A DNA stretch of 64,000 nucleotides from the NCBI RefSeq assembly GCF_002210285.1, contig NZ_MWQE01000009.1, positions 62,001-126,000 of the forward strand. Direction: 5' to 3'. The stretch is from Fibrobacter sp. UWR2. GTDB taxonomy: Bacteria > Fibrobacterota > Fibrobacteria > Fibrobacterales > Fibrobacteraceae. Positions 1-64,000 of this stretch are shown here, piece after piece. The notes beneath the pieces were generated by a model. The model was not told the origin of the DNA. It made no database searches and saw nothing but the letters and a program-made list of their open reading frames with translations. The stretch's first letter is position 1. Each line of letters begins with the position of its first letter. Both the position numbers and the translations under genes were made by a program.

Positions 1-175
1 GACCTGAGCCATTCCTGATAGGCATTCCTGCAAGGTTTTAAAACGCCTGTCATGGGCTTTTTTGCCACGTTTTTGCGTGCGTCGGGGCAACTTGCCACCC
101 GATAATTTGCTAAATTCGCATGCGTTAAATTATCATTGTAGCCGGGCCCGCGCTCGGCTGTTATAAAGGAACGTT

Positions 176-3112
<2,937 letters not shown>

Positions 3113-3144
3113 TTAGCAGTCGCGCCGGAGTTTGGAAAGTAGAT

Positions 3145-3774
3145 ATGCAGACGGCGAAAAGATTCTTTTGTCTTGAAGGTATCGATGGGTCGGGAAAGTC
3201 GACCCACATCGAGAAGCTGGCTACTGCCCTCGAGGCGGAAGGCTATTCCGTGGTGAAACTCCGCGAACCGGGTGGGGCGAAAGTTTCTGAACGCATCCGC
3301 GAGATTCTGTTGGACCCTGCGTTCAAGGGAATCATGAGCGACAAGGCGGAACTTTTGCTGTACAATGCCGCCCGCGCGCAGGTGATACACGAAATCATCC
3401 AGCCGGCGCTTGATGCAGGCAAGATTGTGATTGCCGACCGCTTTGCATGGAGCACGTTTGCCTACCAGGGATACGCCCGCGGGCTTGGCGCCGGCATGGT
3501 GCAGCAGCTTACGGAACTTACCTGTGGCGACTGCATTCCGGAACTCACCGTAGTGCTCGACCTGACAGTGGAACGGAGCCGCGCGCGCACCGCGAAGCGG
3601 GGCGAGGCACCCGATCGACTCGAGCAGGAGAAGGCCGACTTTTTCGAACGGGTGCGCCAGGGGTACCTGGCCGCGGCCCGTGAATACCCCGATTGCGTTG
3701 CGGCGGTAGATGCAGACCGGCCTCAAGAGGAAGTTTCTGCCGACATCTATAGGCTGGTGAAGTCGAGGCTTTAG
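3145..3774 (+). CDS. tmk: Thymidylate kinase
   Basis: Phosphorylates dTMP to dTDP with ATP, an essential step of DNA precursor synthesis in the cytosol. The 209-residue length is typical. The P-loop EGIDGSGKST is at residues 11-20, the DR(F/Y) motif of the dTMP-binding region (IADRFAWST) is near residue 100, and an Arg-rich LID segment lies around 140-150. The stop codon TAG at 3772-3774 shares its last G with the GTG start of the next gene, so translation of the two is probably coupled. No promoter is visible in the 32 bases behind secA. Confidence 0.95.
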   Translation: MQTAKRFFCLEGIDGSGKSTHIEKLATALEAEGYSVVKLREPGGAKVSERIREILLDPAFKGIMSDKAELLLYNAARAQVIHEIIQPALDAGKIVIADRFAWSTFAYQGYARGLGAGMVQQLTELTCGDCIPELTVVLDLTVERSRARTAKRGEAPDRLEQEKADFFERVRQGYLAAAREYPDCVAAVDADRPQEEVSADIYRLVKSRL

Positions 3775-4976
3775 TGATTTTCATTTTCATCCTTATTTTC
3801 GGAGTGATCTTCCTGTTCGTGAATTTGCGGCAGGTGGCCCCCGGAAACAAGGGAAGCATTTTGGCGGGTGCACTCGTAGTGCTCCTGCCTGTCTGCTTTA
3901 TATTCCGCGACATGTTCTGGGCATGCGTCGGTCAGGCGTTCCTTTCGGTATGGCTGTGCGAGGCGCTGCTCCTGTATATTTGCTGGTGGATTTTCAGGCT
4001 GTGCCGCCGCGTTGCCGTGCGCAGGCCCATGCCAAAGCGCATAACGGTTATTGCCGCCCGCGTACTGCTTGCCGTATCGTTTGCGGTTACGGGCGTGATG
4101 TGTGCTGTGGGGTATTTCCACAACGAACATTACATCTTGCGTGAGTCGACTGTCGAACTGCACGTGGAAGGCTCGCACGTTCCCAGTCCCGATTCTTCTG
4201 TTGCACTTGATTCCGCGCAGGTCTCGCGCGATTCTACTGCGGGCGTTGTTCGTCCCGATTCCTTTGCTGCGCCCCGCAATTTTACGGCGCTCTTTTTCAG
4301 CGACTTGCATTTGGACCCGCTCATAAGGCGCGAGAAGGTGGAGCGCATGTTGCACGAGGCCGACAGCCTCAAGCCCGACTTGATACTTTTCGGCGGCGAT
4401 TTTGCCGATATTCACGATTCCGTACTGACCAACCAGGGCTATGATACTTTGTTCGCAAAGTTCGCGGCCGCTGCCAAGGTAGGGGCTTTCGCTATCGGCG
4501 GCAATCACGAAGTCTATACGGAAGGTGCCGGTGCCGATATCGCGGGCTTTTTGCGCCGCGGTAGCTGGGTGTATTTGGAAGATTCAACCGTGTGTACGGA
4601 GGTCGCCTGCATTACCGGGCGCATGGACTTGCAGAAGGAGCGGGCCCTGGATGTAGAACGCAAGCCGCTTGCACTTCTTGAACCGGGCAATAAACTCCCC
4701 TGGCTGCTCATGGACCACCAGCCGAAGGGCCTTTCCGGTCCGGAGGATGCCGGCTATTCGGGCCGCCTGCCGGATATCGCGCTATCGGGCCATACGCACA
4801 AGGGCCAGTTCTTCCCGGGCACTGTCATCATTAATTGGGTATGGCGCCTTGCCTACGGGTTTGGCATGCTGGATTCTGTCCGGTGGCTTGTCAGCAGCGG
4901 GGTCGACAGCTGGGGCCCTCCGGTGCGCATCGGGAGCGATACCGAAATGTGGCTCCTGCATTTTGTACTTGATTAG
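3774..4976 (+). CDS. Membrane-anchored metallophosphoesterase
   Basis: The 400-residue protein begins with about four hydrophobic segments in the first 120 residues, followed by a calcineurin-type phosphoesterase domain. Metal-binding motifs appear in order: FSDLHLD (about residue 175), GGDFAD (about 205), GGNHE (about 242) and SGHTHKGQ (about 337). The family (YkuE/YaeI-like) hydrolyses phosphate esters at a two-metal site, and some members act on lipid intermediates such as UDP-diacylglucosamine. The substrate here is unknown. The domain could face the periplasm or the cytosol; topology is not settled by eye. The start is GTG at 3774, overlapping the tmk stop by one base, which places it as third gene of a secA-tmk unit. 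Confidence 0.85.
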   Translation: MIFIFILIFGVIFLFVNLRQVAPGNKGSILAGALVVLLPVCFIFRDMFWACVGQAFLSVWLCEALLLYICWWIFRLCRRVAVRRPMPKRITVIAARVLLAVSFAVTGVMCAVGYFHNEHYILRESTVELHVEGSHVPSPDSSVALDSAQVSRDSTAGVVRPDSFAAPRNFTALFFSDLHLDPLIRREKVERMLHEADSLKPDLILFGGDFADIHDSVLTNQGYDTLFAKFAAAAKVGAFAIGGNHEVYTEGAGADIAGFLRRGSWVYLEDSTVCTEVACITGRMDLQKERALDVERKPLALLEPGNKLPWLLMDHQPKGLSGPEDAGYSGRLPDIALSGHTHKGQFFPGTVIINWVWRLAYGFGMLDSVRWLVSSGVDSWGPPVRIGSDTEMWLLHFVLD

Positions 4977-4990
4977 GGCCGATAACCCCT

Positions 4991-5004
4991 AAAATGCGCA
5001 TTTT
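4991..5004. repeat. 14-base perfect palindrome behind the phosphoesterase gene
   Basis: AAAATGCGCATTTT reads the same on both strands and sits 14 bases after the phosphoesterase stop. It could form a short hairpin ending in T residues and act as a weak terminator. No other role is indicated. Confidence 0.35.
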
Positions 5005-5047
5005 TGCGGCAGAATTCGTGCGAAAACGAAAATTTTCCTGAAAAAAC

Positions 5048-5076
5048 TTGTCAATTCGCGTTTTTAATGCGATATT
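5048..5076 (+). promoter_or_regulatory. Promoter of the 5119 gene, with a 5' leader hairpin
   Basis: A -35 box TTGTCA (5048-5053) is followed after 17 bases by GATATT (5071-5076). The predicted leader then contains a 6-bp stem-loop, GCGCTT/AAGCGC at 5085-5101 with loop GGGTG, ending six bases before the AAAGGAG ribosome site. The hairpin could affect translation of the gene. Confidence 0.55.
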
Positions 5077-5118
5077 AATGTAAAGCGCTTGGGTGAAGCG
5101 CGTTTTAAAGGAGTATTT

Positions 5119-5946
5119 ATGTCGACAATCGCAGAACGCAAGTCCCAGAATCTTCCACGCTTCAAGAAGCCCGGTTGTGACGATGTCTACAGCCTGTTCG
5201 ATGCATTCGTCAAGACGGCCCTCATGGATGACCGTGCTATAGACTTTTCGCAGGAGCCTACCCGTAGCGAAGATGGCTCGTTTGTGTTTGTGACCCGCGA
5301 AGAAAAATTCTCGGATATTGTCAAGGCGAATAGGGACAACGTTGTTGCAAAGGATTCGACAATTGACCTGGAAACCGTAAAGTCGCTCGCCCTTGCTCAC
5401 TACACGTGGCTCTGGTCGCTTGGCTTCAAGGGTAACGGTAGTGCTGGCCTCTGGGATGCGCCTGCCTCTCCGAGCAACAAGAGGAAGGATATTCCGCTGG
5501 TTGCCGCCATTATTGAGCAGTTCGTAACCTGGGCCAAGAAGCCGGTATTTGCAGATGTCGCCGAAGCGAAGGCGGCTTTCCTGAAGTTCGTGCTCAAGAC
5601 GCGCCGTACCGAGGCTGCGGGTATCCGTCACGGGCTCATGCACCTCTGCGACCCGGACCTCTACATCAACTTCTACAACGTCGACGAGAAGGTCGCCGTC
5701 ATCAAGCAGCACTCTAAGTTCATCGAGAACTTCCAGCAGCAGCCGGTCAAGTACCGCTATACCAGTTACTACGAAGAACCGCGCAAGCCCTATTACGCCG
5801 AGTTTAGCGACGAGCAGGTGGCGCATATCTTTGACGTGCTGTCCATGATCCCTGCCGATGCCGGACTCGAATACGGGGCGTTCATGGCGCAGTTCTTTAC
5901 CCCGCAGCTTCCCAGGAAGAACTCGGAAAATCTCAAGAAGCGCTGA
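5119..5946 (+). CDS. Hypothetical cytosolic protein
   Basis: I do not recognise this 275-residue protein. The ATG at 5119 was chosen because AAAGGAG lies at the right distance; a TTG ten codons upstream is open but lacks such a site. The sequence is hydrophilic with no signal peptide or membrane segment. It is rich in aromatic residues, for example LAHYTWLWSLGFKG, DLYINFYNVDEK and KYRYTSYYEE, and the tail is basic (LKKR). It has its own promoter and lies alone between the secA unit and the PRPP synthetase gene. Confidence 0.8.
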   Translation: MSTIAERKSQNLPRFKKPGCDDVYSLFDAFVKTALMDDRAIDFSQEPTRSEDGSFVFVTREEKFSDIVKANRDNVVAKDSTIDLETVKSLALAHYTWLWSLGFKGNGSAGLWDAPASPSNKRKDIPLVAAIIEQFVTWAKKPVFADVAEAKAAFLKFVLKTRRTEAAGIRHGLMHLCDPDLYINFYNVDEKVAVIKQHSKFIENFQQQPVKYRYTSYYEEPRKPYYAEFSDEQVAHIFDVLSMIPADAGLEYGAFMAQFFTPQLPRKNSENLKKR

Positions 5947-5985
5947 AAGCGTACATCGATTGTAAATATTCCTAAAAAATTGACA

Positions 5986-6014
5986 TTGAAAGCGATGACG
6001 AAACTGACTATATT
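5986..6014 (+). promoter_or_regulatory. Promoter of the PRPP synthetase gene
   Basis: TTGAAA (5986-5991), a 17-base spacer and TATATT (6009-6014) followed by TG, so the -10 reads TATATTTG, matching the TAnnTTTG form known from Bacteroidetes. The predicted transcript start is about 30 bases before the ATG at 6052. A TTGACA at 5980 overlaps but is spaced too far from the -10. Confidence 0.6.
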
Positions 6015-6051
6015 TGGGACATCAAATTCAACCCCCAATCAAGGCAAAAAT

Positions 6052-7218
6052 ATGTCAGATCGTTTTATCGTGACCGGCAACTTCACCGATGACCCGTTCG
6101 CCATCGACATGGCCCAGTACATCGGCCTCCGTGAAGACATCTCCGACGTGGTCTCCCTGAAGACCTTCGCCAACTCCGAATTCTGCCCCCGCTACATGCT
6201 GGATGTGGACGACATGGAGCATATTGGCAAGCGTCTCGAAGGCAAGATTGTCTTGATTTGCTCGGTGTCGAACCATGAACGCAGCCGTAACGACTACGCC
6301 ATGCGCAACTGCATTCTGGCCCGCGCCGCCAAGGACAACGGTGCAGAGCAGGTGGTGCTCGTTGAACCCGACCTGTTCTACAGCGCCCAGGACCGTGGCC
6401 CGCACCGCATTGGCCCTCTCGAGAAGGACCGCCCGGATATCGACTTGAAGAAGTTCGACGGCCAGGCCTTCACGAGCCTCCTTTACGCCGAACTCCTCAA
6501 GAAGTCCGGTGTCGACGCCGTGGTGACGGTGCACAACCACAGCATCAAGGTGCAGAACCTCTTCAACGAAATTTTCGAAGGTCACTTCCATAACCTCATC
6601 CCGACCGACGTCTACGCTCACTACATCAAGAGCAGCAACTTCGTGCAGACCGGCAAGGACGGCAACAACCTCGTGATTGTCTCCCCGGACAAGGGCGCCC
6701 GCCCGTTCATGAATGCCGTCTACGATGCCCTGCAGCTGCCCGAGTGCAAGCGCGTGGTGATGGACAAGGTCCGTACCGGCGAACGTGAAATCAGCATGAC
6801 CTTCAATCCGGAACTTTCTGACATCAGCATCGAAGAAATCGAAGGCAAGGACGTGATCGTGTTCGACGACATGGTGCGCACGGGTACCACCATCGTGCAG
6901 TGCTGCGAACACATCAAGAAGGGCAACCCGAACCGCGTGTGCTTCGGCGTGACGCACTTCCATACCAGTGCCGAAGCTCGCGAAAAGCTGAACAGCCACG
7001 CCATCGACGAAATCCTCACGACCTCGACCCTCCCGGATATCATGAATCGTGACTGCCAGGGCCGCCTGCGCAAGAAGCTCACCGTGCTCAAGCTCGGCAA
7101 GTGGATTGCCCGCCACGTGATGCAGATGTACGGCATGGACGACGGCCGCTTCGAGAAGGACTTCTACAAGATCGATATGTCCTCGAAGAACCCGCGTTGG
7201 CCGCCTGTATTCTTCTAA
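6052..7218 (+). CDS. prs: Ribose-phosphate pyrophosphokinase (divergent, long form)
   Basis: PRPP synthetase transfers pyrophosphate from ATP to ribose 5-phosphate, feeding purine, pyrimidine, NAD, His and Trp synthesis. The product of 388 residues is longer than the usual 310-320. The PRPP-binding loop is clear: VIVFDDMVRTGTTI near residue 268. The N-terminal half has the duplicated phosphoribosyltransferase fold, with VVTVHNHS where standard enzymes have a VxVDxH motif. Extra sequence lies between the two folds and at the C-terminus. The ATG at 6052 was preferred over an upstream in-frame start because homology to the family begins at RFIVTGN. Catalytic activity is likely but not proven by these motifs; a paralogous regulatory Prs-like protein is the alternative. 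Confidence 0.78.
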   Translation: MSDRFIVTGNFTDDPFAIDMAQYIGLREDISDVVSLKTFANSEFCPRYMLDVDDMEHIGKRLEGKIVLICSVSNHERSRNDYAMRNCILARAAKDNGAEQVVLVEPDLFYSAQDRGPHRIGPLEKDRPDIDLKKFDGQAFTSLLYAELLKKSGVDAVVTVHNHSIKVQNLFNEIFEGHFHNLIPTDVYAHYIKSSNFVQTGKDGNNLVIVSPDKGARPFMNAVYDALQLPECKRVVMDKVRTGEREISMTFNPELSDISIEEIEGKDVIVFDDMVRTGTTIVQCCEHIKKGNPNRVCFGVTHFHTSAEAREKLNSHAIDEILTTSTLPDIMNRDCQGRLRKKLTVLKLGKWIARHVMQMYGMDDGRFEKDFYKIDMSSKNPRWPPVFF

Positions 7219-7258
7219 TTTCTTCTAATGAGATCGTTCGCGGTTAATTACTTTAGAG

Positions 7259-7282
7259 CCCCTGTTTAACAACAGGGGTTTT
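7259..7282 (+). terminator. Rho-independent terminator behind prs
   Basis: A perfect 8-bp stem CCCCTGTT/AACAGGGG (7259-7266 with 7271-7278), loop TAAC, followed by TTTTG. It lies 41 bases after the prs stop. Confidence 0.85.
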
Positions 7283-7320
7283 GTTGTTGCCCATAACAAC
7301 GAAAAAAGCGTGTATTGCAA

Positions 7321-7349
7321 TTGTATTATCCTATATGAAACGAAATAAT
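7321..7349 (+). promoter_or_regulatory. Possible promoter of the repeat lipoprotein gene
   Basis: TTGTAT (7321-7326), 17-base spacer, AATAAT (7344-7349) in an AT-rich stretch. The match is moderate and other registers are possible. Confidence 0.3.
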
Positions 7350-7392
7350 GTATATATACAATACACCTGTTATACAACAACAAGGAGATAAT

Positions 7393-8049
7393 ATGTTTTC
7401 TAAGAAGGTGATTTTCCCCCTGGCCGCGATTGCGATGGCCTCTTTTGTCGCATGTGGCGACGATAGCTCCAGCTCTCCCTCCAAGGAAGCTCCTGCGAGC
7501 ATCAAGAATTTTGTCGATAGCAAGGACCTTGCTTGCTCTGCAACCGATAACTTCTGCGCGAAGGTTTTCGTCGAGGAAATGCAGGACACTATCCAGTGCA
7601 GCGGCAAGTCTTGGGACATGATGGTCCTGGGCAAGCCGGTTGCCGGCTGTGAAGCTGCCGCCCCGGCCGCTGAGGAACCTGCTGCCGGCGAAGGCCCCGC
7701 TGCTGGTGAAGAACCTGCCGCCGGCGAGGAACCCCCTGCCGGTGAAGGCCCTGCCGCTGGTGAAGAACCTGCTGCCGGCGAAGGCCCTGTCGCCGGTGAA
7801 GAACCTGCTGCTGGCGAAGGCCCCGCCGCCGGTGAAGAACCCGCTGCTGGCGAAGGCCCCGCCGCCGGTGAAGAACCCGCTGCTGGTGAAGGCCCCGCCG
7901 CTGGCGAAGGTCCTGCCGCAGGTGGCAATGTCGTTTACTGCATTGTCCCGGGCGTTATGGGTGGCTGCGAGGAACTCCCCGCCGAAGCTGCCGCGATGTG
8001 CGAAACTACGCTCGAAGGCCAGCTCGTTGACGCTTGCCCCGCCGAATAA
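7393..8049 (+). CDS. Lipoprotein with AAGEGP/AAGEEP hexapeptide repeats
   Basis: A 218-residue predicted lipoprotein of unknown function. The ATG at 7393 has an AAGGAG site at 7382. A signal peptide of about 20 residues ends in a lipobox (SFVAC), followed by a GDDSSSS linker typical of Fibrobacter surface lipoproteins. Four Cys lie in the 70 residues before and four in the 40 residues after a central block of 13 hexapeptides, alternating AAGEGP and AAGEEP, which is acidic and probably extended. The repeat separates two small Cys-containing modules that may be disulfide-bonded. The protein probably sits on the outer membrane; partner or ligand is unknown. Terminators on both sides make it a single-gene unit. 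Confidence 0.85.
   Translation: MFSKKVIFPLAAIAMASFVACGDDSSSSPSKEAPASIKNFVDSKDLACSATDNFCAKVFVEEMQDTIQCSGKSWDMMVLGKPVAGCEAAAPAAEEPAAGEGPAAGEEPAAGEEPPAGEGPAAGEEPAAGEGPVAGEEPAAGEGPAAGEEPAAGEGPAAGEEPAAGEGPAAGEGPAAGGNVVYCIVPGVMGGCEELPAEAAAMCETTLEGQLVDACPAE
7681..7914 (+). repeat. 13 tandem 18-base repeats inside the lipoprotein gene
   Basis: Thirteen in-frame 18-base units encode AAGEGP or AAGEEP. They alternate for most of the length, giving a 36-base higher-order period. Synonymous Gly and Ala codons differ between copies, so the array is not freshly expanded. Unit changes keep the reading frame, so copy-number change would alter spacer length without breaking the gene. Confidence 0.9.
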
Positions 8050-8075
8050 TCTAGCACACGTCTAAAAACAGAAAT

Positions 8076-8102
8076 GCGACTCGTTTATACGGGTCGCTTT
8101 TT
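8076..8102 (+). terminator. Terminator behind the repeat lipoprotein gene
   Basis: Stem GCGACTCG/CGGGTCGC (8076-8083 with 8090-8097, one G-T pair), loop TTTATA, followed by TTTTT. It could also serve the minus-strand permease gene ending at 8135 only poorly, since the T-run lies on the plus side. Confidence 0.75.
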
Positions 8103-8134
8103 GTTTCAGTTCACTGCTTGATGGATAAAACTGC

Positions 8135-8911
8135 CTACCCGACGATTAGGTCGATAATCAGGTAGATTGCCATCGCGATGCTACATGCGCTCACGAAATG
8201 CTGGATGAACTTGTTGCCTTTTTTGCGCTGTAAAAAGCTCCCGCAGTAGCCGCCGAGCCATGCGCCTGCGGCCATCACGATGGCGATGGGCCAGTCGATT
8301 TTGCCCGCGATGCCGAGCGCCGTGGTGCTGACAATCAGGAACACGTTGGTGAGCGCGTTCTTGAGTGCGTTCACGCGGATGGCGTCGAGCCCGGTGTATC
8401 GCGTGAGGGCGAAAATCTGTACGAATCCGACGCCCACCTGCACGATGCAGCCGTATATGGAAATGCATGCGAACCCGATGGCGCCTTTCCAGGTGAGTTT
8501 TTCGGGAGGTGTCGCGGGCGGTTTGCCGAGGATGTCCTTGCGCAGGTTGCTCATCACGACGACGACGCAGATGACGACGGCGAGGATTGCCTGGAACATC
8601 TTGTCGCCGATATGCACCAGGAAGCAGGCGCCGATTCCCGTGCCCACGATGGTGGGGATGAGCAGTTGCAGGAATATCTTCTTGTTCAGGTAGCCGTGCT
8701 TCATCAGGTTGAAGGCGCTGCTGCAGTTCCCGATGATGAGGCCTATTCGGTTGGTGCCGTTCGCGACGGTCGCGGGCATGCCGAGGAATATCATGATGGG
8801 CAGGCTAAGCGTGGAGCCGCCGCCCGCGATGCTGTTGATGAGGCTTACGATGGCGCCAAGTACGAAAAATGCGGGATACTGCGCGTAGTCCCACCAGGGC
8901 GCGTTTATCAT
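8135..8911 (-). CDS. TauE/SafE-type sulfite/anion exporter family permease
   Basis: The 258-residue inner-membrane protein has about eight hydrophobic segments and the family signature near the N-terminus (SLINSIAGGGSTLSLP, then NGTNRIG), repeated in weaker form in the second half. Family members move sulfite, sulfoacetate or related organic anions, but substrate cannot be assigned. Its ATG overlaps the stop of the upstream lipoprotein gene as ATGA (8908-8911), so translation is coupled. That makes it the third gene of a minus-strand PBP/lipoprotein/permease run, an unusual association for this family. Confidence 0.85.
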   Translation of the reverse strand: MINAPWWDYAQYPAFFVLGAIVSLINSIAGGGSTLSLPIMIFLGMPATVANGTNRIGLIIGNCSSAFNLMKHGYLNKKIFLQLLIPTIVGTGIGACFLVHIGDKMFQAILAVVICVVVVMSNLRKDILGKPPATPPEKLTWKGAIGFACISIYGCIVQVGVGFVQIFALTRYTGLDAIRVNALKNALTNVFLIVSTTALGIAGKIDWPIAIVMAAGAWLGGYCGSFLQRKKGNKFIQHFVSACSIAMAIYLIIDLIVG

Positions 8912-10188
8912 TTGGCGATTTCCTTCTCGAGGAACTGCTTGTTGTCAAGCACTTTCTGTTTTTGCCCGTATTCCGGATATTCGCCGAGGCACTTGTCGAG
9001 CGGGGCGATGGCATCCTGGAGGAGCTTCTTTTTCTTGGCGGCGTCCTTCTGCTTTTGTGCCTTCGTGAAAATCTGCGAAGTGGTTTTGCGTTGGGCGTTG
9101 CAGAATGTGTTTGCGAGTTCCTGGTACTTGTCGTTAGCTTCTTTGCGGAGCTTGCTGGCCTTTAACTTGTTCAAAGCGGCCTTCGCTTCGCCGTACTTGC
9201 CCGCCTTTATGAGTTCGTCGGCCTTCGCGAGAGCCTGTGCGGGGTCGTGGCTTTCCCAGTACTTTGCCGCCTCGGAATTGGTTGCGGCAGCAAGGCCTGC
9301 GATGTAGTCAATAAGCGCCTGGATATGCAGTTCGTTTTCAAAGTCGCGGTAGCGCATCTGCAGTTCGGTTGCCTTCTTCTGCGCTTCGGCGAATTGCGCC
9401 TGGTTGTCGGCGAGCGCCTTTATGGTATCGTATTCCTTCTTGGCCTTGGCGAGCGTGTTCTTGTAGGCGACCTGCTTTTGTGCATTAGCCCAGCCGGTGA
9501 GCGAATCGCCTGGGGCAAGCGCGATTAGGCTGTCGGCGGTTTCTGCCACCATGCTGTAGGCGGTCTGTGCGCGGTTCATGTTCTGGATTTGGAACACGAG
9601 CGGTTCAAACGCCTTTGCCTTTTCGGCGCGTTCTTTGCCGAACTCGTTCAGCAGTGTATCGGCTTTATCGAACCAAACTTTCCACATGGGCTTGAGGATG
9701 CGGAACTTTTCAAGATAGGCGCTTGCGGAATCGGTAAGGCCCGCCTTGTACAGCGATGCTGCATGGGCGAAGACTTCTTCAACGAGTTTCGGGAATGCGG
9801 TATAGGGGTCCGGAACCTGTGCGGCTGCGGAACTGGGCTGCGTATTGTCGGTGGCGCCCGCATCGCTTGTGGCGGGAGTGTTTTCGGGCGTGTTCAGGCG
9901 GTAGGAATCGAGAGCCTGCGAATCGAAGGCGCCTGCGTGTTCTGTGCTGGTCGCAGAACTTGTTGTGGAACTTGTAGAGGCGCCTTCGCTGGGCTTGGAC
10001 TGGCCTGCGGGCGCTGTGGCCTGCTGGTCGGCGCCTGCTTGCGGTTTTGCCACGGTGGCGTCTTGGGTGGCGGTTTGCGGTTGTGCGTCGGTTGCGGGCG
10101 CGGGCGCGTTGCCTGCACAGGCGGCGAGCATGAATGTCGCTGCCGCCATCAGAAGGGCTTTGCTCAAAAATTTCATATTCATATTCAA
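8908..10188 (-). CDS. Coiled-coil lipoprotein
   Basis: A 426-residue predicted lipoprotein with signal peptide and lipobox (MLAAC) at about residue 23. A Pro/Ala/Thr/Gln-rich linker to about residue 125 follows, then a long helical, Lys/Glu/Ala-rich region with TPR-like spacing (for example KADELIKAGKYGEAKAALNKL). Three Met codons lie close together at the start (10188, 10182, 10176). It follows the class A PBP gene by 80 bases and is coupled to the permease gene by an ATGA overlap. By position it may be a periplasmic partner of the PBP, as LpoA/LpoB are in enterobacteria, but no sequence similarity to those was seen. Function unknown. Confidence 0.75.
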   Translation of the reverse strand: MNMNMKFLSKALLMAAATFMLAACAGNAPAPATDAQPQTATQDATVAKPQAGADQQATAPAGQSKPSEGASTSSTTSSATSTEHAGAFDSQALDSYRLNTPENTPATSDAGATDNTQPSSAAAQVPDPYTAFPKLVEEVFAHAASLYKAGLTDSASAYLEKFRILKPMWKVWFDKADTLLNEFGKERAEKAKAFEPLVFQIQNMNRAQTAYSMVAETADSLIALAPGDSLTGWANAQKQVAYKNTLAKAKKEYDTIKALADNQAQFAEAQKKATELQMRYRDFENELHIQALIDYIAGLAAATNSEAAKYWESHDPAQALAKADELIKAGKYGEAKAALNKLKASKLRKEANDKYQELANTFCNAQRKTTSQIFTKAQKQKDAAKKKKLLQDAIAPLDKCLGEYPEYGQKQKVLDNKQFLEKEIAK

Positions 10189-10268
10189 TTCTTCTGCTTT
10201 TTAGTTTCCTCAGGTTTGGATCCCTCGCCGCGATGCCTTGCGGCATCTAGCTCAGGATAGCGCAAACG

Positions 10269-13200
10269 TTATTCCGCTTCGATAGGCACGAATGCACCGC
10301 CGTCCATTCCGGCGGGCAAATCCCAGTCGTCGTCTTGCGGCATGGCGGCTGCCTTCGGTGCGGCTGCCGGTGCCGCCGGCTGTGCGGGTTGTACGGCTGC
10401 GGGCTGTGTGGTTCCCGCGGTCGGCCCGGCAACTGGTGCGGTCTGCACAGGCACAACAGGCTGCGTTGTTGCCGACGTGGGTTCTGCGGTAGTCGCCGCG
10501 CCTTCTTGCGGAACTGCGGCTGCCTGCGCGTTGCCTGCGTCTGCACTGCCTGTCGGCGCCTGGCCCGCCTGCGCGTTCTGCTCGCCCGGCTGTACCGCCT
10601 GCGCGGAGCCCGCATTCTCGCTACCCGCTTCGGCAGGTGCGGCACCTGCCATCGGCATGGGCATGCTTGTCATGATGCCTTCTGCTGCAATCGTTTCGGC
10701 GGCCTTTTCTTGTACCTGCGGGGGCACGAATCCCGGCGCTTCGATATACGGGAGCGGTCTACCTTGCGATGCGTCGGCGATGTAGAAGCCCGACATCGGG
10801 TCGACGGTAATCTGCCCGCGTTCGTTGGCGAGGTGCAGCGGGACTTCGCCTTCGGCGAGCATCGAGATGTCGAAGAAGTCTATGTTGTCCGGAGTCCCGA
10901 GGATTTCGATTTCTTCCTTCGCGAATGCGGCCCATTGCGGAAGGCCGCCCGAGGCGCCTGCGATGCGGGTCCTGCCCGACTTGAGCGGCTTGTTGTTGTC
11001 GAAGCCCACGTAGCTACCGATAGCTACTACGGAATCGAGCGCGATGCCTTCTTTTTCGGCAACATACGTCGGGATAGCGCCCATGAACGCCACGTTCCTG
11101 TAATCGTTCGTAGTACCAGTTTTTCCGAGTGCGGGGTAGCGCAGTTTTGTCTGGCTGTCGGGGCTTTCTACCGTGAGCGCATTCACCTGGCTGCGTGCGG
11201 TACCGTTTACGAATACGGAGCGCAGCATCGCACCCATTTGCGAAGTAATGAGCGAATCAAGAATCACTTTCGATTCTACGGAGTTCCTGAAAATCGTCTG
11301 CCCGTCCTTCTTGATTTCCTTGATGAAGCACGGCTCGTTCCATTCTCCGTCTTTGCACTTGTATACCTTGCCCGAGAGGATAGTCTGGTAGGCGGTGCTG
11401 ATTTCACCCAGGGTAATCTCGTTCACGCCGAGCGGCATGCTGAACACTTTCTGCAGTTTCTGGTTGATGCCGATTTCGTGTGCGAACCGCGCGTATTCCG
11501 CCATGGAAAGCGAGCGACGGAAATCTGGCCAGTAGCGTAGGGAAGCTTCGTCGAGATAGTCGGTCTCGGGATCTACCTGCTTCATCATCACGGTGAGGCG
11601 TTTCACGTCGCCCAGGGTAAAGTTCCTGAAGAGTTTCACAGAATCGATAGGCGGAAGCGATTCGGAAAGATCCGGGTCGAGTTCCTGTATTTCGCGCTTG
11701 TGGAGGATATCGGAATAGTCCTTGAAGTTGTGCCCGATGAACGCTCTTATTTTCTCGTCTTTCTTGGCCTGTTTTAGTGCGACATCGTTGTAGGTGCCGA
11801 CGCGCAGGTCCAGCACGTCTATCGCGCGCTCGTATTTTTCTTCGGCCTCGTACTGTGCGGCGAGAGCATACTGTGCCTTCGTGAACTCGATCTCGCGCTT
11901 CACGCTTTCCTTCATGGTGAGCCCGAACTTGTCGCGCAGTCTCTCGAAATATGCCTTGCTGTCTTCGTCGCTGTTGCGGGCGAATCCGTTCTCTTGCGCG
12001 ACGGAATTGAATTCCTCGGGGCTGAGTTTGTCGAGCAGGTGGTCCAAGAGCCATATGCTTGCGATGTTCTCGGAACGTGTTGCCGCCCACGCGATGCTCA
12101 CGAGGTCGCCCTTGTTCTTGTGGTCGGGGCGCGGGTAGTAGAACTGGTTCACGTGCTGGAACACGTTGAAGTCGTTCTCGAGGACGTTCATGTAGTTCCA
12201 CTTGTGCTTGAGCGCGAGTGCGTAGAGGATAGGCTTCCAGCTACTGCCGAGTTGGCGCAGCGCCTTGAAACTGCGGTCGAAGTCCGTATTGTGGAAACCG
12301 CCCTGGCTTGCGACGACCATGCCGTTCCTGATGGCCACAAGGCCGCCCTGCAGCACCGGTTCTGTTTCGATTTTGCACGGCGCAAAGCCGTTCACTTTCT
12401 TTTCGTCGAGGATACTCACCAAAAGGATGGCGCCCTTCTTCATCTGGTTGCCCAGGACGGCTGCCGGATCCTTGCCAATCTGCTTGCCGAATTCCTTGAG
12501 CGACTGTTCGCCTACTTCGCCCTTGAGCTGCCCGAAGCTCAGGCGCAGCGCTTTGAGTTCGCCCTTCTCGTTATGGAGTACGGTATCGACCGCGCCGTAC
12601 AGGTAGTCGCCCTTGCGTGCGCTTACTGCCTTGTTCGCATACTTCGCCTTCGGGAGCACGAAACCGCCGAGCTGCATCTGCAGGTTGCTGATGTTTGTCT
12701 GCAATGCGCGCTTGGCGGCGTCCTGGCTCCTTGCGTCGAGTGTCGTCACGATTTCGAGCTGTGCCTTGCGCCAGTCGCTGATATCTTTTTCTTCGAAGAG
12801 TTTTTGGTAGAAGTCGCTGGAGAGTTTCTCGTCGATACGTTCGAGAGTGGTCGATACACTGAAGCGGAAGTTGCCGTGCTTGAAGTGCAGCGGCTCGGCG
12901 AGCGCCTCTTTCATTTGTTCTGCGTCGATATAGCCTTCGTCGAGCATGCGGCCGAGAACGTAGCGCAGTCTTTCTTCGCCGCGCTGGAGCGCCTTTTCCT
13001 TGCGTTCTTCGGTGCGCTGGATGAACGGGTCGTAGTTGAACGGGCCCTTGACCGAGCCTGCGATGAATGCGCATTCGGCAAGCGAGAGGTCCTTGAGATC
13101 CTTGTCGAAGAAGTACTGGGCTGCGATGGCCACGCCCTTGCCCGTACCCGATACGTGGAACTGGTTCAGGTAGAATTCCAGGATGTCTTCCTTGCTGAAG

Positions 13201-13718
13201 TGCTTCTCGAGTCGCAGTGCGTTGATGAGTTCCTTCCACTTGGCCTTGATGCTCCGCTCTTCGCGGCCGAGCACGTTCTTTGCCGTCTGCTGCGTGAGGG
13301 TGGAACCGCCCTGTCGCATGTGGCCGCTCTTGATGTTTGCCGCCATCGCACGGATGAACCCGTGCAGGCTGAATCCGTTATGGTTCCAATAGCTTGCGTC
13401 TTCTGCAGCGACGAGCGCGTTAATGATGTTTAGCGGGATATCGCCGTAGGGCACGTAGATGCGGTGGTTTGCATCGAAGAATGCGCCCAGCAGGCTGTTG
13501 CCGTCGTTGTAGTACACGCGGGTCTCGCCGGAGAGCACCTGCAATATGGTGTCCCTGTTGAACTGGTTATCCGGATCGCGCTCGGGGAGAATCTTGAACA
13601 CGAAAATATATGCCGGTATGCAGCAGATGAGCCCCACGAGGGCGAACGCCGCAACGATTTTGAAAAGCTTGACTATCACGGAGCCTGATTTCTTCTGTTT
13701 TCTTTTTGCCTGTGCCAT
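10269..13718 (-). CDS. Class A penicillin-binding protein (transglycosylase/transpeptidase)
   Basis: Bifunctional peptidoglycan synthase of the PBP1A/1C type, anchored in the inner membrane. The 1149-residue product has a basic N-terminus and one membrane segment (about residues 17-42). The GT51 domain follows, with EDASYWNHNG (106-115) and RQGGSTLTQQ (135-144). The transpeptidase domain has the SxxK motif S492-S-W-K495, a SEN triad in RSENIAS and KTGTT at 866-870. A helical insertion of about 200 residues lies between SEN and KTG, and the last 150 residues are an Ala/Pro/Gln-rich tail; both lengthen it beyond the usual 800-850. The ATG at 13718 was chosen because the membrane segment follows and GGTGA precedes it. 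An open extension to 13838 would run up to the tRNA promoter and is unlikely to be coding. Confidence 0.92.
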   Translation of the reverse strand: MAQAKRKQKKSGSVIVKLFKIVAAFALVGLICCIPAYIFVFKILPERDPDNQFNRDTILQVLSGETRVYYNDGNSLLGAFFDANHRIYVPYGDIPLNIINALVAAEDASYWNHNGFSLHGFIRAMAANIKSGHMRQGGSTLTQQTAKNVLGREERSIKAKWKELINALRLEKHFSKEDILEFYLNQFHVSGTGKGVAIAAQYFFDKDLKDLSLAECAFIAGSVKGPFNYDPFIQRTEERKEKALQRGEERLRYVLGRMLDEGYIDAEQMKEALAEPLHFKHGNFRFSVSTTLERIDEKLSSDFYQKLFEEKDISDWRKAQLEIVTTLDARSQDAAKRALQTNISNLQMQLGGFVLPKAKYANKAVSARKGDYLYGAVDTVLHNEKGELKALRLSFGQLKGEVGEQSLKEFGKQIGKDPAAVLGNQMKKGAILLVSILDEKKVNGFAPCKIETEPVLQGGLVAIRNGMVVASQGGFHNTDFDRSFKALRQLGSSWKPILYALALKHKWNYMNVLENDFNVFQHVNQFYYPRPDHKNKGDLVSIAWAATRSENIASIWLLDHLLDKLSPEEFNSVAQENGFARNSDEDSKAYFERLRDKFGLTMKESVKREIEFTKAQYALAAQYEAEEKYERAIDVLDLRVGTYNDVALKQAKKDEKIRAFIGHNFKDYSDILHKREIQELDPDLSESLPPIDSVKLFRNFTLGDVKRLTVMMKQVDPETDYLDEASLRYWPDFRRSLSMAEYARFAHEIGINQKLQKVFSMPLGVNEITLGEISTAYQTILSGKVYKCKDGEWNEPCFIKEIKKDGQTIFRNSVESKVILDSLITSQMGAMLRSVFVNGTARSQVNALTVESPDSQTKLRYPALGKTGTTNDYRNVAFMGAIPTYVAEKEGIALDSVVAIGSYVGFDNNKPLKSGRTRIAGASGGLPQWAAFAKEEIEILGTPDNIDFFDISMLAEGEVPLHLANERGQITVDPMSGFYIADASQGRPLPYIEAPGFVPPQVQEKAAETIAAEGIMTSMPMPMAGAAPAEAGSENAGSAQAVQPGEQNAQAGQAPTGSADAGNAQAAAVPQEGAATTAEPTSATTQPVVPVQTAPVAGPTAGTTQPAAVQPAQPAAPAAAPKAAAMPQDDDWDLPAGMDGGAFVPIEAE

Positions 13719-13797
13719 AAAAATCACCAAAAGGACCCTGCGGAGTGCGCAGAGCCTGCTAATATGCTTGAATTTAGCATTTTTTGGGGCCGACCCC

Positions 13798-13826
13798 TTG
13801 AAAATTGGCGCAAAAATAAGTAAAAT
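13798..13826 (+). promoter_or_regulatory. Promoter of tRNA-Ser
   Basis: TTGAAA (13798-13803), 17-base spacer, TAAAAT (13821-13826), ending 15 bases before the mature tRNA 5' end. Confidence 0.7.
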
Positions 13827-13841
13827 TAGTGTCCCCAAGAT

Positions 13842-13930
13842 GGGAAGATGGCCGAGTTGGCCGAAGGCGCGTCCCTGCTAAGGACGTATAGGACTTAATC
13901 CTATCGCGAGTTCGAATCTCGCTCTTCCCG
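13842..13930 (+). tRNA. tRNA-Ser (anticodon GCU)
   Basis: An 89-base class II tRNA. The acceptor stem GGGAAGA (13842-13848) pairs with TCTTCCC (13923-13929), with G as discriminator. The anticodon stem CGTCC/GGACG encloses the loop CTGCTAA, with anticodon GCT at 13877-13879. A long variable arm (TAGGA/TCCTA) is as expected for serine. The T arm is GCGAG/CTCGC with loop TTCGAAT. It reads AGC and AGU. The 3' CCA is not encoded. Confidence 0.97.
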
Positions 13931-13937
13931 CTGCAAA

Positions 13938-13972
13938 GACCCTCCGGCGCAAGTCGGGGGGTCCTTTGTTTT
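13938..13972 (+). terminator. Terminator behind tRNA-Ser
   Basis: A 9-bp stem GACCCTCCG/CGGGGGGTC (13938-13946 with 13955-13963, one G-T pair), then a T-rich run CTTTGTTTTT. Confidence 0.85.
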
Positions 13973-14063
13973 TGCTGATTTTGCCTTTTTTACAGAAAAA
14001 GCGCCTAATTTTACACATAAATTATATATTCAAAGGAGCAAAAATTAAGGGATTGGGTAAGGT

Positions 14064-14678
14064 ATGCAGAAAGTGTCTAAAATATACCTCGCCTTGACAA
14101 CCGCAATCTGCGGGTTGTTCTGTGGGTGTTATGACGGGGAAATGGAATGTTATGATTCAAATCGGTTTGTTAGTTTAAATTTCTTGACAACGGATGAGTT
14201 TGACAGTATTCAATTGTACCTAAATGAAAAGCACATATGTTATGGTGACGTGGGCGTTTATTATGAGCAAATTATATGTCAGGATACTGGACGTTTTTTG
14301 GTTGCCACAGTCGTGTCAGAAGCGGATGTTGATAAGTGTGTTTTATCGGAAGAGAATCCTATATGGTACGGTTTTCATTGCTTTGTTGGCAAGCCCTCTG
14401 ATGGGATAGACGTCAATTCTGCAAAAATACGTGCACAGATATTTTATAAGGATGAAAAAAGTTGGATTGAGACACCCTTGAATACTTGGGGCGGAAATTA
14501 TGTTAATGTGATTGCTGAAAGTGACACTACTCGGTGGTTTACTTATGATAAAAATCCAGTAAGACCATATTTTGATGATTACGATTCTCCGTCTTCGTCT
14601 AATCGTGTAGGTTGCTATGACGGTTACTGTGTAGCGACGTTGCCGATTGTAAAAGAAGAATTTTGCTACGATAAGTAA
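14064..14678 (+). CDS. Tandem-family lipoprotein, copy 1 of 7
   Basis: A 204-residue predicted lipoprotein of unknown function. The signal peptide (QKVSKIYLALTTAICGLF) is followed by CGCYDGE, with the lipid-accepting Cys at about residue 22. The mature protein has a divergent middle, a mid-protein Cys/IW motif (CVLSEENPIWYGFHC), a VIAESDTTRWFTY segment, and the family C-terminus GCYDGYCVATLP...FCYDK with three conserved Cys. The start is the ATG at 14064. An AAAGGAG at 14032 is too far upstream and only GTAAGG lies close, so initiation may be weak. Base composition is visibly AT-richer than the flanks. First gene of the array, immediately behind the tRNA-Ser terminator, and 3 bases before copy 2. 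Confidence 0.85.
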   Translation: MQKVSKIYLALTTAICGLFCGCYDGEMECYDSNRFVSLNFLTTDEFDSIQLYLNEKHICYGDVGVYYEQIICQDTGRFLVATVVSEADVDKCVLSEENPIWYGFHCFVGKPSDGIDVNSAKIRAQIFYKDEKSWIETPLNTWGGNYVNVIAESDTTRWFTYDKNPVRPYFDDYDSPSSSNRVGCYDGYCVATLPIVKEEFCYDK

Positions 14679-14681
14679 GTC

Positions 14682-15290
14682 ATGCAGAAAAAGTCTAAAA
14701 TATACCTCGCCTTGACAACCGCCATTTGCGGGTTGTTTTGCGGTTGCTATGACGGGGAAGTTGAGTGCTATGATTCAAGGGAGTATTTGATAATAAATAT
14801 TTTATCAGCTACAAATATTGATAGTGCGATAATCAGTATAAATGAATCTCAAAAGTGTTATTTGAATAAGATTCGATTATATGCAAAATTAGAAAGTGAA
14901 GAATTTTTTTATGATGAGGGAGTCAATAAAAATGTAACCGATATAGAACGATGTGATTCAGTAGAGAAATGTTTTTTCTGGAAATCTGCAGGATGTATTT
15001 TAGGTCATTCTGACAAGATCGACATTGATACAAATTACATCTCTATACTTTTGTTTGATGGCTCTCAAGAAAAAATTATCAGTATTGATAAACCTTTTTC
15101 TAGCAATAATATGATCAATATAATTCCAGAATCAGATACTGCCGAATGGTTTGGTTATAAGGAAAATCCAATAAGACCGTTTTTTGATGTGTTTGATTCT
15201 CCGGCTTCGTCGAATCGTGCCGGTTGCTATGATGGTTATTGTGTTGCAATGCTGCCAATGGCAGATAACGATTTTTGCTACGACAAGTAG
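14682..15290 (+). CDS. Tandem-family lipoprotein, copy 2 of 7
   Basis: 202 residues, same layout as copy 1. The signal peptide and CGCYDGEVECYDS start are nearly identical, and the C-terminus is GCYDGYCVAMLP...FCYDK. The middle differs: it has more Ile/Asn/Lys and a RCDSVEKCFFWKSAGC motif, closest to that of copy 7. It starts 3 bases after the stop of copy 1, so the two share a message. The VIAESDT-type segment is present as IIPESDTAEWFGYKENP. Confidence 0.85.
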   Translation: MQKKSKIYLALTTAICGLFCGCYDGEVECYDSREYLIINILSATNIDSAIISINESQKCYLNKIRLYAKLESEEFFYDEGVNKNVTDIERCDSVEKCFFWKSAGCILGHSDKIDIDTNYISILLFDGSQEKIISIDKPFSSNNMINIIPESDTAEWFGYKENPIRPFFDVFDSPASSNRAGCYDGYCVAMLPMADNDFCYDK

Positions 15291-15305
15291 AAGAAAGGAT
15301 AGGGA

Positions 15306-15962
15306 GTGCAGAAGATACCTAAAATATTCCTCGTCTTAACAACCGCTATCAGCGGATTGTTCTGTGGGTGCTATGATGGGGAAACGGAATGCTTTCCTCC
15401 GGGAGCCCGGTTCTATCATAATTCGACACTGGATGTAGATAGTGTCCAATTTTATTTGGACGATGAACGGATATGTTATGAGCAATTGATTGTTGAAGAT
15501 GGAATATGTACGAATTGCCCTAAAATAAAAGGAAATCTTTTTGAGAATATAATGTGCCAAAATTCAGTTGATGATGAATCCTATAGTTTTTTTTCGTTTG
15601 GCGATGAATATATAAACAATTGTGTTGCAACAGAGGATTTTCCTATATGGAGGGCTTTTGATTGCAGCATAAATGAAAAGTTGTATAAGAAATCTATAGA
15701 TTCGTTAAAGTTAACGATGCATGTTTTTTTGAAAAATGAAAGTAAAAAAATTGAATTAGGAATAAAGATTGCTGATGGAAATCACTATAATATAATTGCC
15801 GAGCAGGATACGGCATTGTGGTATAGTTATACATCTGTTACGATGAGAGACTATTTTGACTACTATGGCCCTGCAAGTGCATGGAAAAGGTCTGGCTGTT
15901 ATGACGGTTATTGCGTTGCGATATTGCCGATGGCTGAAAAAGATGTTTGCTATGATAAGTAA
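15306..15962 (+). CDS. Tandem-family lipoprotein, copy 3 of 7
   Basis: 218 residues, starting with GTG at 15306 by comparison with the other copies (an AGGGAG site just precedes it). The signal peptide is slightly diverged (LVLTTAISGLF) with lipobox Cys in CGCYDGETEC. The middle has extra Cys (GICTNCPKIKG, MCQNS) not seen in other copies. The C-terminus is GCYDGYCVAILP...VCYDK. One of the two more diverged leaders (with copy 7), so it may have escaped recent sequence exchange. Confidence 0.83.
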   Translation: MQKIPKIFLVLTTAISGLFCGCYDGETECFPPGARFYHNSTLDVDSVQFYLDDERICYEQLIVEDGICTNCPKIKGNLFENIMCQNSVDDESYSFFSFGDEYINNCVATEDFPIWRAFDCSINEKLYKKSIDSLKLTMHVFLKNESKKIELGIKIADGNHYNIIAEQDTALWYSYTSVTMRDYFDYYGPASAWKRSGCYDGYCVAILPMAEKDVCYDK

Positions 15963-15965
15963 GTC

Positions 15966-16511
15966 ATGCCGAAGATTTCTCCTAAAATATACCTCGCCTT
16001 GACAACCGCAATCTGCGGGTTGTTCTGTGGATGCCATGAGGGAATTGAGACGAAATGTTATGATTCAGATCAGTATGTATTTTTGAGAATTATATCTACG
16101 ACACATATTGATAGTGCCCATTTTTTTCTCAATAATCAGCGAGTTTGTGAGGGTGGACTAAGTAAGAAAGAATACCTGTGCAATGAGGATGATTGCCCTG
16201 TATGGGACGTTTTTTCCTGTGGTCTCGGTCCTTTGGAGAATGTTGATTTTGATTCAAGTAAGATGAGCATTGAGATTTTTATAAAAGGAGACATAAATAA
16301 TATAGAGACGGACTTCACTGTAATTGGCGGGAATGATATTAATGTCATTCCCGAACAGGATAGTGCTAAATGGTTTAGTTATAAGGAAAATCCACTTGGT
16401 CAAATCTATGGTTCCCCACAGTTGTCGAAACGTGCCGGTTGCTATGACGGCTACTGCGTCGCAACGTTGCCGATTGTAAAAGAAAAATTTTGCTACGATT
16501 TATCCAATTAA
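15966..16511 (+). CDS. Tandem-family lipoprotein, copy 4 of 7
   Basis: 181 residues, the shortest copy. The N-terminus MPKISPKIYLALTT is shared with copy 5, not with copies 1-3. After the lipobox Cys the sequence is CGCHEGIETKCYDSD. The middle is short, with CNEDDCPVWDVFSC, then NVIPEQDSAKWFSYKENP and the C-terminus GCYDGYCVATLP...FCYDLSN, so it ends slightly differently from the others. It starts 3 bases after copy 3. Confidence 0.83.
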   Translation: MPKISPKIYLALTTAICGLFCGCHEGIETKCYDSDQYVFLRIISTTHIDSAHFFLNNQRVCEGGLSKKEYLCNEDDCPVWDVFSCGLGPLENVDFDSSKMSIEIFIKGDINNIETDFTVIGGNDINVIPEQDSAKWFSYKENPLGQIYGSPQLSKRAGCYDGYCVATLPIVKEKFCYDLSN

Positions 16512-16533
16512 AAGTATATAAATTATTAGCATC

Positions 16534-17232
16534 ATGCCGAAGATTTCTCCTAAAATATACCTCGCCTTGACAACCGCAATCTGCGGGTTATTCTGTGGTT
16601 GCTATGATGGCGAAATCGAGTGTTATGATTCAGACCGGTTTGTTTCTTTGAGAGTCATATCAACAACAAATATTGATAGCGTGTATTTTTTTCTGGATGA
16701 CCAACGTGTATGCAATAAAGAAACAGGTATCGACCAGAAATGGTTTTTATGTAATGATTCTACCAACAAAGTTCCAGTTTATATTCAGCCAACTTCAGAT
16801 ACTATTCCTGATGGTTGTGAACTGCGGGCAGGGATGTGGATATGTATGGAGCATAAAAATGGCCTAAGACAATTGCCGTCATTCGAATATAATCCCGACA
16901 ATTGTGTTGTATCGCAGGCTTATCCTATTTGGAATGGATTTTCTTGCGAGATTGATCCTTTTGATGATGTTGAATTAGGTAAGAGTAAATTAAGTATGCA
17001 AGTTTTTTCCCATGAAAAAGAAGTCAGGATAGAAACGGATTATGTTGTAGCGGGTGGATATAATGTCAATATCATTTCTGAACAAGATAGTTCTATGTGG
17101 TTTAGTTACAAAAAAAATCCGCTAGATCTCATTAATAATGTTCCTGATCGCACAACTCGCAATGGATGCTATGATGGCTACTGTGTGATGACTTTGCCGA
17201 TAGTTCTTGATAGATATTGCTACGACAAGTGA
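16534..17232 (+). CDS. Tandem-family lipoprotein, copy 5 of 7
   Basis: 232 residues, the longest copy. The first 26 codons are almost identical to copy 4 at DNA level, and residues 26-60 (CYDSDRFVSLRVISTT) also resemble copies 1 and 4. An insertion of about 45 residues in the middle (VPVYIQPTSDTIPDGCELRAGMW...) accounts for the length. The tail is GCYDGYCVMTLP...YCYDK. The stop at 17232 is 14 bases before the GTG of copy 6. Confidence 0.85.
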   Translation: MPKISPKIYLALTTAICGLFCGCYDGEIECYDSDRFVSLRVISTTNIDSVYFFLDDQRVCNKETGIDQKWFLCNDSTNKVPVYIQPTSDTIPDGCELRAGMWICMEHKNGLRQLPSFEYNPDNCVVSQAYPIWNGFSCEIDPFDDVELGKSKLSMQVFSHEKEVRIETDYVVAGGYNVNIISEQDSSMWFSYKKNPLDLINNVPDRTTRNGCYDGYCVMTLPIVLDRYCYDK

Positions 17233-17246
17233 AAAGAGGTAATGTG

Positions 17247-17879
17247 GTGCAAAAGTTATCTATAATATACCTTGCTTTGACAACCGCAATCTGCGGGTTG
17301 TTTTGTGGTTGCACTACTAGCGACGAATGTTCTGTTTATGATGACGCAGTCAAAACGATGTTCTTCTTTTCGGCAAATGATAATCGGTTATACGAACAAT
17401 ATGGACAATCTATAGGGGACTATATCCCATATGACGAATCGGATGAAGGGGCCATAGAGGTCTTGTTTACCTTGAATGGCGATACCATTTGTCAGTCGAG
17501 TAGATATGACATAGGGACTTGGGCCGTTGTCAATATCGAAAATCATTATAGCTACCCGTCTGTTGTTAAGTACACGTGCAGAGCGGGTGTGTATTGCCAC
17601 AAGGTCAAGTCGTCGAAACACAATACGCTAAAGATGAATATCGTTAGGAATGGTTCGTCGGGCAAGGAACTGTATACTGATAGTATTGAGGTAAAGTACA
17701 ACTATGCGTATGGGTTCTTTTTAGAGCAAGATTTGGAACAGATTCAGAAATCATCCGATCCCGATGTTGACATCTCAAACCAAAAGTGTATAAATGGCGT
17801 CTGCATGTTTTCGTACAAGAAAAACAATGGTGTCTGCAAAAGAGGGACCCTGGGCGACGAATGCTTTATAGAACCATAG
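17247..17879 (+). CDS. Tandem-family lipoprotein, copy 6 of 7 (shared leader, unrelated body)
   Basis: 210 residues, starting with GTG at 17247, chosen by alignment of the leader with the other copies. An open TTG ten codons upstream overlaps copy 5. Only the signal peptide (IIYLALTTAICGLF, then CGC) matches the family. The mature part has no CYDGE start, no CYDGYC tail and a different Cys pattern. It ends KCINGVCMFSYKKNNGVCKRGTLGDECFIEP, with only a faint echo of the family tail (CxxGxC). This looks like a conserved leader joined to a foreign or strongly diverged body. Confidence 0.8.
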   Translation: MQKLSIIYLALTTAICGLFCGCTTSDECSVYDDAVKTMFFFSANDNRLYEQYGQSIGDYIPYDESDEGAIEVLFTLNGDTICQSSRYDIGTWAVVNIENHYSYPSVVKYTCRAGVYCHKVKSSKHNTLKMNIVRNGSSGKELYTDSIEVKYNYAYGFFLEQDLEQIQKSSDPDVDISNQKCINGVCMFSYKKNNGVCKRGTLGDECFIEP

Positions 17880-17899
17880 GCTGCTCATGCTGGTAAAAT

Positions 17900-18517
17900 A
17901 TGCAGAAGATATCTAAAATATTCCTCGTTTTAATAACCGCGATTTGCGGGATATTTTTGGGGTGCTACTATGATGGTGCAGATGTTGAATGTTTTGATAC
18001 AAAGGAATATATATCTATTCACATACTATCTACTACAAAGATTGATAGTGCAGATATGTATTTAAGTGGGGAGCAGGTGTGTCATATAAAACGCGTATAT
18101 ACTTTTGTTAAGCCTGCTAATGAAATGTATTTTTCTGATAAAGATTTACATAAGGTGTTGACTGGTGAAGATCTGTGCGACTCGTTAGAAGAATGTCCTT
18201 CTTGGTATGATTTGGGGTGTTATTTAAGAAAACCTCCTAATAAAATCAGAACCCAAGATACCCTTGTTTCTATGCACTTATTTGAAGGATTGCAAAGAAA
18301 GGAACAAAATATAACCATACCAGCTATAGGCGGGAATAATATCAATGTCATTTCTGAACAGGATACAGCTATATGGTTTGGTTATAAGGACAATCCTATG
18401 ATACCTTTTTCCGGCGATTTTAGAGCACCGGCCTCATCGAATCGTGTTGGTTGCTATGACGGTTATTGTGTAGCAAAGTTGCCAATAGAAGATAAGGAAT
18501 ATTGCTACGACAAATAA
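17900..18517 (+). CDS. Tandem-family lipoprotein, copy 7 of 7
   Basis: 205 residues. The leader is diverged (KIFLVLITAICGIFLGC), giving a more classical lipobox with Leu at -2. The mature start is CYYDGADVECFD. The middle resembles copy 2 (LCDSLEECPSWYDLGC against RCDSVEKCFFWKSAGC). It then has NVISEQDTAIWFGYKDNP and the tail GCYDGYCVAKLP...YCYDK. Last gene of the array; no strong terminator follows, only T-rich sequence. Confidence 0.84.
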   Translation: MQKISKIFLVLITAICGIFLGCYYDGADVECFDTKEYISIHILSTTKIDSADMYLSGEQVCHIKRVYTFVKPANEMYFSDKDLHKVLTGEDLCDSLEECPSWYDLGCYLRKPPNKIRTQDTLVSMHLFEGLQRKEQNITIPAIGGNNINVISEQDTAIWFGYKDNPMIPFSGDFRAPASSNRVGCYDGYCVAKLPIEDKEYCYDK

Positions 18518-18593
18518 TGCCCTAATTTTGGCCATTTTTTTGCGGTTTTGGGGTGTTCTGGCTCATATCGGGGCATTTTTTACGCACATGTAC

Positions 18594-18622
18594 TTGTTTT
18601 CTGCGAAATTTTTATAGATATT
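18594..18622 (+). promoter_or_regulatory. Possible promoter of the 18653 gene
   Basis: TTGTTT (18594-18599), 17-base spacer, GATATT (18617-18622), the same -10 sequence as at 5071. The AAGGAG ribosome site follows at 18641. Confidence 0.45.
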
Positions 18623-18652
18623 ACAAGCATAAAACGAATCAAGGAGTTTTTT

Positions 18653-19006
18653 ATGAAGACAAGTAGTTTTCTGACGGGTGTCGCCCTGGGCGCAGTTGCG
18701 GCCTTTTTGGCGAACAAGAAGTTCGGTGACAAGCTCTGCCCCTGCAGTTGCAAGTGCGACGATGAAGCCGGCGACAGTGCTGCCAAGGAAGCCGAAGATG
18801 CCGTCGAGAAACTCCGCGGCTCGGTGGAAAGCCTGACCGGCGAACTGAACAAGCGCATCGAGTCGGAACAGACTTTCGCTGCGAAGTGCAAGGACCTCGA
18901 AGACAAGGTGCTCATCAAGGAAACCGAAATCGAGAACCTCAAGAACACCATCGCCGCGAACGAGGTGCAGACCCGCAAGCTCGAAGAAGAACTCGCCAAG
19001 AAGTAA
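18653..19006 (+). CDS. Small anchored coiled-coil protein with a CPCSCKC motif
   Basis: 117 residues. A hydrophobic N-terminal segment (SSFLTGVALGAVAAFLANKKFG) is followed by the Cys cluster CPCSCKC and then about 80 residues of Glu/Lys/Leu-rich coiled coil ending EEELAKK. The layout resembles YtxH-type envelope stress proteins, but similarity is only in architecture. The four closely spaced Cys could bind a metal or form disulfides. The ATG at 18653 has AAGGAG at good spacing. Function unknown. Confidence 0.75.
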   Translation: MKTSSFLTGVALGAVAAFLANKKFGDKLCPCSCKCDDEAGDSAAKEAEDAVEKLRGSVESLTGELNKRIESEQTFAAKCKDLEDKVLIKETEIENLKNTIAANEVQTRKLEEELAKK

Positions 19007-19029
19007 TCGCATTTCGGGCGGCTTTCGAT

Positions 19030-20121
19030 ATGCGGTTTGACGAAGGCGCAATCCTTTCGCTTTTGCAGGGCGGGAAGGCCGAAGGTGTATTCAACAAGGC
19101 GGTGGCGGGCTTTATATTGCCCGACGGCAGTACGCGCACAGTTGCGCTCGATACGCCCGCCGATACGGTGTTCGACATCGCAAGCCTCACGAAGGTTTGC
19201 CCTACGTCAACGCTTGCGCTCAGTTACATTCTGGAGGGCAAGCTGGGGCTCGATGCCCGCGTTATAGATTACATCCCTGAATTGCAGACAAACTACCGCG
19301 AAGACATTCGCGTGTTCCACCTGCTTACGCACAGCCTGGATTACCGCGTGCCGATGAAGACCTTGCGCACGCTCCCGCCCGAGGGTATACTGGAGGCGCT
19401 TTTTACCTACCAGTTCGCGAAGGCGCCCGGGGCGGATTTCAATTACGGGAACCCGGCGAGCGTGTTGCTCGGCATGATACTGCAAAGGCTTACGGGCAAG
19501 GACCTGCAGCAGCAGGGGCGCGAGCGGTTCTTTATGCCGCTCGGTATGGCCCGCAGCGGCTGGGACCCGCTGACCCGCGAGTGGAACCCGATTGCGGTGG
19601 AAGAAATCGCCCCGACGGAAATCTGCAGTTTCCGAGGGCGGGAAATCCGCGGCGAGATACACGACGAGAGTGCGTGGGTATTGCGCAAGCTTTTCCCGGT
19701 GGGGAGCGCCGGCATGTTCAGTTGCGTGCCCGACCTCTTGAAGTTCGTGAAGATGGTATTGGATGATGGCGCCGCTTGTGGTCCGGATGGCGCGGAAATC
19801 CGGGTCGCGCCTGCGGGTATCCTCGATATGGTGAGCCGGAATGCGTTTCTGTTGCCGGAAGCCCGCGCGTATTCAAGTGCTGCGGGCGCCTGCACAGCCC
19901 TTGGCTGGGAACTTGCCCAGGGCAAGTTCATGGGGTCGCGCGTGTCGCCCCGCACCTTCGGCAAGACGGGCTTTACCGGGGCGAGCATCGTCGCCGACCC
20001 AATCGCAGGCGCCGCAGTTGTGCTGCTCTCCGATTTCACGTACCCGCACCGCGAGGCAAGTGCTGACCGCATCCATGCCTTCCGCGCCAAGCTTTCCGAC
20101 GCATTTTTTGGCGCCGTTTAA
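19030..20121 (+). CDS. Beta-lactamase-fold serine hydrolase (class C/esterase type)
   Basis: The 363-residue product has the penicillin-recognising triad of the superfamily: SLTK (IASLTKVCP, near residue 52), a YGN that fits YxN (FNYGNPAS, near 139) and KTG (GKTGFTGAS, near 315). No signal peptide is visible, so it is probably cytosolic and not a secreted beta-lactamase. Members of this family include esterases, D-amino acid peptidases and transferases. The ATG at 19030 was chosen because the family fold begins soon after; no good ribosome site precedes it. It lies 23 bases after the coiled-coil gene, so the two may be co-transcribed. Confidence 0.82.
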   Translation: MRFDEGAILSLLQGGKAEGVFNKAVAGFILPDGSTRTVALDTPADTVFDIASLTKVCPTSTLALSYILEGKLGLDARVIDYIPELQTNYREDIRVFHLLTHSLDYRVPMKTLRTLPPEGILEALFTYQFAKAPGADFNYGNPASVLLGMILQRLTGKDLQQQGRERFFMPLGMARSGWDPLTREWNPIAVEEIAPTEICSFRGREIRGEIHDESAWVLRKLFPVGSAGMFSCVPDLLKFVKMVLDDGAACGPDGAEIRVAPAGILDMVSRNAFLLPEARAYSSAAGACTALGWELAQGKFMGSRVSPRTFGKTGFTGASIVADPIAGAAVVLLSDFTYPHREASADRIHAFRAKLSDAFFGAV

Positions 20122-20157
20122 TGTTTTGACTCATAAAACGCGCTGTTTTTGACTTTT

Positions 20158-20197
20158 TTACGGACTAAATGACCACCCCCTCGACTTTAGTCCGTAA
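20158..20197. repeat. 40-base stem-loop element, copy A
   Basis: TTACGGACTAAA (20158-20169) is the exact inverted complement of TTTAGTCCGTAA (20186-20197), a 12-bp stem with a 16-base C-rich loop (TGACCACCCCCTCGAC). Confidence 0.9.
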
Positions 20198-20315
20198 TTT
20201 TTTGAACAAATTAAACGATTTTTGACCCCGGAAAGCGACTTTTAGCCCGATTTGCTCCAATTTCGCGTTCGCAAACGTCATTTTTGCCGTTTTTTGTTAC
20301 GTACAAATTAGAAAA

Positions 20316-20355
20316 TTACGGACTAAATGCCTGCCCCACCGATTTTAGTCCGTAA
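20316..20355. repeat. 40-base stem-loop element, copy B
   Basis: Identical 12-base arms to copy A (20316-20327 and 20344-20355) with a 16-base loop (TGCCTGCCCCACCGAT) that matches copy A at most positions. The copies start 158 bases apart in the same orientation. Confidence 0.9.
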
Positions 20356-20450
20356 ATTTCCCCAAAAAACCTTGTTTCGCGCTCTGCCTCCCCCCAAAAA
20401 TCGCATTTTTCGCGCCGACTTGCTCTAAAAATCGCATTTTCAGCCCGCAA

Positions 20451-20479
20451 AAAAATCCCGGCGCAATGCCGGGATTTTT
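20451..20479. terminator. Bidirectional terminator between hydrolase and dksA-type genes
   Basis: Perfect stem AAAAATCCCGGC/GCCGGGATTTTT (20451-20462 with 20468-20479), loop GCAAT. It has T-runs on both strands and can serve both converging genes. Confidence 0.9.
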
Positions 20480-20518
20480 AATACTCTAAGAAAGAAAGGC
20501 CTGCGGCCTTCACATGCA

Positions 20519-20992
20519 TTACCGGCCGGCTGCCCTCTTCTGCATTTCCTTGCGCTGCGCTTCGGCGAAGAGGCGCGCCATTTCCATGCGGTTGTTTTCC
20601 TGTTCCTTCTTCTTGGTCTCTTCCTTGCAGTTCACGCACTTGGTGGCCGTGGGCACGGCCATGAGGCGCGCCTTCGGGATAAGCTGCTTGCACACCTTGC
20701 AGATGCCGAACGTACCGTTGCGGATGCGCTGGAGCGCCTCTTCGAGGTACACGAGGTACTTGCCTTCGCGGGCGGCAAGCGAGAAAGTGGTTTCGAGCGT
20801 GTTGTAGTCTGTCGCAGAGTCGGCGCTGTCAGAATCTCCGCCGTCGCCAGATTGGCTCTTCTGTCCTTGGAATGCGTTGGCCCTTTCCGATTCACTCTGC
20901 GCAGTTACCAACTGGCGACGCTTCTCGACGAGCATCTCCTCGAAAAACTTCAAGTCGGCATCGCTCATTTTCGCGGGTTTCTTTTCACTCAT
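20519..20992 (-). CDS. DksA/TraR-type zinc-finger regulator
   Basis: The 157-residue protein has a helical N-terminus and a C-terminal four-Cys zinc finger, CKVC...CVNC with 17 residues between the pairs, preceded by the family motif RIRNGTFGICKVCKQLIPKARL. DksA-like proteins enter the secondary channel of RNA polymerase and, with ppGpp, reset transcription during starvation; others of this group act in sporulation or phage. The insertion of Gly/Asp/Ser-rich residues (about 45-60) lies where the coiled-coil tip would be. An AAAGGAG site precedes the ATG at 20992. It is followed by the bidirectional terminator. Confidence 0.85.
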   Translation of the reverse strand: MSEKKPAKMSDADLKFFEEMLVEKRRQLVTAQSESERANAFQGQKSQSGDGGDSDSADSATDYNTLETTFSLAAREGKYLVYLEEALQRIRNGTFGICKVCKQLIPKARLMAVPTATKCVNCKEETKKKEQENNRMEMARLFAEAQRKEMQKRAAGR

Positions 20993-21072
20993 GGCACACT
21001 CCTTTGTAGAGTCGGTTTAACACGTCATACGCGGAAAATTATCTTTTTTTAACAGAAAAAGGTAAACTTTTT

Positions 21073-21990
21073 TTAAAAAATATCGATATTTAGTTTAAGC
21101 CCAGATTTCTTGATGTCCTTGGTCAGTTTGTCGATGTCTTTTGCGAGTTTTTCCAGCCCGCCAATGAGCTTTCCGTGGCCCGAAACGACCAGCGCGACGG
21201 TGTTGTCCTTGCCGTCCAGGCGCGATGCCAGGGCTTCGGCCTCGTTTTTGAGTTCTTTTACGCGTTCTAGCAGTGTATCTATGTGCTTGAGCAGTTCCGA
21301 GCCCTTTTCTACAGTGACCGTCCCGCGCTTCGTGGCGTCGTCGATTTCGGCGTGGAGCTTCTGGAGCGTCCCTTCGCCCTTGTCGAGTACGGCGACGGCT
21401 TCGTCGCGGGTATCGGAGATGAGCTTTTTGCTTGCGTTCAGGAGCCTCTTGCCCTTCTTGGCGATCCGTTCGATCCTCTGACCCGTGCTGCCTATGGTCA
21501 GCGAGTCCTTGAGGGCCATAATCTGCTGCTGCATGGTGTCGAGGTCCGCGATGGCGTCCTTGAGCATGGCGCTTACCCCCGAAAGCCCGTCGTCAAAGGC
21601 CCCGTAGACCGTGTCGCCGTCGGCAATCCAGTCGTTGTCTTCTGCCGTCAGGATGTTCATTTCGCGCTCGCCCATGAGGCCAGCGTTGATGAGCCTGAAT
21701 TCGGAGTGCTTCGAGATTTTCGCATCGGCAAGGACTTCCACCTTCACGAAGACGGCGTCGTCCGTGAGTTCCACCTTGAGGATTTTACCCTTCTCGATAC
21801 CGCGTACGACCACGCGGTTGCCCGGCGAGAGCGTTCCGATTTGCTGGTAGCTCACCACGAAGCTGTAGCGCGCGTGGTAGGGGCTCGAGGGGTGGAAAAA
21901 GTACCAGGCAAAACAACAGCCTGCAACCAATATCATGAACACGATAAAGGGAAACAGGTTGTTCTTTATGAGGTTCTTTAACTTGTACAT
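21073..21990 (-). CDS. MCE/MlaD-family lipid transport protein
   Basis: 305 residues: one N-terminal membrane segment (about 11-30), then an MCE domain (about 38-120) with GNRVVVRGIEKGKILKVEL and NAGLMGEREMNI, then a long helical tail with coiled-coil character. MCE proteins form hexameric rings in the periplasm that carry phospholipids between membranes as part of Mla-type ABC systems. No permease or ATPase partner (mlaE, mlaF) is in this window. It is the last gene of the minus-strand lpt-rpoN-hprK run, 27 bases behind hprK, so it may be expressed with lipopolysaccharide export genes. Confidence 0.82.
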   Translation of the reverse strand: MYKLKNLIKNNLFPFIVFMILVAGCCFAWYFFHPSSPYHARYSFVVSYQQIGTLSPGNRVVVRGIEKGKILKVELTDDAVFVKVEVLADAKISKHSEFRLINAGLMGEREMNILTAEDNDWIADGDTVYGAFDDGLSGVSAMLKDAIADLDTMQQQIMALKDSLTIGSTGQRIERIAKKGKRLLNASKKLISDTRDEAVAVLDKGEGTLQKLHAEIDDATKRGTVTVEKGSELLKHIDTLLERVKELKNEAEALASRLDGKDNTVALVVSGHGKLIGGLEKLAKDIDKLTKDIKKSGLKLNIDIF

Positions 21991-22017
21991 CGGCGGGAAA
22001 GATAGAATTTAGGTAGT

Positions 22018-23049
22018 CTACTCGTAGATGGACCAGTGCTCGATGTCCATTTCGAGCAGGTCGTCGCTGTATTCTCTCTTGGCCTTGGCCTTGATTTTCT
22101 TCATGAGGCCCTCGTTGAAATCCTTCGCGATGTTCTGGCCGTTCATTTTCATGAGCGCATTCATCGCGATGACCTCGAGAATCACGGTGAGGTTCTTGCC
22201 CGGCGCCACGGGGATGACAATCTTGGGGATACGCACTCCCATGACGACTTCTTCGAGTTCGTTGAGGCCGGTACGTTCATAAAGCACGTCACGCTGCCAG
22301 GGCTGGAGCTCTACGATGACTTCAATCTTCTTGACCTTGCGGATGGCATGGATACCGAACATCGAGCGGATGTCGAGGATGCCTACGCCGCGGATTTCCA
22401 TGTGGTGGCGGATAAGCGGGTCGGGCCTGCCAATGATGGCGTTGCCCACGTGGCTGATGTGGACAACGTCGTCTGCAACCATGCGGTGGCCGCTTTCGAC
22501 AAGGTCGAGCACGCATTCGGACTTGCCCACGTTACTGTCGCCCACGAAGAGCATGCCTATACCGTAGACGTCCACGAGACTCCCGTGGATAATGGAATGC
22601 GGCGCAAAGAATTCTTCTAGGATTCGCTGCGCAATCTTGTTGAATTCGTAGGTGTGGAGCGTGGTCGAGAACAGCGGGATGTGCAGGCGTGTGCACATTT
22701 CCTTGAGTTCGGCGTGCGGCATTTGCGCATGCGTTACTACCCACATCGGTGCGCGGAACTCGGAAAGCGAATCAAAAACTTTTTTGCGGCCCTCGGGCCC
22801 GAGGCTTTCGAGGTAGTTCCATTCCGTATGGCCCACGACCTGAATTTGCTTGAAGCTGTATACCTTGGTGTAGCCCGCCATGGCAAGGCCCGGGCGGTGG
22901 ATACCGCTTTCAGCGATATTCGTGTCTAGGTCTTCTTCGGGGGTGTGCAGGGCGAGCTGCAAATCCTTGCCGTAGTGACCAAAAAAGTCCCGCACCGGGA
23001 GTTTTTCCCGATGCAGGATCTTGATATCTTTCAACCTGGATTCGGCCAC
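22018..23049 (-). CDS. hprK: HPr kinase/phosphorylase
   Basis: Phosphorylates HPr on a serine and removes the phosphate again, linking carbon and energy status to regulation. 343 residues, slightly longer than usual. The P-loop GDSNVGKSE is near residues 170-178, the capping HMVADD-like segment (HRMVADDVVHI) follows, and the family signature EIRGVGILDIRSMFG is near 218-232. The start is GTG at 23049, three bases after the hpf stop, so coupling to hpf is likely. Fibrobacter-type organisms lack a full sugar PTS in many cases; the substrate HPr gene is not in this window. Confidence 0.92.
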   Translation of the reverse strand: MAESRLKDIKILHREKLPVRDFFGHYGKDLQLALHTPEEDLDTNIAESGIHRPGLAMAGYTKVYSFKQIQVVGHTEWNYLESLGPEGRKKVFDSLSEFRAPMWVVTHAQMPHAELKEMCTRLHIPLFSTTLHTYEFNKIAQRILEEFFAPHSIIHGSLVDVYGIGMLFVGDSNVGKSECVLDLVESGHRMVADDVVHISHVGNAIIGRPDPLIRHHMEIRGVGILDIRSMFGIHAIRKVKKIEVIVELQPWQRDVLYERTGLNELEEVVMGVRIPKIVIPVAPGKNLTVILEVIAMNALMKMNGQNIAKDFNEGLMKKIKAKAKREYSDDLLEMDIEHWSIYE

Positions 23050-23052
23050 GGC

Positions 23053-23370
23053 TTATGTCAGGTTGGAGATTGGCTGTGCGCGGTGGTCGTTCTGCTTGTC
23101 GTTCGCCTTCTTGAGCTGAACCTTCACGCGTTCCAGGGCTACGTCGACGGCCTTGCCCATGTTATCCTCGTCAGCAGAGGCGACGACTACGGAACCGGTG
23201 ATGTTCACGCTGATTTCGCAGTGGCGCTGGTGTTCAACTTCGTGGTCGAGGATTACGGAGGCGTTGGTAATGTTCGGGTAGAATTTGGCCAATTTGTCCA
23301 TTTCTTCCTGGATGCGATCCTGGAGACCGGCAGATGCGTTGAAGTGGCGAGCAGAAAACTGAATATCCAT
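23053..23370 (-). CDS. hpf: Ribosome hibernation promoting factor, short form
   Basis: The 105-residue protein of the HPF/RaiA family binds the 30S decoding region and helps to park ribosomes in dimers or inactive 70S. The typical fold is seen in FSARHFNASAGLQDRIQEEMDKLAKFYP and the acidic strand after VILDHEVEHQRHCEISVNI. The long-form C-terminal dimerisation domain is absent, so it is a short HPF. The ATG at 23370 is set by the strong GGAGGT site seven bases upstream. It sits between rpoN and hprK, a conserved order across many Gram-negative bacteria. Confidence 0.9.
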   Translation of the reverse strand: MDIQFSARHFNASAGLQDRIQEEMDKLAKFYPNITNASVILDHEVEHQRHCEISVNITGSVVVASADEDNMGKAVDVALERVKVQLKKANDKQNDHRAQPISNLT

Positions 23371-23403
23371 TGTGATACCTCCGTATAATAAAGATGGTAC
23401 TTT

Positions 23404-23460
23404 GCGGGGCGTTTCGCCTCGCATCTAGAGTATATACATCTTTTTTTCCGAAAAAACCAA
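23404..23460 (-). promoter_or_regulatory. Promoter and leader hairpin of hpf-hprK
   Basis: On the minus strand TTGGTT (23460-23455) is followed after 18 bases by TATATA (23436-23431). Just downstream the leader forms GCGAGGCG/CGCCCCGC (23422-23415 with 23411-23404, one mismatch). This gives hpf, hprK and the MCE gene a possible start separate from rpoN, which lies 187 bases upstream. Confidence 0.45.
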
Positions 23461-23557
23461 ATGAAAACAAGTTTTTTTAGAATAAAATCATCCCGATTGG
23501 AATATAGAAGGGCTCCAAAAGGGCAATTTTTTGTTTTTTTTCGATAAAAAAGGCCAA

Positions 23558-25279
23558 TTAGAGCTGTTTTCGCTGGCGGGCGGGGAGGATTTTGAGCTTT
23601 TCCTCGCGGTATTTTGCCACCGTGCGGCGGGCGACCTGGATTCCTTCTTTTGCGAGGGCGTCGGCGATGGCCTGGTCCGAGAGGGGCTTTTTCTTGTCTT
23701 CGCCGTCTACGAGGGTCCTGATGGCCTCGAGGATTCGGGCCGAGCCGACGATATCGTCTTCGCCTTCGAAGCCTTCGGGGGCGCTTGACGCGGGCGCGCT
23801 GCTTGCAGGGGCGTCCGGGGACCCGTTGAAGACCGTCACGGCGGCAGTGTCGGCGGGTGGGCGCTTGCCTTGCTGGCGGACGCCCGATGTGAAGAACTGC
23901 TTGAGTTCGTATATACCGAAGGGGGTCTCCACGTACTTGCCGTTGGTGACGCGGCTGACGGTCGAGAGGTCGCGCTTTACTTCGTCTGCAATGTCCTGCA
24001 GAATCATGGGCCTGAGGAACGAGGGGCCGTTCTTGAAGAATGCCGGCTGGCGCTTCACGATGGCGCGCATCACCTGTTCCATGGTCGAGAAGCGGTTGTT
24101 CGCCGCGTTGATGAACTCTTCCGCCTTGCGCTTGTTGTTCTGGATATACTCGCGCGTTTCTTTGTCTAGCTTAATGTCTCCGTTGAGCATGTCGGTGTAG
24201 TACTTGTTCACGCGCAGCCGGCGCACTTTGTTGCGGGATTCCTGCGTGCATTCTACTTCGAACTTGCCCTTCTTGAGTTCTACCTTCAGGTCGACATGCT
24301 TTATCTGTGTCGGGGCATTCGAAATCTGCCTGCCCGGGTGCGGGGTGAGCCTCCCGAGCGAGGCTACGGCCTGCTGTACTGCCGTGGAGGATACCGACAT
24401 CGCCTTCGCGATTTTGCCGTACCGGAGTTCGATGAGGTCGTCGAAATGCTGTTCCAGAATCTGCCTGGTGAGCGCCGGGAAATCGTCGATGGCTTCCGCC
24501 TGGATAAGGAAACATTCCTGCATGTTGCGGGCGCCAATCCCGCGCGGCGTGAAACTGCGGAGCACGTGTATCGCCTCGGCTACGGGGAGGCTCGCGTTTT
24601 CGAGGGCAATATCGTTGCGAATGACATGCTCGATTTCGACAACGAGAGGGTCTTCGCCCGGGTCCGATGCCATCTTGAGCATTACGTCATCGGGGGCGGC
24701 CTGCAGGTAGCCGTTCTCGTCGAGGCTGTCGATGAGGTACTGGATGAGCGAGCGGAAATGCGCTTCGGTGCAGCCTGCCTCCTCAAGTTGGCGCAACAGG
24801 AGCGGGGTTCCGTTCCAGTCGCGCAGTTGGTCGCGCAGGGTATCTTGCAGGCTCTTGTCGCGGTCTTTTTGCGGGCGGTCCCATTCGTCGAGTGCATCGT
24901 GCGAGGGCGCGTTCAGGTCCTTGAGCGGGGCATCGTCATCGAAGGAGCCGTCTTCGAGTCTGCGCTCCATGTCGGAGTTTGTCGAGTTCTCGAGAATGTC
25001 GTAGTCGTGGTCGGCGGTATCTTCGAGGGTGCCGGACTCGAAATCCATTTCATGGATGGCTTCGTCGTCGGAGTTTGCATTGTCGGCAGATTCGTCCAGG
25101 GAGGTTTCCTCGGGCGATTCGTCATCGAGTTCCAGCAGCGGGTTCACCGCGAGTTCCTCGTTGATGGCCATGTCCAGTTCCTGCGCTGTCTTCTGCAATA
25201 TGGCAGCAGACTGCAGCATCTGCGGTGAGATGTTCTGCTCCAGGCGCTGGGACTGTCCTAGTTGCATTCCTACGTTCAT
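23558..25279 (-). CDS. rpoN: RNA polymerase sigma-54 factor
   Basis: 573 residues. Region I at the N-terminus is Gln/Leu-rich (GMQLGQSQRLEQNISPQMLQSAAILQ). An acidic region II of about 90 residues follows, then the core-binding and helix-turn-helix parts, and the diagnostic RpoN box ARRTVAKYRE near residues 549-558. A short Ala/Ser/Pro insertion lies before the C-terminal domain (about 500-520). Sigma-54 directs transcription from -24/-12 promoters with AAA+ activators; no such activator gene is in this window. It follows lptB by 9 bases, as in proteobacteria where rpoN lies directly behind lptB. Confidence 0.95.
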   Translation of the reverse strand: MNVGMQLGQSQRLEQNISPQMLQSAAILQKTAQELDMAINEELAVNPLLELDDESPEETSLDESADNANSDDEAIHEMDFESGTLEDTADHDYDILENSTNSDMERRLEDGSFDDDAPLKDLNAPSHDALDEWDRPQKDRDKSLQDTLRDQLRDWNGTPLLLRQLEEAGCTEAHFRSLIQYLIDSLDENGYLQAAPDDVMLKMASDPGEDPLVVEIEHVIRNDIALENASLPVAEAIHVLRSFTPRGIGARNMQECFLIQAEAIDDFPALTRQILEQHFDDLIELRYGKIAKAMSVSSTAVQQAVASLGRLTPHPGRQISNAPTQIKHVDLKVELKKGKFEVECTQESRNKVRRLRVNKYYTDMLNGDIKLDKETREYIQNNKRKAEEFINAANNRFSTMEQVMRAIVKRQPAFFKNGPSFLRPMILQDIADEVKRDLSTVSRVTNGKYVETPFGIYELKQFFTSGVRQQGKRPPADTAAVTVFNGSPDAPASSAPASSAPEGFEGEDDIVGSARILEAIRTLVDGEDKKKPLSDQAIADALAKEGIQVARRTVAKYREEKLKILPARQRKQL

Positions 25280-25288
25280 AAGGTTTTC

Positions 25289-26026
25289 CTAGTCCAGCCT
25301 GAAACTATCGCCCAGGTAGATGCGCCTTGCTTCGGGGTCGTTCGCGAGGTATTCGGACGAACCTTCAGTAAGCACCTGGCTCTTGTACATGATGTAGGCG
25401 CGGTCGGTAATCGAAAGCGTCTCGCGCACGTTGTGGTCGGTAATGAGGATGCCCATGCCCTTTTCCTTGAGGCCCGAGATAATGGACTGGATGTCGGCAA
25501 CGGCAATCGGGTCGATGCCCGCGAAAGGTTCGTCGAGCAGCAGGAAGGAGGGGTCGCTTGCGAGCGCGCGTGCGATTTCGAGGCGCCTGCGTTCACCGCC
25601 CGAGCAGCTCATGGATTTTGTCTTGCGGATATGCGTAATCTTGAATTCCTCGAGCAACTGTTCCAGGCGCATTTTGCGCTCGCGGCGCTTGAGCCCTTGC
25701 GTTTCGAGGATGGCCATTATGTTGTCTTCAACCGAGAGCTTGCGGAAGATGGAGGCCTCCTGCGGGAGGTAGCCCACGCCGAGGCGCGCCCGCTTGTACA
25801 TGGGTTTGTCCGTCATCTCGATGTCGTCGAGGAAAATGTGGCCCGAATCGGGGCGCACCATTCCCACAATCATGTAGAACGAAGTCGTCTTGCCGGCACC
25901 GTTGGGGCCAAGCAGCCCGACGATTTCGCCCTGCGACACGCTGATGGAAACATCGCTCACCACCTGGCGGCCGCCATAGACCTTGCGCAGTTTATCTGTA
26001 CGGATTGTGCTTACCAGACTCTTCAT
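25289..26026 (-). CDS. lptB: Lipopolysaccharide export ABC transporter ATP-binding protein
   Basis: Cytosolic ATPase of the LptB2FG complex that extracts lipopolysaccharide from the inner membrane. 245 residues with Walker [10 protein letters not shown] (about 38-46), Q-loop YLPQEASIF, signature [16 protein letters not shown], Walker [13 protein letters not shown] and H-loop ITDHNV. These motifs with ESIF-type Q-loop are distinctive for LptB. The ATG overlaps the lptA stop as ATGA (26023-26026). Confidence 0.95.
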
Positions 26027-27342
26027 GGTTTCTTGTCCTCCGTCTTGACCTTCGCTCTTTCCCTTTGACGCGGATACTTGAACTTGCTCTTTACATTATC
26101 TTTATTTTCACCCTGTTTTGTCAACCCCAGGGAATCGGAAAGGGCCGGTTTTACGCCCGCTTTGGCAAGCGAATCTAGCCGAGCCTTCTCTTTTGCAGCC
26201 TTGTTGCGCTGTTCCTTTTCGAGGTCCACGTACCGCCCGCTCGCCATATTGCTACGCCCGAGCAGCCGGAGCGTCTTGACGGCGTTCTTGAGCGGGTCGA
26301 AAACGATGTTGATGGTGTCGCCTGCAGCTTCGTTTTTGCCCGATACAGTGCGGTCCTTTTTCACGTAGAAGTAGGTGCTCTGCGCCTTGCCCGATACGAT
26401 GGCGTGGTCCATCTTGCCCTTCTTGAAATACAGGTCGAGGCGGTTCCCGTCCATGAGGTTCCTGTAGTCGGGCAGGTCTGTTTCGTAGAAGAATCCCTTC
26501 GCGTTCAGGTTCACGTACAGGCGTTCAATCTTGTTGTCCTTGAATTCGCAGTAGAGTGTATCGCCGAATGCCTCGGTCACGTTGCCGGGCGCACTCCTCT
26601 TGGGGTCTTCCTTTGAGATGCCGTGCGCGTTCCTTATCACGAGCGCAGACTTCATTGTCTTCTTGGCCTCGTCGATGACGAGGAAAATGGAATCGCCCGT
26701 GAGGTGATAGTTCTTCATGTCGAACGTGGGGTGGCCCTTCATCGATAGCCAGCTGTTCGCGCGGTCGAAGTATCCCGTGTCGCAGGTGACCACCATGTCT
26801 CTTTCGGTGACCTTCACGTCCTTGTAGGCTTCGGCAAACGAAAACTTCTTGTTGTAGATAATTTTGCGCGCTTCAATGGTAAGCGTGTCAGTCGTGTTGT
26901 CCTTGTGTTTCTCGTACTGGTAGAGTTTGGGCTTCTGCGGCATCGTGAGGATTTCGTTCTCGCGGTCGTATTCCAGATAGTCGCCTGTGAACTTGTACGA
27001 ATTTGCGGAGTCGCCGGCAACCACGTTCCCGCTTGCGATGGCGATGCTTTGCTTTTTGCGGTAGATGCCGTTGTCGGCCTGGATGAACCCGCTCGGGTGC
27101 GTGAACAGGAACCCGCCGGTACACTGCACCATTTCGGCATCCTTGTTCCAGGTGGCGCGCTGCGTGCGGAACTGGATGCTGTCATGCACGAACAGCACAC
27201 GGCCCTGCAGCAGCAGGGTGCCCCGCTTGCGGGCGACAGCGAGGCTGTCCGCGTGCTTCATGATAAGCGGGGAAGTCTGCGCGAAAACGTCTGCCACGAG
27301 GAGCAGGCACATGAGCAGGAAGATGCCGGGAACGCGCCTCAA
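26023..27342 (-). CDS. lptA: OstA/LptA-family lipopolysaccharide transport protein
   Basis: 439 residues with a signal peptide ending near FAQ (about residue 22). The OstA-like beta-jellyroll repeats are seen in phrases such as [25 protein letters not shown] and [19 protein letters not shown], repeated through residue 350. A Lys-rich tail follows. It is about twice the size of E. coli LptA, resembling the long OstA proteins of the Bacteroidetes/Fibrobacteres group, and could form a longer section of the periplasmic bridge. The start is TTG at 27342, overlapping the lptC stop as TTGA, chosen for the overlap and because the signal peptide begins there. Confidence 0.85.
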
Positions 27343-28040
27343 TGGTTCCCCCGTGTAGGCGCCGGGCCTGCAGCCGCCGGAGGCTCGGGCGGTTTCTTCT
27401 CGAGTTCTTCCGCCTGCTTCTTGTCTTCTTCCTTCATGCGTTTCGCTGCGTCCTGGAATATGCCCGTCACGTTCGATAGGATTCTCCAGTTGTCCATGCG
27501 GGCGTCGCTTACGAATCCCTTGCCCTGCAATACGTCGCCGTCTTCGGAAACGACGCGCACGTAGCTGTCGGTCTTGACCTGGTCATCGCGCTTGTTCCAT
27601 AGCAGGGAATCCGCGCGCACCGAGGCTCCCTTCGGGGTCAGCGCATACACGTGCCCGTAGGCATACACGTACGTGAACTTCATGTCCATTCGTCCGGAAT
27701 CCGCACGCAGGAACGCGACGCGCTCTCCGACGGAATCGTAGATATCTACTAGCACGGGCCGCATGAACACGACCTCCTTGTCGGACCAGCGTTCCAGATA
27801 GGCGGTCTTCAGTTTCCAGGAGAGGATGTCCTTGTCGTAGCAGTCCAGGAGTGTGGTGTCGGTGAAGAGCATCTGTGGGCGGTCCACATGGATCCAGGGC
27901 TTTTCTTCTTCAATCTCTTCGCAGCCGGCGAGTAGGGCCACGCACAGCGCCAGGAGCACGGCGGTAAGGCGCGGTGCGGGTACAGACCCCAAACCGCGGA
28001 ACAACATACCTTTCAGTATATTCTGCAAAAACCGTGCCAT
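27339..28040 (-). CDS. lptC: LptC-type lipopolysaccharide export protein, predicted lipoprotein
   Basis: 233 residues. The N-terminal hydrophobic segment ends in the lipobox ALLAGC (about residue 40), so it is probably lipid-anchored, unlike the membrane-spanning LptC of E. coli. The LptC-like jellyroll is at about residues 55-185 (RPQMLFTDTTLLDCYD, GRMDMKFTYVYAYGHVY, KGFVSDARMDNWRI). A Pro/Ala/Glu-rich tail ends the protein. The ATG at 28040 was preferred over a TTG three codons upstream; no clear ribosome site is seen. It lies 29 bases behind the flippase gene and overlaps lptA. Confidence 0.82.
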   Translation of the reverse strand: MARFLQNILKGMLFRGLGSVPAPRLTAVLLALCVALLAGCEEIEEEKPWIHVDRPQMLFTDTTLLDCYDKDILSWKLKTAYLERWSDKEVVFMRPVLVDIYDSVGERVAFLRADSGRMDMKFTYVYAYGHVYALTPKGASVRADSLLWNKRDDQVKTDSYVRVVSEDGDVLQGKGFVSDARMDNWRILSNVTGIFQDAAKRMKEEDKKQAEELEKKPPEPPAAAGPAPTRGNH

Positions 28041-28069
28041 AATGTACAAGGTACAAATATTTAGGGGGT

Positions 28070-29563
28070 CTAATTGGGGGATTTGCGTTTTTTCTTCGGT
28101 TTTTTGCCGCTCAATCCCTGGAAGTAGAAGGTCGAGAGGATCAGGAGAATCGCGATGCCGTAGAAAACAGCTTTCAGGAGCAGACCCGGATTGTAACCGT
28201 TATTTAGAACAACGTAAAGTACCGTGAGCAGGATAATCCAGATTCCCTGAACCCAGAGTGTCCAGCTGTAGGGCCAGAATCCTATCATGCGGTACACATA
28301 GATGTTCATCCATACCACCTGCAGTATCTGGTAGCTCATCGAGGAGAGCGCCGCACCCGCGATTCCCAGGTGCGGGATCAGGAGGTAGTTCATGGCGATG
28401 GCGAACACGAGCGAGACTGCGTTCATGAGGAGCATGAACTTGCTGCGGCCCAGCCCGTTTATCACGGGGCCCGCGAGGCCGAACATGCCGTTAATCAGGT
28501 TCCCTATCATGAGGATGCCGAGAACGGCGACAGGGTTTTCTTCGGTAATGAACGACTTTCCGGCAATCATCATCGTCTGTTCCGGGAACAGCACGATGAA
28601 GAACCCGATGCCGAGCTGTATCAGGGTCACCATCGATACGCAGTAGCTGAATACGGGCTTGAGGTCGGTCTTCAGTCGTTCGGGGGTCATTCCCGCCACT
28701 ACCGGGAGCAGGATGGGGTTGTAGCTCTGGCGGATAGTCTTGAGCCCGTTAGAGATGGTCACCATCACGGCGTAGATACCTGCCGCCTCCGGGCCAATCA
28801 ATGCAAGCACCATCCAGAGGTCCATGCGGAGCAAGAAAGACGTGACCACTTCGGAAAAACCGAGCGGGATGGAATAGTTCAGCAGGTCTTTTGAAAGTGG
28901 TTTTTTCGGGCGCCACGGCATCTCGGGGAACTGCTTGCGGACAAGGAATATGTAGCAGACTACGCCGAGGCAGTTTGCGACGAAGAGGCCCACCGGCAGG
29001 GCGAGCGTCTGCGGGAACGATGCGAAAAAGAGCACGAGCCCGATGACCGGCGCAAGTGCCGATACCGCGAAGTCGTTGATGAAAATTTTGTATTGCGGGT
29101 GGCGATTGCCTTCGGATGCGCCTGCAAAAATGTGGAGGATGGACCACGGCACCAGCGAGAGGATGTATATCGAAATCTCGGTGGAAGATAGCATCGCAAG
29201 GCCGCTCGAGAGCTTGTGCAGCCCGAAGTAGGCGGCGATAAGCACACCGACCGTGAGGATGGCCGAGAAGAGCACCGTGCGCTTGACGGATTCCATGATG
29301 CCTTCGTACCGGTCGCGCCCCTGCACGATGTTTTGGGGAATGTAGCGGTGCAGGCCCTTGTCAAGCCCGAGGACTGCCACGCGGCTCATGGTGAGCACCC
29401 ACAACTGGGTGGAGACATACACGCCGAATAGCGCCTTGTCGAACACGCGCGCCACCACTATCATCAGCACGGGAGCGATGACCTTGAGTGCGGTACCTGC
29501 CAGGTTGAGGAATGCGCTCTTGACAAGGTACTTTTGGTCTTTCTGGATGTTACCCTCGGCCAT
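28070..29563 (-). CDS. Polysaccharide flippase (Wzx/MATE-like)
   Basis: The 497-residue membrane protein has about 14 hydrophobic segments and a basic C-terminus (GKKPKKKRKS). The start (QKYLVKSAFLNLAGTALKVIAPVLMIVVARVF) and the layout fit the polysaccharide transporter branch of the MOP exporter superfamily, which flips lipid-linked sugars across the inner membrane. The substrate is unknown; the adjacent glycosyltransferase, ATP-grasp and LtaS-like genes suggest one locally made envelope glycopolymer. It lies 20 bases behind the glycosyltransferase gene and 29 bases before lptC. Confidence 0.85.
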   Translation of the reverse strand: MAEGNIQKDQKYLVKSAFLNLAGTALKVIAPVLMIVVARVFDKALFGVYVSTQLWVLTMSRVAVLGLDKGLHRYIPQNIVQGRDRYEGIMESVKRTVLFSAILTVGVLIAAYFGLHKLSSGLAMLSSTEISIYILSLVPWSILHIFAGASEGNRHPQYKIFINDFAVSALAPVIGLVLFFASFPQTLALPVGLFVANCLGVVCYIFLVRKQFPEMPWRPKKPLSKDLLNYSIPLGFSEVVTSFLLRMDLWMVLALIGPEAAGIYAVMVTISNGLKTIRQSYNPILLPVVAGMTPERLKTDLKPVFSYCVSMVTLIQLGIGFFIVLFPEQTMMIAGKSFITEENPVAVLGILMIGNLINGMFGLAGPVINGLGRSKFMLLMNAVSLVFAIAMNYLLIPHLGIAGAALSSMSYQILQVVWMNIYVYRMIGFWPYSWTLWVQGIWIILLTVLYVVLNNGYNPGLLLKAVFYGIAILLILSTFYFQGLSGKKPKKKRKSPN

Positions 29564-29583
29564 GGAGTTCCTCGTACCTCGCG

Positions 29584-30879
29584 CTACTTGCTAGAAAGGA
29601 TTTCGGCAAAGCGGTTCAACTGGATTTCGATGTTCTTGTGTACATCGAAATGGCTGTAGACAAATTCCTGTGCATTCTTGCCACGGCGGATAAGGCCGTC
29701 CCTATCACTGAGCAGGGAACGGATGGCTGTTGCGAGGCCGTCGACATCGGCACAATCCACAAGAGCGCCCGTATTCTCGTTCACGACTTCGGGGATGCCC
29801 GAAAGGCGAGTGCCTACGACAGGGCGCGCAAGCGCCATGGCCTCGAGCGTCACGTTCGGGATACCGTCGATATTGCCGTACTTGTCCTGTATGGAGGGGG
29901 CTACCAGCAGGTGGGCGCGGTTTACCCGTTCCAGGGTTTCCGCGTTCTTGAGCGACCCGGTAAATTCTACGTGGTCCTGCAGGTTGAAGCTTTCCACACT
30001 CCGCTTGAGTTCGGATTCTAGCGGGCCATCGCCCACGATGGTCAAGTGCACCGGGAATTTTTCGCGAGCGAGTTTTGCGACTGCCTCTATCAGGTAGGCG
30101 AAACCCTTCTTGGGCACGAGCCTCCCGATGGCAATGATTTCGGGCAAATGGCTTGCGTCGATGGGCGCAAAGTCTGCAGGTGTCGGCAGTCTTGAAAAAT
30201 CAAGCCCGTGGTACGAAAGGATTACCTTGTCGGAAGAATCCCCTGCGATATCCTTCAGATGGTCTGCATTGAACTTGGTGCAGGTAAAGACGACTTCGGA
30301 ATTGCGGATTTTATCGGGCAGGATGTTTGCATCTTTCCAGATATCTACCGCATGCCATGTGCCGCCGTAGGTGCAGCCGGTCATCCAGGCGAGTGCCATG
30401 GCGAGCTCTGTCTGGTAGCTGCCGAAATGGGCCTGCAGGTGCCTTGTGCCGCTGGCCTTGACCTTGTGCGCGACGCTTGCAGCTGCAACAGTCATTGCCA
30501 GGGCGCGCAACCTGTGTGCAAAATCCTTGTGGTGGAATGCGAGCATGCGCAAGAGCACGCGCCAAAAAGGCAACGCGCTGAACGTGCCTACCAAAAGCCC
30601 CTTCAGGAACCAGACCACCGGATTACCGAGGTAGATGGTATCGTTATAACAGATATCCTGGATGTCTTCGGGCTGGATCGATATATCGCGCTTCGCCCCT
30701 GCAAGGATTTGCACGCGGAGCCCTTGACGGCGCATTTCCTGGAATTCGCGGTGGATGAATGTCTGCGTAGGTTCCGGGAACCCCCACATGACAAAGCGTA
30801 CACCTTCCAGGCGACTTTTTACCGCATGGGAACTGTTCGAGACAAGAGTGTCGTCGGAGCCGCAGCAGGCGTTACACAT
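29584..30879 (-). CDS. Family 4-type glycosyltransferase
   Basis: 431 residues with the GT-B fold of family GT4. The N-terminal domain has FPEPTQTFIHREF, the usual start of colanic-acid-type transferases. The C-terminal domain has GRLVPKKGFAYLIEAVAKL and the donor-binding EX7E segment IPNVTLEAMALARPVVGTRLSGIPEVV. The donor sugar is not predictable. The start was set at the ATG at 30879, which shares one base with the TAA of the ATP-grasp gene (TAATG), so translation is coupled. An N-terminal CNACC segment is unusual and could be a metal or redox patch. Confidence 0.85.
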   Translation of the reverse strand: MCNACCGSDDTLVSNSSHAVKSRLEGVRFVMWGFPEPTQTFIHREFQEMRRQGLRVQILAGAKRDISIQPEDIQDICYNDTIYLGNPVVWFLKGLLVGTFSALPFWRVLLRMLAFHHKDFAHRLRALAMTVAAASVAHKVKASGTRHLQAHFGSYQTELAMALAWMTGCTYGGTWHAVDIWKDANILPDKIRNSEVVFTCTKFNADHLKDIAGDSSDKVILSYHGLDFSRLPTPADFAPIDASHLPEIIAIGRLVPKKGFAYLIEAVAKLAREKFPVHLTIVGDGPLESELKRSVESFNLQDHVEFTGSLKNAETLERVNRAHLLVAPSIQDKYGNIDGIPNVTLEAMALARPVVGTRLSGIPEVVNENTGALVDCADVDGLATAIRSLLSDRDGLIRRGKNAQEFVYSHFDVHKNIEIQLNRFAEILSSK

Positions 30880-31880
30880 TACTTTATGCCCTTGGCCTTG
30901 AGGCAATCCACGAAGTCCAGGACGCGAAGCTCATAACAGCGTTTCACGTTGTAGTAGCCTTCTTCGAACTTGTATTCGCCATTTTCGTACACGTAGCGGC
31001 CATCCTTGCCGTCGATATTGAGTAGCGAGCGTTCTACGCTGCCGAAGAGCGCCTGCATCTCGTTGATGAGGTACTTGCCGTCGCCCGTTTCGAAAATGTC
31101 GATTGCGATGGAGCGGAACCCGAACTTGTCGGTAATGTCCCTAACCATGTCGAGGACTTCGCGAGGGGGTTCTCCCCAGGCAGCGAGCCCGGAACCGCTT
31201 GCAAAGCCGTGCTTGCCGACAACTTTCCTGTAGCCGAGGAACGTATTGCCGATGCGGATAATGCGGTGTTCCCAGCGGACATCGCAAAAGTCCTGGCAAA
31301 TCATGTAGTGCTTCTGTTCGGTGCCCAGGGAGGGGAGCAGGTATTTTTTCTTTACCCAGCTCCAGTAGATTTTGCCGAGGGTGAATCCCGGTACTCCCCA
31401 GCCAAAAAACTGGTTTACCAGCACCTTTGCGTGAATCTTGGACTTGACAATGATAACGCCGCTCGCGGCAGAGCCGATAGCGCGCTTCGATACGAAGGGG
31501 TACTTCGCATGTTCCACGTAGTCCAGGGCTTCCTTGCGGCTACCCAGAACTACCGTATGGGGGTGCGGCAGTTTGTAGTAGTCGAGCCAGTTTACCAGGG
31601 AACGCTTGTTTTCGTAAAAGAGGCATTCGTCCACGCCGGGATAAACGGGCTTGCCCATATTCCGGTTCAGGAACATCAGGCGTTCGTCGTATACGGCCTT
31701 CCTTTCCTGATAGTCGCAAGGCGGGCGGGCCATGAAGCCGTCGCATCCGCTTTCGAGGCATTCCTTGATCCAGTCCTTGCCGATAAAGTCGACAATCTTG
31801 TATTCTATGCCCAGTTTCTCACAGGCTTCGACATAGAGCTTGTAATCTCTGTTGTGGCTTTTCAAAATACCGATTTTCAT
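30879..31880 (-). CDS. ATP-grasp family ligase in a glycopolymer cluster
   Basis: 333 residues. The ATP-grasp fold is indicated by KRAIGSAASGVIIVKSK (ATP-binding loop, about 142-158), and the late metal-binding motif SIAIDIFETGDGKYLINEMQ near residue 275. These enzymes join a carboxylate to an amine or thiol through an acyl-phosphate. Together with a glycosyltransferase and a flippase it may add an amino acid or amide to a sugar acid, but this is an inference. The ATG at 31880 lies exactly seven bases after a TATATT, and no ribosome site precedes it. Confidence 0.75.
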   Translation of the reverse strand: MKIGILKSHNRDYKLYVEACEKLGIEYKIVDFIGKDWIKECLESGCDGFMARPPCDYQERKAVYDERLMFLNRNMGKPVYPGVDECLFYENKRSLVNWLDYYKLPHPHTVVLGSRKEALDYVEHAKYPFVSKRAIGSAASGVIIVKSKIHAKVLVNQFFGWGVPGFTLGKIYWSWVKKKYLLPSLGTEQKHYMICQDFCDVRWEHRIIRIGNTFLGYRKVVGKHGFASGSGLAAWGEPPREVLDMVRDITDKFGFRSIAIDIFETGDGKYLINEMQALFGSVERSLLNIDGKDGRYVYENGEYKFEEGYYNVKRCYELRVLDFVDCLKAKGIK

Positions 31881-31887
31881 AGTCGTC

Positions 31888-31893
31888 AATATA
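31888..31893 (-). promoter_or_regulatory. -10 element seven bases before the ATP-grasp ATG
   Basis: TATATT on the minus strand (31893-31888) with seven bases to the ATG. No convincing -35 box is seen at 16-18 bases upstream. If used, the message would start at or next to the start codon. Confidence 0.4.
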
Positions 31894-31981
31894 GAAAAAC
31901 AGCAATTTGCCAAGATAGGCTATTTGACAAATAGCCATAAACACCCCGACAAGGCGCTTTTTGGAGGGATAAAGGGAACCT

Positions 31982-34066
31982 CTAGTTTGCGGGGGTGAGG
32001 TTATTGCTGTTGATGGTGTATTCCCAGGCGTTTGCGGCGGCACGCATCTTGCGGGCAATTTCCTGGAGCTGCGCCGGGTCTACTTTCGCGGGCTTGCCTG
32101 TCACGAAACCTTCGGCCGGGTGGGATGTATCCCAGGTGGGTTCGAGTACGGTTTCAAAAGCGCTCACGAGTGTAGAATCCTGAATGTTCACGATGTAGGT
32201 GACCGAGTCGGTAATCATCGTCATGTCGCCCATGCGGAACGCGAATACCGGCGGGAGGTTTTGCCTTACGACATACTTTGCTTCAGTTGAATCGGGAGTG
32301 TTCTCAGGAGTTGTCTCGGTAGATTCGTTTTGCTGCAAAACCATGACATTGGGTTTTCCGGGTTTGTCCGAAAAAGTGAGAAGGGGAGTCCCGACAAAGT
32401 TGTTCGTAACGTCGAGGTGGAGGTACCAGGCGATAGTCGGTGCGATATCCACTTGCGAAACAGGTGTCGTGACAATCTTTTTCTCGATGCCTGGGCCCGC
32501 GATAATCAGCGGTACCCATGTATAGCCGTCGTGGATCCCGCCAATAAAATCCGAGACGCCGTGCTGTGCGTTGTTGGCTATGGCATGGTCGCCTACAAGA
32601 ACAAAGAGCGTGTTGTTTGCCCGCGGGCCCTTTGCGATTTCGTCGAGCACGATTCCGACGGCGCTGTCCATGTAGGCAAGTGTGCGCATGTACGCGACCT
32701 CGGGATCCTTCGGCGTGGGGCCGTATTCCTTGGGGAGTGTGAACGGTATATGCGACGAGGTGCTCATCCAGTCAAAGAACAGCGGCTTGTCGGCAGGGCG
32801 CTTGGCATACAGTTCGCGGAAGCGGTCCGCGATGGGCACGTCGTGCTGATTCTCGGGCTTGTATTCCGAATAGTCGAACCATTTCGCGAACCAGGGGTGC
32901 AGATTGTCGAAACTCGGTTCGGTTGCGGTAAGTACCATGCGGTAGTATCCCGCGTCGCCGAGTATTTCGGGTAGTGCGCGCATGCGCGTGTTCGGGAAAT
33001 CCGAAAGGAGTGTCGTCTGCGGGTGAGACCAGATTCCGGTCAGTATCCCGAGGAAGCCTTCGATGGAAGGGTAGCCTACGCTATGCGCATTCGGGAAGTA
33101 GAGCCCGCTGTTGGCGAGTTTGCAGATGTTTGGGAGTTTTTCGCATGTCGCGGGGATGCGGATATCGCCGCTCCACCCACGGAAGGTCTCGATGACGAAA
33201 AGGACGATATCGGGCCTGTCTTCGAGCGGGCGCGAACGAACTTTTTCAAGGACTAATTTTTCTAGAGTGTCTGCTTCTACGGAATCTGTGTCAGTATATT
33301 GGATAGGGTGGCGGGTGTAAGTCCCGAAAATATGGCCGGCATATCTCAGGAAAGGATAACCGGCGACAGGGTTGCCGCCGAGCAACACTATGCCCTCGGC
33401 ATAGTCGGCGCGCTGTTCGCTTTTCGCAAACTTGTACTTGACCTCGTCGATTAGGCGAAAAGCGACCGGCGCGATGCGCTTCCAGCGCATGTTGCTCGGC
33501 GCAAACCAGAACTTCGACGTGAGTCCGGTAATGGCAAGTGCAAATGCTATCCCGAGGCAAATCCAATTCTTGAGTGTCGTCTCCTCACTCCACTTCGCGA
33601 ACATCTTGCGGTACAAAAACACCGTCCCGACAATACCTGCAAGCGCGATGAATGCCGTGAGCAGAAAGTGCCAGGCGCCGCCCAGGAACACGCGGCCCAC
33701 CAGGCCCATGTCCGATGCAGCAAGCGCGTATGTGGTGATAAACGACAGCGTGAAGTGCTGGCCCATCCAGCGCATAATCTCGTCGTCGGTGCCCGCGGTG
33801 ACGATGTACAGCGCGCCGAGAACCACGAACACTATGCCCGCAATTTTCCGCGCGCGGCCGCGCAACAGCGTGCAGAGCAGCCCGCCCGCAAAGGCAAGCG
33901 CCATCACGACGCCGGCTTCAATTACCAGCGTATGGGGGAAAAATCTGTACCAGCGGTCTACTATCGGGCCGCCCGTAGGCGCCGCAGTAAAATACAGAAC
34001 GCAAAGGAGCACCAGGCGGGTGCCCCAGAGAGTCAAGCCGTACCAAAGCCAATAAAAATTTTTCAT
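31982..34066 (-). CDS. LtaS/sulfatase-family membrane phosphotransferase
   Basis: 694 residues. Five membrane segments lie in the first 190 residues, then an extracytoplasmic sulfatase-fold domain. Metal-site motifs are IVLFVIETF (Glu, about residue 288), a Ser-containing nucleophile segment (HSVGYPSIEGFLGILTG) and LVGDHAIAN (Asp-His, about 520). The family includes lipoteichoic acid synthase, phosphoglycerol and phosphoethanolamine transferases. In a Gram-negative it most likely adds a phospho-group to a periplasmic glycan or lipid. A GAGGGG site precedes the ATG. It is the first gene of the minus-strand polymer cluster, separated from ATP-grasp by 101 bases. Confidence 0.82.
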   Translation of the reverse strand: MKNFYWLWYGLTLWGTRLVLLCVLYFTAAPTGGPIVDRWYRFFPHTLVIEAGVVMALAFAGGLLCTLLRGRARKIAGIVFVVLGALYIVTAGTDDEIMRWMGQHFTLSFITTYALAASDMGLVGRVFLGGAWHFLLTAFIALAGIVGTVFLYRKMFAKWSEETTLKNWICLGIAFALAITGLTSKFWFAPSNMRWKRIAPVAFRLIDEVKYKFAKSEQRADYAEGIVLLGGNPVAGYPFLRYAGHIFGTYTRHPIQYTDTDSVEADTLEKLVLEKVRSRPLEDRPDIVLFVIETFRGWSGDIRIPATCEKLPNICKLANSGLYFPNAHSVGYPSIEGFLGILTGIWSHPQTTLLSDFPNTRMRALPEILGDAGYYRMVLTATEPSFDNLHPWFAKWFDYSEYKPENQHDVPIADRFRELYAKRPADKPLFFDWMSTSSHIPFTLPKEYGPTPKDPEVAYMRTLAYMDSAVGIVLDEIAKGPRANNTLFVLVGDHAIANNAQHGVSDFIGGIHDGYTWVPLIIAGPGIEKKIVTTPVSQVDIAPTIAWYLHLDVTNNFVGTPLLTFSDKPGKPNVMVLQQNESTETTPENTPDSTEAKYVVRQNLPPVFAFRMGDMTMITDSVTYIVNIQDSTLVSAFETVLEPTWDTSHPAEGFVTGKPAKVDPAQLQEIARKMRAAANAWEYTINSNNLTPAN

Positions 34067-34105
34067 TTCCCCTCTTTTTATGAAATGACCCTTTGCGCCT
34101 TCAGG

Positions 34106-34579
34106 TTACCCTTCGCGGCCAAGCATGAAGGCCTTCTTGTTGCCTTCGTGGAACTTTTCGGCGAAGAGCTTGTTCAGGGCGACCGTCCACTGGTCCACCG
34201 TGAAGTCGAAATGCTTGCTGAGCTTGCCGAGCATCGCGACGTTCAGGGCCTTCACGTTCTCGAGCTTCGAGACATCGATGTCCGCCGGAGTGAGGAGCAC
34301 GCCGCCCTGCTTGAGGAAGGCCTCGTTCACCACGACCTGCGTCTCGTCGAATACCACCAGGTAGTCGGCCTCGCCCGTCGGGATCATCGGGGACTGCACT
34401 TCTTCGCCCTTCGCAAAACGGACGTCAGATGCAATGGAACCGCCGCGCTGGCTCATGCCGTGCACTTCGGCCTTCTTCACGTCGTAACCCTGTTCGAACA
34501 CGAGTTCCGCCATCACGTCGCTCGCCTTGATAACGCCTGTGCCACCGAGGCCGGCAAATTTCACGTTAACTACGCTCAT
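34106..34579 (-). CDS. iorB: 2-oxoacid:ferredoxin oxidoreductase, gamma/beta-type subunit (IorB)
   Basis: The 157-residue protein matches the small subunit of indolepyruvate ferredoxin oxidoreductase: VKFAGLGGTGVIKASDVMAE at the N-terminus and KKAEVHGMSQRGGSIASDVRF. With IorA it converts aryl pyruvates (or, in reverse, aryl acetates with CoA) to acyl-CoA, carbon dioxide and reduced ferredoxin. It is short compared with the 190-200 residues typical of archaeal IorB. An AAGGAG site precedes it. It follows iorA by 12 bases. Confidence 0.9.
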   Translation of the reverse strand: MSVVNVKFAGLGGTGVIKASDVMAELVFEQGYDVKKAEVHGMSQRGGSIASDVRFAKGEEVQSPMIPTGEADYLVVFDETQVVVNEAFLKQGGVLLTPADIDVSKLENVKALNVAMLGKLSKHFDFTVDQWTVALNKLFAEKFHEGNKKAFMLGREG

Positions 34580-34591
34580 AAAAACTTCTCC

Positions 34592-36259
34592 TTAAAAGTT
34601 GCCGTTTTTCTTGGCGGCGGCTTCGGACTCGGCGAGAGCCTTTTCCGCCTTTTCCTTGTTGGCCTTGTCCCAGGCGAGGATGCTCTTGAGGGCGAGAATG
34701 CAGGGGCTCTTCGCCACGATGAGCGTGAGCTCGTCCTTCTCGAGAGCTTCCTTCACGAGTTCCTTGAACTTCTCGGGTTCCTTGACCTGGTTCACTTCGT
34801 AGACGTTGTCGAAACCGGCAGTCTTCGCGATGGCGCCGTAGTCCAGCTTGTAGGCCGGGCTGTGGTCGAGGTGGCGGCCCGTACCCGGGTGTTCCTGCTG
34901 GCCCGTCATGGCGGTGATGCTGTTATCGAGAATAACGACCACATGGCCGGTGTCGGGGCGATTGTAGCCCGCTTCCACGAGGCCGGTGATGCCGCTGTGG
35001 ACAAACGTGGAGTCGCCAATCACGGAGACGACCTTCTTGGCCTGTTCGCGCGGGAGCACGTTGCGGAGGCCAATACCCATGCCGATAGCGGCACCCATGT
35101 CAATCATGTAGTCCATCGCGCTGATGGGCGGGAGGGCTGCCAGCGTGTAGCAGCCGATGTCGCCAGAGACGATGCAGTCGAGTTCCTTGAGAACCGCGAA
35201 AGAGCTGCGGTGCGGGCAGCCCGGGCAGAGCATAGGCGGCTTGCCCTTCACCGGAACCGGGTCCGGATTCCTGTCGCCCGCGATAATGCGGCGCACGCGG
35301 TTCACGTCGAGTTCGCCGAAACGGAAAATCGGGTCGAACTTGCTTTCGCACTGAATGCCCGCAGCCTTGATGTTCTCGGCGAGCCACGGGTCGTTTTCTT
35401 CAATAACGAGCAGGCGCTTGCCTTCGAACTTCTTCGCAAAATCCTTGATGAGCTGCATCGGCAGCGGGTAGGTCATGCCGAGCTTGAGGACGCTTGCTTC
35501 CGGGGCAGCTTCACGCACATGGTGGTAGCTGATGCCGCTCACGATAATGCCCATGTCGGCGCTGCGCATTTCCACCTTGTTCGGGCCTTCGGCCACGTTC
35601 CAGGCTTCCATCTCGTCCATCTTGGCGCGGAGCTTGCGGCCCGCGGGCTTGGAGAAGCCGGGCACCATCACGTGCTGGGCGATGTTACGTTCAAAGTTCG
35701 GCACCATCGCCGGGAGTTCTTCCTTCGGCACGACGATGGACTTGGAGTGGTCCACGCGGGTCGTCATGCGGAGGATTACCGGAATCTTGAACTTTTCGCT
35801 CGTCTGCATCGCAATGCGGAAGAAATCGTAGGCTTCCTGCGAGTTGCTGGGCTCAAACATCGGGCAAACGGACGCCTTCGCGTGGTTACGCGTATCCTGC
35901 TCGTTCTGGGAACTGCCCTGGCCCGGGTCATCGGCAACAATCCAAACCATGCCGCCATCCACGCCTGTGTAGGTCGCGGTGTAGAGCACGTCGCTAGCCA
36001 CGTTGAGGCCCACCATCTTCATGGTGACCACGCTGCGGGCATGGCCAAAGGCTGCACCCAGGGCCACTTCGGCGGCGACCTTCTCGTTCGGGGCCCACTG
36101 GGCATACCCGCCGAGTTCAGAATAATCCTCGAGGATTTCGGTAGAGGGGGTACCCGGGTAACCCGCGGCAAACTGCACGTTGCAGTGGCGCATGGAAAGC
36201 GAGATGGCCTCGTTTCCCGAAATCAGCATCTTTTTCGCATTCGGATCAAAAGCTGGCAT
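34592..36259 (-). CDS. iorA: Indolepyruvate ferredoxin oxidoreductase, alpha subunit, without ferredoxin domain
   Basis: 555 residues covering the pyrimidine-binding and thiamine-diphosphate-binding domains. Seen are GNEAISLSMRHCNVQFAAGYPGTPSTEI, LCPGCPHRSSF (the family CxxCPH motif), GDIGCYTLAALPP and GDSTFVHSGI. Typical IorA is 600 or more residues and ends with a double 4Fe-4S ferredoxin domain (CxxCxxC). Here the protein ends in a Lys/Ala/Glu-rich helix after KSPCILALK and no cluster-binding Cys set is present. It is a complete frame with normal start (AAAGGAA site), so this is a domain loss, not a frameshift. Electron transfer must use another ferredoxin. Confidence 0.9.
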   Translation of the reverse strand: MPAFDPNAKKMLISGNEAISLSMRHCNVQFAAGYPGTPSTEILEDYSELGGYAQWAPNEKVAAEVALGAAFGHARSVVTMKMVGLNVASDVLYTATYTGVDGGMVWIVADDPGQGSSQNEQDTRNHAKASVCPMFEPSNSQEAYDFFRIAMQTSEKFKIPVILRMTTRVDHSKSIVVPKEELPAMVPNFERNIAQHVMVPGFSKPAGRKLRAKMDEMEAWNVAEGPNKVEMRSADMGIIVSGISYHHVREAAPEASVLKLGMTYPLPMQLIKDFAKKFEGKRLLVIEENDPWLAENIKAAGIQCESKFDPIFRFGELDVNRVRRIIAGDRNPDPVPVKGKPPMLCPGCPHRSSFAVLKELDCIVSGDIGCYTLAALPPISAMDYMIDMGAAIGMGIGLRNVLPREQAKKVVSVIGDSTFVHSGITGLVEAGYNRPDTGHVVVILDNSITAMTGQQEHPGTGRHLDHSPAYKLDYGAIAKTAGFDNVYEVNQVKEPEKFKELVKEALEKDELTLIVAKSPCILALKSILAWDKANKEKAEKALAESEAAAKKNGNF

Positions 36260-36429
36260 AGCGTTCCTTTTCTTGTGTCAAATGGTTTTTAAGGCATGGC
36301 CTTAAACGCCCGCAAATATAGAAAAAAGGGGTACTTATTTTCCGACAGACTACTTTATGGGCCGATTAGCGGCGCTCCTTTTGCCTCCTAAAAGCTTATT
36401 TTAATGGAACAAGGCGATGTGGGTTTACT

Positions 36430-36858
36430 ATGAAAAAGTCTATTGCGAAATATTTTGTTGTGTTTGTCCTTTTTGCGGCGGCGTTCAACCTCGCCGGTTG
36501 CGCCATATTGCTGAACGTTAAGAAAGACACCCAGGACATCATCATCGTAGCGGAAGATGGCGGGGTATACGATTTTTATGTGGATAACAGTATCGTTTGC
36601 CGTAATACCGATAGGTGTGTCTATGTCCATAGCAAGGGAACCCCCTGCCAGCATACCTTCGACCTCAAGAGAGGGGATGATATTTACGGCACCTTGTTTT
36701 ACGGCTATTGGGAAGAAAAGTCGACTTTAGCCAAGATGATGTCCGTATCCAAGCGTGAAGACAACGCATGCCCCGAAGAATGGGAAGGGGAAGCGATACA
36801 CGTAATCGTGGAAATAGACCCCGATATCGATGGTCGCGAGGATTCTGCTGCCAGATAG
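36430..36858 (+). CDS. Small lipoprotein of unknown function
   Basis: 142 residues with a clear lipoprotein signal (lipobox NLAGC, Cys at about residue 24). The mature part is short, mostly beta-like (DIIIVAEDGGVYDFYVDNSIVC) with four Cys, and the end is acidic. No family recognised. It diverges from iorA with 170 bases between them and lies 20 bases before the Nudix gene, so it may be first in that run. Confidence 0.75.
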   Translation: MKKSIAKYFVVFVLFAAAFNLAGCAILLNVKKDTQDIIIVAEDGGVYDFYVDNSIVCRNTDRCVYVHSKGTPCQHTFDLKRGDDIYGTLFYGYWEEKSTLAKMMSVSKREDNACPEEWEGEAIHVIVEIDPDIDGREDSAAR

Positions 36859-36878
36859 TTTTTATTATCTTGTCTTTT

Positions 36879-37418
36879 ATGCAAGAAGAGCAAATCGACA
36901 TCCTGAACGCCGACGGCACCCCCGCGGGTTATTCCTGCGGGCGCACGCGCGTGCATGCGGAAGGCCTCTGGCACCGCACGATTCATGTATGGGCTTTTAA
37001 CCCCGAAGGAAAAATCCTTTTCCAGCTGCGGGCCCGCGTGAAGGAAAATAACCCCGGGCTCCTTGACACGAGCTGCGCGGGGCATATCTCTGCAGGCGAT
37101 ACGAGCGTGAACGCCGCCGTGCGCGAACTGCGCGAGGAACTGGGCGTGCATAAGAGTCCGCGCGACCTCGAATACTTATTCGAGGTCAAGTACGCTACCG
37201 TACTTAACGGCGGCACCTACATTGACAATGAATACTACGATGTGTACAGGACGACGCTTACTGACAAAGAAGCGAAATCGCTTGTGCCGCAGCCCGGCGA
37301 AGTCGATGATTTTGTGTGGATGACCCGCGATGAATTTTTCGCGAAGCGCAAGTTACACCCTGAAAAGTTTGTAGACCATCCGGAAGATTTCCAGTGGCTT
37401 ATGGAGAACGCAAAATGA
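36879..37418 (+). CDS. Nudix hydrolase, IPP isomerase-like branch
   Basis: 179 residues. The Nudix box is GHISAGDTSVNAAVRELREELGV (near residue 66-88), with Asp at the first acidic position instead of Glu and the RExxEE core intact. The leading part (VHAEGLWHRTIHVWAFNPEGKILFQLRA) is typical of the isopentenyl-diphosphate isomerase-like hydrolases. The substrate is unknown; it may be a nucleotide sugar or a diphosphate. The ATG was placed at 36879 because the family begins there. Its TGA overlaps the ATG of the patatin gene (ATGA at 37415-37418). Confidence 0.85.
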   Translation: MQEEQIDILNADGTPAGYSCGRTRVHAEGLWHRTIHVWAFNPEGKILFQLRARVKENNPGLLDTSCAGHISAGDTSVNAAVRELREELGVHKSPRDLEYLFEVKYATVLNGGTYIDNEYYDVYRTTLTDKEAKSLVPQPGEVDDFVWMTRDEFFAKRKLHPEKFVDHPEDFQWLMENAK

Positions 37419-38284
37419 CGATGTACAAGAATGCGGCCCTCGTACTTGAAGGTGGCGGAATGCTCGGTGCCTACCTGTCGGGCGTGCTCGACGTGATGCT
37501 CGATAACGGACTCAAGTTCGGTGGTTACGCCGGAACGTCGGCGGGCGCCACGCACCTGTGCAGCTACCTCTCCGAACAGCGCGATAGGAACAGGCGTATC
37601 GATGTCGTCCATTCGGCGAGCAAGCGCTACATGGGATGGGGCAACCTCATCCGTACAGGTGAATTCTTCGAAGTCGACTACTGCTACAACCAGATTCCGC
37701 ATGTCATCGACCCGTTCGATTTCGAGAAGTTCCGTGAGAACGCCGCTCAGTCCGATTTCTATGCCACTGCGACGAATCTGGAAACGGGCGAGGGCGCCTA
37801 CTTGCTGACCCGTGAACTTGATACGCCCGAAGGCATGGACAGGATCCGTGCGTCGGCCTCGCTCCCGCTGCTGAGCCATATCGTGGAAGTCGACGGCATG
37901 AAACTTGTGGACGGCGGTACCGCTGACAGTATCCCGTTCGAAATCATGGCGAAGAAGGGCTTCGAAAAGCAGGTTGTCATCGTGACGCGCCCCGAGGGCT
38001 ATGTCAAGGAACCGAATTCGCTGATTCCCCTGTTCAGGGTAGTCTATCGCAAGTATCCGAAGTTTGTCGAAGCTTCGAAGAACCGCCATATCCGTTACAA
38101 CCAGTGCTTGAAAACGCTTGACGAATGGTGCAAGCGCGGGACTACTTTCCGGATCCGGCCCAGTGCGCAGCTGAATGTCGCACGCCTCGAGAAGGACAAG
38201 TCTAAGCTCGCGCGCCTCTATGACCTCGGCGTGAAGGACGCTACCGCGATTATGCCGGAGTTGATAAAGTTTCTGGAGAAGTAA
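37415..38284 (+). CDS. Patatin-like phospholipase
   Basis: The 289-residue protein has the catalytic dyad layout of bacterial patatins (RssA/YjjU type): oxyanion loop LEGGGMLGAYLSGVLD (about 10-25), nucleophile elbow GTSAG (Ser near residue 41) and DGGT (Asp near residue 167). It probably hydrolyses acyl esters of membrane lipids. No signal peptide is seen, so it acts in the cytosol or at the inner membrane. Coupled to the Nudix gene by a 4-base overlap and followed two bases later by the DUF1653 gene. Confidence 0.88.
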   Translation: MTMYKNAALVLEGGGMLGAYLSGVLDVMLDNGLKFGGYAGTSAGATHLCSYLSEQRDRNRRIDVVHSASKRYMGWGNLIRTGEFFEVDYCYNQIPHVIDPFDFEKFRENAAQSDFYATATNLETGEGAYLLTRELDTPEGMDRIRASASLPLLSHIVEVDGMKLVDGGTADSIPFEIMAKKGFEKQVVIVTRPEGYVKEPNSLIPLFRVVYRKYPKFVEASKNRHIRYNQCLKTLDEWCKRGTTFRIRPSAQLNVARLEKDKSKLARLYDLGVKDATAIMPELIKFLEK

Positions 38285-38285
38285 A

Positions 38286-38525
38286 GTGTCGAAGGCAATA
38301 AACGGTCACAAGTACCGCCATTACAAGAAGGCGACGATGGTCTATACCGTTGTCGAGTCGAACGCTCTGGACTGCGAGTCGGTTGAACCGCTTGTCGTTT
38401 ATCGCAGCGAGTACGAGACTCCCGACCATCCGAAGGGAACGCTCTGGGTGCGCTCCCGTAAGGATTTCGAGAGCCGCGTCATGCTCCCCGACGGCGTCGA
38501 GATGGACCGCTTCACGGAAATTTGA
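38286..38525 (+). CDS. DUF1653 small protein
   Basis: 79 residues that match the small conserved family: GHKYRHYKKATMVYTVVES, PLVVYRSEYE and LWVRSRKDFESRV, ending MDRFTEI. The family is widespread and uncharacterised; it has an SH3-like beta-rich look. The start is GTG at 38286, one base after the patatin stop, so it belongs to the same message. Confidence 0.85.
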   Translation: MSKAINGHKYRHYKKATMVYTVVESNALDCESVEPLVVYRSEYETPDHPKGTLWVRSRKDFESRVMLPDGVEMDRFTEI

Positions 38526-38540
38526 AGAAAGGAGAAACAA

Positions 38541-39497
38541 ATGGATTTCAAGAAGTTTTCCGCTGCCTCTGCAGCACTTGCTTTCGGGATTGCGCTTGTC
38601 GCCTGTGATGACAGTTCCAGCGGGCCTTCGCCCGAGCCCACTTCCAGCGAGTCCCAGGACCCGCTTTCTAGCGATGCGGGCACAACGCTCAGCTCCAGCA
38701 GCGCGAACGTTACGCGCCCGAATTCCAGCAGTGCCGAATGCTTCAAGGACGGCATGGCGGACATTACCGTGCGCAATATGGAACGTTCGGAAATTAGTTG
38801 CCCGAATAGTTTCACGATTTACGATTATGACTTGCAGATTCTCTACAAGTGCGTAGGCGATGCGCTTATCGAGACCGACATGGCGCCCTGCGAAAGCGGC
38901 GAACCGCAGTCTAGTTCATCTGCCGCAACAGCCTCGAATGTGGAATACGGCACGCTCGCCGATTCTCGCGACGGCAAGAGCTACAAGACCGTGAAAATCG
39001 GTAGCCTCACGTGGATGGCCGAGAACCTGAACTACGACAACAGTGCCGTCGCCACGGGTTCCATCGATTCCAGCTTCTGCTACGACGGCATTCCCGCGAA
39101 CTGCGAAAAGTACGGCCGCCTCTACCAGGAATACGCCGCGACGGCTGTGTGCCCCGAAGGCTGGCGCCTCCCCACTGCGGACGACTGGCGCGACCTGACC
39201 ACTACGGCGAAGAGCGAGTTCGGCGACGACAACGGCTCCCTGCGCGCCGTGGGCGAGTGGGAAAATTCGATTTTTGGAGACAACATAACTGCCACGAACG
39301 CAAGCGGGTTCTCCGCTCTCCCGGCAGGTTACCGCGCCAAGACGGGCGAATGCGACGGCGAGGGCACCAAGGCCTATTTCTGGGGCGAAGACAACATGAA
39401 TCACTACGCCTGGATTCTTTCGAACCAGTACGACATGGAAAAGGAATCCATGCAGCGCGGGTACTACGCCTACGCCGTCCGTTGCGTTAAGGACTAG
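38541..39497 (+). CDS. FISUMP-domain lipoprotein (Fibrobacter major paralogous domain)
   Basis: 318 residues. Lipoprotein signal (lipobox ALVAC), Ser/Pro-rich linker with DDSSSG and SSSSA blocks (about residues 24-65), a small Cys-containing module (about 67-118), a second Ser linker, and a C-terminal FISUMP domain (about 130-318). The domain is marked by KTVKIGSLTWMAENLNY, YGRLY, CPEGWRLPT, GFSALPAGYR and the terminal VRCVKD. This domain family is expanded in Fibrobacter and related groups and decorates outer-surface proteins; its ligand is not known. A GAAAGGAG site precedes the ATG. It lies 15 bases after the DUF1653 gene and converges with the EamA gene. Confidence 0.93.
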   Translation: MDFKKFSAASAALAFGIALVACDDSSSGPSPEPTSSESQDPLSSDAGTTLSSSSANVTRPNSSSAECFKDGMADITVRNMERSEISCPNSFTIYDYDLQILYKCVGDALIETDMAPCESGEPQSSSSAATASNVEYGTLADSRDGKSYKTVKIGSLTWMAENLNYDNSAVATGSIDSSFCYDGIPANCEKYGRLYQEYAATAVCPEGWRLPTADDWRDLTTTAKSEFGDDNGSLRAVGEWENSIFGDNITATNASGFSALPAGYRAKTGECDGEGTKAYFWGEDNMNHYAWILSNQYDMEKESMQRGYYAYAVRCVKD

Positions 39498-39506
39498 AAC
39501 AGTAAA

Positions 39507-40433
39507 TTAGGAACCGCGCCTCATTTCGGCCGTAACCATGCCTGCGACAGTCGCTACCGCACCCGCGATGGCGACAGGCGTGATGCGTTCGCCAAGGGTG
39601 ATGACCGCCGTGATGATGGTGACGAGCGGGATGGCGTAGAGGTAGTTGCTCGCAAGCACCGTGCCGAGCTGCTTCATCACCTTGTTCCATACGAGGTATC
39701 CGAACAGCGACGAGAATACCGTGAGGCACAAAAAGTTGAGTGTCACGACAGGTTCCGCAAATTTTTGCCACGGGATATCGGCCACTTTCGAAACGCTGCC
39801 GCCCGCCTCGATGAACAATGCGGGGATGGACGTGAGTGCGCCATAGAAGAAAATCTTGCGCGTGATGAACAGCGTGGAATACTCGCCGTTGAGCTTGCGG
39901 ACTACAAGCGAATAGATGGTCCATACAAACGCTGCGCTGATTGCCAAGAAGTCACCGAGCGGGGAAAGTTTCAGGATGAACTTTCCGTTCAGCACCACGA
40001 GTACCATGCCGATGAACGTGATGAAGCATCCGAGAATCTGTCGCCTGCCGAGCCGTTCGCTCTTGTAGAAGAGCCCGCCAAAAATCATGATGAGAAGCGG
40101 TGTGATGCAGACAATAAGCGAGACGTTACTGGATGGCGCCAGTGAAAGTGCCGTATTTTCGGTCCAAAAGTAGAGCGTGCAGCCCGTGATGCCGCAGATG
40201 AACAGGATTAGTTCGTGTTTCCAGTTCTTGCTGCGGAACTGCTTGTGCGATGCCGCGAGGAGTATCAGGTAGGTTACCACGAAACGTAACGTAAAAATCT
40301 GCACCGCACTGAAGCCGTGATTCAGGAGCACCTTCGTGCTAACGAAGCTTGTGCCCCAGAAGGCGACCGTCACGACGGCGAGTAGGTGCCAGAGGGCACC
40401 GCCCTGTCGGCTTGTGGCTACGGGAAGGCTCAT
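39507..40433 (-). CDS. EamA-family (drug/metabolite) transporter
   Basis: 308 residues with ten hydrophobic segments in two halves, each with the EamA look (LLAVVTVAFWGTSFVSTKVLLNHG at the start, LYAIPLVTIITAVITLGERITPVAIAGA near the end). Such inner-membrane permeases export metabolites or amino acids; substrate unknown. Its ATG overlaps the stop of the upstream gene as ATGA (40430-40433). Only nine bases separate its stop from the FISUMP gene stop, with no terminator. Confidence 0.88.
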   Translation of the reverse strand: MSLPVATSRQGGALWHLLAVVTVAFWGTSFVSTKVLLNHGFSAVQIFTLRFVVTYLILLAASHKQFRSKNWKHELILFICGITGCTLYFWTENTALSLAPSSNVSLIVCITPLLIMIFGGLFYKSERLGRRQILGCFITFIGMVLVVLNGKFILKLSPLGDFLAISAAFVWTIYSLVVRKLNGEYSTLFITRKIFFYGALTSIPALFIEAGGSVSKVADIPWQKFAEPVVTLNFLCLTVFSSLFGYLVWNKVMKQLGTVLASNYLYAIPLVTIITAVITLGERITPVAIAGAVATVAGMVTAEMRRGS

Positions 40434-41485
40434 TCAGGTGTTGTCAGCAGGTGGTCCAGGAATATTTTCTGGGCGTTGGTGTCGTACACGACGACATCGA
40501 AGAGGTTGCCGTCGATTCCGGTACGGGATTCCACCATGAGGCCAGCGCTATCGCCCTTCGCTGTGGGCAAGAAGGCGACCTTCCCGTCGTTGAACTTGCG
40601 CATTTCGAGATACCCTTCGGCAGCATACCAGTCGCGGATTACCTTGTAGTAAATTCGCTCCATGTTCGATGCCGGATCGATGAGCGCGTTCAGGCGCCTT
40701 GCGATTTCGCTTACAGGCACGGGAGTCTCGTCGGTCGGGTAGTTTGCAATCTGTTCTGCGGTGAGGTGGAACTTCGGCCGTTCCTTGCGAGCGGGCTTCT
40801 CGCCTTCCTGTTCGTCGCTACCGGTAGCCTTCTCGTTCTTGCTTGCAAACCTCTCGTTTGCAAGGTCCACGCATTTCTGGATGTTGTCCAGGATGTACTG
40901 CTGGGCCTTTTGCCAGCACTGCGTGAACACGTTATGGTGCCCGCGGATGTCGCCTTCCGTCTTCTCGAAGCCGAAGCTTTCTCCGTGAGGCGTCGGGAGG
41001 TTGGCCTCTTGCCCGCCCTCGGCGGTCTGCCTAGAAAGGATGCCCTCCTGCACCAGGAAGTTCGCTACGTCGGCATAGAGCAGGTGGTTCATGTACACGT
41101 CGCGCGGGAGCAGCTCGTTGATGTTGCGCACCACGCGGGAAATGGATACGGGATAGTCGAAGAAGCGGTAGCGCGAAAGCATCTCGCTGTCGATTGCGAG
41201 CGGGACCATCTGCGTCTTGGCTGCTTTCTTTTCGGCCTTTTCGGATTTTACGGGTTTGCTAGCTTTCGCGGTTGTTGCGGCCTGGGAGCCGTCTTGCCCG
41301 GCAATATCGCTGTGGTCCAGCTGCTTCTGCAAAAGCGATGCCACGTAGGCGAGGCACTTGCTGATCCGTTCCTGCTTGCAGGCGTCCCCTTCGGGCAAAA
41401 GCTCGCCGGTCAACGGGTTTACCCCGCAAGAAAGTTTTCTAAGGTATGTCTCGGCTCTCTCGATAATCGCGTTTTCAGAAGGCAT
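40430..41485 (-). CDS. Hypothetical protein with an internal duplication
   Basis: 351 residues, no signal peptide. The first 60 residues contain two Cys and NPLTGELLP. A Lys/Ala/Gln-rich linker follows (about 65-92). Two related modules come next: one at about 105-150 (YPVSISRVVRNINELLP... ANFLVQEGIL) and one at about 255-300 (TPVPVSEIARRLNALID... IRDWYAAEGYLEMR). The spacing of helices suggests winged-helix-like units. The basic linkers between them are charged. It is probably cytosolic, maybe nucleic-acid associated. Upstream a TATATTTG -10 element lies about 25 bases before the ATG. Confidence 0.72.
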   Translation of the reverse strand: MPSENAIIERAETYLRKLSCGVNPLTGELLPEGDACKQERISKCLAYVASLLQKQLDHSDIAGQDGSQAATTAKASKPVKSEKAEKKAAKTQMVPLAIDSEMLSRYRFFDYPVSISRVVRNINELLPRDVYMNHLLYADVANFLVQEGILSRQTAEGGQEANLPTPHGESFGFEKTEGDIRGHHNVFTQCWQKAQQYILDNIQKCVDLANERFASKNEKATGSDEQEGEKPARKERPKFHLTAEQIANYPTDETPVPVSEIARRLNALIDPASNMERIYYKVIRDWYAAEGYLEMRKFNDGKVAFLPTAKGDSAGLMVESRTGIDGNLFDVVVYDTNAQKIFLDHLLTTPE

Positions 41486-41540
41486 CAGTAAATCCCCTTT
41501 TTTGTAACAAATATAAAGATAGAAAAAAAGGATGGTGTAC

Positions 41541-41822
41541 TCACATGCCGAAAATATCGGCGTGCGTTCCCGTATCTACCAATGTCAATGTGAGGATGCC
41601 TTGATTTTTTCGGTAGCATAGTAACCAGTTTGGTTTGATATGCAGTTCCCGTGTACCGCTGAATTGCCCAGACAATTCGTGGTCATGGAATTTTTCGTCA
41701 AGCGTTTCGTCCTTGCGGAGTTTCTCGACAACATCCTTGAGTTCTTGTATCGGAAATCCTCGCTTTTTACAAAGTTTATAGGACTTCTTGAATTTGCTGG
41801 TCCAAATAACTTCGTAAATCAT
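41541..41822 (-). CDS. YafQ/RelE-type mRNA interferase toxin
   Basis: 93 residues. The family start IYEVIWTSKFKKSYKLCKKRG and the end HIKPNWLLCYRKNQGILTLTLVDTGTHADIF match YafQ, a ribosome-dependent endoribonuclease. Catalytic residues expected in this type (His and Asp near the C-terminus, for example in ELHIKPN and GTHADIF) are present. The ATG overlaps the antitoxin stop as ATGA (41819-41822). Confidence 0.9.
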   Translation of the reverse strand: MIYEVIWTSKFKKSYKLCKKRGFPIQELKDVVEKLRKDETLDEKFHDHELSGQFSGTRELHIKPNWLLCYRKNQGILTLTLVDTGTHADIFGM

Positions 41823-42091
41823 TTATCGAGGTCCGCCCACATTTCGTCCATGTCCGTGTAGCGCTTGGTGTTCGGATTGGCTTCCAGTTGTTTTGCTTCC
41901 TCAATCGCCTCCATCAGCTCCTTGGAATACTGCGGATACTCCACCTTGAAGGGGAGCCCGTGGTGCAGCACGACTTGTCTCAGGAACATGGAGACCGCCT
42001 GCGACATGGAGAGGCCTAGCCCCTCCAGGAGCTTGGTCGCCTGGTCGTTGAGTTCGGAATCGATTCGGAAGTTCTTTGCAACGGTACTCAT
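41819..42091 (-). CDS. DinJ/RelB-type antitoxin
   Basis: 90 residues with the ribbon-helix-helix start STVAKNFRIDSELNDQATKLLEGLGLSMSQAVSMFLRQVV and an acidic helical C-terminus that would wrap the toxin. The ATG at 42091 was chosen because the family begins there, but it lacks a ribosome site and lies only seven bases after a -10 box. An ATG 60 bases upstream (42151) has a GGAG six bases before it and would give a 20-residue extension, and another lies at 42163. The promoter and two inverted repeats next to it suggest autoregulation. Confidence 0.85.
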   Translation of the reverse strand: MSTVAKNFRIDSELNDQATKLLEGLGLSMSQAVSMFLRQVVLHHGLPFKVEYPQYSKELMEAIEEAKQLEANPNTKRYTDMDEMWADLDK

Positions 42092-42127
42092 ACCGTTAAA
42101 TATACCTCTGTTTGCAAGTATATGCAA
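42080..42127 (-). promoter_or_regulatory. Toxin-antitoxin promoter with two inverted repeats
   Basis: On the minus strand TTGCAT (42127-42122), 17-base spacer and TATATT (42104-42099), seven bases before the antitoxin ATG. An inverted repeat TTGCA/TGCAA (42112-42116 with 42123-42127) lies over the -35 region, and AACGGTA/TACCGTT (42080-42086 with 42091-42097) spans the start codon. Both are suitable operators for the antitoxin. Confidence 0.6.
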
Positions 42128-42284
42128 GTGCCTGCTTGTGATTTCTGTCATTTTGTACTCCATTTTTTCATTTTTGAACAAAAAAAGACCGCCCCGCTTG
42201 CGCGGAATGCGATCAACTAATACCACCGTTTCTGGTATAGAGAATAATATACAAATCGAACTGCTGAAAAGCAAATAGCAGGTT

Positions 42285-42307
42285 ATTTATGCGAATATTT
42301 GCATAAA
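42285..42307 (+). promoter_or_regulatory. Inverted repeat next to the metY promoter
   Basis: TTTATGC (42285-42291) and GCATAAA (42301-42307) form a perfect 7-bp dyad with a 9-base centre, ending four bases before the -35 box. A likely binding site for a regulator of methionine genes or of the divergent pair. Confidence 0.5.
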
Positions 42308-42311
42308 CGCA

Positions 42312-42339
42312 TTGACAAGGTATAGTCTTTTTCTATATT
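42312..42339 (+). promoter_or_regulatory. metY promoter and structured leader
   Basis: TTGACA (42312-42317), 16-base spacer, TATATT (42334-42339) followed by TG. The leader from about 42346 to 42478 is 133 bases, long for this window. It contains ACGAT/ATCGT (42385-42404) and the overlapping possible pairings GGTTGGT with ACC upstream or AACCA downstream, so alternative folds are possible. No known methionine or SAM riboswitch motif was recognised. Confidence 0.6.
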
Positions 42340-42478
42340 TGCCTACCGAAAAGATATGCTAAGGCGGCCTTTTTCGAAGACCATACGATGATATTATCTA
42401 TCGTCTAGGTTGGTGAGCTTGTCGAACCACGTCTTTCGTCTATCTATATTTTAAGGCTATAACAAACAAGAGGCAAAA

Positions 42479-43756
42479 ATGTCCAAGATCGAAACTCTTT
42501 GCATCCAGGGCGGTTGGCAGCCGAAGAACGGCGAACCGCGCGTTCTCCCCATCTACCAGAGCACCACTTTCAAGTACGAAACCACCAACGACATGGCGGA
42601 CCTTTTCGACTTGAAGGCAAGCGGCTACTTCTACACGCGCCTGCAGAACCCGACCAACGACGCAGTCGCCAACAAGATTGCTGCTCTCGAAGGTGGTGTG
42701 GCTGCGATGCTCACGAGCTCCGGTCAGGCTGCGAACTTCTACGCTGTGTTTAACATCTGCGAAGCGGGCGACCACTTCATCAGCACTTCCGCCATTTACG
42801 GCGGCACGAGCAACCTCTTCTCCGTGACGATGAAGAAGCTCGGCATCGAATGCACATTCGTGGACCAGGACGCCAGCGATGAAGAAATCGAGAAGGCTTT
42901 CCGCCCGAACACCAAGTGCCTCTTCGGCGAGACGGTGGCAAACCCCGCCGGCAAGATTCTGGACCTCAAGCGCTTCGCCGACATCGCCCACAAGCACGGC
43001 GTGCCGATGATTGTGGACAACACGTTCCCGACCCCGATTCTCTGCCGCCCGATTGATTTCGGCGTAGACATCGTGACGCATTCCACCACCAAGTACATGG
43101 ACGGTCACGCGATGGCCGTGGGTGGCTGCATTGTGGATAGCGGTAACTTTGACTGGGAAGCCCATCACGACAAGTTCAAGGGCCTCACCGAACCGGACCC
43201 GAGCTACCACGGCCTTGCCTACACGAAGGCTTTCGGCAAGGGTGCCTTCATCACGAAGGCTACGGCACAGCTCATGCGCGACCTCGGCAGCATCCAGGCT
43301 CCGCAGAACGCATTCCTCCTGAACGTTGGCCTCGAAACGCTTCATCTCCGCATGCCGCGTCATTGCGAAAACGCTCTCGCCTGCGCGAAGTTCCTGCAGA
43401 ACCACCCGAAGGTGGCCTGGGTGGACTATGCGGGCCTCGAGGGCAACAAGTACTATGACCTCGCCCAGAAGCAGTTTAAGGGCGGGCTCCCGTGCGGCGT
43501 CTTGACGTTTGGTATCAAGGGTGGCCGCGAAAAGAGCATCCAGTTCATGGACAGCCTCAAGATGATCTGCATCGTGACCCACGTGGCCGACGCCCGCAGC
43601 TGCGTGCTGCACCCGGCAAGCCACACGCACCGCCAGCTCAGCGATGAACAGCTCATCGAGGCCGGCGTTGCTCCGGACCTGATCCGCTTCAGCGTGGGTA
43701 TCGAGAACGTCGAAGACATCATTGCCGACCTCACGCAGGCCCTCGACAAGGTGTAA
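42479..43756 (+). CDS. metY: O-acetylhomoserine sulfhydrylase (MetY-type)
   Basis: PLP enzyme that makes homocysteine from O-acetylhomoserine and sulfide. 425 residues, the usual length of the MetY branch of the cystathionine-gamma-synthase family. The cofactor lysine is in VTHSTTKYMDGH (about residue 207). Also seen are YTRLQNPTNDAVANKIAALEGG, the GQAANFYAVFNI substitution for the usual TSSGMAA, and RFSVGIENVEDIIADL at the end. It is monocistronic, between a strong promoter and tandem terminators. Cystathionine synthase is less likely, given length and the DPSYHGL segment. Confidence 0.92.
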   Translation: MSKIETLCIQGGWQPKNGEPRVLPIYQSTTFKYETTNDMADLFDLKASGYFYTRLQNPTNDAVANKIAALEGGVAAMLTSSGQAANFYAVFNICEAGDHFISTSAIYGGTSNLFSVTMKKLGIECTFVDQDASDEEIEKAFRPNTKCLFGETVANPAGKILDLKRFADIAHKHGVPMIVDNTFPTPILCRPIDFGVDIVTHSTTKYMDGHAMAVGGCIVDSGNFDWEAHHDKFKGLTEPDPSYHGLAYTKAFGKGAFITKATAQLMRDLGSIQAPQNAFLLNVGLETLHLRMPRHCENALACAKFLQNHPKVAWVDYAGLEGNKYYDLAQKQFKGGLPCGVLTFGIKGGREKSIQFMDSLKMICIVTHVADARSCVLHPASHTHRQLSDEQLIEAGVAPDLIRFSVGIENVEDIIADLTQALDKV

Positions 43757-43761
43757 AAAAG

Positions 43762-43803
43762 ATCCCCGCCGGAGCCTGTCCTCACGGAGGTGAGGGCGGG
43801 GAT
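43762..43803 (+). repeat. Nested inverted repeat (REP-like) behind metY
   Basis: ATCCCCGCC (43762-43770) pairs with GGCGGGGAT (43795-43803), and CCTCAC/GTGAGG (43780-43785 with 43790-43795) nests inside. The GC-rich palindrome followed by GAC resembles extragenic REP-type repeats found near gene ends in many bacteria. No second copy was found in this window. Confidence 0.65.
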
Positions 43804-43812
43804 GACAAGTAT

Positions 43813-43843
43813 AAGCCGGGACGGATGTTCCGGCTTTTTTTTT
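43813..43843 (+). terminator. metY terminator
   Basis: Stem AAGCCGG/CCGGCTT (43813-43819 with 43830-43836) followed by nine T residues. It follows directly after the REP-like repeat. Confidence 0.9.
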
Positions 43844-43872
43844 ATTGCAAGGGTTACGCCCTCTTTTGTCGT

Positions 43873-44805
43873 TTATTTCACGCCGTTTGCCTTGTAGTAC
43901 TGTACGTCTTTCAGTACCTCGTCTACCCACGAGCTCTTGAGCGGGCTCTTGCGCCATTCGCTGTGCATGGTCTGCATGTCGTGAATGGGGTAGAACGTGG
44001 CGACCGCATCTTCGGTTGTCTTTGCGGTGTCGAGCGCGACCTTGAGTTTTTGCGCGCCGATGAAGATCTGTTCGAGGCCTTCGCCCGAATCCAGTGCGAG
44101 CAATCCCTTTTCGCGGTTGCTGGCTTCGTAGTTGAAATCGAAATCCGAGATGTGGCGTGTAATCGACATGAGGAGAGCGGCATCCGTGCTTTCGCGGATA
44201 CCTGCCTCAGTGGCGGGCAGAGCGCATAGCTGCTCATTGCTCCACGGGTTTCCTTTGTACGTGATGGCGAGCTCGTGGTTCTCGCCACGGCTTGTCATGT
44301 TCAGGGTGTACCTGCCGCCGAGCCTTTTGCGTACGCCCTTCATGATGTTGATGGTGCGGTTCCTGAACTGCTTGTAACCATCGAACGATACTTTGAGCGT
44401 GTCGTTCAGTTGTACGAGCCTTGCGGTAGTGGCCCTGTTGACAATCTCGTAATATACGCCCAAGATGGCGGGTAGCATGTATGCGAGTTCCGGTTGCGGC
44501 TCGGCGAGGTCGCAGTTCGAATCGATGGTGATTACGCTCTGCTTTGCAAGTTCATCGACAAGCGTATGCGAGTAGTCGTAGAATATCGCGCGGGTATCGA
44601 GTTGCTCGGTGGTGGATTCGGTTTGGAACAGGAATGCGGCTACAATTGCTGCGACCATGACAGGCGGGAGTATTGCCGCGACCTTCACCTTCGGGCTGCG
44701 CCAGAGCGTCTTGAACATCAGGCGACCTTTCTTTGTCCTGATGAACAGGACAAGGATGCAGGCGAGGATGCAGAGCCAGAACGATATGAGAATCGCGATT
44801 ACCAC
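43873..44805 (-). CDS. Hypothetical membrane-anchored protein
   Basis: 310 residues. Two membrane segments (about 2-22 and 43-60) are separated by a short basic loop (RTKKGRLMFKTLWRSPKVK). A mostly helical extracytoplasmic part of about 250 residues follows, with no recognised domain. The start is GTG at 44805. It ends close to the metY terminator and is divergent from the GroES-type gene by 30 bases. Function unknown. Confidence 0.72.
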   Translation of the reverse strand: MVIAILISFWLCILACILVLFIRTKKGRLMFKTLWRSPKVKVAAILPPVMVAAIVAAFLFQTESTTEQLDTRAIFYDYSHTLVDELAKQSVITIDSNCDLAEPQPELAYMLPAILGVYYEIVNRATTARLVQLNDTLKVSFDGYKQFRNRTINIMKGVRKRLGGRYTLNMTSRGENHELAITYKGNPWSNEQLCALPATEAGIRESTDAALLMSITRHISDFDFNYEASNREKGLLALDSGEGLEQIFIGAQKLKVALDTAKTTEDAVATFYPIHDMQTMHSEWRKSPLKSSWVDEVLKDVQYYKANGVK

Positions 44806-44835
44806 ACGAGCAATATAAATTCTATTTTATGGGCT

Positions 44836-45219
44836 ATGATGGATTCTTTGAAAAATGTTGTTGTAATTGGCGACCGTATCTTGATTAAACCCCTCGAAGC
44901 GTCGAACCGCACGGGTAGCGGGCTCTACCTGCCCCCGAGCGTGAAGGACCACGACGCGGTGCATACGGGCCTCGTGATGCGCGTGGGCCCGGGTTACCCT
45001 GTACCCGTGGCGCGTGACCCGGATTCCATCTTTACCGGCGAGAACAACGACCAGGTGAATTACGTGCCCTTGCAGGTGCGCGAGGGCGACGAGGCGCTCT
45101 ACCTGCAGGCGAGCGGCACCGAGATAGAAATCAACGGCGAGAAGTACGTGATTGTCGGGCAGAACGCCATTCTGCTCGTGCTCAGGAACGAGATTCCTGA
45201 TAGTATCGACGCTATCTAG
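44836..45219 (+). CDS. GroES-type co-chaperonin domain protein
   Basis: 127 residues. The fold is recognisable: VVVIGDRILIKPLEASNRTGSGLYLPP at the start (mobile-loop region shorter and lacking the GGI/VL motif), GLVMRVGPG, and EKYVIVGQNAILLVL at the end. A segment of about 20 residues (PVPVARDPDSIFTGENNDQV) is inserted compared with 97-residue GroES. No groEL is near, so it is an orphan and may not be the main co-chaperonin. Two ATG codons are adjacent (44836 and 44839); a TATTTT lies seven bases upstream and no ribosome site is seen. Confidence 0.78.
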   Translation: MMDSLKNVVVIGDRILIKPLEASNRTGSGLYLPPSVKDHDAVHTGLVMRVGPGYPVPVARDPDSIFTGENNDQVNYVPLQVREGDEALYLQASGTEIEINGEKYVIVGQNAILLVLRNEIPDSIDAI

Positions 45220-45236
45220 CCTGCCCGGAGGGCGGC

Positions 45237-46706
45237 CTACTGCCCCTTGCTCGAAAGCATTTCGTCGGCTTCCTTGATTTTCCCGATAATCGTCGCGGTG
45301 GTATCGAAGATTCCCTTGATGGTATTTAGGATTTCGTCGAACAGTACCTGGTTGCAGAACAGTTCGCACCTGTTCTTTTTCAGGTCGCGGTAAATGTCGC
45401 GCAGTTGCATCAGGTTCTGCGATTCCTTGGCCATCGTGTCGTTGATCTCTTTGCGGATGAGCTCGGCTTCGGCCTTCTTTTTGGCGATGACGTTCGGATC
45501 GTTCTCGATGAGGATATACGTGGGGAGTGTCGCGTAGTCTTCGAACTTGCCCGGCTTGAATGAGGGGCTGTTCGCCCTGATGGTGTTCGTGCGAAGCCCG
45601 ACGCCCTTGATAGAGGAATCGATGGCGACGCTGCAGCTCGTGGTGTTGTGGAAGTTGCAGCGGATACGCTTTTCGACCTGGCGCAGTTCGTTGTACGGGT
45701 TGAAATCCTCTTCGGTTTCGATATAGCGCAGCGGTACGTAAATCGGGGTGGATTCACCGGCAATGTTTATTTTGTACGAAACGCAGGTTTCGCCCGCATA
45801 CTCGCGTGTGTCGTAACTGTTGTTAGTTGTGAAGAGTATTCGCTTGATACGGCGTAGCAGGTCGTCGGCGTCGTAGCGCTTTTCGAGCGTTTCGGGAATA
45901 TCCTTGAGCAGGATTTCCACGGCGATTTTCTTGTAGCCGTCGGTGAGAATGTTGTTCGTAATGGTACGGCCCCAGATGCCGGTCCCAAGGAACGAGGTGT
46001 CCATCAGGCTTGTTTCGGTGCGCCCGTTGAAGAATGCGGCTGCCTTGGCGAGTTGACTCAGTACGAGCCACTTTTTGATGGAAACATAGATGTTGTTCTT
46101 GTCGCAGAGGTCGGCGAGCTTGCCTATCATGGAAAGTGAATCTTGTGAGAAGTTCACCTTGCGGATTTCGGGTGCCCATTTTTTGAACTCGTCCTTTGTG
46201 ATGGTGAGTTCGGGGTTGATGTTTGTCGCCGTGACATCTTCGGGATTGGTGAGTAGCGAGCAGAGGCCCGCCGGCGAAATGCTATCGGGCAGGCAAACCG
46301 TGAGTGCAAGTTTGTCAATAATGTCACCGCGGGTAAGGGCGACTTCGGGGCGGATGTCGCCAGAGACAATGAGCGGAGTGCCGTCGCGGTCCTGGAGTGC
46401 AATCTGCACCCAGTTTTTCATGTTCTCGTTGCTCGGGTCGTAGCTCTGGAAAACGACAATGTCATACTCGCTGAGTTTGGCGGGGACTTCTTGCTGGCGA
46501 CGGCCGACCTTGAGTGCCTTCGCGTTCTTGAATGCAGCGATGAGCCTGTCGAGAACAATGGCCTTACCCGAGCCGGAGCGGCCATAGATGTAGAACGGTT
46601 CACCGATTATCATGGTGAGGAAGGCGAGCTGGATGCAGTACTCGCGTTCCGGAATACCGACTGCAAGTTCGTCCATCAGGTTGGTAATGCGCTGCTTTAA
46701 GGTCAT
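45237..46706 (-). CDS. RavA/MoxR-like AAA+ protein with altered Walker motifs
   Basis: 489 residues. The N-terminal 250 residues follow the MoxR/RavA layout, from RITNLMDELAVGIPEREYCIQLAFL through a P-loop to DIVVFQSYDPSNENMKNWVQIALQDRDGTPLIVSGDI. The P-loop reads GRSGSGKA, with Ala where Ser/Thr normally binds magnesium, and the Walker B acidic pair is replaced by QS. The C-terminal part is charged and helical with a possible coiled coil (about 410-450). The protein may bind nucleotide without hydrolysing it. The ATG at 46706 has AAGGA at good spacing. No VWA-domain partner gene is adjacent. It lies 56 bases behind lpxK. The family call is moderate. Confidence 0.6.
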   Translation of the reverse strand: MTLKQRITNLMDELAVGIPEREYCIQLAFLTMIIGEPFYIYGRSGSGKAIVLDRLIAAFKNAKALKVGRRQQEVPAKLSEYDIVVFQSYDPSNENMKNWVQIALQDRDGTPLIVSGDIRPEVALTRGDIIDKLALTVCLPDSISPAGLCSLLTNPEDVTATNINPELTITKDEFKKWAPEIRKVNFSQDSLSMIGKLADLCDKNNIYVSIKKWLVLSQLAKAAAFFNGRTETSLMDTSFLGTGIWGRTITNNILTDGYKKIAVEILLKDIPETLEKRYDADDLLRRIKRILFTTNNSYDTREYAGETCVSYKINIAGESTPIYVPLRYIETEEDFNPYNELRQVEKRIRCNFHNTTSCSVAIDSSIKGVGLRTNTIRANSPSFKPGKFEDYATLPTYILIENDPNVIAKKKAEAELIRKEINDTMAKESQNLMQLRDIYRDLKKNRCELFCNQVLFDEILNTIKGIFDTTATIIGKIKEADEMLSSKGQ

Positions 46707-46762
46707 TTTTGGTCCTTCTTTCGCAATGAATACCTTCAAATAATAAAAAAATAATATTCGGA

Positions 46763-47638
46763 CTAGAGCCCGAGCAGTCCGGCGATAGTCGCCTTCGCGG
46801 TTTCTGGAACCATTACCTGCTGGTATGCCACGTAAACGTCGGGATTGTTCCGTATATCGCGGTGGAGGCGCGCGGCATCCTTTTCTGTGATGATGACGGG
46901 TTTCCCTCGGGCGAGAAGGTTGTTGATAGTTTGTTCAAAATTCCCGTCGTGGTCGGGGCGACGGATGATATCTTGTGAATGTATTCCGTTGGCCTCGAGG
47001 TCCCGCACGAAGCGGTTGCTCTCTCCGATGCCACAGGCGATAGCCGCGTCTGGGTGCTGTTCCGGATTGAAGGAGGCTCCACTTCCGTTTACGATGCGCT
47101 CGATTTCGAAGCGGATGTCCGCGCCGCATCTGAGGGCGAGTGCGGGTTCATCGTGGTCGGCGGGCAGGCTCCTGCACTTGCCGGCGGGCAGCAGGTCGGC
47201 TATACCAGCGGGCGGTTCGCCCCAGTCGAGCCTGATGGTCGTGGCGCCCGTGAGTCGCGTGTCCTCGAATCCGTCGTCACAGATGATGTAGTCGTAATCG
47301 CGGTCGATTTCGTGCGCGGTCTTGTAACGGTTGGAGGTCGCGATTACGCGCACCTGCGACACGCCCGCAAACTTTTGCCGGAGCATTGTTGCTTCGTCCG
47401 GCGCCTTGCAATGGCACAGGATGGCGATGTGCGGAACTTGCCTGGAATTCGAACTGATAAACTGCGCGAGCCATGCGACAAACGGTGTCTTGCCTGCGCC
47501 CCCTGCGAGGTAGCTCCCGACTACGATAAGCTGCGCGTGCGAAAGCGGCTGGCCTTCGCGCAGACAAATGCGGTGATGGAACTTGAATACGATGTAGTAT
47601 ATGCCGGCAAGGACGAGGAGCAGGAAACGGAGTAGCAT
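46763..47638 (-). CDS. lpxK: Tetraacyldisaccharide 4'-kinase
   Basis: Adds the 4'-phosphate to the lipid A disaccharide at the inner membrane. 291 residues, somewhat shorter than the usual 320-350. N-terminal membrane segment (LLLRFLLLVLAGIYYIVF, about 1-20), P-loop GSYLAGGAGKTPFVAWLA (about 42-58), ICDDGFEDTRL (catalytic Asp-Asp region near 126) and ITEKDAARLHRD near the end. Some of the central lid region appears shortened. It is 23 bases behind aroC. Confidence 0.88.
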   Translation of the reverse strand: MLLRFLLLVLAGIYYIVFKFHHRICLREGQPLSHAQLIVVGSYLAGGAGKTPFVAWLAQFISSNSRQVPHIAILCHCKAPDEATMLRQKFAGVSQVRVIATSNRYKTAHEIDRDYDYIICDDGFEDTRLTGATTIRLDWGEPPAGIADLLPAGKCRSLPADHDEPALALRCGADIRFEIERIVNGSGASFNPEQHPDAAIACGIGESNRFVRDLEANGIHSQDIIRRPDHDGNFEQTINNLLARGKPVIITEKDAARLHRDIRNNPDVYVAYQQVMVPETAKATIAGLLGL

Positions 47639-47661
47639 AGGATGCGCCCCCTAGTCCCAGA

Positions 47662-48744
47662 TTAAAGGCAGTTGCGCTTCTGTTGCAAGAAGAGGTCTGC
47701 AAGCACGAGCGCAGCCATACTCTCGACAATTACGGGAGCGCGGACGGCGACGCAAGGGTCGTGGCGACCCTTGGCGGCGAGTTCGCCGTTTTCGCCATTC
47801 TTGCTGGCTGTCTTCTGCGACTGCGAAATCGTCGCCGTTGGCTTGAACGCAAGCCTGCATTCGATATCGGCGCCATTGCTGATGCCGCCGACGCTTCCGC
47901 CCGCGTTGTTTGTGCGGGTGCGGAACTTGCCATCTTCAAAATAAATTTCGTCGTTGTGTTCGCTGCCGCGCATTCTCGCCGCAGCAAAGCCGCTCCCGAT
48001 TTCGAAACCCTTGCAGGCCGGTATGCTGAGCATCGCCTGCGCAAGCAGCGCATCGAGCCTGTCGAACACCGGTTCGCCGAGTGCCACGGGGACATTGTGA
48101 GCGACGAGGCGGACCGTGCCGCCGACACTGTCGCCGTTCTTCTTCGCGTCGAGAATCTCGGCTTCCATCTTGGCGCTTGCCGCTTCGTCGGGGCAGCGGA
48201 CAATCGATGCCTCTACTGCTTCGTGTGTGAGTGTACCCGCATCGATTTTCGGGCAGTCCACCTTGCCGACGGAATCCACCCAGGCGATAAATTCCGTGCC
48301 GGCCACCTGCTTCAGGAATTTCATCGCGACAGCACCGGCACAAACGCGCCCGATGGTCTCGCGTGCGGAACTCCTTCCGCCGCCACGGTAGTCGCGGAAC
48401 CCATACTTCAGGTCGTAACACAGGTCGGCATGGCCGGGGCGGTACCACTTGGCAATTTCGGAGTAATCGCCGCTATGCTGGTCCTCGTTGAACACGACGA
48501 ACGAGATGGGCGTGCCTGTTGTCTTGCCTTCGAATACACCGCTCAGGATCTTCACCTTGTCCTTTTCGTCGCGGGCCGTGGTCGTCTTGTTCTGGCCGGG
48601 GCGCCTTCTATCCAGCATAACCTGGACATCGTCTTCGGTGAGGGGTATGCCTGCGGGGCAACCGTCCAGGACGGCGCCGACGGCCGGTCCGTGGGATTCT
48701 CCCCAGGTCGTTACGGAAAATATTTTGCCAAATGTGCTAGACAT
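47662..48744 (-). CDS. aroC: Chorismate synthase
   Basis: Converts 5-enolpyruvylshikimate 3-phosphate to chorismate, the last shared step of aromatic synthesis; needs reduced FMN. 360 residues. Family signatures are present: FSVTTWGESHGPAVGAVLDGCPAGIPL at the start, YRPGHADLCYDLKYGFRDYRGGGRSSARETIGRV in the middle (includes the GRSSARE motif) and GISNGADIECRLAFKPTATI late in the chain. The ATG at 48744 was chosen because the family begins SSTFGKIF; it lies seven bases after TATATT with no ribosome site. Confidence 0.96.
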   Translation of the reverse strand: MSSTFGKIFSVTTWGESHGPAVGAVLDGCPAGIPLTEDDVQVMLDRRRPGQNKTTTARDEKDKVKILSGVFEGKTTGTPISFVVFNEDQHSGDYSEIAKWYRPGHADLCYDLKYGFRDYRGGGRSSARETIGRVCAGAVAMKFLKQVAGTEFIAWVDSVGKVDCPKIDAGTLTHEAVEASIVRCPDEAASAKMEAEILDAKKNGDSVGGTVRLVAHNVPVALGEPVFDRLDALLAQAMLSIPACKGFEIGSGFAAARMRGSEHNDEIYFEDGKFRTRTNNAGGSVGGISNGADIECRLAFKPTATISQSQKTASKNGENGELAAKGRHDPCVAVRAPVIVESMAALVLADLFLQQKRNCL

Positions 48745-48751
48745 GCTACAA

Positions 48752-48757
48752 AATATA
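48752..48757 (-). promoter_or_regulatory. -10 element seven bases before the aroC ATG
   Basis: TATATT on the minus strand (48757-48752) with seven bases to ATG. The -35 region is poor. If functional, aroC would be made from a leaderless or nearly leaderless message. Confidence 0.4.
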
Positions 48758-48840
48758 GATAAAGAACCTAAAAAGCCGGAAAAAGCATGACTATATGCCA
48801 AAAGTTTATTATCTTTTACATAGGTTTTAGGAGATCCCTA

Positions 48841-49422
48841 GTGTCTAAGTTTGGAAACATCGTTCTGTTGCTGGTTCTTGCGCTTTCTATGGAAGTGCTT
48901 GCTCAGCGCAATAACGAATTGGAGTTCGCGGGGATTCCCTTTGGCGCTTCCCGCGAAACGGTCATTGAAGAAGTCATGAAGATGGGTTACGAACCCTACG
49001 GACAGATGGGCAAGGGCGAACGCGTCGTGCTCCCTATGTTCAGGTTCGGAGAACTGCCGGTGCAGGTTTCGTTCATTTTTAACGCCAATGACAAGTTCTA
49101 TGCCTTCGAGATCCGTACCGGCAAGGTGGAGGATTCCCGCAAGTTCAAGGCCATCGAGGCTGCCGAGTACATGTCGGAGCAGTTCACGCTCAAGTACGGC
49201 AAGCCTTCCCAGGACCCCACGGTCAACGAGATGAATCTGGTTGAGGGCCGCAACAATTACCAGGAATGGTACGGAGTCAAGCTCCTGAACGCCTTTACCG
49301 CGGTCATCAAGAAGGGCGGCAAGTATTTCGTGCTCGGCTACGTGGAACACCGTACGCTCATGAAAGAGGCTGCCGGCCAGAAAAAGGGCAAGGAAAAGGC
49401 TGCGACTCAACCGGTATTCTAG
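48841..49422 (+). CDS. Hypothetical exported protein
   Basis: 193 residues. The GTG at 48841 has AGGAGA seven bases upstream and starts a clean signal peptide (SKFGNIVLLLVLALSMEVLAQ); an ATG at 48787 is open but would place extra residues before it. The mature part looks like a beta-alpha fold (ELEFAGIPFGASRETVIEEVMKMG, ELPVQVSFIFNANDKFYAFEIRTG) with a Lys-rich tail. The phrase GIPFGASRETVIEE resembles secreted proteins of unknown function with a similar start. Divergent from aroC. Confidence 0.78.
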   Translation: MSKFGNIVLLLVLALSMEVLAQRNNELEFAGIPFGASRETVIEEVMKMGYEPYGQMGKGERVVLPMFRFGELPVQVSFIFNANDKFYAFEIRTGKVEDSRKFKAIEAAEYMSEQFTLKYGKPSQDPTVNEMNLVEGRNNYQEWYGVKLLNAFTAVIKKGGKYFVLGYVEHRTLMKEAAGQKKGKEKAATQPVF

Positions 49423-49472
49423 GTCGGACCTCGCACCTAAGTCTAAGATACTTAACAAGTTAATGAAAGGCA

Positions 49473-49503
49473 AAGCCCCCGGTTATAACCGAGGGCTTGT
49501 TTC
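49473..49503. terminator. Terminator between convergent genes
   Basis: Stem AAGCCCCCGGTT/AACCGAGGGCTT (49473-49484 with 49487-49498, one mismatch, small loop), followed by GTTTCG on the plus strand and by GCTTTGCCTTTC on the minus strand. It can stop transcription from the exported-protein gene; the T-runs are weak. Confidence 0.65.
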
Positions 49504-49517
49504 GTATAAACTAACAT

Positions 49518-49564
49518 GCACGTTGCCCTGACCTGCTGGGTTAAGGTCTGTAGGGCTGAGGTGC
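49518..49564. other. Structured element behind trkA
   Basis: Three nested paired segments: GCAC/GTGC (49518-49521 with 49561-49564), GCCCT/AGGGC (49525-49529 with 49552-49556) and GACC/GGTC (49530-49533 with 49545-49548), with an 11-base loop TGCTGGGTTAA and internal loops. It ends three bases before the trkA stop (49568). No T-run follows on either strand. Confidence 0.5.
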
Positions 49565-49567
49565 CGA

Positions 49568-50224
49568 CTAGCTCTTGAACTTGTCGAGGGCGTTGTTCGG
49601 GCCGATGAGGAAGAGTACGTCGTCTTCCTGGAGCACGATGTCGGCGAGGTTACCGATCTTGGGGGTCGGTTCCTGCGGGTCGCGGATGGCGATGACCTGC
49701 ACTCCGTACTTGTGGGTGATGTTCAGGTCCTTAAGCGTCTTACCGATGAATTCTTCGGGGCACACGACCTCCACGATGCTGAAGCCTTCCATGAACGGCA
49801 GGAAGTCGAGCATGTTCGGGCGGTTCAGGCGTTCGGCAAGCGCGATGGCGCTGTCGCGTTCCGGGTGGAAAATGTCCGAGACGCCGAGTTTCTCGAGGAT
49901 GCTCGAGTGGGCGGCGCTACTGGACTTCGCGATGATGTGCTTGACGCCGAGTTCCTTGAGGTTCAGCACGGTGAGGAGACTTGCTTCCAGGTTTTCGCCA
50001 ATGCAGACGATAACGGAATCCGCCTTCTGGAGCGGGATGCTCGCGAGCTGCTTTTTGCGGGTGGAGTCGGCGACCATGGCCTGCGATACGGTGCTGGAAA
50101 TGTCCTGCACCTTCTCGGGATGGTTGTCCACTACGAGCACGTCGTGCCCGAGGCTCGTCAGGTGACGGGCGAGGAAGATAGCGGAGTTGCCGAGACCGAT
50201 AATGATGTATTGCTTTGATGCCAT
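49568..50224 (-). CDS. trkA: Potassium uptake regulatory subunit (TrkA/KtrA type)
   Basis: 218 residues: RCK N-terminal Rossmann domain with YIIIGLGNSAIFLARHLTSLG (nucleotide-binding glycine motif, about 6-26) and VVDNHPEKV, and an RCK C-terminal domain after about residue 135 (FSIVEVVCPEEFIGKTLKDL). It binds ATP/ADP or NAD(H) as an octameric ring and gates the TrkH pore. Single RCK unit, so KtrA-like rather than the double-unit E. coli TrkA. 17 bases behind trkH. Confidence 0.92.
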   Translation of the reverse strand: MASKQYIIIGLGNSAIFLARHLTSLGHDVLVVDNHPEKVQDISSTVSQAMVADSTRKKQLASIPLQKADSVIVCIGENLEASLLTVLNLKELGVKHIIAKSSSAAHSSILEKLGVSDIFHPERDSAIALAERLNRPNMLDFLPFMEGFSIVEVVCPEEFIGKTLKDLNITHKYGVQVIAIRDPQEPTPKIGNLADIVLQEDDVLFLIGPNNALDKFKS

Positions 50225-50241
50225 GTTTTATAATGTAGTAA

Positions 50242-51645
50242 TTAGCCTACCATTATGTCTTCTTCGGCGAACCAGGTGGTGTTCTTGACTTGGCCTGCGA
50301 CTGCCGAAATGAGGAACAACGGCCCCATACGGCCGATAAACATCACGCAGCAGATGACGATCTTGCCGATGGTGGAAAGTTCGCCCGTGAGTCCCATGGA
50401 GAGTCCGCAGGTACTATAGGCGCTGATGACCTCGAATAGGACCTTGAGGAAGGGAGTTCCGTTCTCGTTGAACCCGACTCCTGCAGGAATCTCGGTAATG
50501 AGGAGCGTCATGGTGGCGAGGGCGATCACGACGATGGCGACCACGAAGATTCGCACGGCCTTATCCACCGTAGTTTCGGGAATGGTACGGCCCATGACCT
50601 GGGTCTTTTCGCGGCCAAGCAGGCGGTTGAACCCGAGTAGCCCGATGACTGCCGCCGTGGTGACCTTGATGCCGCCGCCACAGCTTCCGGGGTTCGCGCC
50701 GATGAACATGATGATGGCGAAGAAGAACAGGGAACTGGCACACAGGGCCGGGACATCGACGGTGTTGAGGCCCGCGGTACGGCTCGTGAACGCCATGAAG
50801 AACGTCGTCTGGAACTTGTCGAAGAGGCTCAAACCATCGAGCGTGTTGCCCCATTCGGTAATCATGAAGGCGGCGATGCTAGCCGCGATGATGACGAACG
50901 TGCAGAACGTGGCGATGCGGGTATGGAGCGAAATCTTGCGGAACTTGCGGAGCTTGAAGTCGAAGGCGTACTGCAGCTCGGTGATGGCGAGGAACCCGAA
51001 GCCGCCGGCCAGCGCGAGGATGCAGGTCGTGATGTTCATGACGGGGTTCAGCTGGAACTGTACGAGTGAATCGGGGAACAGCGTGAACCCGACGTTGCAG
51101 AACGAACTGACCGCCTGGAACAGAGAGCAGAAGAATCGGTCGTATGTCTCCATGCCGCTGAACTGCGTGAAATAGAATACGCCTCCGATGGCCTCAAGAA
51201 TGAACGTGAAGGGGAGCACTGCCATGAGGATGCGCTTCGCGTCGACGTTACCTTCCTGCGTGAAGTTCGAGAGCAGCACGGACTGGTGGTTGAATCCCGG
51301 GTGCATGCCGGCAAGCAGGATAAGCACCGTAGATACGGTCATGATACCGAGGCCGCCGAGCTGCATGAGGATGACGAGCACCCAGTAGCCGAATCCGGTG
51401 AACGTGGTGCTGATGTCGATAACGGAAAGGCCTGTGACGCAGACGGCGGATGTCGCCGTAAACAGCGCCTGCAGGAAGTCGATAGGTTCGCGTGTCGATA
51501 CGGGCAACCGTAACAGGACGGCTCCCAGGGTGATGATCAGCAGGTAGCCGAGCACCACCAGTGTAATGGGGTTTGCCTGTTTTTTCGCCTTGAAGACGTT
51601 CTCGGACGTGGTGTCCTCGAACGCCTGGTACTTAAAACGTAACAT
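50242..51645 (-). CDS. trkH: Potassium transporter pore subunit (TrkH/KtrB type)
   Basis: 467 residues with the four pore-loop repeats of the family. The selectivity segments are TSAVCVTGLSV (about 64), VSSFCNVGFTLF (about 182), TSRTAGLNTVDV (about 290) and ISAYSTCGLSMG (about 408), each with a central Gly. About ten membrane helices. It imports potassium (or sodium-coupled potassium). The promoter is at 51689-51716. It forms an operon with trkA. Confidence 0.93.
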   Translation of the reverse strand: MLRFKYQAFEDTTSENVFKAKKQANPITLVVLGYLLIITLGAVLLRLPVSTREPIDFLQALFTATSAVCVTGLSVIDISTTFTGFGYWVLVILMQLGGLGIMTVSTVLILLAGMHPGFNHQSVLLSNFTQEGNVDAKRILMAVLPFTFILEAIGGVFYFTQFSGMETYDRFFCSLFQAVSSFCNVGFTLFPDSLVQFQLNPVMNITTCILALAGGFGFLAITELQYAFDFKLRKFRKISLHTRIATFCTFVIIAASIAAFMITEWGNTLDGLSLFDKFQTTFFMAFTSRTAGLNTVDVPALCASSLFFFAIIMFIGANPGSCGGGIKVTTAAVIGLLGFNRLLGREKTQVMGRTIPETTVDKAVRIFVVAIVVIALATMTLLITEIPAGVGFNENGTPFLKVLFEVISAYSTCGLSMGLTGELSTIGKIVICCVMFIGRMGPLFLISAVAGQVKNTTWFAEEDIMVG

Positions 51646-51688
51646 ACGGGTGGAAATTTAGCAACTTATATAGAAATGAGATATACCA

Positions 51689-51716
51689 TATATAAATTGT
51701 GGCCGTTCTGGGTCAA
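51689..51716 (-). promoter_or_regulatory. trkH-trkA promoter
   Basis: Minus-strand TTGACC (51716-51711), 16-base spacer, TATATA (51694-51689), 43 bases before the trkH ATG. Confidence 0.5.
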
Positions 51717-51746
51717 AATTGGCATATATGGGAAAAAGGGGCAAAT

Positions 51747-53342
51747 TTAGCGCTTCGCGAGGTGGAGCTTGCGGAGGATTTTGCCGAGCAGTTCGTTTAG
51801 AATATCCTTCGCATCTTTGCTGCCGAGGTAGCGCTGGATAATCAGCGTGAGTGTGAAGAGCGCGATGCCAGCGGCGCAGGCGTATACGACGAGAACGATA
51901 AAGTTTGCGTTACGTACAAACTCACCGGAAATATGGTCGAGCCCGATGGCGGCGAATATCATGATGCCGAAGGCGACAAGTGCGCGGCCCATGTTCAGCA
52001 GGGCATCCTTCATGCCGTCGGTGCCGTTCTTCTTGGCCCACATGAAAATCATCGAGATGACCTGGAGTATGGCGCCCGTGGCGCCGATGATGGGAACGCT
52101 CTTGATACCCAGACCGACCTCGGGTGCGCCGAGCAGGATATACGCCGGAATGGTTGCCGCAAATATGCCGGTGTTGAGCAGGGTCGGCACCCACATGCGC
52201 TCGCAGGCATAGAAGCTGCGCACGAGAACCGCCTGCAGGCAGAGCCCGAGGCTAACGGGCAGGTACCAGCGGAGGATTTCAGAAATGGCTTCGGTAGTTT
52301 CGCGCTGGAAGGCTCCGCGTTCAAAGAGAATGCGCACCGCCGGGAAGCTGAGTGCCCACACGGCGACGACTGCCGGAATCAATATGCAGAACATGCGCGA
52401 GAGGCTCTTCCAGATTTTGCGGTTGAGTTGCCCGAAGTCGCCTTCTTTTACAAGGCGTGCCATGTCAGGGTAACTTGTGACGCTTACGGAGAACCCGAAG
52501 ACTGCCACCAGCGTGTACATTACGCGGTAGGCGTAGTTGAGGCTAGAAATGCCGCCCGTGCCGAAGTTTGCGCCAAAGCTCCTGATGATGAATTCGAGCC
52601 CGAACATGGAGCCCACGCCGAGAGACATCGGGAGCATCATCTTGAAGTAGCGCACGATATCGGGATGCTTGGGCTGTACGATAAACTCATAATGCACGCC
52701 GCCACGCCGGGCGCCGAGAATCTGGAGCGCGAAGAAGCCGACGAAGGCGCCCACCGGCACGCCCCAGGCAAAACCTTCCAGGCCGTAGTCCGTGCCGGTG
52801 TACTTACCGAGCGCGAGCCCGGCCGCACCGCCTGCGACAATCGCCACGTTGTAGATGAGGCCAGTGAGCGAGGGAATCAGGAACTGCTTGCGGGTGTGCT
52901 GCACGGCCACCAGGATGCTGCCCACGAAGATGAATACCTGGCCGGGCAAGATGATGCGGCCATAGTATGTGGCGCGCTCGATAAGTTCCGGCGTGGCGCC
53001 ATCGACCGTCAACAGCTGCAAAAGCTCCTTCATCCAGATGAACGCGGGCACTACCAAAATCAAGAGCGCGATGCCGAAGGTGTTGAGCACGTTGCTGAAG
53101 AACTTCCAGCCGCCCTTCTCGTCGCCGGCCACCTTGTAACCCGTGAAAATCGGTATGAAGATGATGGAGAGGAACCCGGTACTCACCACATGGTTCAGGA
53201 TGTCCGGAATCATGAAGGCGAGGTCAAGTGCGTTCTTTTCGAGCGACACGCCGGCGGCATGGGCCAGGAGCATTTCGCGGAAAATCCCGAGTACGCGGCT
53301 CAGGAGCATGCTTACAGCGACGATAATGGCGGCTTTATTCAT
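51747..53342 (-). CDS. murJ: Lipid II flippase (MurJ/MviN family)
   Basis: 531 residues, about 14 membrane segments of the MOP superfamily. The N-terminus NKAAIIVAVSMLLSRVLGIFREMLLAHAAG and the phrase DLAFMIPDILNHVVSTGFLSIIFIPIF are typical of MurJ, including the conserved Arg residues in the first helices (Arg20 and Arg25 region). It flips lipid-linked peptidoglycan precursor to the periplasm. The ATG at 53342 was chosen by family alignment; an ATG four codons upstream (53354) directly abuts a TATTTT element and is less likely. The basic C-terminal tail (RKLHLAKR) is short. Confidence 0.93.
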   Translation of the reverse strand: MNKAAIIVAVSMLLSRVLGIFREMLLAHAAGVSLEKNALDLAFMIPDILNHVVSTGFLSIIFIPIFTGYKVAGDEKGGWKFFSNVLNTFGIALLILVVPAFIWMKELLQLLTVDGATPELIERATYYGRIILPGQVFIFVGSILVAVQHTRKQFLIPSLTGLIYNVAIVAGGAAGLALGKYTGTDYGLEGFAWGVPVGAFVGFFALQILGARRGGVHYEFIVQPKHPDIVRYFKMMLPMSLGVGSMFGLEFIIRSFGANFGTGGISSLNYAYRVMYTLVAVFGFSVSVTSYPDMARLVKEGDFGQLNRKIWKSLSRMFCILIPAVVAVWALSFPAVRILFERGAFQRETTEAISEILRWYLPVSLGLCLQAVLVRSFYACERMWVPTLLNTGIFAATIPAYILLGAPEVGLGIKSVPIIGATGAILQVISMIFMWAKKNGTDGMKDALLNMGRALVAFGIMIFAAIGLDHISGEFVRNANFIVLVVYACAAGIALFTLTLIIQRYLGSKDAKDILNELLGKILRKLHLAKR

Positions 53343-53409
53343 AGATGTGCACATAAAATAGAAAGTTGTGCGCCTTTTTCGCCTACTTACGGTGCCTTTT
53401 TATATCTTT

Positions 53410-54423
53410 ATGAATATGAAAAAGATTATAGCAGCCCTTTTCTCCCTTGCGGTGGCCACATTCGCCGCGGACGTCCAGATTCTCGAACCGACCGGTGCCG
53501 ATTTTGCGCCCGTTGGCCCGACGATTGTCAAGTCGCTGCTGCGCGCGGCGGTGAGCCAGACCGGCAATACGCCCGTCGAGGACTCTTCGGAAATCCAACT
53601 GCAAACAAGCATCATAACCATGGGCGGTTACTACCTGATTATCTGCGAACAGGTCAAGGGTGGTAAAATCGTCAATTCGAACAAGCAGAAATCCGTCAGC
53701 CTGGAGGACCTCGATGTCGCCATCGAAAAGGCTGCCGTGAACGCGCTTGCGGAACGTGTCGTTGCTACCAATGCCGACTTGGTCGATGGTGCTGCCGCCC
53801 CTGCTGCTGCACCTGCTGCCCCTACCGAAGCAGCCGTGTCTGAACCGCTCCCAGTGAATACCTCGAAGGTCACCATCGAGGTCGAGGAAAAGCCTGCCGA
53901 AAATACGATGGAAAAGCGCCCCACGCATAACTACAACGGTTTTGGCCTAGGTATCGCCCTGTGGCACAACTATGATTATACGGCAGATCCCGATAATGAA
54001 GACGACCGTAGCGTAGATCGCGACTGGTCGACATCCTTCATGCTACACTATGCGCATATCTTTGAGGTTTCCACGTCTGCGGCAATCACCATGCAGGCCA
54101 ATGCGGACATGGTGTTCGGCAAGGGATGGCAGATTCACGGAGTGTTCCTGATTGGTGGCCGCTACTATATCCAGTCGGGTGCCGTTTCTCCTTACTTTGG
54201 GGCCGGATTCGGCGTTGGCGCGCAGTTTGACAACCATTACGCCGAAGTGGGCGAATATATTGGCCTTGGGCTTGCCGGTGGAGTGGAGGCGGGCGTCGTG
54301 TTCTTCCGCAATTCCGCCATCCAGCTGGAGCTCGGTGCTACATGGGATGCCCTGTGGGACGGCTTCGAGAGCTTTAGCCGGCGTTTTGGTGCCGGCAGCA
54401 TCTATATCGCAGTCAATCTCTAG
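53410..54423 (+). CDS. Predicted outer-membrane beta-barrel protein with N-terminal domain
   Basis: 337 residues. Signal peptide (KKIIAALFSLAVATFAA), then a folded domain of about 100 residues (VQILEPTGADFAPVGPTIVKSLL... EIQLQTSIITMGGYYLIICEQVKGGKIV) that looks like periplasmic assembly-type domains, a short Ala/Pro linker (about 125-145) and an amphipathic beta-rich C-terminal half with Gly/Tyr strands ending AGSIYIAVNL. The ending in a hydrophobic residue fits an outer-membrane barrel. ATG codons at 53410 and 53416 are both possible. Function unknown. Confidence 0.72.
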   Translation: MNMKKIIAALFSLAVATFAADVQILEPTGADFAPVGPTIVKSLLRAAVSQTGNTPVEDSSEIQLQTSIITMGGYYLIICEQVKGGKIVNSNKQKSVSLEDLDVAIEKAAVNALAERVVATNADLVDGAAAPAAAPAAPTEAAVSEPLPVNTSKVTIEVEEKPAENTMEKRPTHNYNGFGLGIALWHNYDYTADPDNEDDRSVDRDWSTSFMLHYAHIFEVSTSAAITMQANADMVFGKGWQIHGVFLIGGRYYIQSGAVSPYFGAGFGVGAQFDNHYAEVGEYIGLGLAGGVEAGVVFFRNSAIQLELGATWDALWDGFESFSRRFGAGSIYIAVNL

Positions 54424-55839
54424 TTACGGGATTTCGTTCGGGGTGATTCCGTACTTGCGGACATCCTGCAGGAATACGATGTTGGACTCTCCGCTTTCGA
54501 AGCGGCCCGATTCCTGTTCAGCGTTAAACTTGTCGATGCCGGAATTGTAGGCGTCGGCAAATGTCGCATTTTCGTGCGCGAGCATTGTCGTCTCGATGAA
54601 CCCGAGGGTCTTCGTTCCCTTCTCGCTTGCCCAGCCGATAAACATGTGGCTTGGAATGTTTACGATATAGACTTCGAATCCGATAGCCTCGAGGACCGAT
54701 GCCATCAGGAACGAGAATTCGTTGCAGACCGCCTGCTTGCTGCGGAGCACGGTGATGGGGTAGTCGATTTTTTGCCCGCGGCTTCCTGCGCCGTCGTTTT
54801 CGATATACTTGATGCCCCTCTTGTGGAGCACGTCAAAGACGGCTTTTACGACGCGCTGCGCACTTTGTGATATGGTCTCGTCTTCGGAATATTTCTGGTA
54901 AACCTTGAGTGTTTCATCCGGGAGGAGGGCTGCCACCTCGTCGAGGATTGCCGGGATGGAATCCATGTTCGGGGTAATCCACACGCCGTCGTACCAGTCC
55001 CTGTTCGGGATGTTGATGAGTTCTGCGCCGTTGATCTGCATGGGGTGTATGGTGGTCGGTTCAGACGATGCGAAGAACTGTATTTCGTGGTCGTTCTCGA
55101 GGGCGTATACGCGGACCTGGTAGCTTGCCTTTTTGGGGGCGGTCAGCTCGAGGAGCGCGTCGTTGTCGAACTTGAACGAAGGTGCGAGAACGACTGTCGT
55201 ATCGGGGTTGACGTTGCCGGTTACCGTCGCCGTGTCGGTGAAGCCCTCGATCCATGCCTTGACCATAATCTTTTTCCAGCGGCAGGGGACCTTGGGGTTT
55301 CCCGGCTCGCATTCGTTGCGCACGACGACAGAAAGGGGCTGCGGTGCCGACTTCCCTTCGCTGGTGTAGTTCTCGTACATGATTGGGTAGAGATTCGCGA
55401 AGGCTCCGTAGATGTCTTCCTTTGCGGTCCATATGAAGGCATCGAGAGTGCGGATTGCTGTCTGCGAGTAGATGTCGGCATAGACACTGTCGTAGAGTTT
55501 TTCGTAGAGCGAGTCGTAGTCGGCTGTCTTGAGGCTATCGAGCAGTGCGTCGCGCACGGAATCCATCCAGGCTGTGGCGAATGCGTTGTCGAAGAGGATG
55601 TTGTAAACCGTATCGACATAGGGTTCGGCGTAGAGGCTGTCCCAGAGGGTACCCGTGATTTCTTCGCGCAGAACGTTGGCGAGAGAGTCGACATTTACCT
55701 CGGGTGCGTCCTTGCCATTGATGCCATCTGCGCCGTCTTCGCCGCTGCAGGCTGAAAGTGTTGCACCAGCCATTGAGATGGCGATGACTGTTCCGGCGAC
55801 AAGTGTGCCGTCAAAAATTTTTCGGAGTGCTGAAATCAT
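54424..55839 (-). CDS. Transglutaminase-fold lipoprotein
   Basis: 471 residues. Lipoprotein signal ending LSAC, then a short collagen-like GEDGADGING run. The helical region after that is rich in Asp/Tyr/Leu (residues 50-150, many DSLYxK repeats). A middle domain follows, then a transglutaminase-like core: VLRSKQAVCNEFSFLMASVLEAIGFEVY with the nucleophile Cys near residue 375, the His in NIPSHMFIGWAS and an acidic residue in GFIETTMLAHE. It may act as a protease or crosslinking enzyme, or be inactive. The TAA abuts the TAG of the barrel gene with no gap. A palindrome overlaps its predicted promoter. Confidence 0.82.
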   Translation of the reverse strand: MISALRKIFDGTLVAGTVIAISMAGATLSACSGEDGADGINGKDAPEVNVDSLANVLREEITGTLWDSLYAEPYVDTVYNILFDNAFATAWMDSVRDALLDSLKTADYDSLYEKLYDSVYADIYSQTAIRTLDAFIWTAKEDIYGAFANLYPIMYENYTSEGKSAPQPLSVVVRNECEPGNPKVPCRWKKIMVKAWIEGFTDTATVTGNVNPDTTVVLAPSFKFDNDALLELTAPKKASYQVRVYALENDHEIQFFASSEPTTIHPMQINGAELINIPNRDWYDGVWITPNMDSIPAILDEVAALLPDETLKVYQKYSEDETISQSAQRVVKAVFDVLHKRGIKYIENDGAGSRGQKIDYPITVLRSKQAVCNEFSFLMASVLEAIGFEVYIVNIPSHMFIGWASEKGTKTLGFIETTMLAHENATFADAYNSGIDKFNAEQESGRFESGESNIVFLQDVRKYGITPNEIP

Positions 55840-55860
55840 TTTTTCTCCTTCTTGCCATTT

Positions 55861-55902
55861 GAGTTATACCAAAAAATTTAGTATAACTCCCTGGAAAAGC
55901 AA
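55861..55902 (-). promoter_or_regulatory. Promoter with palindromic operator for the transglutaminase-fold gene
   Basis: Minus-strand TTGCTT (55902-55897), 16-base spacer, TAAATT (55880-55875). A perfect 9-bp dyad GAGTTATAC/GTATAACTC (55861-55869 with 55881-55889) with an 11-base centre contains the -10 box in its centre and extends on both sides of it. Confidence 0.6.
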
Positions 55903-55906
55903 GCAC

Positions 55907-57100
55907 CTAATTGCGTACAACCTTTTTGTACTCGGCGATTTGTCGCTTGATGATGCCGTCCCAGGTGAAGCATTCGCGGATGCGCTTGCGGCTGCCTTCG
56001 AGCAACTGCTTTACGAGGCCCGGTTCGCTTTCTAGGCGCTTGAATGCATTGGCAAGGGCCTGCGGGTCTTTTTCCGGCACGAGGATTCCGCTTTCGCCGT
56101 CCACGACTACGTCGGGAATTCCGCCCACATTGCTGGCCACTATGGGGAGCCCGAGTTCCATAGCCTCGATAAGCACGACGCCGAGTCCTTCGGTATCGCC
56201 CTTGCTGTCGATGATGGCGGGGAGCGTGAACACGTTCGCCGTCCTGTACTCTTTCGCGAGATCTTCGGGCGAGAGCTTGCCGGTGAAGACGATTTCTGCA
56301 TTGCCTGCGTTATGCGCTGCCAGTTCCTTCAGTTTCTCTGTAAGGTCGCCCACGCCGACGATGCGGATTTCGAACTTGTCGCGGGGTAGGTACTTCGCCG
56401 CCTCGATGAGGTAGCAGATTCCCTTGCGCTCGATGTGGCGGCCCACGAACAGGATTTTAAACTTGCCATTTATCGGGTGTGGAACGGCCTCGACTTCCGA
56501 TGCGGCGCTCGATTCAAGCGTAGTGCCGTAAGGGCTCCATTCCACGTTCACGTTCCTGAGAGCCTTGATCTTGCTTGCAGTAAAGCTCGAGTTCGCGAAT
56601 ACCGCCTGCGCCTGCCCGATGGCGAACTTCAGGAGCGGTTTAACCCATTTCTTTTTGCGGATGAGCAGGAGTTCTGCACCGTGGAAATTGAGTACCAGAG
56701 GAATGCGGAAAAGTTTTGCGGCACCGAGCGCGATGTAGGCGTGTGGGAACGGCCAGTGGGCGTGTATCACGTCTGGCTTGAACTTGCGACAGATGGAGAT
56801 GCACTTGAAGAACCCGCTGATGATATAGGGAATGGCGAGCAGCTGTAGCCAGGGCTTGCTTGCCATCTTGCTGGGTGCGCCTTCTTCGTGCGTGAGGATT
56901 TCCCAGCCTGCGGGCGCGTAGCGGAACCGGTTTACCTTCACTCCGTCAATCTCGTGGGTCTTCAGGCCCTTGTATGCGGGGGCGAGCACCTGGATGCCGA
57001 GACCAGCCTTTTTCAGGTGTGCAACGGAGGCCCTTAACCACGGGACTTCGGCGTCTTCGTGGAATCTGGGGTATACGGAACCGATGACGAGGATCTTCAT
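55907..57100 (-). CDS. Family 4-type glycosyltransferase
   Basis: 397 residues, GT-B fold. N-terminal domain VIGSVYPRFHEDAEVPWLRASVAHLKKAG, central DVIHAHWPFPHAYIALGAAKLF, then FVGRHIERKGICYLIEAAKYLP and the donor-binding EGLGVVLIEAMELGLPIVASNVGGIPDVV. It transfers a hexose or related sugar during envelope glycan synthesis; donor unknown. It lies five bases behind the GGDEF-like gene, so the two are in one operon. Confidence 0.88.
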   Translation of the reverse strand: MKILVIGSVYPRFHEDAEVPWLRASVAHLKKAGLGIQVLAPAYKGLKTHEIDGVKVNRFRYAPAGWEILTHEEGAPSKMASKPWLQLLAIPYIISGFFKCISICRKFKPDVIHAHWPFPHAYIALGAAKLFRIPLVLNFHGAELLLIRKKKWVKPLLKFAIGQAQAVFANSSFTASKIKALRNVNVEWSPYGTTLESSAASEVEAVPHPINGKFKILFVGRHIERKGICYLIEAAKYLPRDKFEIRIVGVGDLTEKLKELAAHNAGNAEIVFTGKLSPEDLAKEYRTANVFTLPAIIDSKGDTEGLGVVLIEAMELGLPIVASNVGGIPDVVVDGESGILVPEKDPQALANAFKRLESEPGLVKQLLEGSRKRIRECFTWDGIIKRQIAEYKKVVRN

Positions 57101-57105
57101 TGTGC

Positions 57106-57597
57106 CTACGCGGGGTCGGCGGAGTTTGCGAGTTCCTGCGATATGGCTGTGATGGCGTTCAGGTCCTGCGCATCCGAGATACAGGTGGGGTAGACGATGG
57201 GTTTCACTATGGTGGAGAGCACGCTTGCGATGGAGGTGCAGCCCATGCTGTCCGCAGTCTGGAGGATTCTTCCCCTAACGCGGATCCAGCCCTCGATTTT
57301 CGAATCGAGGAGAAGCATCCCGAGACCGGCCTCGTTCTCGAGGAACCCGATAATGTCGCTGCCACGGTTGTTCTTATTCAAGGCGGTGAGGAATACGTCC
57401 CAGAACTGCGTGCTTTCTTCCTCGGTCTTGAGGATTTTCCGAATGGCTGCGAAGTCGAATTCCAGGTAGACGAAGGAACTTTTATCCTCGTCACTACGGA
57501 TAATTTCTTCCTGACAGCGCCTTTCGAATATTTCCGACGTATAGATGGAAATATTAAAGCGGTGCTTTCTAATCAATTTGAAGAGTTCTTGCTTCAT
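57106..57597 (-). CDS. GGDEF-like domain protein, degenerate
   Basis: 163 residues, no signal peptide. The fold order resembles a nucleotide-cyclase-type domain: FVYLEFDFAAIRKIL (like the first strand and helix of GGDEF), NRGSDIIGFLENEAGLGMLLLDS (where active enzymes have the RxSD, then GGDEF) and a final helix-strand. The GG(D/E)EF loop is absent, so it cannot make cyclic di-GMP; it may bind a nucleotide or regulate. The ATG at 57597 was chosen over a GTG three codons upstream (57606). Location next to a glycosyltransferase fits proteins where such domains sit in sugar-export pathways. Confidence 0.6.
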   Translation of the reverse strand: MKQELFKLIRKHRFNISIYTSEIFERRCQEEIIRSDEDKSSFVYLEFDFAAIRKILKTEEESTQFWDVFLTALNKNNRGSDIIGFLENEAGLGMLLLDSKIEGWIRVRGRILQTADSMGCTSIASVLSTIVKPIVYPTCISDAQDLNAITAISQELANSADPA

Positions 57598-57628
57598 CGC
57601 TTGCACAAAATTAGTCTATTTTTTGAGT

Positions 57629-59500
57629 ATGCAACGTTTGCTCAAATTGAAAAAAGTGCTGAAGAACAGCGTTTTGGCGTCGCTCTCCGAAAGTTTGAAG
57701 GCGGCGAAGGCCAACGGCGGAAAGTTCCGCGCCCTCTCCGGAGAAGAAATCTCCGCCCTGGAGAAGGACGGCAACCGTTGTGAGGACTGGAGCCGTGTGC
57801 TGGTTGATGCGAACTTCGCCCCCGGCCGCATTCGCAATTCCGTGTTTATGGGCGATGTTCGCCTGCCTGCGTTCTATGGGACGCTCCTGCTGCCGGGCGA
57901 TGTCTCGTTCCCGACAGGCATTTACGATAGCCTCGTGTGCAACTGCATTATCGAGAATGCTCTTGTGTACAAGGTCGGCATGCTCTGCAACGTGCTGGTG
58001 CGCAATAGCGCCGTGGTGCAGAATGTTGGGTCGCTGGTCAGCAGCGGCAAGATCAACTATATGATAGGCTCCACCATCGCGGTGGGTAACGAGATGGGGG
58101 CACGCAAGGTGCGCGTGTTCCCGGACATTACCACCGATCTCGTGGATGTCCAGCTGTTCCACAAGGGCGAACCCGACGTGGAGGCCGCGTTCGACGAGCA
58201 GTTGAAGCTGTTCCGCGAAGAGACTGCGCTGCCGTTTGGCGTGGTAGGCAAGGGTGCTGTCGTTTCGAACACTAATATTGTTCGCAACAGCTGGATTGGT
58301 TCGCATGCGCGCATTGAGGGGGCATCCAAGATTCGTAATACGGTTATCCTGAGTTCGCTCGAAGAATCTACGCACATTTACGATTCCGTTATTATCGAAA
58401 ACACCAACGTGCAGATGGGCGTGAAGGTGCATACCGGCGCCGAGGTGCAGGGCAGTGTGCTCATGAGCCGCGTGCGCGTAGGGAGCAAGGCGATTGTCAA
58501 GTCTTCTATTGTTGCACCGTGCTGCCACATTGAAGAGGGCGAGGTAAACAGTTCTTACGTGGGCCCGCTGGTGCAGATGCACCACCATTCGCTTTTGATT
58601 GCGGCGCTCTGGCCCGAAGGCTGTGGCAACATTGGCTACGGCGCAAACGTGGGCAGCAACCACACCGGCCGCATGCCCGATCAGGAGATTATGCCTGGCC
58701 AGGGAATGTTCTTTGGCCTTGGCGTGAACATCAAGTTCCCGGCGAACTACCGCGAGTCCCCGTTCACGCTTGTTGCAAGCGGCGTGACCACATTGCCGCA
58801 GCGCCTCAAGTTCCCCTTCTCGCTTATACGTCCGGGTGACCCGCAGCTTATGGGAGTGCCTGCAAAGCTCAACGAGCTCGTGCCCGCATGGAACTATACG
58901 CGCAACGCCTATGCGATGGACCGCAACCTGTTCAAGTATTCCCAGCGCGGTAAGGGCTGTGTGCCAGCATCGTTCTTTAGCATATTCAACCCCGATACTG
59001 TGCGCCAGGTATACGATGCGTACAATCGCCTGCAGGTTGGCCAGGTGCGCGACGTGTACACCAAGGAACATATCGACGGTCTGGGCGAGAACTTTATGCG
59101 CGAACGCGTGCGCCAGGGTGCGCTCACCGCTTACGGCGAGTACCTGGAACGTTATGTGCTCGATTTGCTGATTACCCTCGTTGAAGCCGATGATTCCTTG
59201 CTCAAGCAAACGCCGCGCGAACTGCGCAAACTTCTGACTGGCGACTTGAACCGTGAAATCGCGCGCGTGGTGCCGCTCCCCGAGACGCTTGATGAACTCG
59301 TGAAGCGCTTCCGCATCCTCGAGAAGAACTGGTTCGAGAACGTATTCCATGGGCTCGACAAGGATAACGAGCGCGGTCGAGCTATCTTCGATGATTACGA
59401 TGATGCGCATCCGGTCGATACGGCGTTCCTGGAATGGGAAAAGGGTCGCTTCGAGGAGACTGTCAAGCGCCTCTCGAACGTGCTCAAGAACATCGGGTAA
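57629..59500 (+). CDS. DUF4954 left-handed beta-helix protein
   Basis: 623 residues. The first 430 have hexapeptide-like repeats, for example IRNSVFMGDVRLP, ARIEGASKIRNTVILSSLEES and GSVLMSRVRVGSKAIVKSSIVAP, as in the acyl- or nucleotidyltransferase beta-helix. A family-typical stretch follows (CCHIEEGEVNSSYVGPLVQMHHHS, GYGANVGSNHTGRMPDQE). The last 170 residues are helical. The family is conserved in Bacteroidetes, Fibrobacteres and others with no known substrate. The ATG at 57629 has no clear ribosome site; a TATTTT lies six bases upstream. Followed nine bases later by the small protease gene. Confidence 0.85.
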   Translation: MQRLLKLKKVLKNSVLASLSESLKAAKANGGKFRALSGEEISALEKDGNRCEDWSRVLVDANFAPGRIRNSVFMGDVRLPAFYGTLLLPGDVSFPTGIYDSLVCNCIIENALVYKVGMLCNVLVRNSAVVQNVGSLVSSGKINYMIGSTIAVGNEMGARKVRVFPDITTDLVDVQLFHKGEPDVEAAFDEQLKLFREETALPFGVVGKGAVVSNTNIVRNSWIGSHARIEGASKIRNTVILSSLEESTHIYDSVIIENTNVQMGVKVHTGAEVQGSVLMSRVRVGSKAIVKSSIVAPCCHIEEGEVNSSYVGPLVQMHHHSLLIAALWPEGCGNIGYGANVGSNHTGRMPDQEIMPGQGMFFGLGVNIKFPANYRESPFTLVASGVTTLPQRLKFPFSLIRPGDPQLMGVPAKLNELVPAWNYTRNAYAMDRNLFKYSQRGKGCVPASFFSIFNPDTVRQVYDAYNRLQVGQVRDVYTKEHIDGLGENFMRERVRQGALTAYGEYLERYVLDLLITLVEADDSLLKQTPRELRKLLTGDLNREIARVVPLPETLDELVKRFRILEKNWFENVFHGLDKDNERGRAIFDDYDDAHPVDTAFLEWEKGRFEETVKRLSNVLKNIG

Positions 59501-59509
59501 GTTTACCGC

Positions 59510-60058
59510 ATGTATCTCACTGCATTCATTTGGGCAGAATTTATACTCCGCGTAGTGATTGAACTGCGCGAGGCCCGTGCTGTGCAGCAACGTGTAAGCG
59601 TTTTTACCTTGATGCGCTTGCTCCCGCTTATAAACGACTTTGTGCCGCTGCCGGAAAACCGCGAGCCACCCGCGCTTGGCAGGTTTGTGGAGATGCATGA
59701 ACAAGGCCACAAGGTGTTGCACCATGCATTGCTCCGGAACTTGGTGAAGGTCGCCTTCGCGCTTGTCGCCATCTGGTTTTTGGCCGCGCTGATGATCCGC
59801 TGGCAGATGTTGTTCTGGGAGGCGGTGTTGTGGCTGCATGTTGTCGCAATTCCGTTCCGCATATTCTTCCATTTCTACTGCTGGAATCAGGAATATGAAG
59901 CTGACCGCTATGCGTTAGAAAAGACGGACAAGAAGCTTGCGAAAAATAACCTGCGGGAACTGATTCGCTGCGAATACCCGCACACGCCGCTCTTTGCGCT
60001 TATCTACAGGGAGCACCCGACGGCGGTACTCCGCAAGGAACGCTTGCTGAATAGATAA
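59510..60058 (+). CDS. Small membrane M48-type zinc protease-like protein
   Basis: 182 residues. HEQGH (about residue 63) fits the zinc-binding HExxH motif, and the third ligand motif EYEADRYA (ExxAD) is near residue 130, both as in M48 peptidases such as HtpX. Two or three membrane segments lie between them (about 77-116). The protein is much shorter than HtpX (290), and lacks the usual N-terminal helices. It may be a minimal peptidase working on membrane proteins or a stub. It overlaps nothing and lies just behind the DUF4954 gene, so it is probably co-transcribed. Confidence 0.7.
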   Translation: MYLTAFIWAEFILRVVIELREARAVQQRVSVFTLMRLLPLINDFVPLPENREPPALGRFVEMHEQGHKVLHHALLRNLVKVAFALVAIWFLAALMIRWQMLFWEAVLWLHVVAIPFRIFFHFYCWNQEYEADRYALEKTDKKLAKNNLRELIRCEYPHTPLFALIYREHPTAVLRKERLLNR

Positions 60059-60158
60059 AGGCCGCGGGCGAAATGCTCGCATTTTTTCTCTGGTAAGGGG
60101 ATGTGCGCGGGTAAAGGGCCGCGCAATTTTTTTGCAGGTAGAAAATGCGCGCGACGTG

Positions 60159-61535
60159 CTATTTCTTTTCGCGGCCGAACGCAAGGATAATGGCGTTCAC
60201 GATAAATGCCGCCACCATCAGGAAGTCGCCGGTATGCGCGCCGAGTGAACCGGGCAGGGGAGGGCAGAGCTTGCCTGCGAGGGCGAGCGCACCGCCTGCA
60301 ACAATAGCAGACGCAACAAATTTCGGTTTGGCCTTTAGCCCGAGTAAACCCCACAGCACCGGCACAGTGAAGGCTCCCGCGTAGACGGCGAGCGCAAGCA
60401 AGAGCGTGCCGATGATATCCGTGAACACGAGCGCAAGCAACAGCGCTACGATGCCGTTCAGGAGGATTACGATGCGGGCTTTCGCGAGTGGATTTTTTGC
60501 GGAATTCCGGTCTGCAGCGTTGCCCATATCGAAGAGCCTGCAGATGATGACGGAACTGCTGAGCAGCGTGGTGTCGGCGCTGGAGAGTACGACGCTCAGC
60601 AGTGCAAGCGCGAACAGCGGGAGAAGCGCCGGCGGCAAGACTGCATTTGCAATCGCCGTGATGCGGGCTCCTTGCACTTCGCCGAGACTCACGCCATAAA
60701 CGGCGAGGAACCCGATGACAAAAGCCACCGGGATAAGCGTGCAGGCTGCACCTGCAATCGCCTTCTTTGCCGTAGCGACATCTTTTGCGCAGAACATGCG
60801 GCTGAAGATATCGGGGCCAGCGGTGTACGTTGTGCCGTAAGTAAGAATCAGCAGGAACAAGTCGAAGGGCGTGAAGTTTGCATGGAACGGGAAGGGCGGC
60901 GCACTTGCTGCCTGCGTGGCGGCCGTAAGCTGCGCGCCAGATGTCGCGGCGGCTCCACCGAATAGCGCGAAGCCTGCGATAAGCACGAGCCCGGCGATAA
61001 TCAGGCATGCCTGGAAAAAGTCCGTGCGCAAAATCGAAAGCTGGCCGCCCGCGAGCGTGTAGCCCGTAAAGACTGCCGCCGATACGATTGCAGCCGTCGT
61101 GTATTCCATCGGGGTGAATGTCATCAGGAGTTTCGCCGCCGCGATAATCTGCGCTGCCACGATGCCTGTCCAGGCGACAGGAATCACGATGGAGGCTACG
61201 AACCGCGGGCCCTTGCCGTAAAGATTTTCCACAAGGTCGGGGAGCGCGTATTTCCCGTGACTGTATGCGCGGCCCGCAAACGGGATGAGGGCGATGAGCC
61301 CGAGGGCGCCCGTAAGCATGAACCAGCTGGCGGCCCCGCCGAGTTTCATCCCGGAATCGACTGCCCCGATAACGGCCGACCCGCCAAGAATCGTGGCCAC
61401 CAGGCTCCCTGCGACAGCCTTTGCAGAAGCCCCCTTGCGCGCCACGAAAAAGTCGGGAATGTCCTTCACGCGCCGCGCACTGCGCATGGCGATCAATGCC
61501 AGGACAACGAGGTAAATAATCAGTGCTATATTCAT
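60159..61535 (-). CDS. Sodium:solute symporter family protein
   Basis: 458 residues with about 13 membrane helices. Family marks are the early DFFVARKGASAKAVAGSLVATILGGSAVIGAVDSG and AGPDIFSRMFCAKD, typical of SSS (SLC5) transporters. Substrates vary (proline, pantothenate, sugars, sialic acid), and none can be chosen from these motifs. The gene stands alone. The ATG at 61535 has no strong ribosome site. The 100 bases behind its stop contain a poor hairpin (arms 60121-60130 and 60142-60150). Confidence 0.88.
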   Translation of the reverse strand: MNIALIIYLVVLALIAMRSARRVKDIPDFFVARKGASAKAVAGSLVATILGGSAVIGAVDSGMKLGGAASWFMLTGALGLIALIPFAGRAYSHGKYALPDLVENLYGKGPRFVASIVIPVAWTGIVAAQIIAAAKLLMTFTPMEYTTAAIVSAAVFTGYTLAGGQLSILRTDFFQACLIIAGLVLIAGFALFGGAAATSGAQLTAATQAASAPPFPFHANFTPFDLFLLILTYGTTYTAGPDIFSRMFCAKDVATAKKAIAGAACTLIPVAFVIGFLAVYGVSLGEVQGARITAIANAVLPPALLPLFALALLSVVLSSADTTLLSSSVIICRLFDMGNAADRNSAKNPLAKARIVILLNGIVALLLALVFTDIIGTLLLALAVYAGAFTVPVLWGLLGLKAKPKFVASAIVAGGALALAGKLCPPLPGSLGAHTGDFLMVAAFIVNAIILAFGREKK

Positions 61536-61610
61536 AATTCGTGCGGGACAAAAATAATTTTTATTGCCACCGGACAGTTATATTTAGAACCAGAAAGGTA
61601 CTGCTAATCT

Positions 61611-62201
61611 ATGTTCAAGAAATGGATTTTGATTCTGGCGATTGTCATCGAGGTCATTCTCGTTGCAGTATTTTTTGCGGCGGGAGCAAAAATCCAGTCC
61701 TATCATCTTGGCTTCGTGATAGACAAAACTTTCCTGGAAAACATTGCGGCGTGCGAGTTCTATATGACCCTGCGCGATGGCGTATCCGCGTTTGCCTTGT
61801 TCTTCTTGGCCGCTATCCTCTTTTATTGTTGGGGCTTGCGCAAGTCCATAAAGGAGGGGGAAAACAGGGACAAGGGGCCGCTCTGGGGAACCGTCATTTT
61901 CATAGTGACAGCCTTTGTCTTCGCGGTTCCTGAATTGAGCGAACTGCCTACGAGGAACTCGGAAAAAGTGTTTGTACAGATGGAACGCCTCAAGGACAAG
62001 CATACGGAGCATTACAGGTCCGGGAGCTCCTATTACCTCATATTCAGCGGCGGGAAAGACTTGAGGGTGACCTCGAAACGTTACGATTATTCGCGTATCG
62101 GGAATGTCTATTACACGTTCTACCAGGGCGATATCCTTATCCAGGCGCTCCTCACGGACAAGTATACATTGAAAGACCTGGGTGACTCGTACCGCAATTA
62201 G
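61611..62201 (+). CDS. Hypothetical membrane protein
   Basis: 196 residues with three hydrophobic segments (about 4-25, 58-76 and 92-110), then a soluble C-terminal domain of about 85 residues (YYLIFSGGKDLRVTSKRYDYSRIGNVYYTFY). A TATATT lies 29 bases before the ATG. No family recognised. The gene diverges from the SSS symporter and lies 24 bases before the next gene. Confidence 0.75.
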   Translation: MFKKWILILAIVIEVILVAVFFAAGAKIQSYHLGFVIDKTFLENIAACEFYMTLRDGVSAFALFFLAAILFYCWGLRKSIKEGENRDKGPLWGTVIFIVTAFVFAVPELSELPTRNSEKVFVQMERLKDKHTEHYRSGSSYYLIFSGGKDLRVTSKRYDYSRIGNVYYTFYQGDILIQALLTDKYTLKDLGDSYRN

Positions 62202-62225
62202 CCATTGTCAGGTTATATTTATGGT

Positions 62226-63338
62226 ATGGGTATCTTGCGCAATCATGTGCTTTTGGCGCTTTTGCTAGGCGCCTTCCCGCTACCTGCATTGGCGGCGAGC
62301 CTGGATGGCGTTTTTGATGCGGGCTGGACTACGGCGTACCAGTCTGCGGATTCCATAAACCATATGCACCAGCGCCTGCACAATTTGGGCATGGAGCAGG
62401 TGGTGCTGCAGTACGCGGCGGTCGAGAAGACTCACCTGTATTACCCTTCAGCGCTGGACTTTCTGCAGAACACGCAGTATAAGAACAACCAGCTTTTCCC
62501 GAAGAGTATAGAAGCGGCGAAGCTGACGGGGAACAAACTCTGGCTGGGGCTTTACTACGATGGCGAAAACTGGTACACGCCGCCTACGGGCGATCAGCTC
62601 GATACGCTTGCGGCGCGTAACCTGCTGGTGCTCGACGAACTCTATGCGCTTTACGGGAACGAATCGGTAATCGAGGGCGTGTACATTCCGCAAGAGATTG
62701 CGCGTTATTACTGGGATGGCCTCCGGAGCGATGCCACGCCGCTGGCGCTCGCAGGGCGTTTCTTGAATCCGGTCACGAAGGCGGCCCAGGCGAAGGGCTG
62801 GAAGGTGATGGTGGCTCCGTTCTACAACCAGAACCTGGATTCAGCTGGGCAGTTGCAGCCCTTTTTCGAGTCGCTCTTTAAAGAGGGATTCAAACCCGAT
62901 GTCTTGGCGGTGCAAGATGGCGTGGGTGCGAGCGATGCGGGCAGGGCTCATTCCGACACGGCGACGGTGGGCCTTTACGAACTCGCTATCGCGTCTGTTT
63001 GCAAGCATTACGGTGTCGATTTCTGGGTAGACTTGGAACTTTTCCGCACCGACGATTCGCATGCGCTTGCGAGTGGCAAGAGGATTGTGACCCAGATTGA
63101 TACGGCCCGTGCGGCGGGTGCCTCGAAGGTCATCGCCTACGATTTGGCAGTTCTCGGCAATGCCGGGCTCGATTCGCTCGAAAAGTGGCTGACCCGCGAT
63201 ACTACGCAGTCGACGTCTATTAAATTGCCTTGGCCGCGCAATTATGCCCCGCGTAGTTATGGTTCGTATGGGCCCCGGCGCAAGTCGGCGAGTGGCGAAA
63301 AGCGCTACTACAGGCTGAACGGGGCGCGCGTCAAGTAG
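62226..63338 (+). CDS. DUF4434-type TIM-barrel exported protein
   Basis: 370 residues. Signal peptide (ILRNHVLLALLLGAFPLPALA) is followed directly by a glycosidase-like barrel. DGVFDAGWTTAYQSADSINHMHQRL matches the start of DUF4434 proteins, and WLGLYYDGENWYTP and DFWVDLELFRTDD follow. This family resembles glycoside hydrolases and may bind or cut polysaccharide; catalytic residues were not identified. The ATG at 62226 was chosen over a TTG seven codons upstream because the signal peptide starts there; TATATT lies six bases before it, giving a nearly leaderless start. Confidence 0.8.
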   Translation: MGILRNHVLLALLLGAFPLPALAASLDGVFDAGWTTAYQSADSINHMHQRLHNLGMEQVVLQYAAVEKTHLYYPSALDFLQNTQYKNNQLFPKSIEAAKLTGNKLWLGLYYDGENWYTPPTGDQLDTLAARNLLVLDELYALYGNESVIEGVYIPQEIARYYWDGLRSDATPLALAGRFLNPVTKAAQAKGWKVMVAPFYNQNLDSAGQLQPFFESLFKEGFKPDVLAVQDGVGASDAGRAHSDTATVGLYELAIASVCKHYGVDFWVDLELFRTDDSHALASGKRIVTQIDTARAAGASKVIAYDLAVLGNAGLDSLEKWLTRDTTQSTSIKLPWPRNYAPRSYGSYGPRRKSASGEKRYYRLNGARVK

Positions 63339-63383
63339 TTTTTTATTATCGCTATTTTGTATATTCTTGGCGAAGAGGTTATT

Positions 63384-64000
63384 ATGTACCGTTTTTCGCG
63401 CATTTTTTATCGCCGTCTGGCTGCAATCCTTTGTGTTTTCCTCGCTGTTCCCGCACTCGCCTTCGATGTCTCGGTTAAGGCGAACGTCGATAACGCCCAG
63501 GTGTTCGTGGGCGACATGTTCAATTACGAAATCCAGGTGACGGCGCCCGAAAACGCTATCGTGGATTTGCCGAGTTTTGTGGGCAACCTTGGCAGCTTTG
63601 AAGTCAAGGAAATGAAAAACGAAAAAATTACCGAGGGCATGCCCAAGGGTACCGCGAAGTTCGTGTGGCTTGCGACGCTCAACACGTTCGTGAGTGGCGA
63701 TTTTCTCATTGCGCCGCAGCAGGTGAGCGCGGTCGTGGGTAAAGATACGGTCAAGACGAATACCGACCCGGTGGCGGTGAAGGTTTCCATGCGCACCACG
63801 GGCGAAGAGACGGACATTTTGGAAGTGGAAGACCCGCTCGATGACCCGCGCCTGCCGCAGTGGCTCTACATCGTGCTGATTGTTGTGGGCGTGCTGTTGC
63901 TCGTGATCCTCGGTTGGTTCCTGCACAAGAAGTTTGCGAAGCAGGGTGCTGCACCGCGCCTCCCGCCGTACGAGGAGGCCGTGCTTGCGCTCAAGGAACT
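63384..64000 (+). CDS. BatD-like membrane protein, 5' part
   Basis: The frame runs off the window end, with at least 205 residues. Signal peptide (LAAILCVFLAVPALA), then an extracytoplasmic beta-rich domain (FDVSVKANVDNAQVFVGDMFNYEIQVTAPENA), a membrane segment (about 164-186, LYIVLIVVGVLLLVILGWFL) and a cytoplasmic start PRLPPYEEAVLALKEL. The layout matches the BatD/DUF4381 part of the Bat aerotolerance operons, which normally accompany MoxR and VWA-domain BatA/BatB. Partners would lie beyond 64000. Confidence 0.7.
   Translation, partial: MYRFSRIFYRRLAAILCVFLAVPALAFDVSVKANVDNAQVFVGDMFNYEIQVTAPENAIVDLPSFVGNLGSFEVKEMKNEKITEGMPKGTAKFVWLATLNTFVSGDFLIAPQQVSAVVGKDTVKTNTDPVAVKVSMRTTGEETDILEVEDPLDDPRLPQWLYIVLIVVGVLLLVILGWFLHKKFAKQGAAPRLPPYEEAVLALKE

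Follow-up and report, generated by a model that had tools for sequence, protein, structure and literature searches.

The seven lipoprotein genes lying in tandem at positions 14064-18517 of the window, the whole 64,000-nt stretch of Fibrobacter sp. UWR2 DNA analyzed here, probably constitute an orphan array of immunity or inhibitor genes whose peptidase partner has been lost, the inhibition being putative. Because related bacteria encode lipoproteins of this family beside a large secreted peptidase, the array most likely serves as a store of immunity genes that undergoes recombination. We call the partner PEP; it is large, is secreted and has a papain-like cysteine-peptidase core.

Arranged head to tail as in the preliminary description, the seven genes are complete ORFs. 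They lie on one strand, 3' of a tRNA-Ser gene. Each of the encoded proteins carries a lipobox of the LFCGC type. With GTG 17247 taken as the start of copy 6, the stop-to-start gaps are 3, 15, 3, 22, 14 and 20 nt in order, a range of 3-22 nt. The array forms an A+T-rich island (GC 0.34-0.42, compared with 0.547 for the whole window). The features are as follows, where G009 is the genome of the sister species UBA7003:

13842-13931, + strand, tRNA-Ser(GCT) predicted by ARAGORN, 5' flank of the array
14064-14678, + strand, copy 1 lipoprotein, 204 aa (leader 14064-14129), orthologue of G009 copy a
14682-15290, + strand, copy 2 lipoprotein, 202 aa (leader 14682-14747), groups with copy 7
15306-15962, + strand, copy 3 lipoprotein, 218 aa, GTG start (leader 15306-15371), orthologue of G009 copy d
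15966-16511, + strand, copy 4 lipoprotein, 181 aa (leader 15966-16034), orthologue of G009 copy c with a body dS of 0.24
16534-17232, + strand, copy 5 lipoprotein, 232 aa (leader 16534-16602, 97% identical to that of copy 4), sister of copy 4
17247-17879, + strand, copy 6 lipoprotein, 210 aa, GTG start (array leader 17247-17312, G009-type spacer), divergent subfamily
17900-18517, + strand, copy 7 lipoprotein, 205 aa (leader 17900-17965), orthologue of G009 copy b with a body dS of 0.28
18653-19006, + strand, gene for a small ytxH-like protein, bordering the array on its 3' side both here and in G009, no Pfam match

A promoter scan returned no more sites than expected. The palindrome CCGCAATCTGCGG prompted us to consider an RNA structure in the shared leader, a candidate that we rejected since the leader folds no better than its shuffles (z 0.70 to -1.61).

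Comparison of the seven copies bore out the near-identity of the leader DNA noted earlier for copies 1, 2, 4, 5 and 6 (82-97% identity to one another); the leaders of copies 3 and 7 are 76-85% identical to those of the remaining copies. The MPKISPK leader variant is common to copies 4 and 5, and copies 2 and 7, for which a shared middle motif had been noted, are close in the family tree, as are copies 4 and 5. The C-terminal GCYDGYC...CYDK/CYDL motif was likewise found in six of the seven copies. The middles, in contrast, are not variable segments between constant ends as first described, but homologous over their whole length, with IDS, PxWxxFxC and GGNxxNxIxEQDTxxWFxY as common motifs. Bodies of the six main copies are 46-63% identical to one another, and comparison with the body of copy 6 gives 37-43%; copy 1, whose closest PEP-linked relative is the lipoprotein of genome G036, is 43-52% identical to the other five main copies, leader included, with homology from end to end. 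Judged by alignment, copy 6 also belongs to the family, although remotely: it matches the family alignment with an hhalign probability of 96.6%, partly via the leader, and it shares 32% identity (E 1e-37) with a lipoprotein of another genus, where the relatives of copy 6 lie directly 3' of peptidase remnants. The window copies are scattered across the family tree, and their bodies are under purifying selection (dN/dS 0.12-0.45). On these comparisons, whole bodies are old lineages rather than shuffled segments. Since the C-terminal motif is family-wide, occurring also in single-copy genes at other loci, it is no signature of recombination by itself; the shared leader DNA, unlike this motif, is specific to the array.

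In the sister species, an array occupies the same site between the tRNA-Ser and ytxH-like genes. Four genes were seen there, in an assembly with a contig gap, in the order 1-7-4-3, compared with 1-2-3-4-5-6-7 here, together with a retained deletion scar of copy 6; number and order were compared between species only, with one genome per species. A changed number in closely related strains had been named beforehand as an outcome that would support recombination. Four other relatives (G064, G070, G043 and G019) have an empty site, with the ytxH-like gene ~85-140 nt after the tRNA-Ser gene. The orthologous bodies here and in G009 are 68-89% identical and pair one to one, while the leaders of the same pairs are 58-79% identical and group by genome, being mostly 82-97% identical inside each array. 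At the quartet sites, leader and body favor opposite groupings (p ~5e-5, three informative quartets). This conflict, together with the changed gene number and order, supports tandem recombination and gene turnover but not antigenic variation; recombination between tandem copies, as proposed at the outset, is thus supported by the sequences, although not in the form of shuffled middles. Against array-specific homogenization of leaders, likeness of leaders in some arrays simply follows from that of the whole genes, as for copies 2 and 4 of another genome (G110); the leaders of one pair, in G051, are unlike. Exchange between species is suggested by the orthologous bodies of copies 4 and 7: their dS of 0.24-0.28 makes them far younger than the genes on either side of the array, at dS 0.85-1.26. 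A scan of genome contigs gave UBA7003 as its sole match, the same genome as G009, and a search of viral contigs found no relatives.

The evidence for immunity or inhibition comes from the peptidase partner. PEP is a secreted protein of ~1,200 aa with a predicted papain-like (C39/C70-like) core and occurs in other Fibrobacteraceae. In all eight near-complete PEPs of this subtype (one each in G018, G036 and G035, two in G020, and one each in G096, G109 and G110, which are genomes of other genera), a lipoprotein of the family lies directly 3' of PEP; in G105, the gene for a ninth, divergent PEP overlaps that of a small lipoprotein of another kind. Of the 58 lipoprotein genes, 26 are preceded within 400 nt on the same strand by PEP or its remnant; no remnant was detected at the other 32, including all seven window copies. 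Neither PEP nor a remnant was found between or before the seven copies, and no PEP of this subtype was found in this genome or in G009, both of which have the lipoproteins. C568, H696 and N717 of the PEP core (L091 numbering) are invariant in eight sequences and, from their pattern, are the putative catalytic residues. Pfam matched Peptidase_C39_2 in five of eight members (best E 1.3e-4) and Peptidase_C70 in four (best E 0.024), and a PDB sequence search gave no match. Divergence of PEP tracks that of its partner lipoprotein (Mantel r 0.69, p 0.007, 7 pairs), which may in part reflect shared species history.

In other Fibrobacteraceae, PEP has repeatedly been deleted while the lipoprotein was kept. 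Three units of PEP tail and lipoprotein stand in tandem at locus L171; at L193 the PEP core was lost in frame and a copy-6-like lipoprotein gene follows 12 nt later; and at L169 and L173 a single ORF joins the PEP signal peptide to the C-terminal tip and is followed by the lipoprotein gene. These losses bear on the alternative that the lipoproteins assist the peptidase (as a chaperone, an activator, or a secretion or surface-anchoring partner) and that the orphans serve other secreted proteins. The tight operon linkage would fit such a role, as would the PEP relatives that lack this lipoprotein family and have a different small secreted partner in that position, in one case with PDZ and FlgD-Ig domains. 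However, where PEP is absent or coreless, intact lipoprotein genes have persisted, multiplied and diversified, for which a dedicated helper would not account, and the known pattern is an operon in which the peptidase gene is flanked on one side or on both by an inhibitor gene (PMC2873492). We therefore consider the helper role unlikely. A co-opted function in plant-fiber attachment or polysaccharide binding, alongside a secreted partner with a carbohydrate-binding module, appears improbable: the PEP N-terminal region weakly matches the endoglucanase chain 2l8a (E 0.0085), which we take to be a CBM3-type module, and the genus degrades cellulose, but the lipoproteins gave single weak carbohydrate-binding matches only, and the repeated loss of the peptidase with its partner kept would be left unexplained.

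The likeness to antigenic-variation loci drawn in the preliminary description found no specific support. On such a reading, recombination would shuffle the middles to vary a displayed surface lipoprotein. It would be compatible with the conserved ends and divergent bodies, with leaders specific to the array, and with recombination and copy-number change. Nevertheless, all seven copies are full ORFs with their own start and lipobox-containing signal peptide, so that, being closely spaced, they are probably all expressed; there is neither an expression site nor any silent incomplete cassette, the bodies are orthologous between species and under purifying selection, and the family is linked to a peptidase and not to a display system, a partner that points to immunity or inhibition. 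We regard such cassettes as very improbable. That the genes are old, stable paralogues with separate housekeeping roles is hardly credible: the bodies are indeed ancient and one-to-one between species, but this reading is contradicted by the differing number and order in the sister species with its deleted copy 6, by the empty sites, and by the patchiness of the family, which the first profile detected in 25 of 80 Fibrobacter genomes and which is spread over many loci.

The lipoprotein family is undescribed and lies outside Pfam and NCBIfam. The seven array proteins gave chance-level matches only in both collections, with no inhibitor family among them; Pfam matched no inhibitor family in 29 family members, and a PDB sequence search with the family gave no match. 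The structure model of the lipoprotein is beta-rich (pLDDT 76, from a shallow alignment). In the fold search, immunoglobulin-like and other beta proteins matched with Z 5-6.5, not above background, and this model revealed no kinship in fold with any inhibitor or immunity protein already known; staphostatin and TipC did not appear, which excludes neither. A check for a lipocalin-like fold gave no convincing PDB match for the model.

The layout resembles several known systems. First, the TipC arrays of streptococci (PMC9484751) also consist of tandem lipoprotein-type immunity genes with conserved 5' and 3' blocks, a variable center, recombination between paralogues and variable copy number. Their link is to TelC, a T7SS toxin of Gram-positives, whereas here the partner of a Fibrobacterota family is a secreted papain-like protein and no T7SS was seen; the likeness is one of layout only. 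Second, the EsaG arrays of Staphylococcus aureus (PMC9484751) share tandem divergent paralogues with short homology blocks driving gain and loss, but EsaG counters the T7SS nuclease toxin EsaD from arrays at the toxin locus, whereas our proteins are lipidated and the genome lacks the cognate partner. Third, the homogeneous polyimmunity loci of polymorphic toxin systems (PMC3482391) comprise closely spaced tandem paralogues on the same strand with no toxin gene between, and their content varies between genomes, as here (seven copies; four seen and a scar in G009; empty sites); immunity in our case is putative, coming from genomic linkage to the papain-like peptidase. Fourth, the C10 peptidase/Bfi of Bacteroides fragilis, staphopain/staphostatin and SpeB/Spi (PMC2873492) pair a secreted papain-like peptidase with a co-encoded small inhibitor, in some cases a predicted lipoprotein, with the inhibitor gene on one or both sides of the peptidase gene, as in G020. 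Those inhibitors are staphostatin-like proteins of 116-138 aa that form no large orphan arrays and have no sequence match to our family, and such adjacency to a peptidase holds for the family (8/8 PEPs) but not for the window array. At last, the units at L171 and L172 resemble Rhs loci with displaced C-terminal tips (PMC2935791), where strings of partner-gene remnants lie beside an intact locus; the toxin tip varies in Rhs, whereas in L171 and L172 the remnant tail is conserved and the lipoprotein varies.

For the orphan immunity array, we envisage that the ancestral place of the family was directly downstream of PEP. Each lipoprotein would be located in the envelope and would most likely bind and neutralize a cognate or near-cognate PEP, the cell's own where PEP is kept and those of competitors in lipoprotein-only species such as this one. 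The array would be a repertoire of old, divergent specificities, whose short homologous blocks at the 5' side (spacer and leader) and the 3' side would serve as sites at which tandem recombination duplicates or removes genes, changes their order and gives them new leaders. Harmful peptidase activity of PEP, its inhibition by the lipoproteins and selection for protection are inferred; PEP may instead be non-toxic, inactive or an ordinary extracellular peptidase.

Fibrobacter is a main fiber-degrading genus of the rumen and hindgut, and to our knowledge little is known about competition among its members. Tentatively, the pairing could represent a new antagonism system of the Fibrobacteraceae, in which a secreted, possibly fiber-bound papain-like peptidase would harm competitors on plant fiber and be countered by envelope lipoproteins, with weaponless species keeping recombining orphan arrays as a defense. 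The locus also cautions that tandem lipoproteins with conserved ends and variable middles need not indicate antigenic variation. If the pairing is true, it would provide a testable effector/immunity system for Fibrobacterota and a family that Pfam and NCBIfam do not cover. The array would then be a clear example from nature of how orphan immunity evolves: the partner was lost, while the protector persisted, multiplied, changed its order and acquired a common leader via recombination.

Seven complete lipoprotein ORFs stand head to tail in the window, as described preliminarily; the stop-to-start gaps are 3, 15, 3, 22, 14 and 20 nt:

14064-18517, + strand, seven complete lipoprotein ORFs (copies 1-7)

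The array follows a tRNA-Ser(GCT) and forms a 36-40% GC island in a window of 55% GC (G000:C9:62001-126000, from a genome of 3.28 Mb in 20 contigs), and a genome search found no family members in the rest of this genome. The preliminary description proposed variable middles between constant ends; the bodies (each gene beyond its leader, the signal-peptide DNA) are indeed divergent, copy 1, leader included, showing 43-52% identity to the other five main copies, but six copies can be aligned end to end. These six conserve Cys, IDS, PxWxxFxC, GGNxxNxIxEQDTxxWFxY and GCYDGYC...CYDK. Copy 6 joins the array leader to a remote body, which aligns over almost its full length with a lipoprotein from a different genus (32%, E 1e-37); its hhalign probability against the family profile is 96.6%, in part owing to the leader. 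No family in Pfam or NCBIfam covers these lipoproteins, no published description was found in the open-licence literature, and a fold search with the copy 1 model (beta-rich, pLDDT 76) gave no convincing relative, so that the structure speaks neither for nor against an inhibitor. Within the DNA that codes for the signal peptide, a CCGCAATCTGCGG-type palindrome (14101-14113, with equivalents in copies 3-7) folds as RNA no better than shuffles.

The near-identity noted for the leader DNA of copies 1, 2, 4, 5 and 6 amounts to 82-97%, against only 39-63% for their bodies. At the same site, the metagenome-assembled genome of the sister species Fibrobacter sp. UBA7003 (G009) carries an array spread over two contigs, with copies a-d as orthologues of copies 1, 7, 4 and 3 in order from the tRNA-Ser, followed by ytxH. 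Leaders of b, c and d are 88-89% alike and their bodies 47-54%. Between orthologues, body identity is 89% (7/b), 87% (4/c), 77% (3/d) and 68% (1/a), and leader identity 74%, 76%, 79% and 58%, respectively. In quartets, leader sites place copies of one genome together, and body sites place orthologues together (leader against body, 6 to 2 against 0 to 64; 5 to 0 against 2 to 164; 4 to 1 against 1 to 59; permutation p ~5e-5); the signal is weaker in quartets that include copy a, which has a leader different from the rest. The spacer AAAGAGGTAATGTG 5' of copy 6 recurs 5' of three G009 genes. Leaders also exceed bodies in likeness in arrays of G020, G059, G104 and most of G107 and G110, the G051 pair being an exception. 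On the family tree the seven window rows are scattered throughout, with 6 label changes. The array is thus made up of old lineages whose leader has been homogenised, and did not arise in a recent burst. Bodies 4/c and 7/b have a synonymous distance (0.24-0.28) far below that of flanking genes (0.85-1.26), so their exchange probably postdates the separation of the two species. Body dN/dS of 0.12-0.45 indicates purifying selection.

The site is empty in G064, G070, G043 and G019, because there a ytxH-like gene follows the tRNA-Ser after ~85-140 nt; the window array lies between these two genes. Four genes in G009 is a minimum, since a contig break lies within the copy 4 orthologue, whose copy-4-like head and tail were counted as one gene. 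3' of the last G009 copy, two colinear copy 6 pieces (157-191 and 609-633, E 2.7e-7 each) meet at a GACGA repeat and mark a deletion scar. Number and order therefore differ between the sister species (seven genes here, at least four in the order 1, 7, 4, 3 there), and the array has lost a gene from within. Together with the quartets, this supports the proposed recombination between tandem copies at the between-species level; the suggested antigenic variation is not supported. The region downstream of ytxH is variable: in other species (L069, L071) the stretch past tRNA-Ser and ytxH holds genes for type I restriction-modification, for a C5 cytosine methylase and for AAA/DUF4143 proteins.

A search of the genus and family places the lipoproteins at many loci, in 34 of the 111 genomes and 6 of the 11 genera. 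Directly 5' of a family gene in G018, G036, G020 (two loci), G035, G096, G109 and G110 lies PEP, a secreted protein of ~1,160-1,220 aa comprising a signal peptide, an N-terminal region (weak match, E 0.0085, to a cellulose-binding-type endoglucanase chain), a core, TSP3-like repeats and a DUF7305-like C-terminus. We read PEP as a papain-like, putatively catalytic peptidase because its core, in which a Cys, a His and an Asn are invariant (NRCWLTMAQ, HAMVLNGY, HLLN), matches Peptidase_C39_2 (5 of 8 members matched singly) and Peptidase_C70 (4 of 8). At G020:C29 (L083:4826-11587), a PEP gene with one internal stop lies between two family genes, an order like bfi1A-bfp1-bfi1B of Bacteroides fragilis (PMC2873492). 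This locus is flanked by orthologues of window ORFs 18886-20121 and 20519-20992, ~2 kb from the position equivalent to the window array, yet at a different junction.

For 26 of 58 family genes, PEP or a remnant of it lies on the same strand no more than 400 nt upstream. L171 holds three successive PEP-tail and lipoprotein units; in L169 and L173 one ORF 5' of the family gene fuses the PEP signal peptide to the C-terminal tip; and in L193:3742-5271 (G110) an in-frame deletion has removed residues ~273-983, including the whole core, with the ends intact. The lipoprotein that follows is copy-6-like, as judged from its ends, and two more copy-6-like genes sit behind PEP remnants. Neither the window's genome nor G009 has a PEP of the family-linked subtype.

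Paralogues of PEP do occur in the window's genome, partnered by different small secreted proteins (G000:C1, L151:3371-7558 and L152:4119-8674); in L151, two paralogous-looking proteins of 254-256 aa flank the PEP-like gene, a layout like an inhibitor-peptidase-inhibitor operon. In G105, the end of a divergent PEP gene is overlapped by the gene for a 160-aa lipoprotein (L192:3770-4252) that belongs to a different family and may be an unrelated protein doing the same job. In G063 (L097:230-4903), a 1,131-aa secreted protein lies between another two lipoproteins, which share their first 40 residues and differ in their bodies, the constant-leader pattern in an unrelated family.

PEP and partner divergence are correlated (Mantel r 0.69, p 0.007, 7 pairs), to which common descent contributes. 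The main rival reading makes the lipoproteins helpers of PEP. Our best reading is that the seven genes are an orphan immunity or inhibitor array of an undescribed family. The array parallels polyimmunity loci (PMC3482391) and, with the immunity role here inferred, the TipC and EsaG arrays in its conserved blocks and tandem genes; in TipC and EsaG arrays, the tandem immunity genes recombine with one another through conserved blocks (PMC9484751). Under the immunity reading, a family lipoprotein would shield the envelope from the cell's own PEP; loss of PEP would be tolerated or favoured, with the protector retained against neighbours' PEPs, and the short common blocks at the gene ends would permit unequal crossing-over and conversion.
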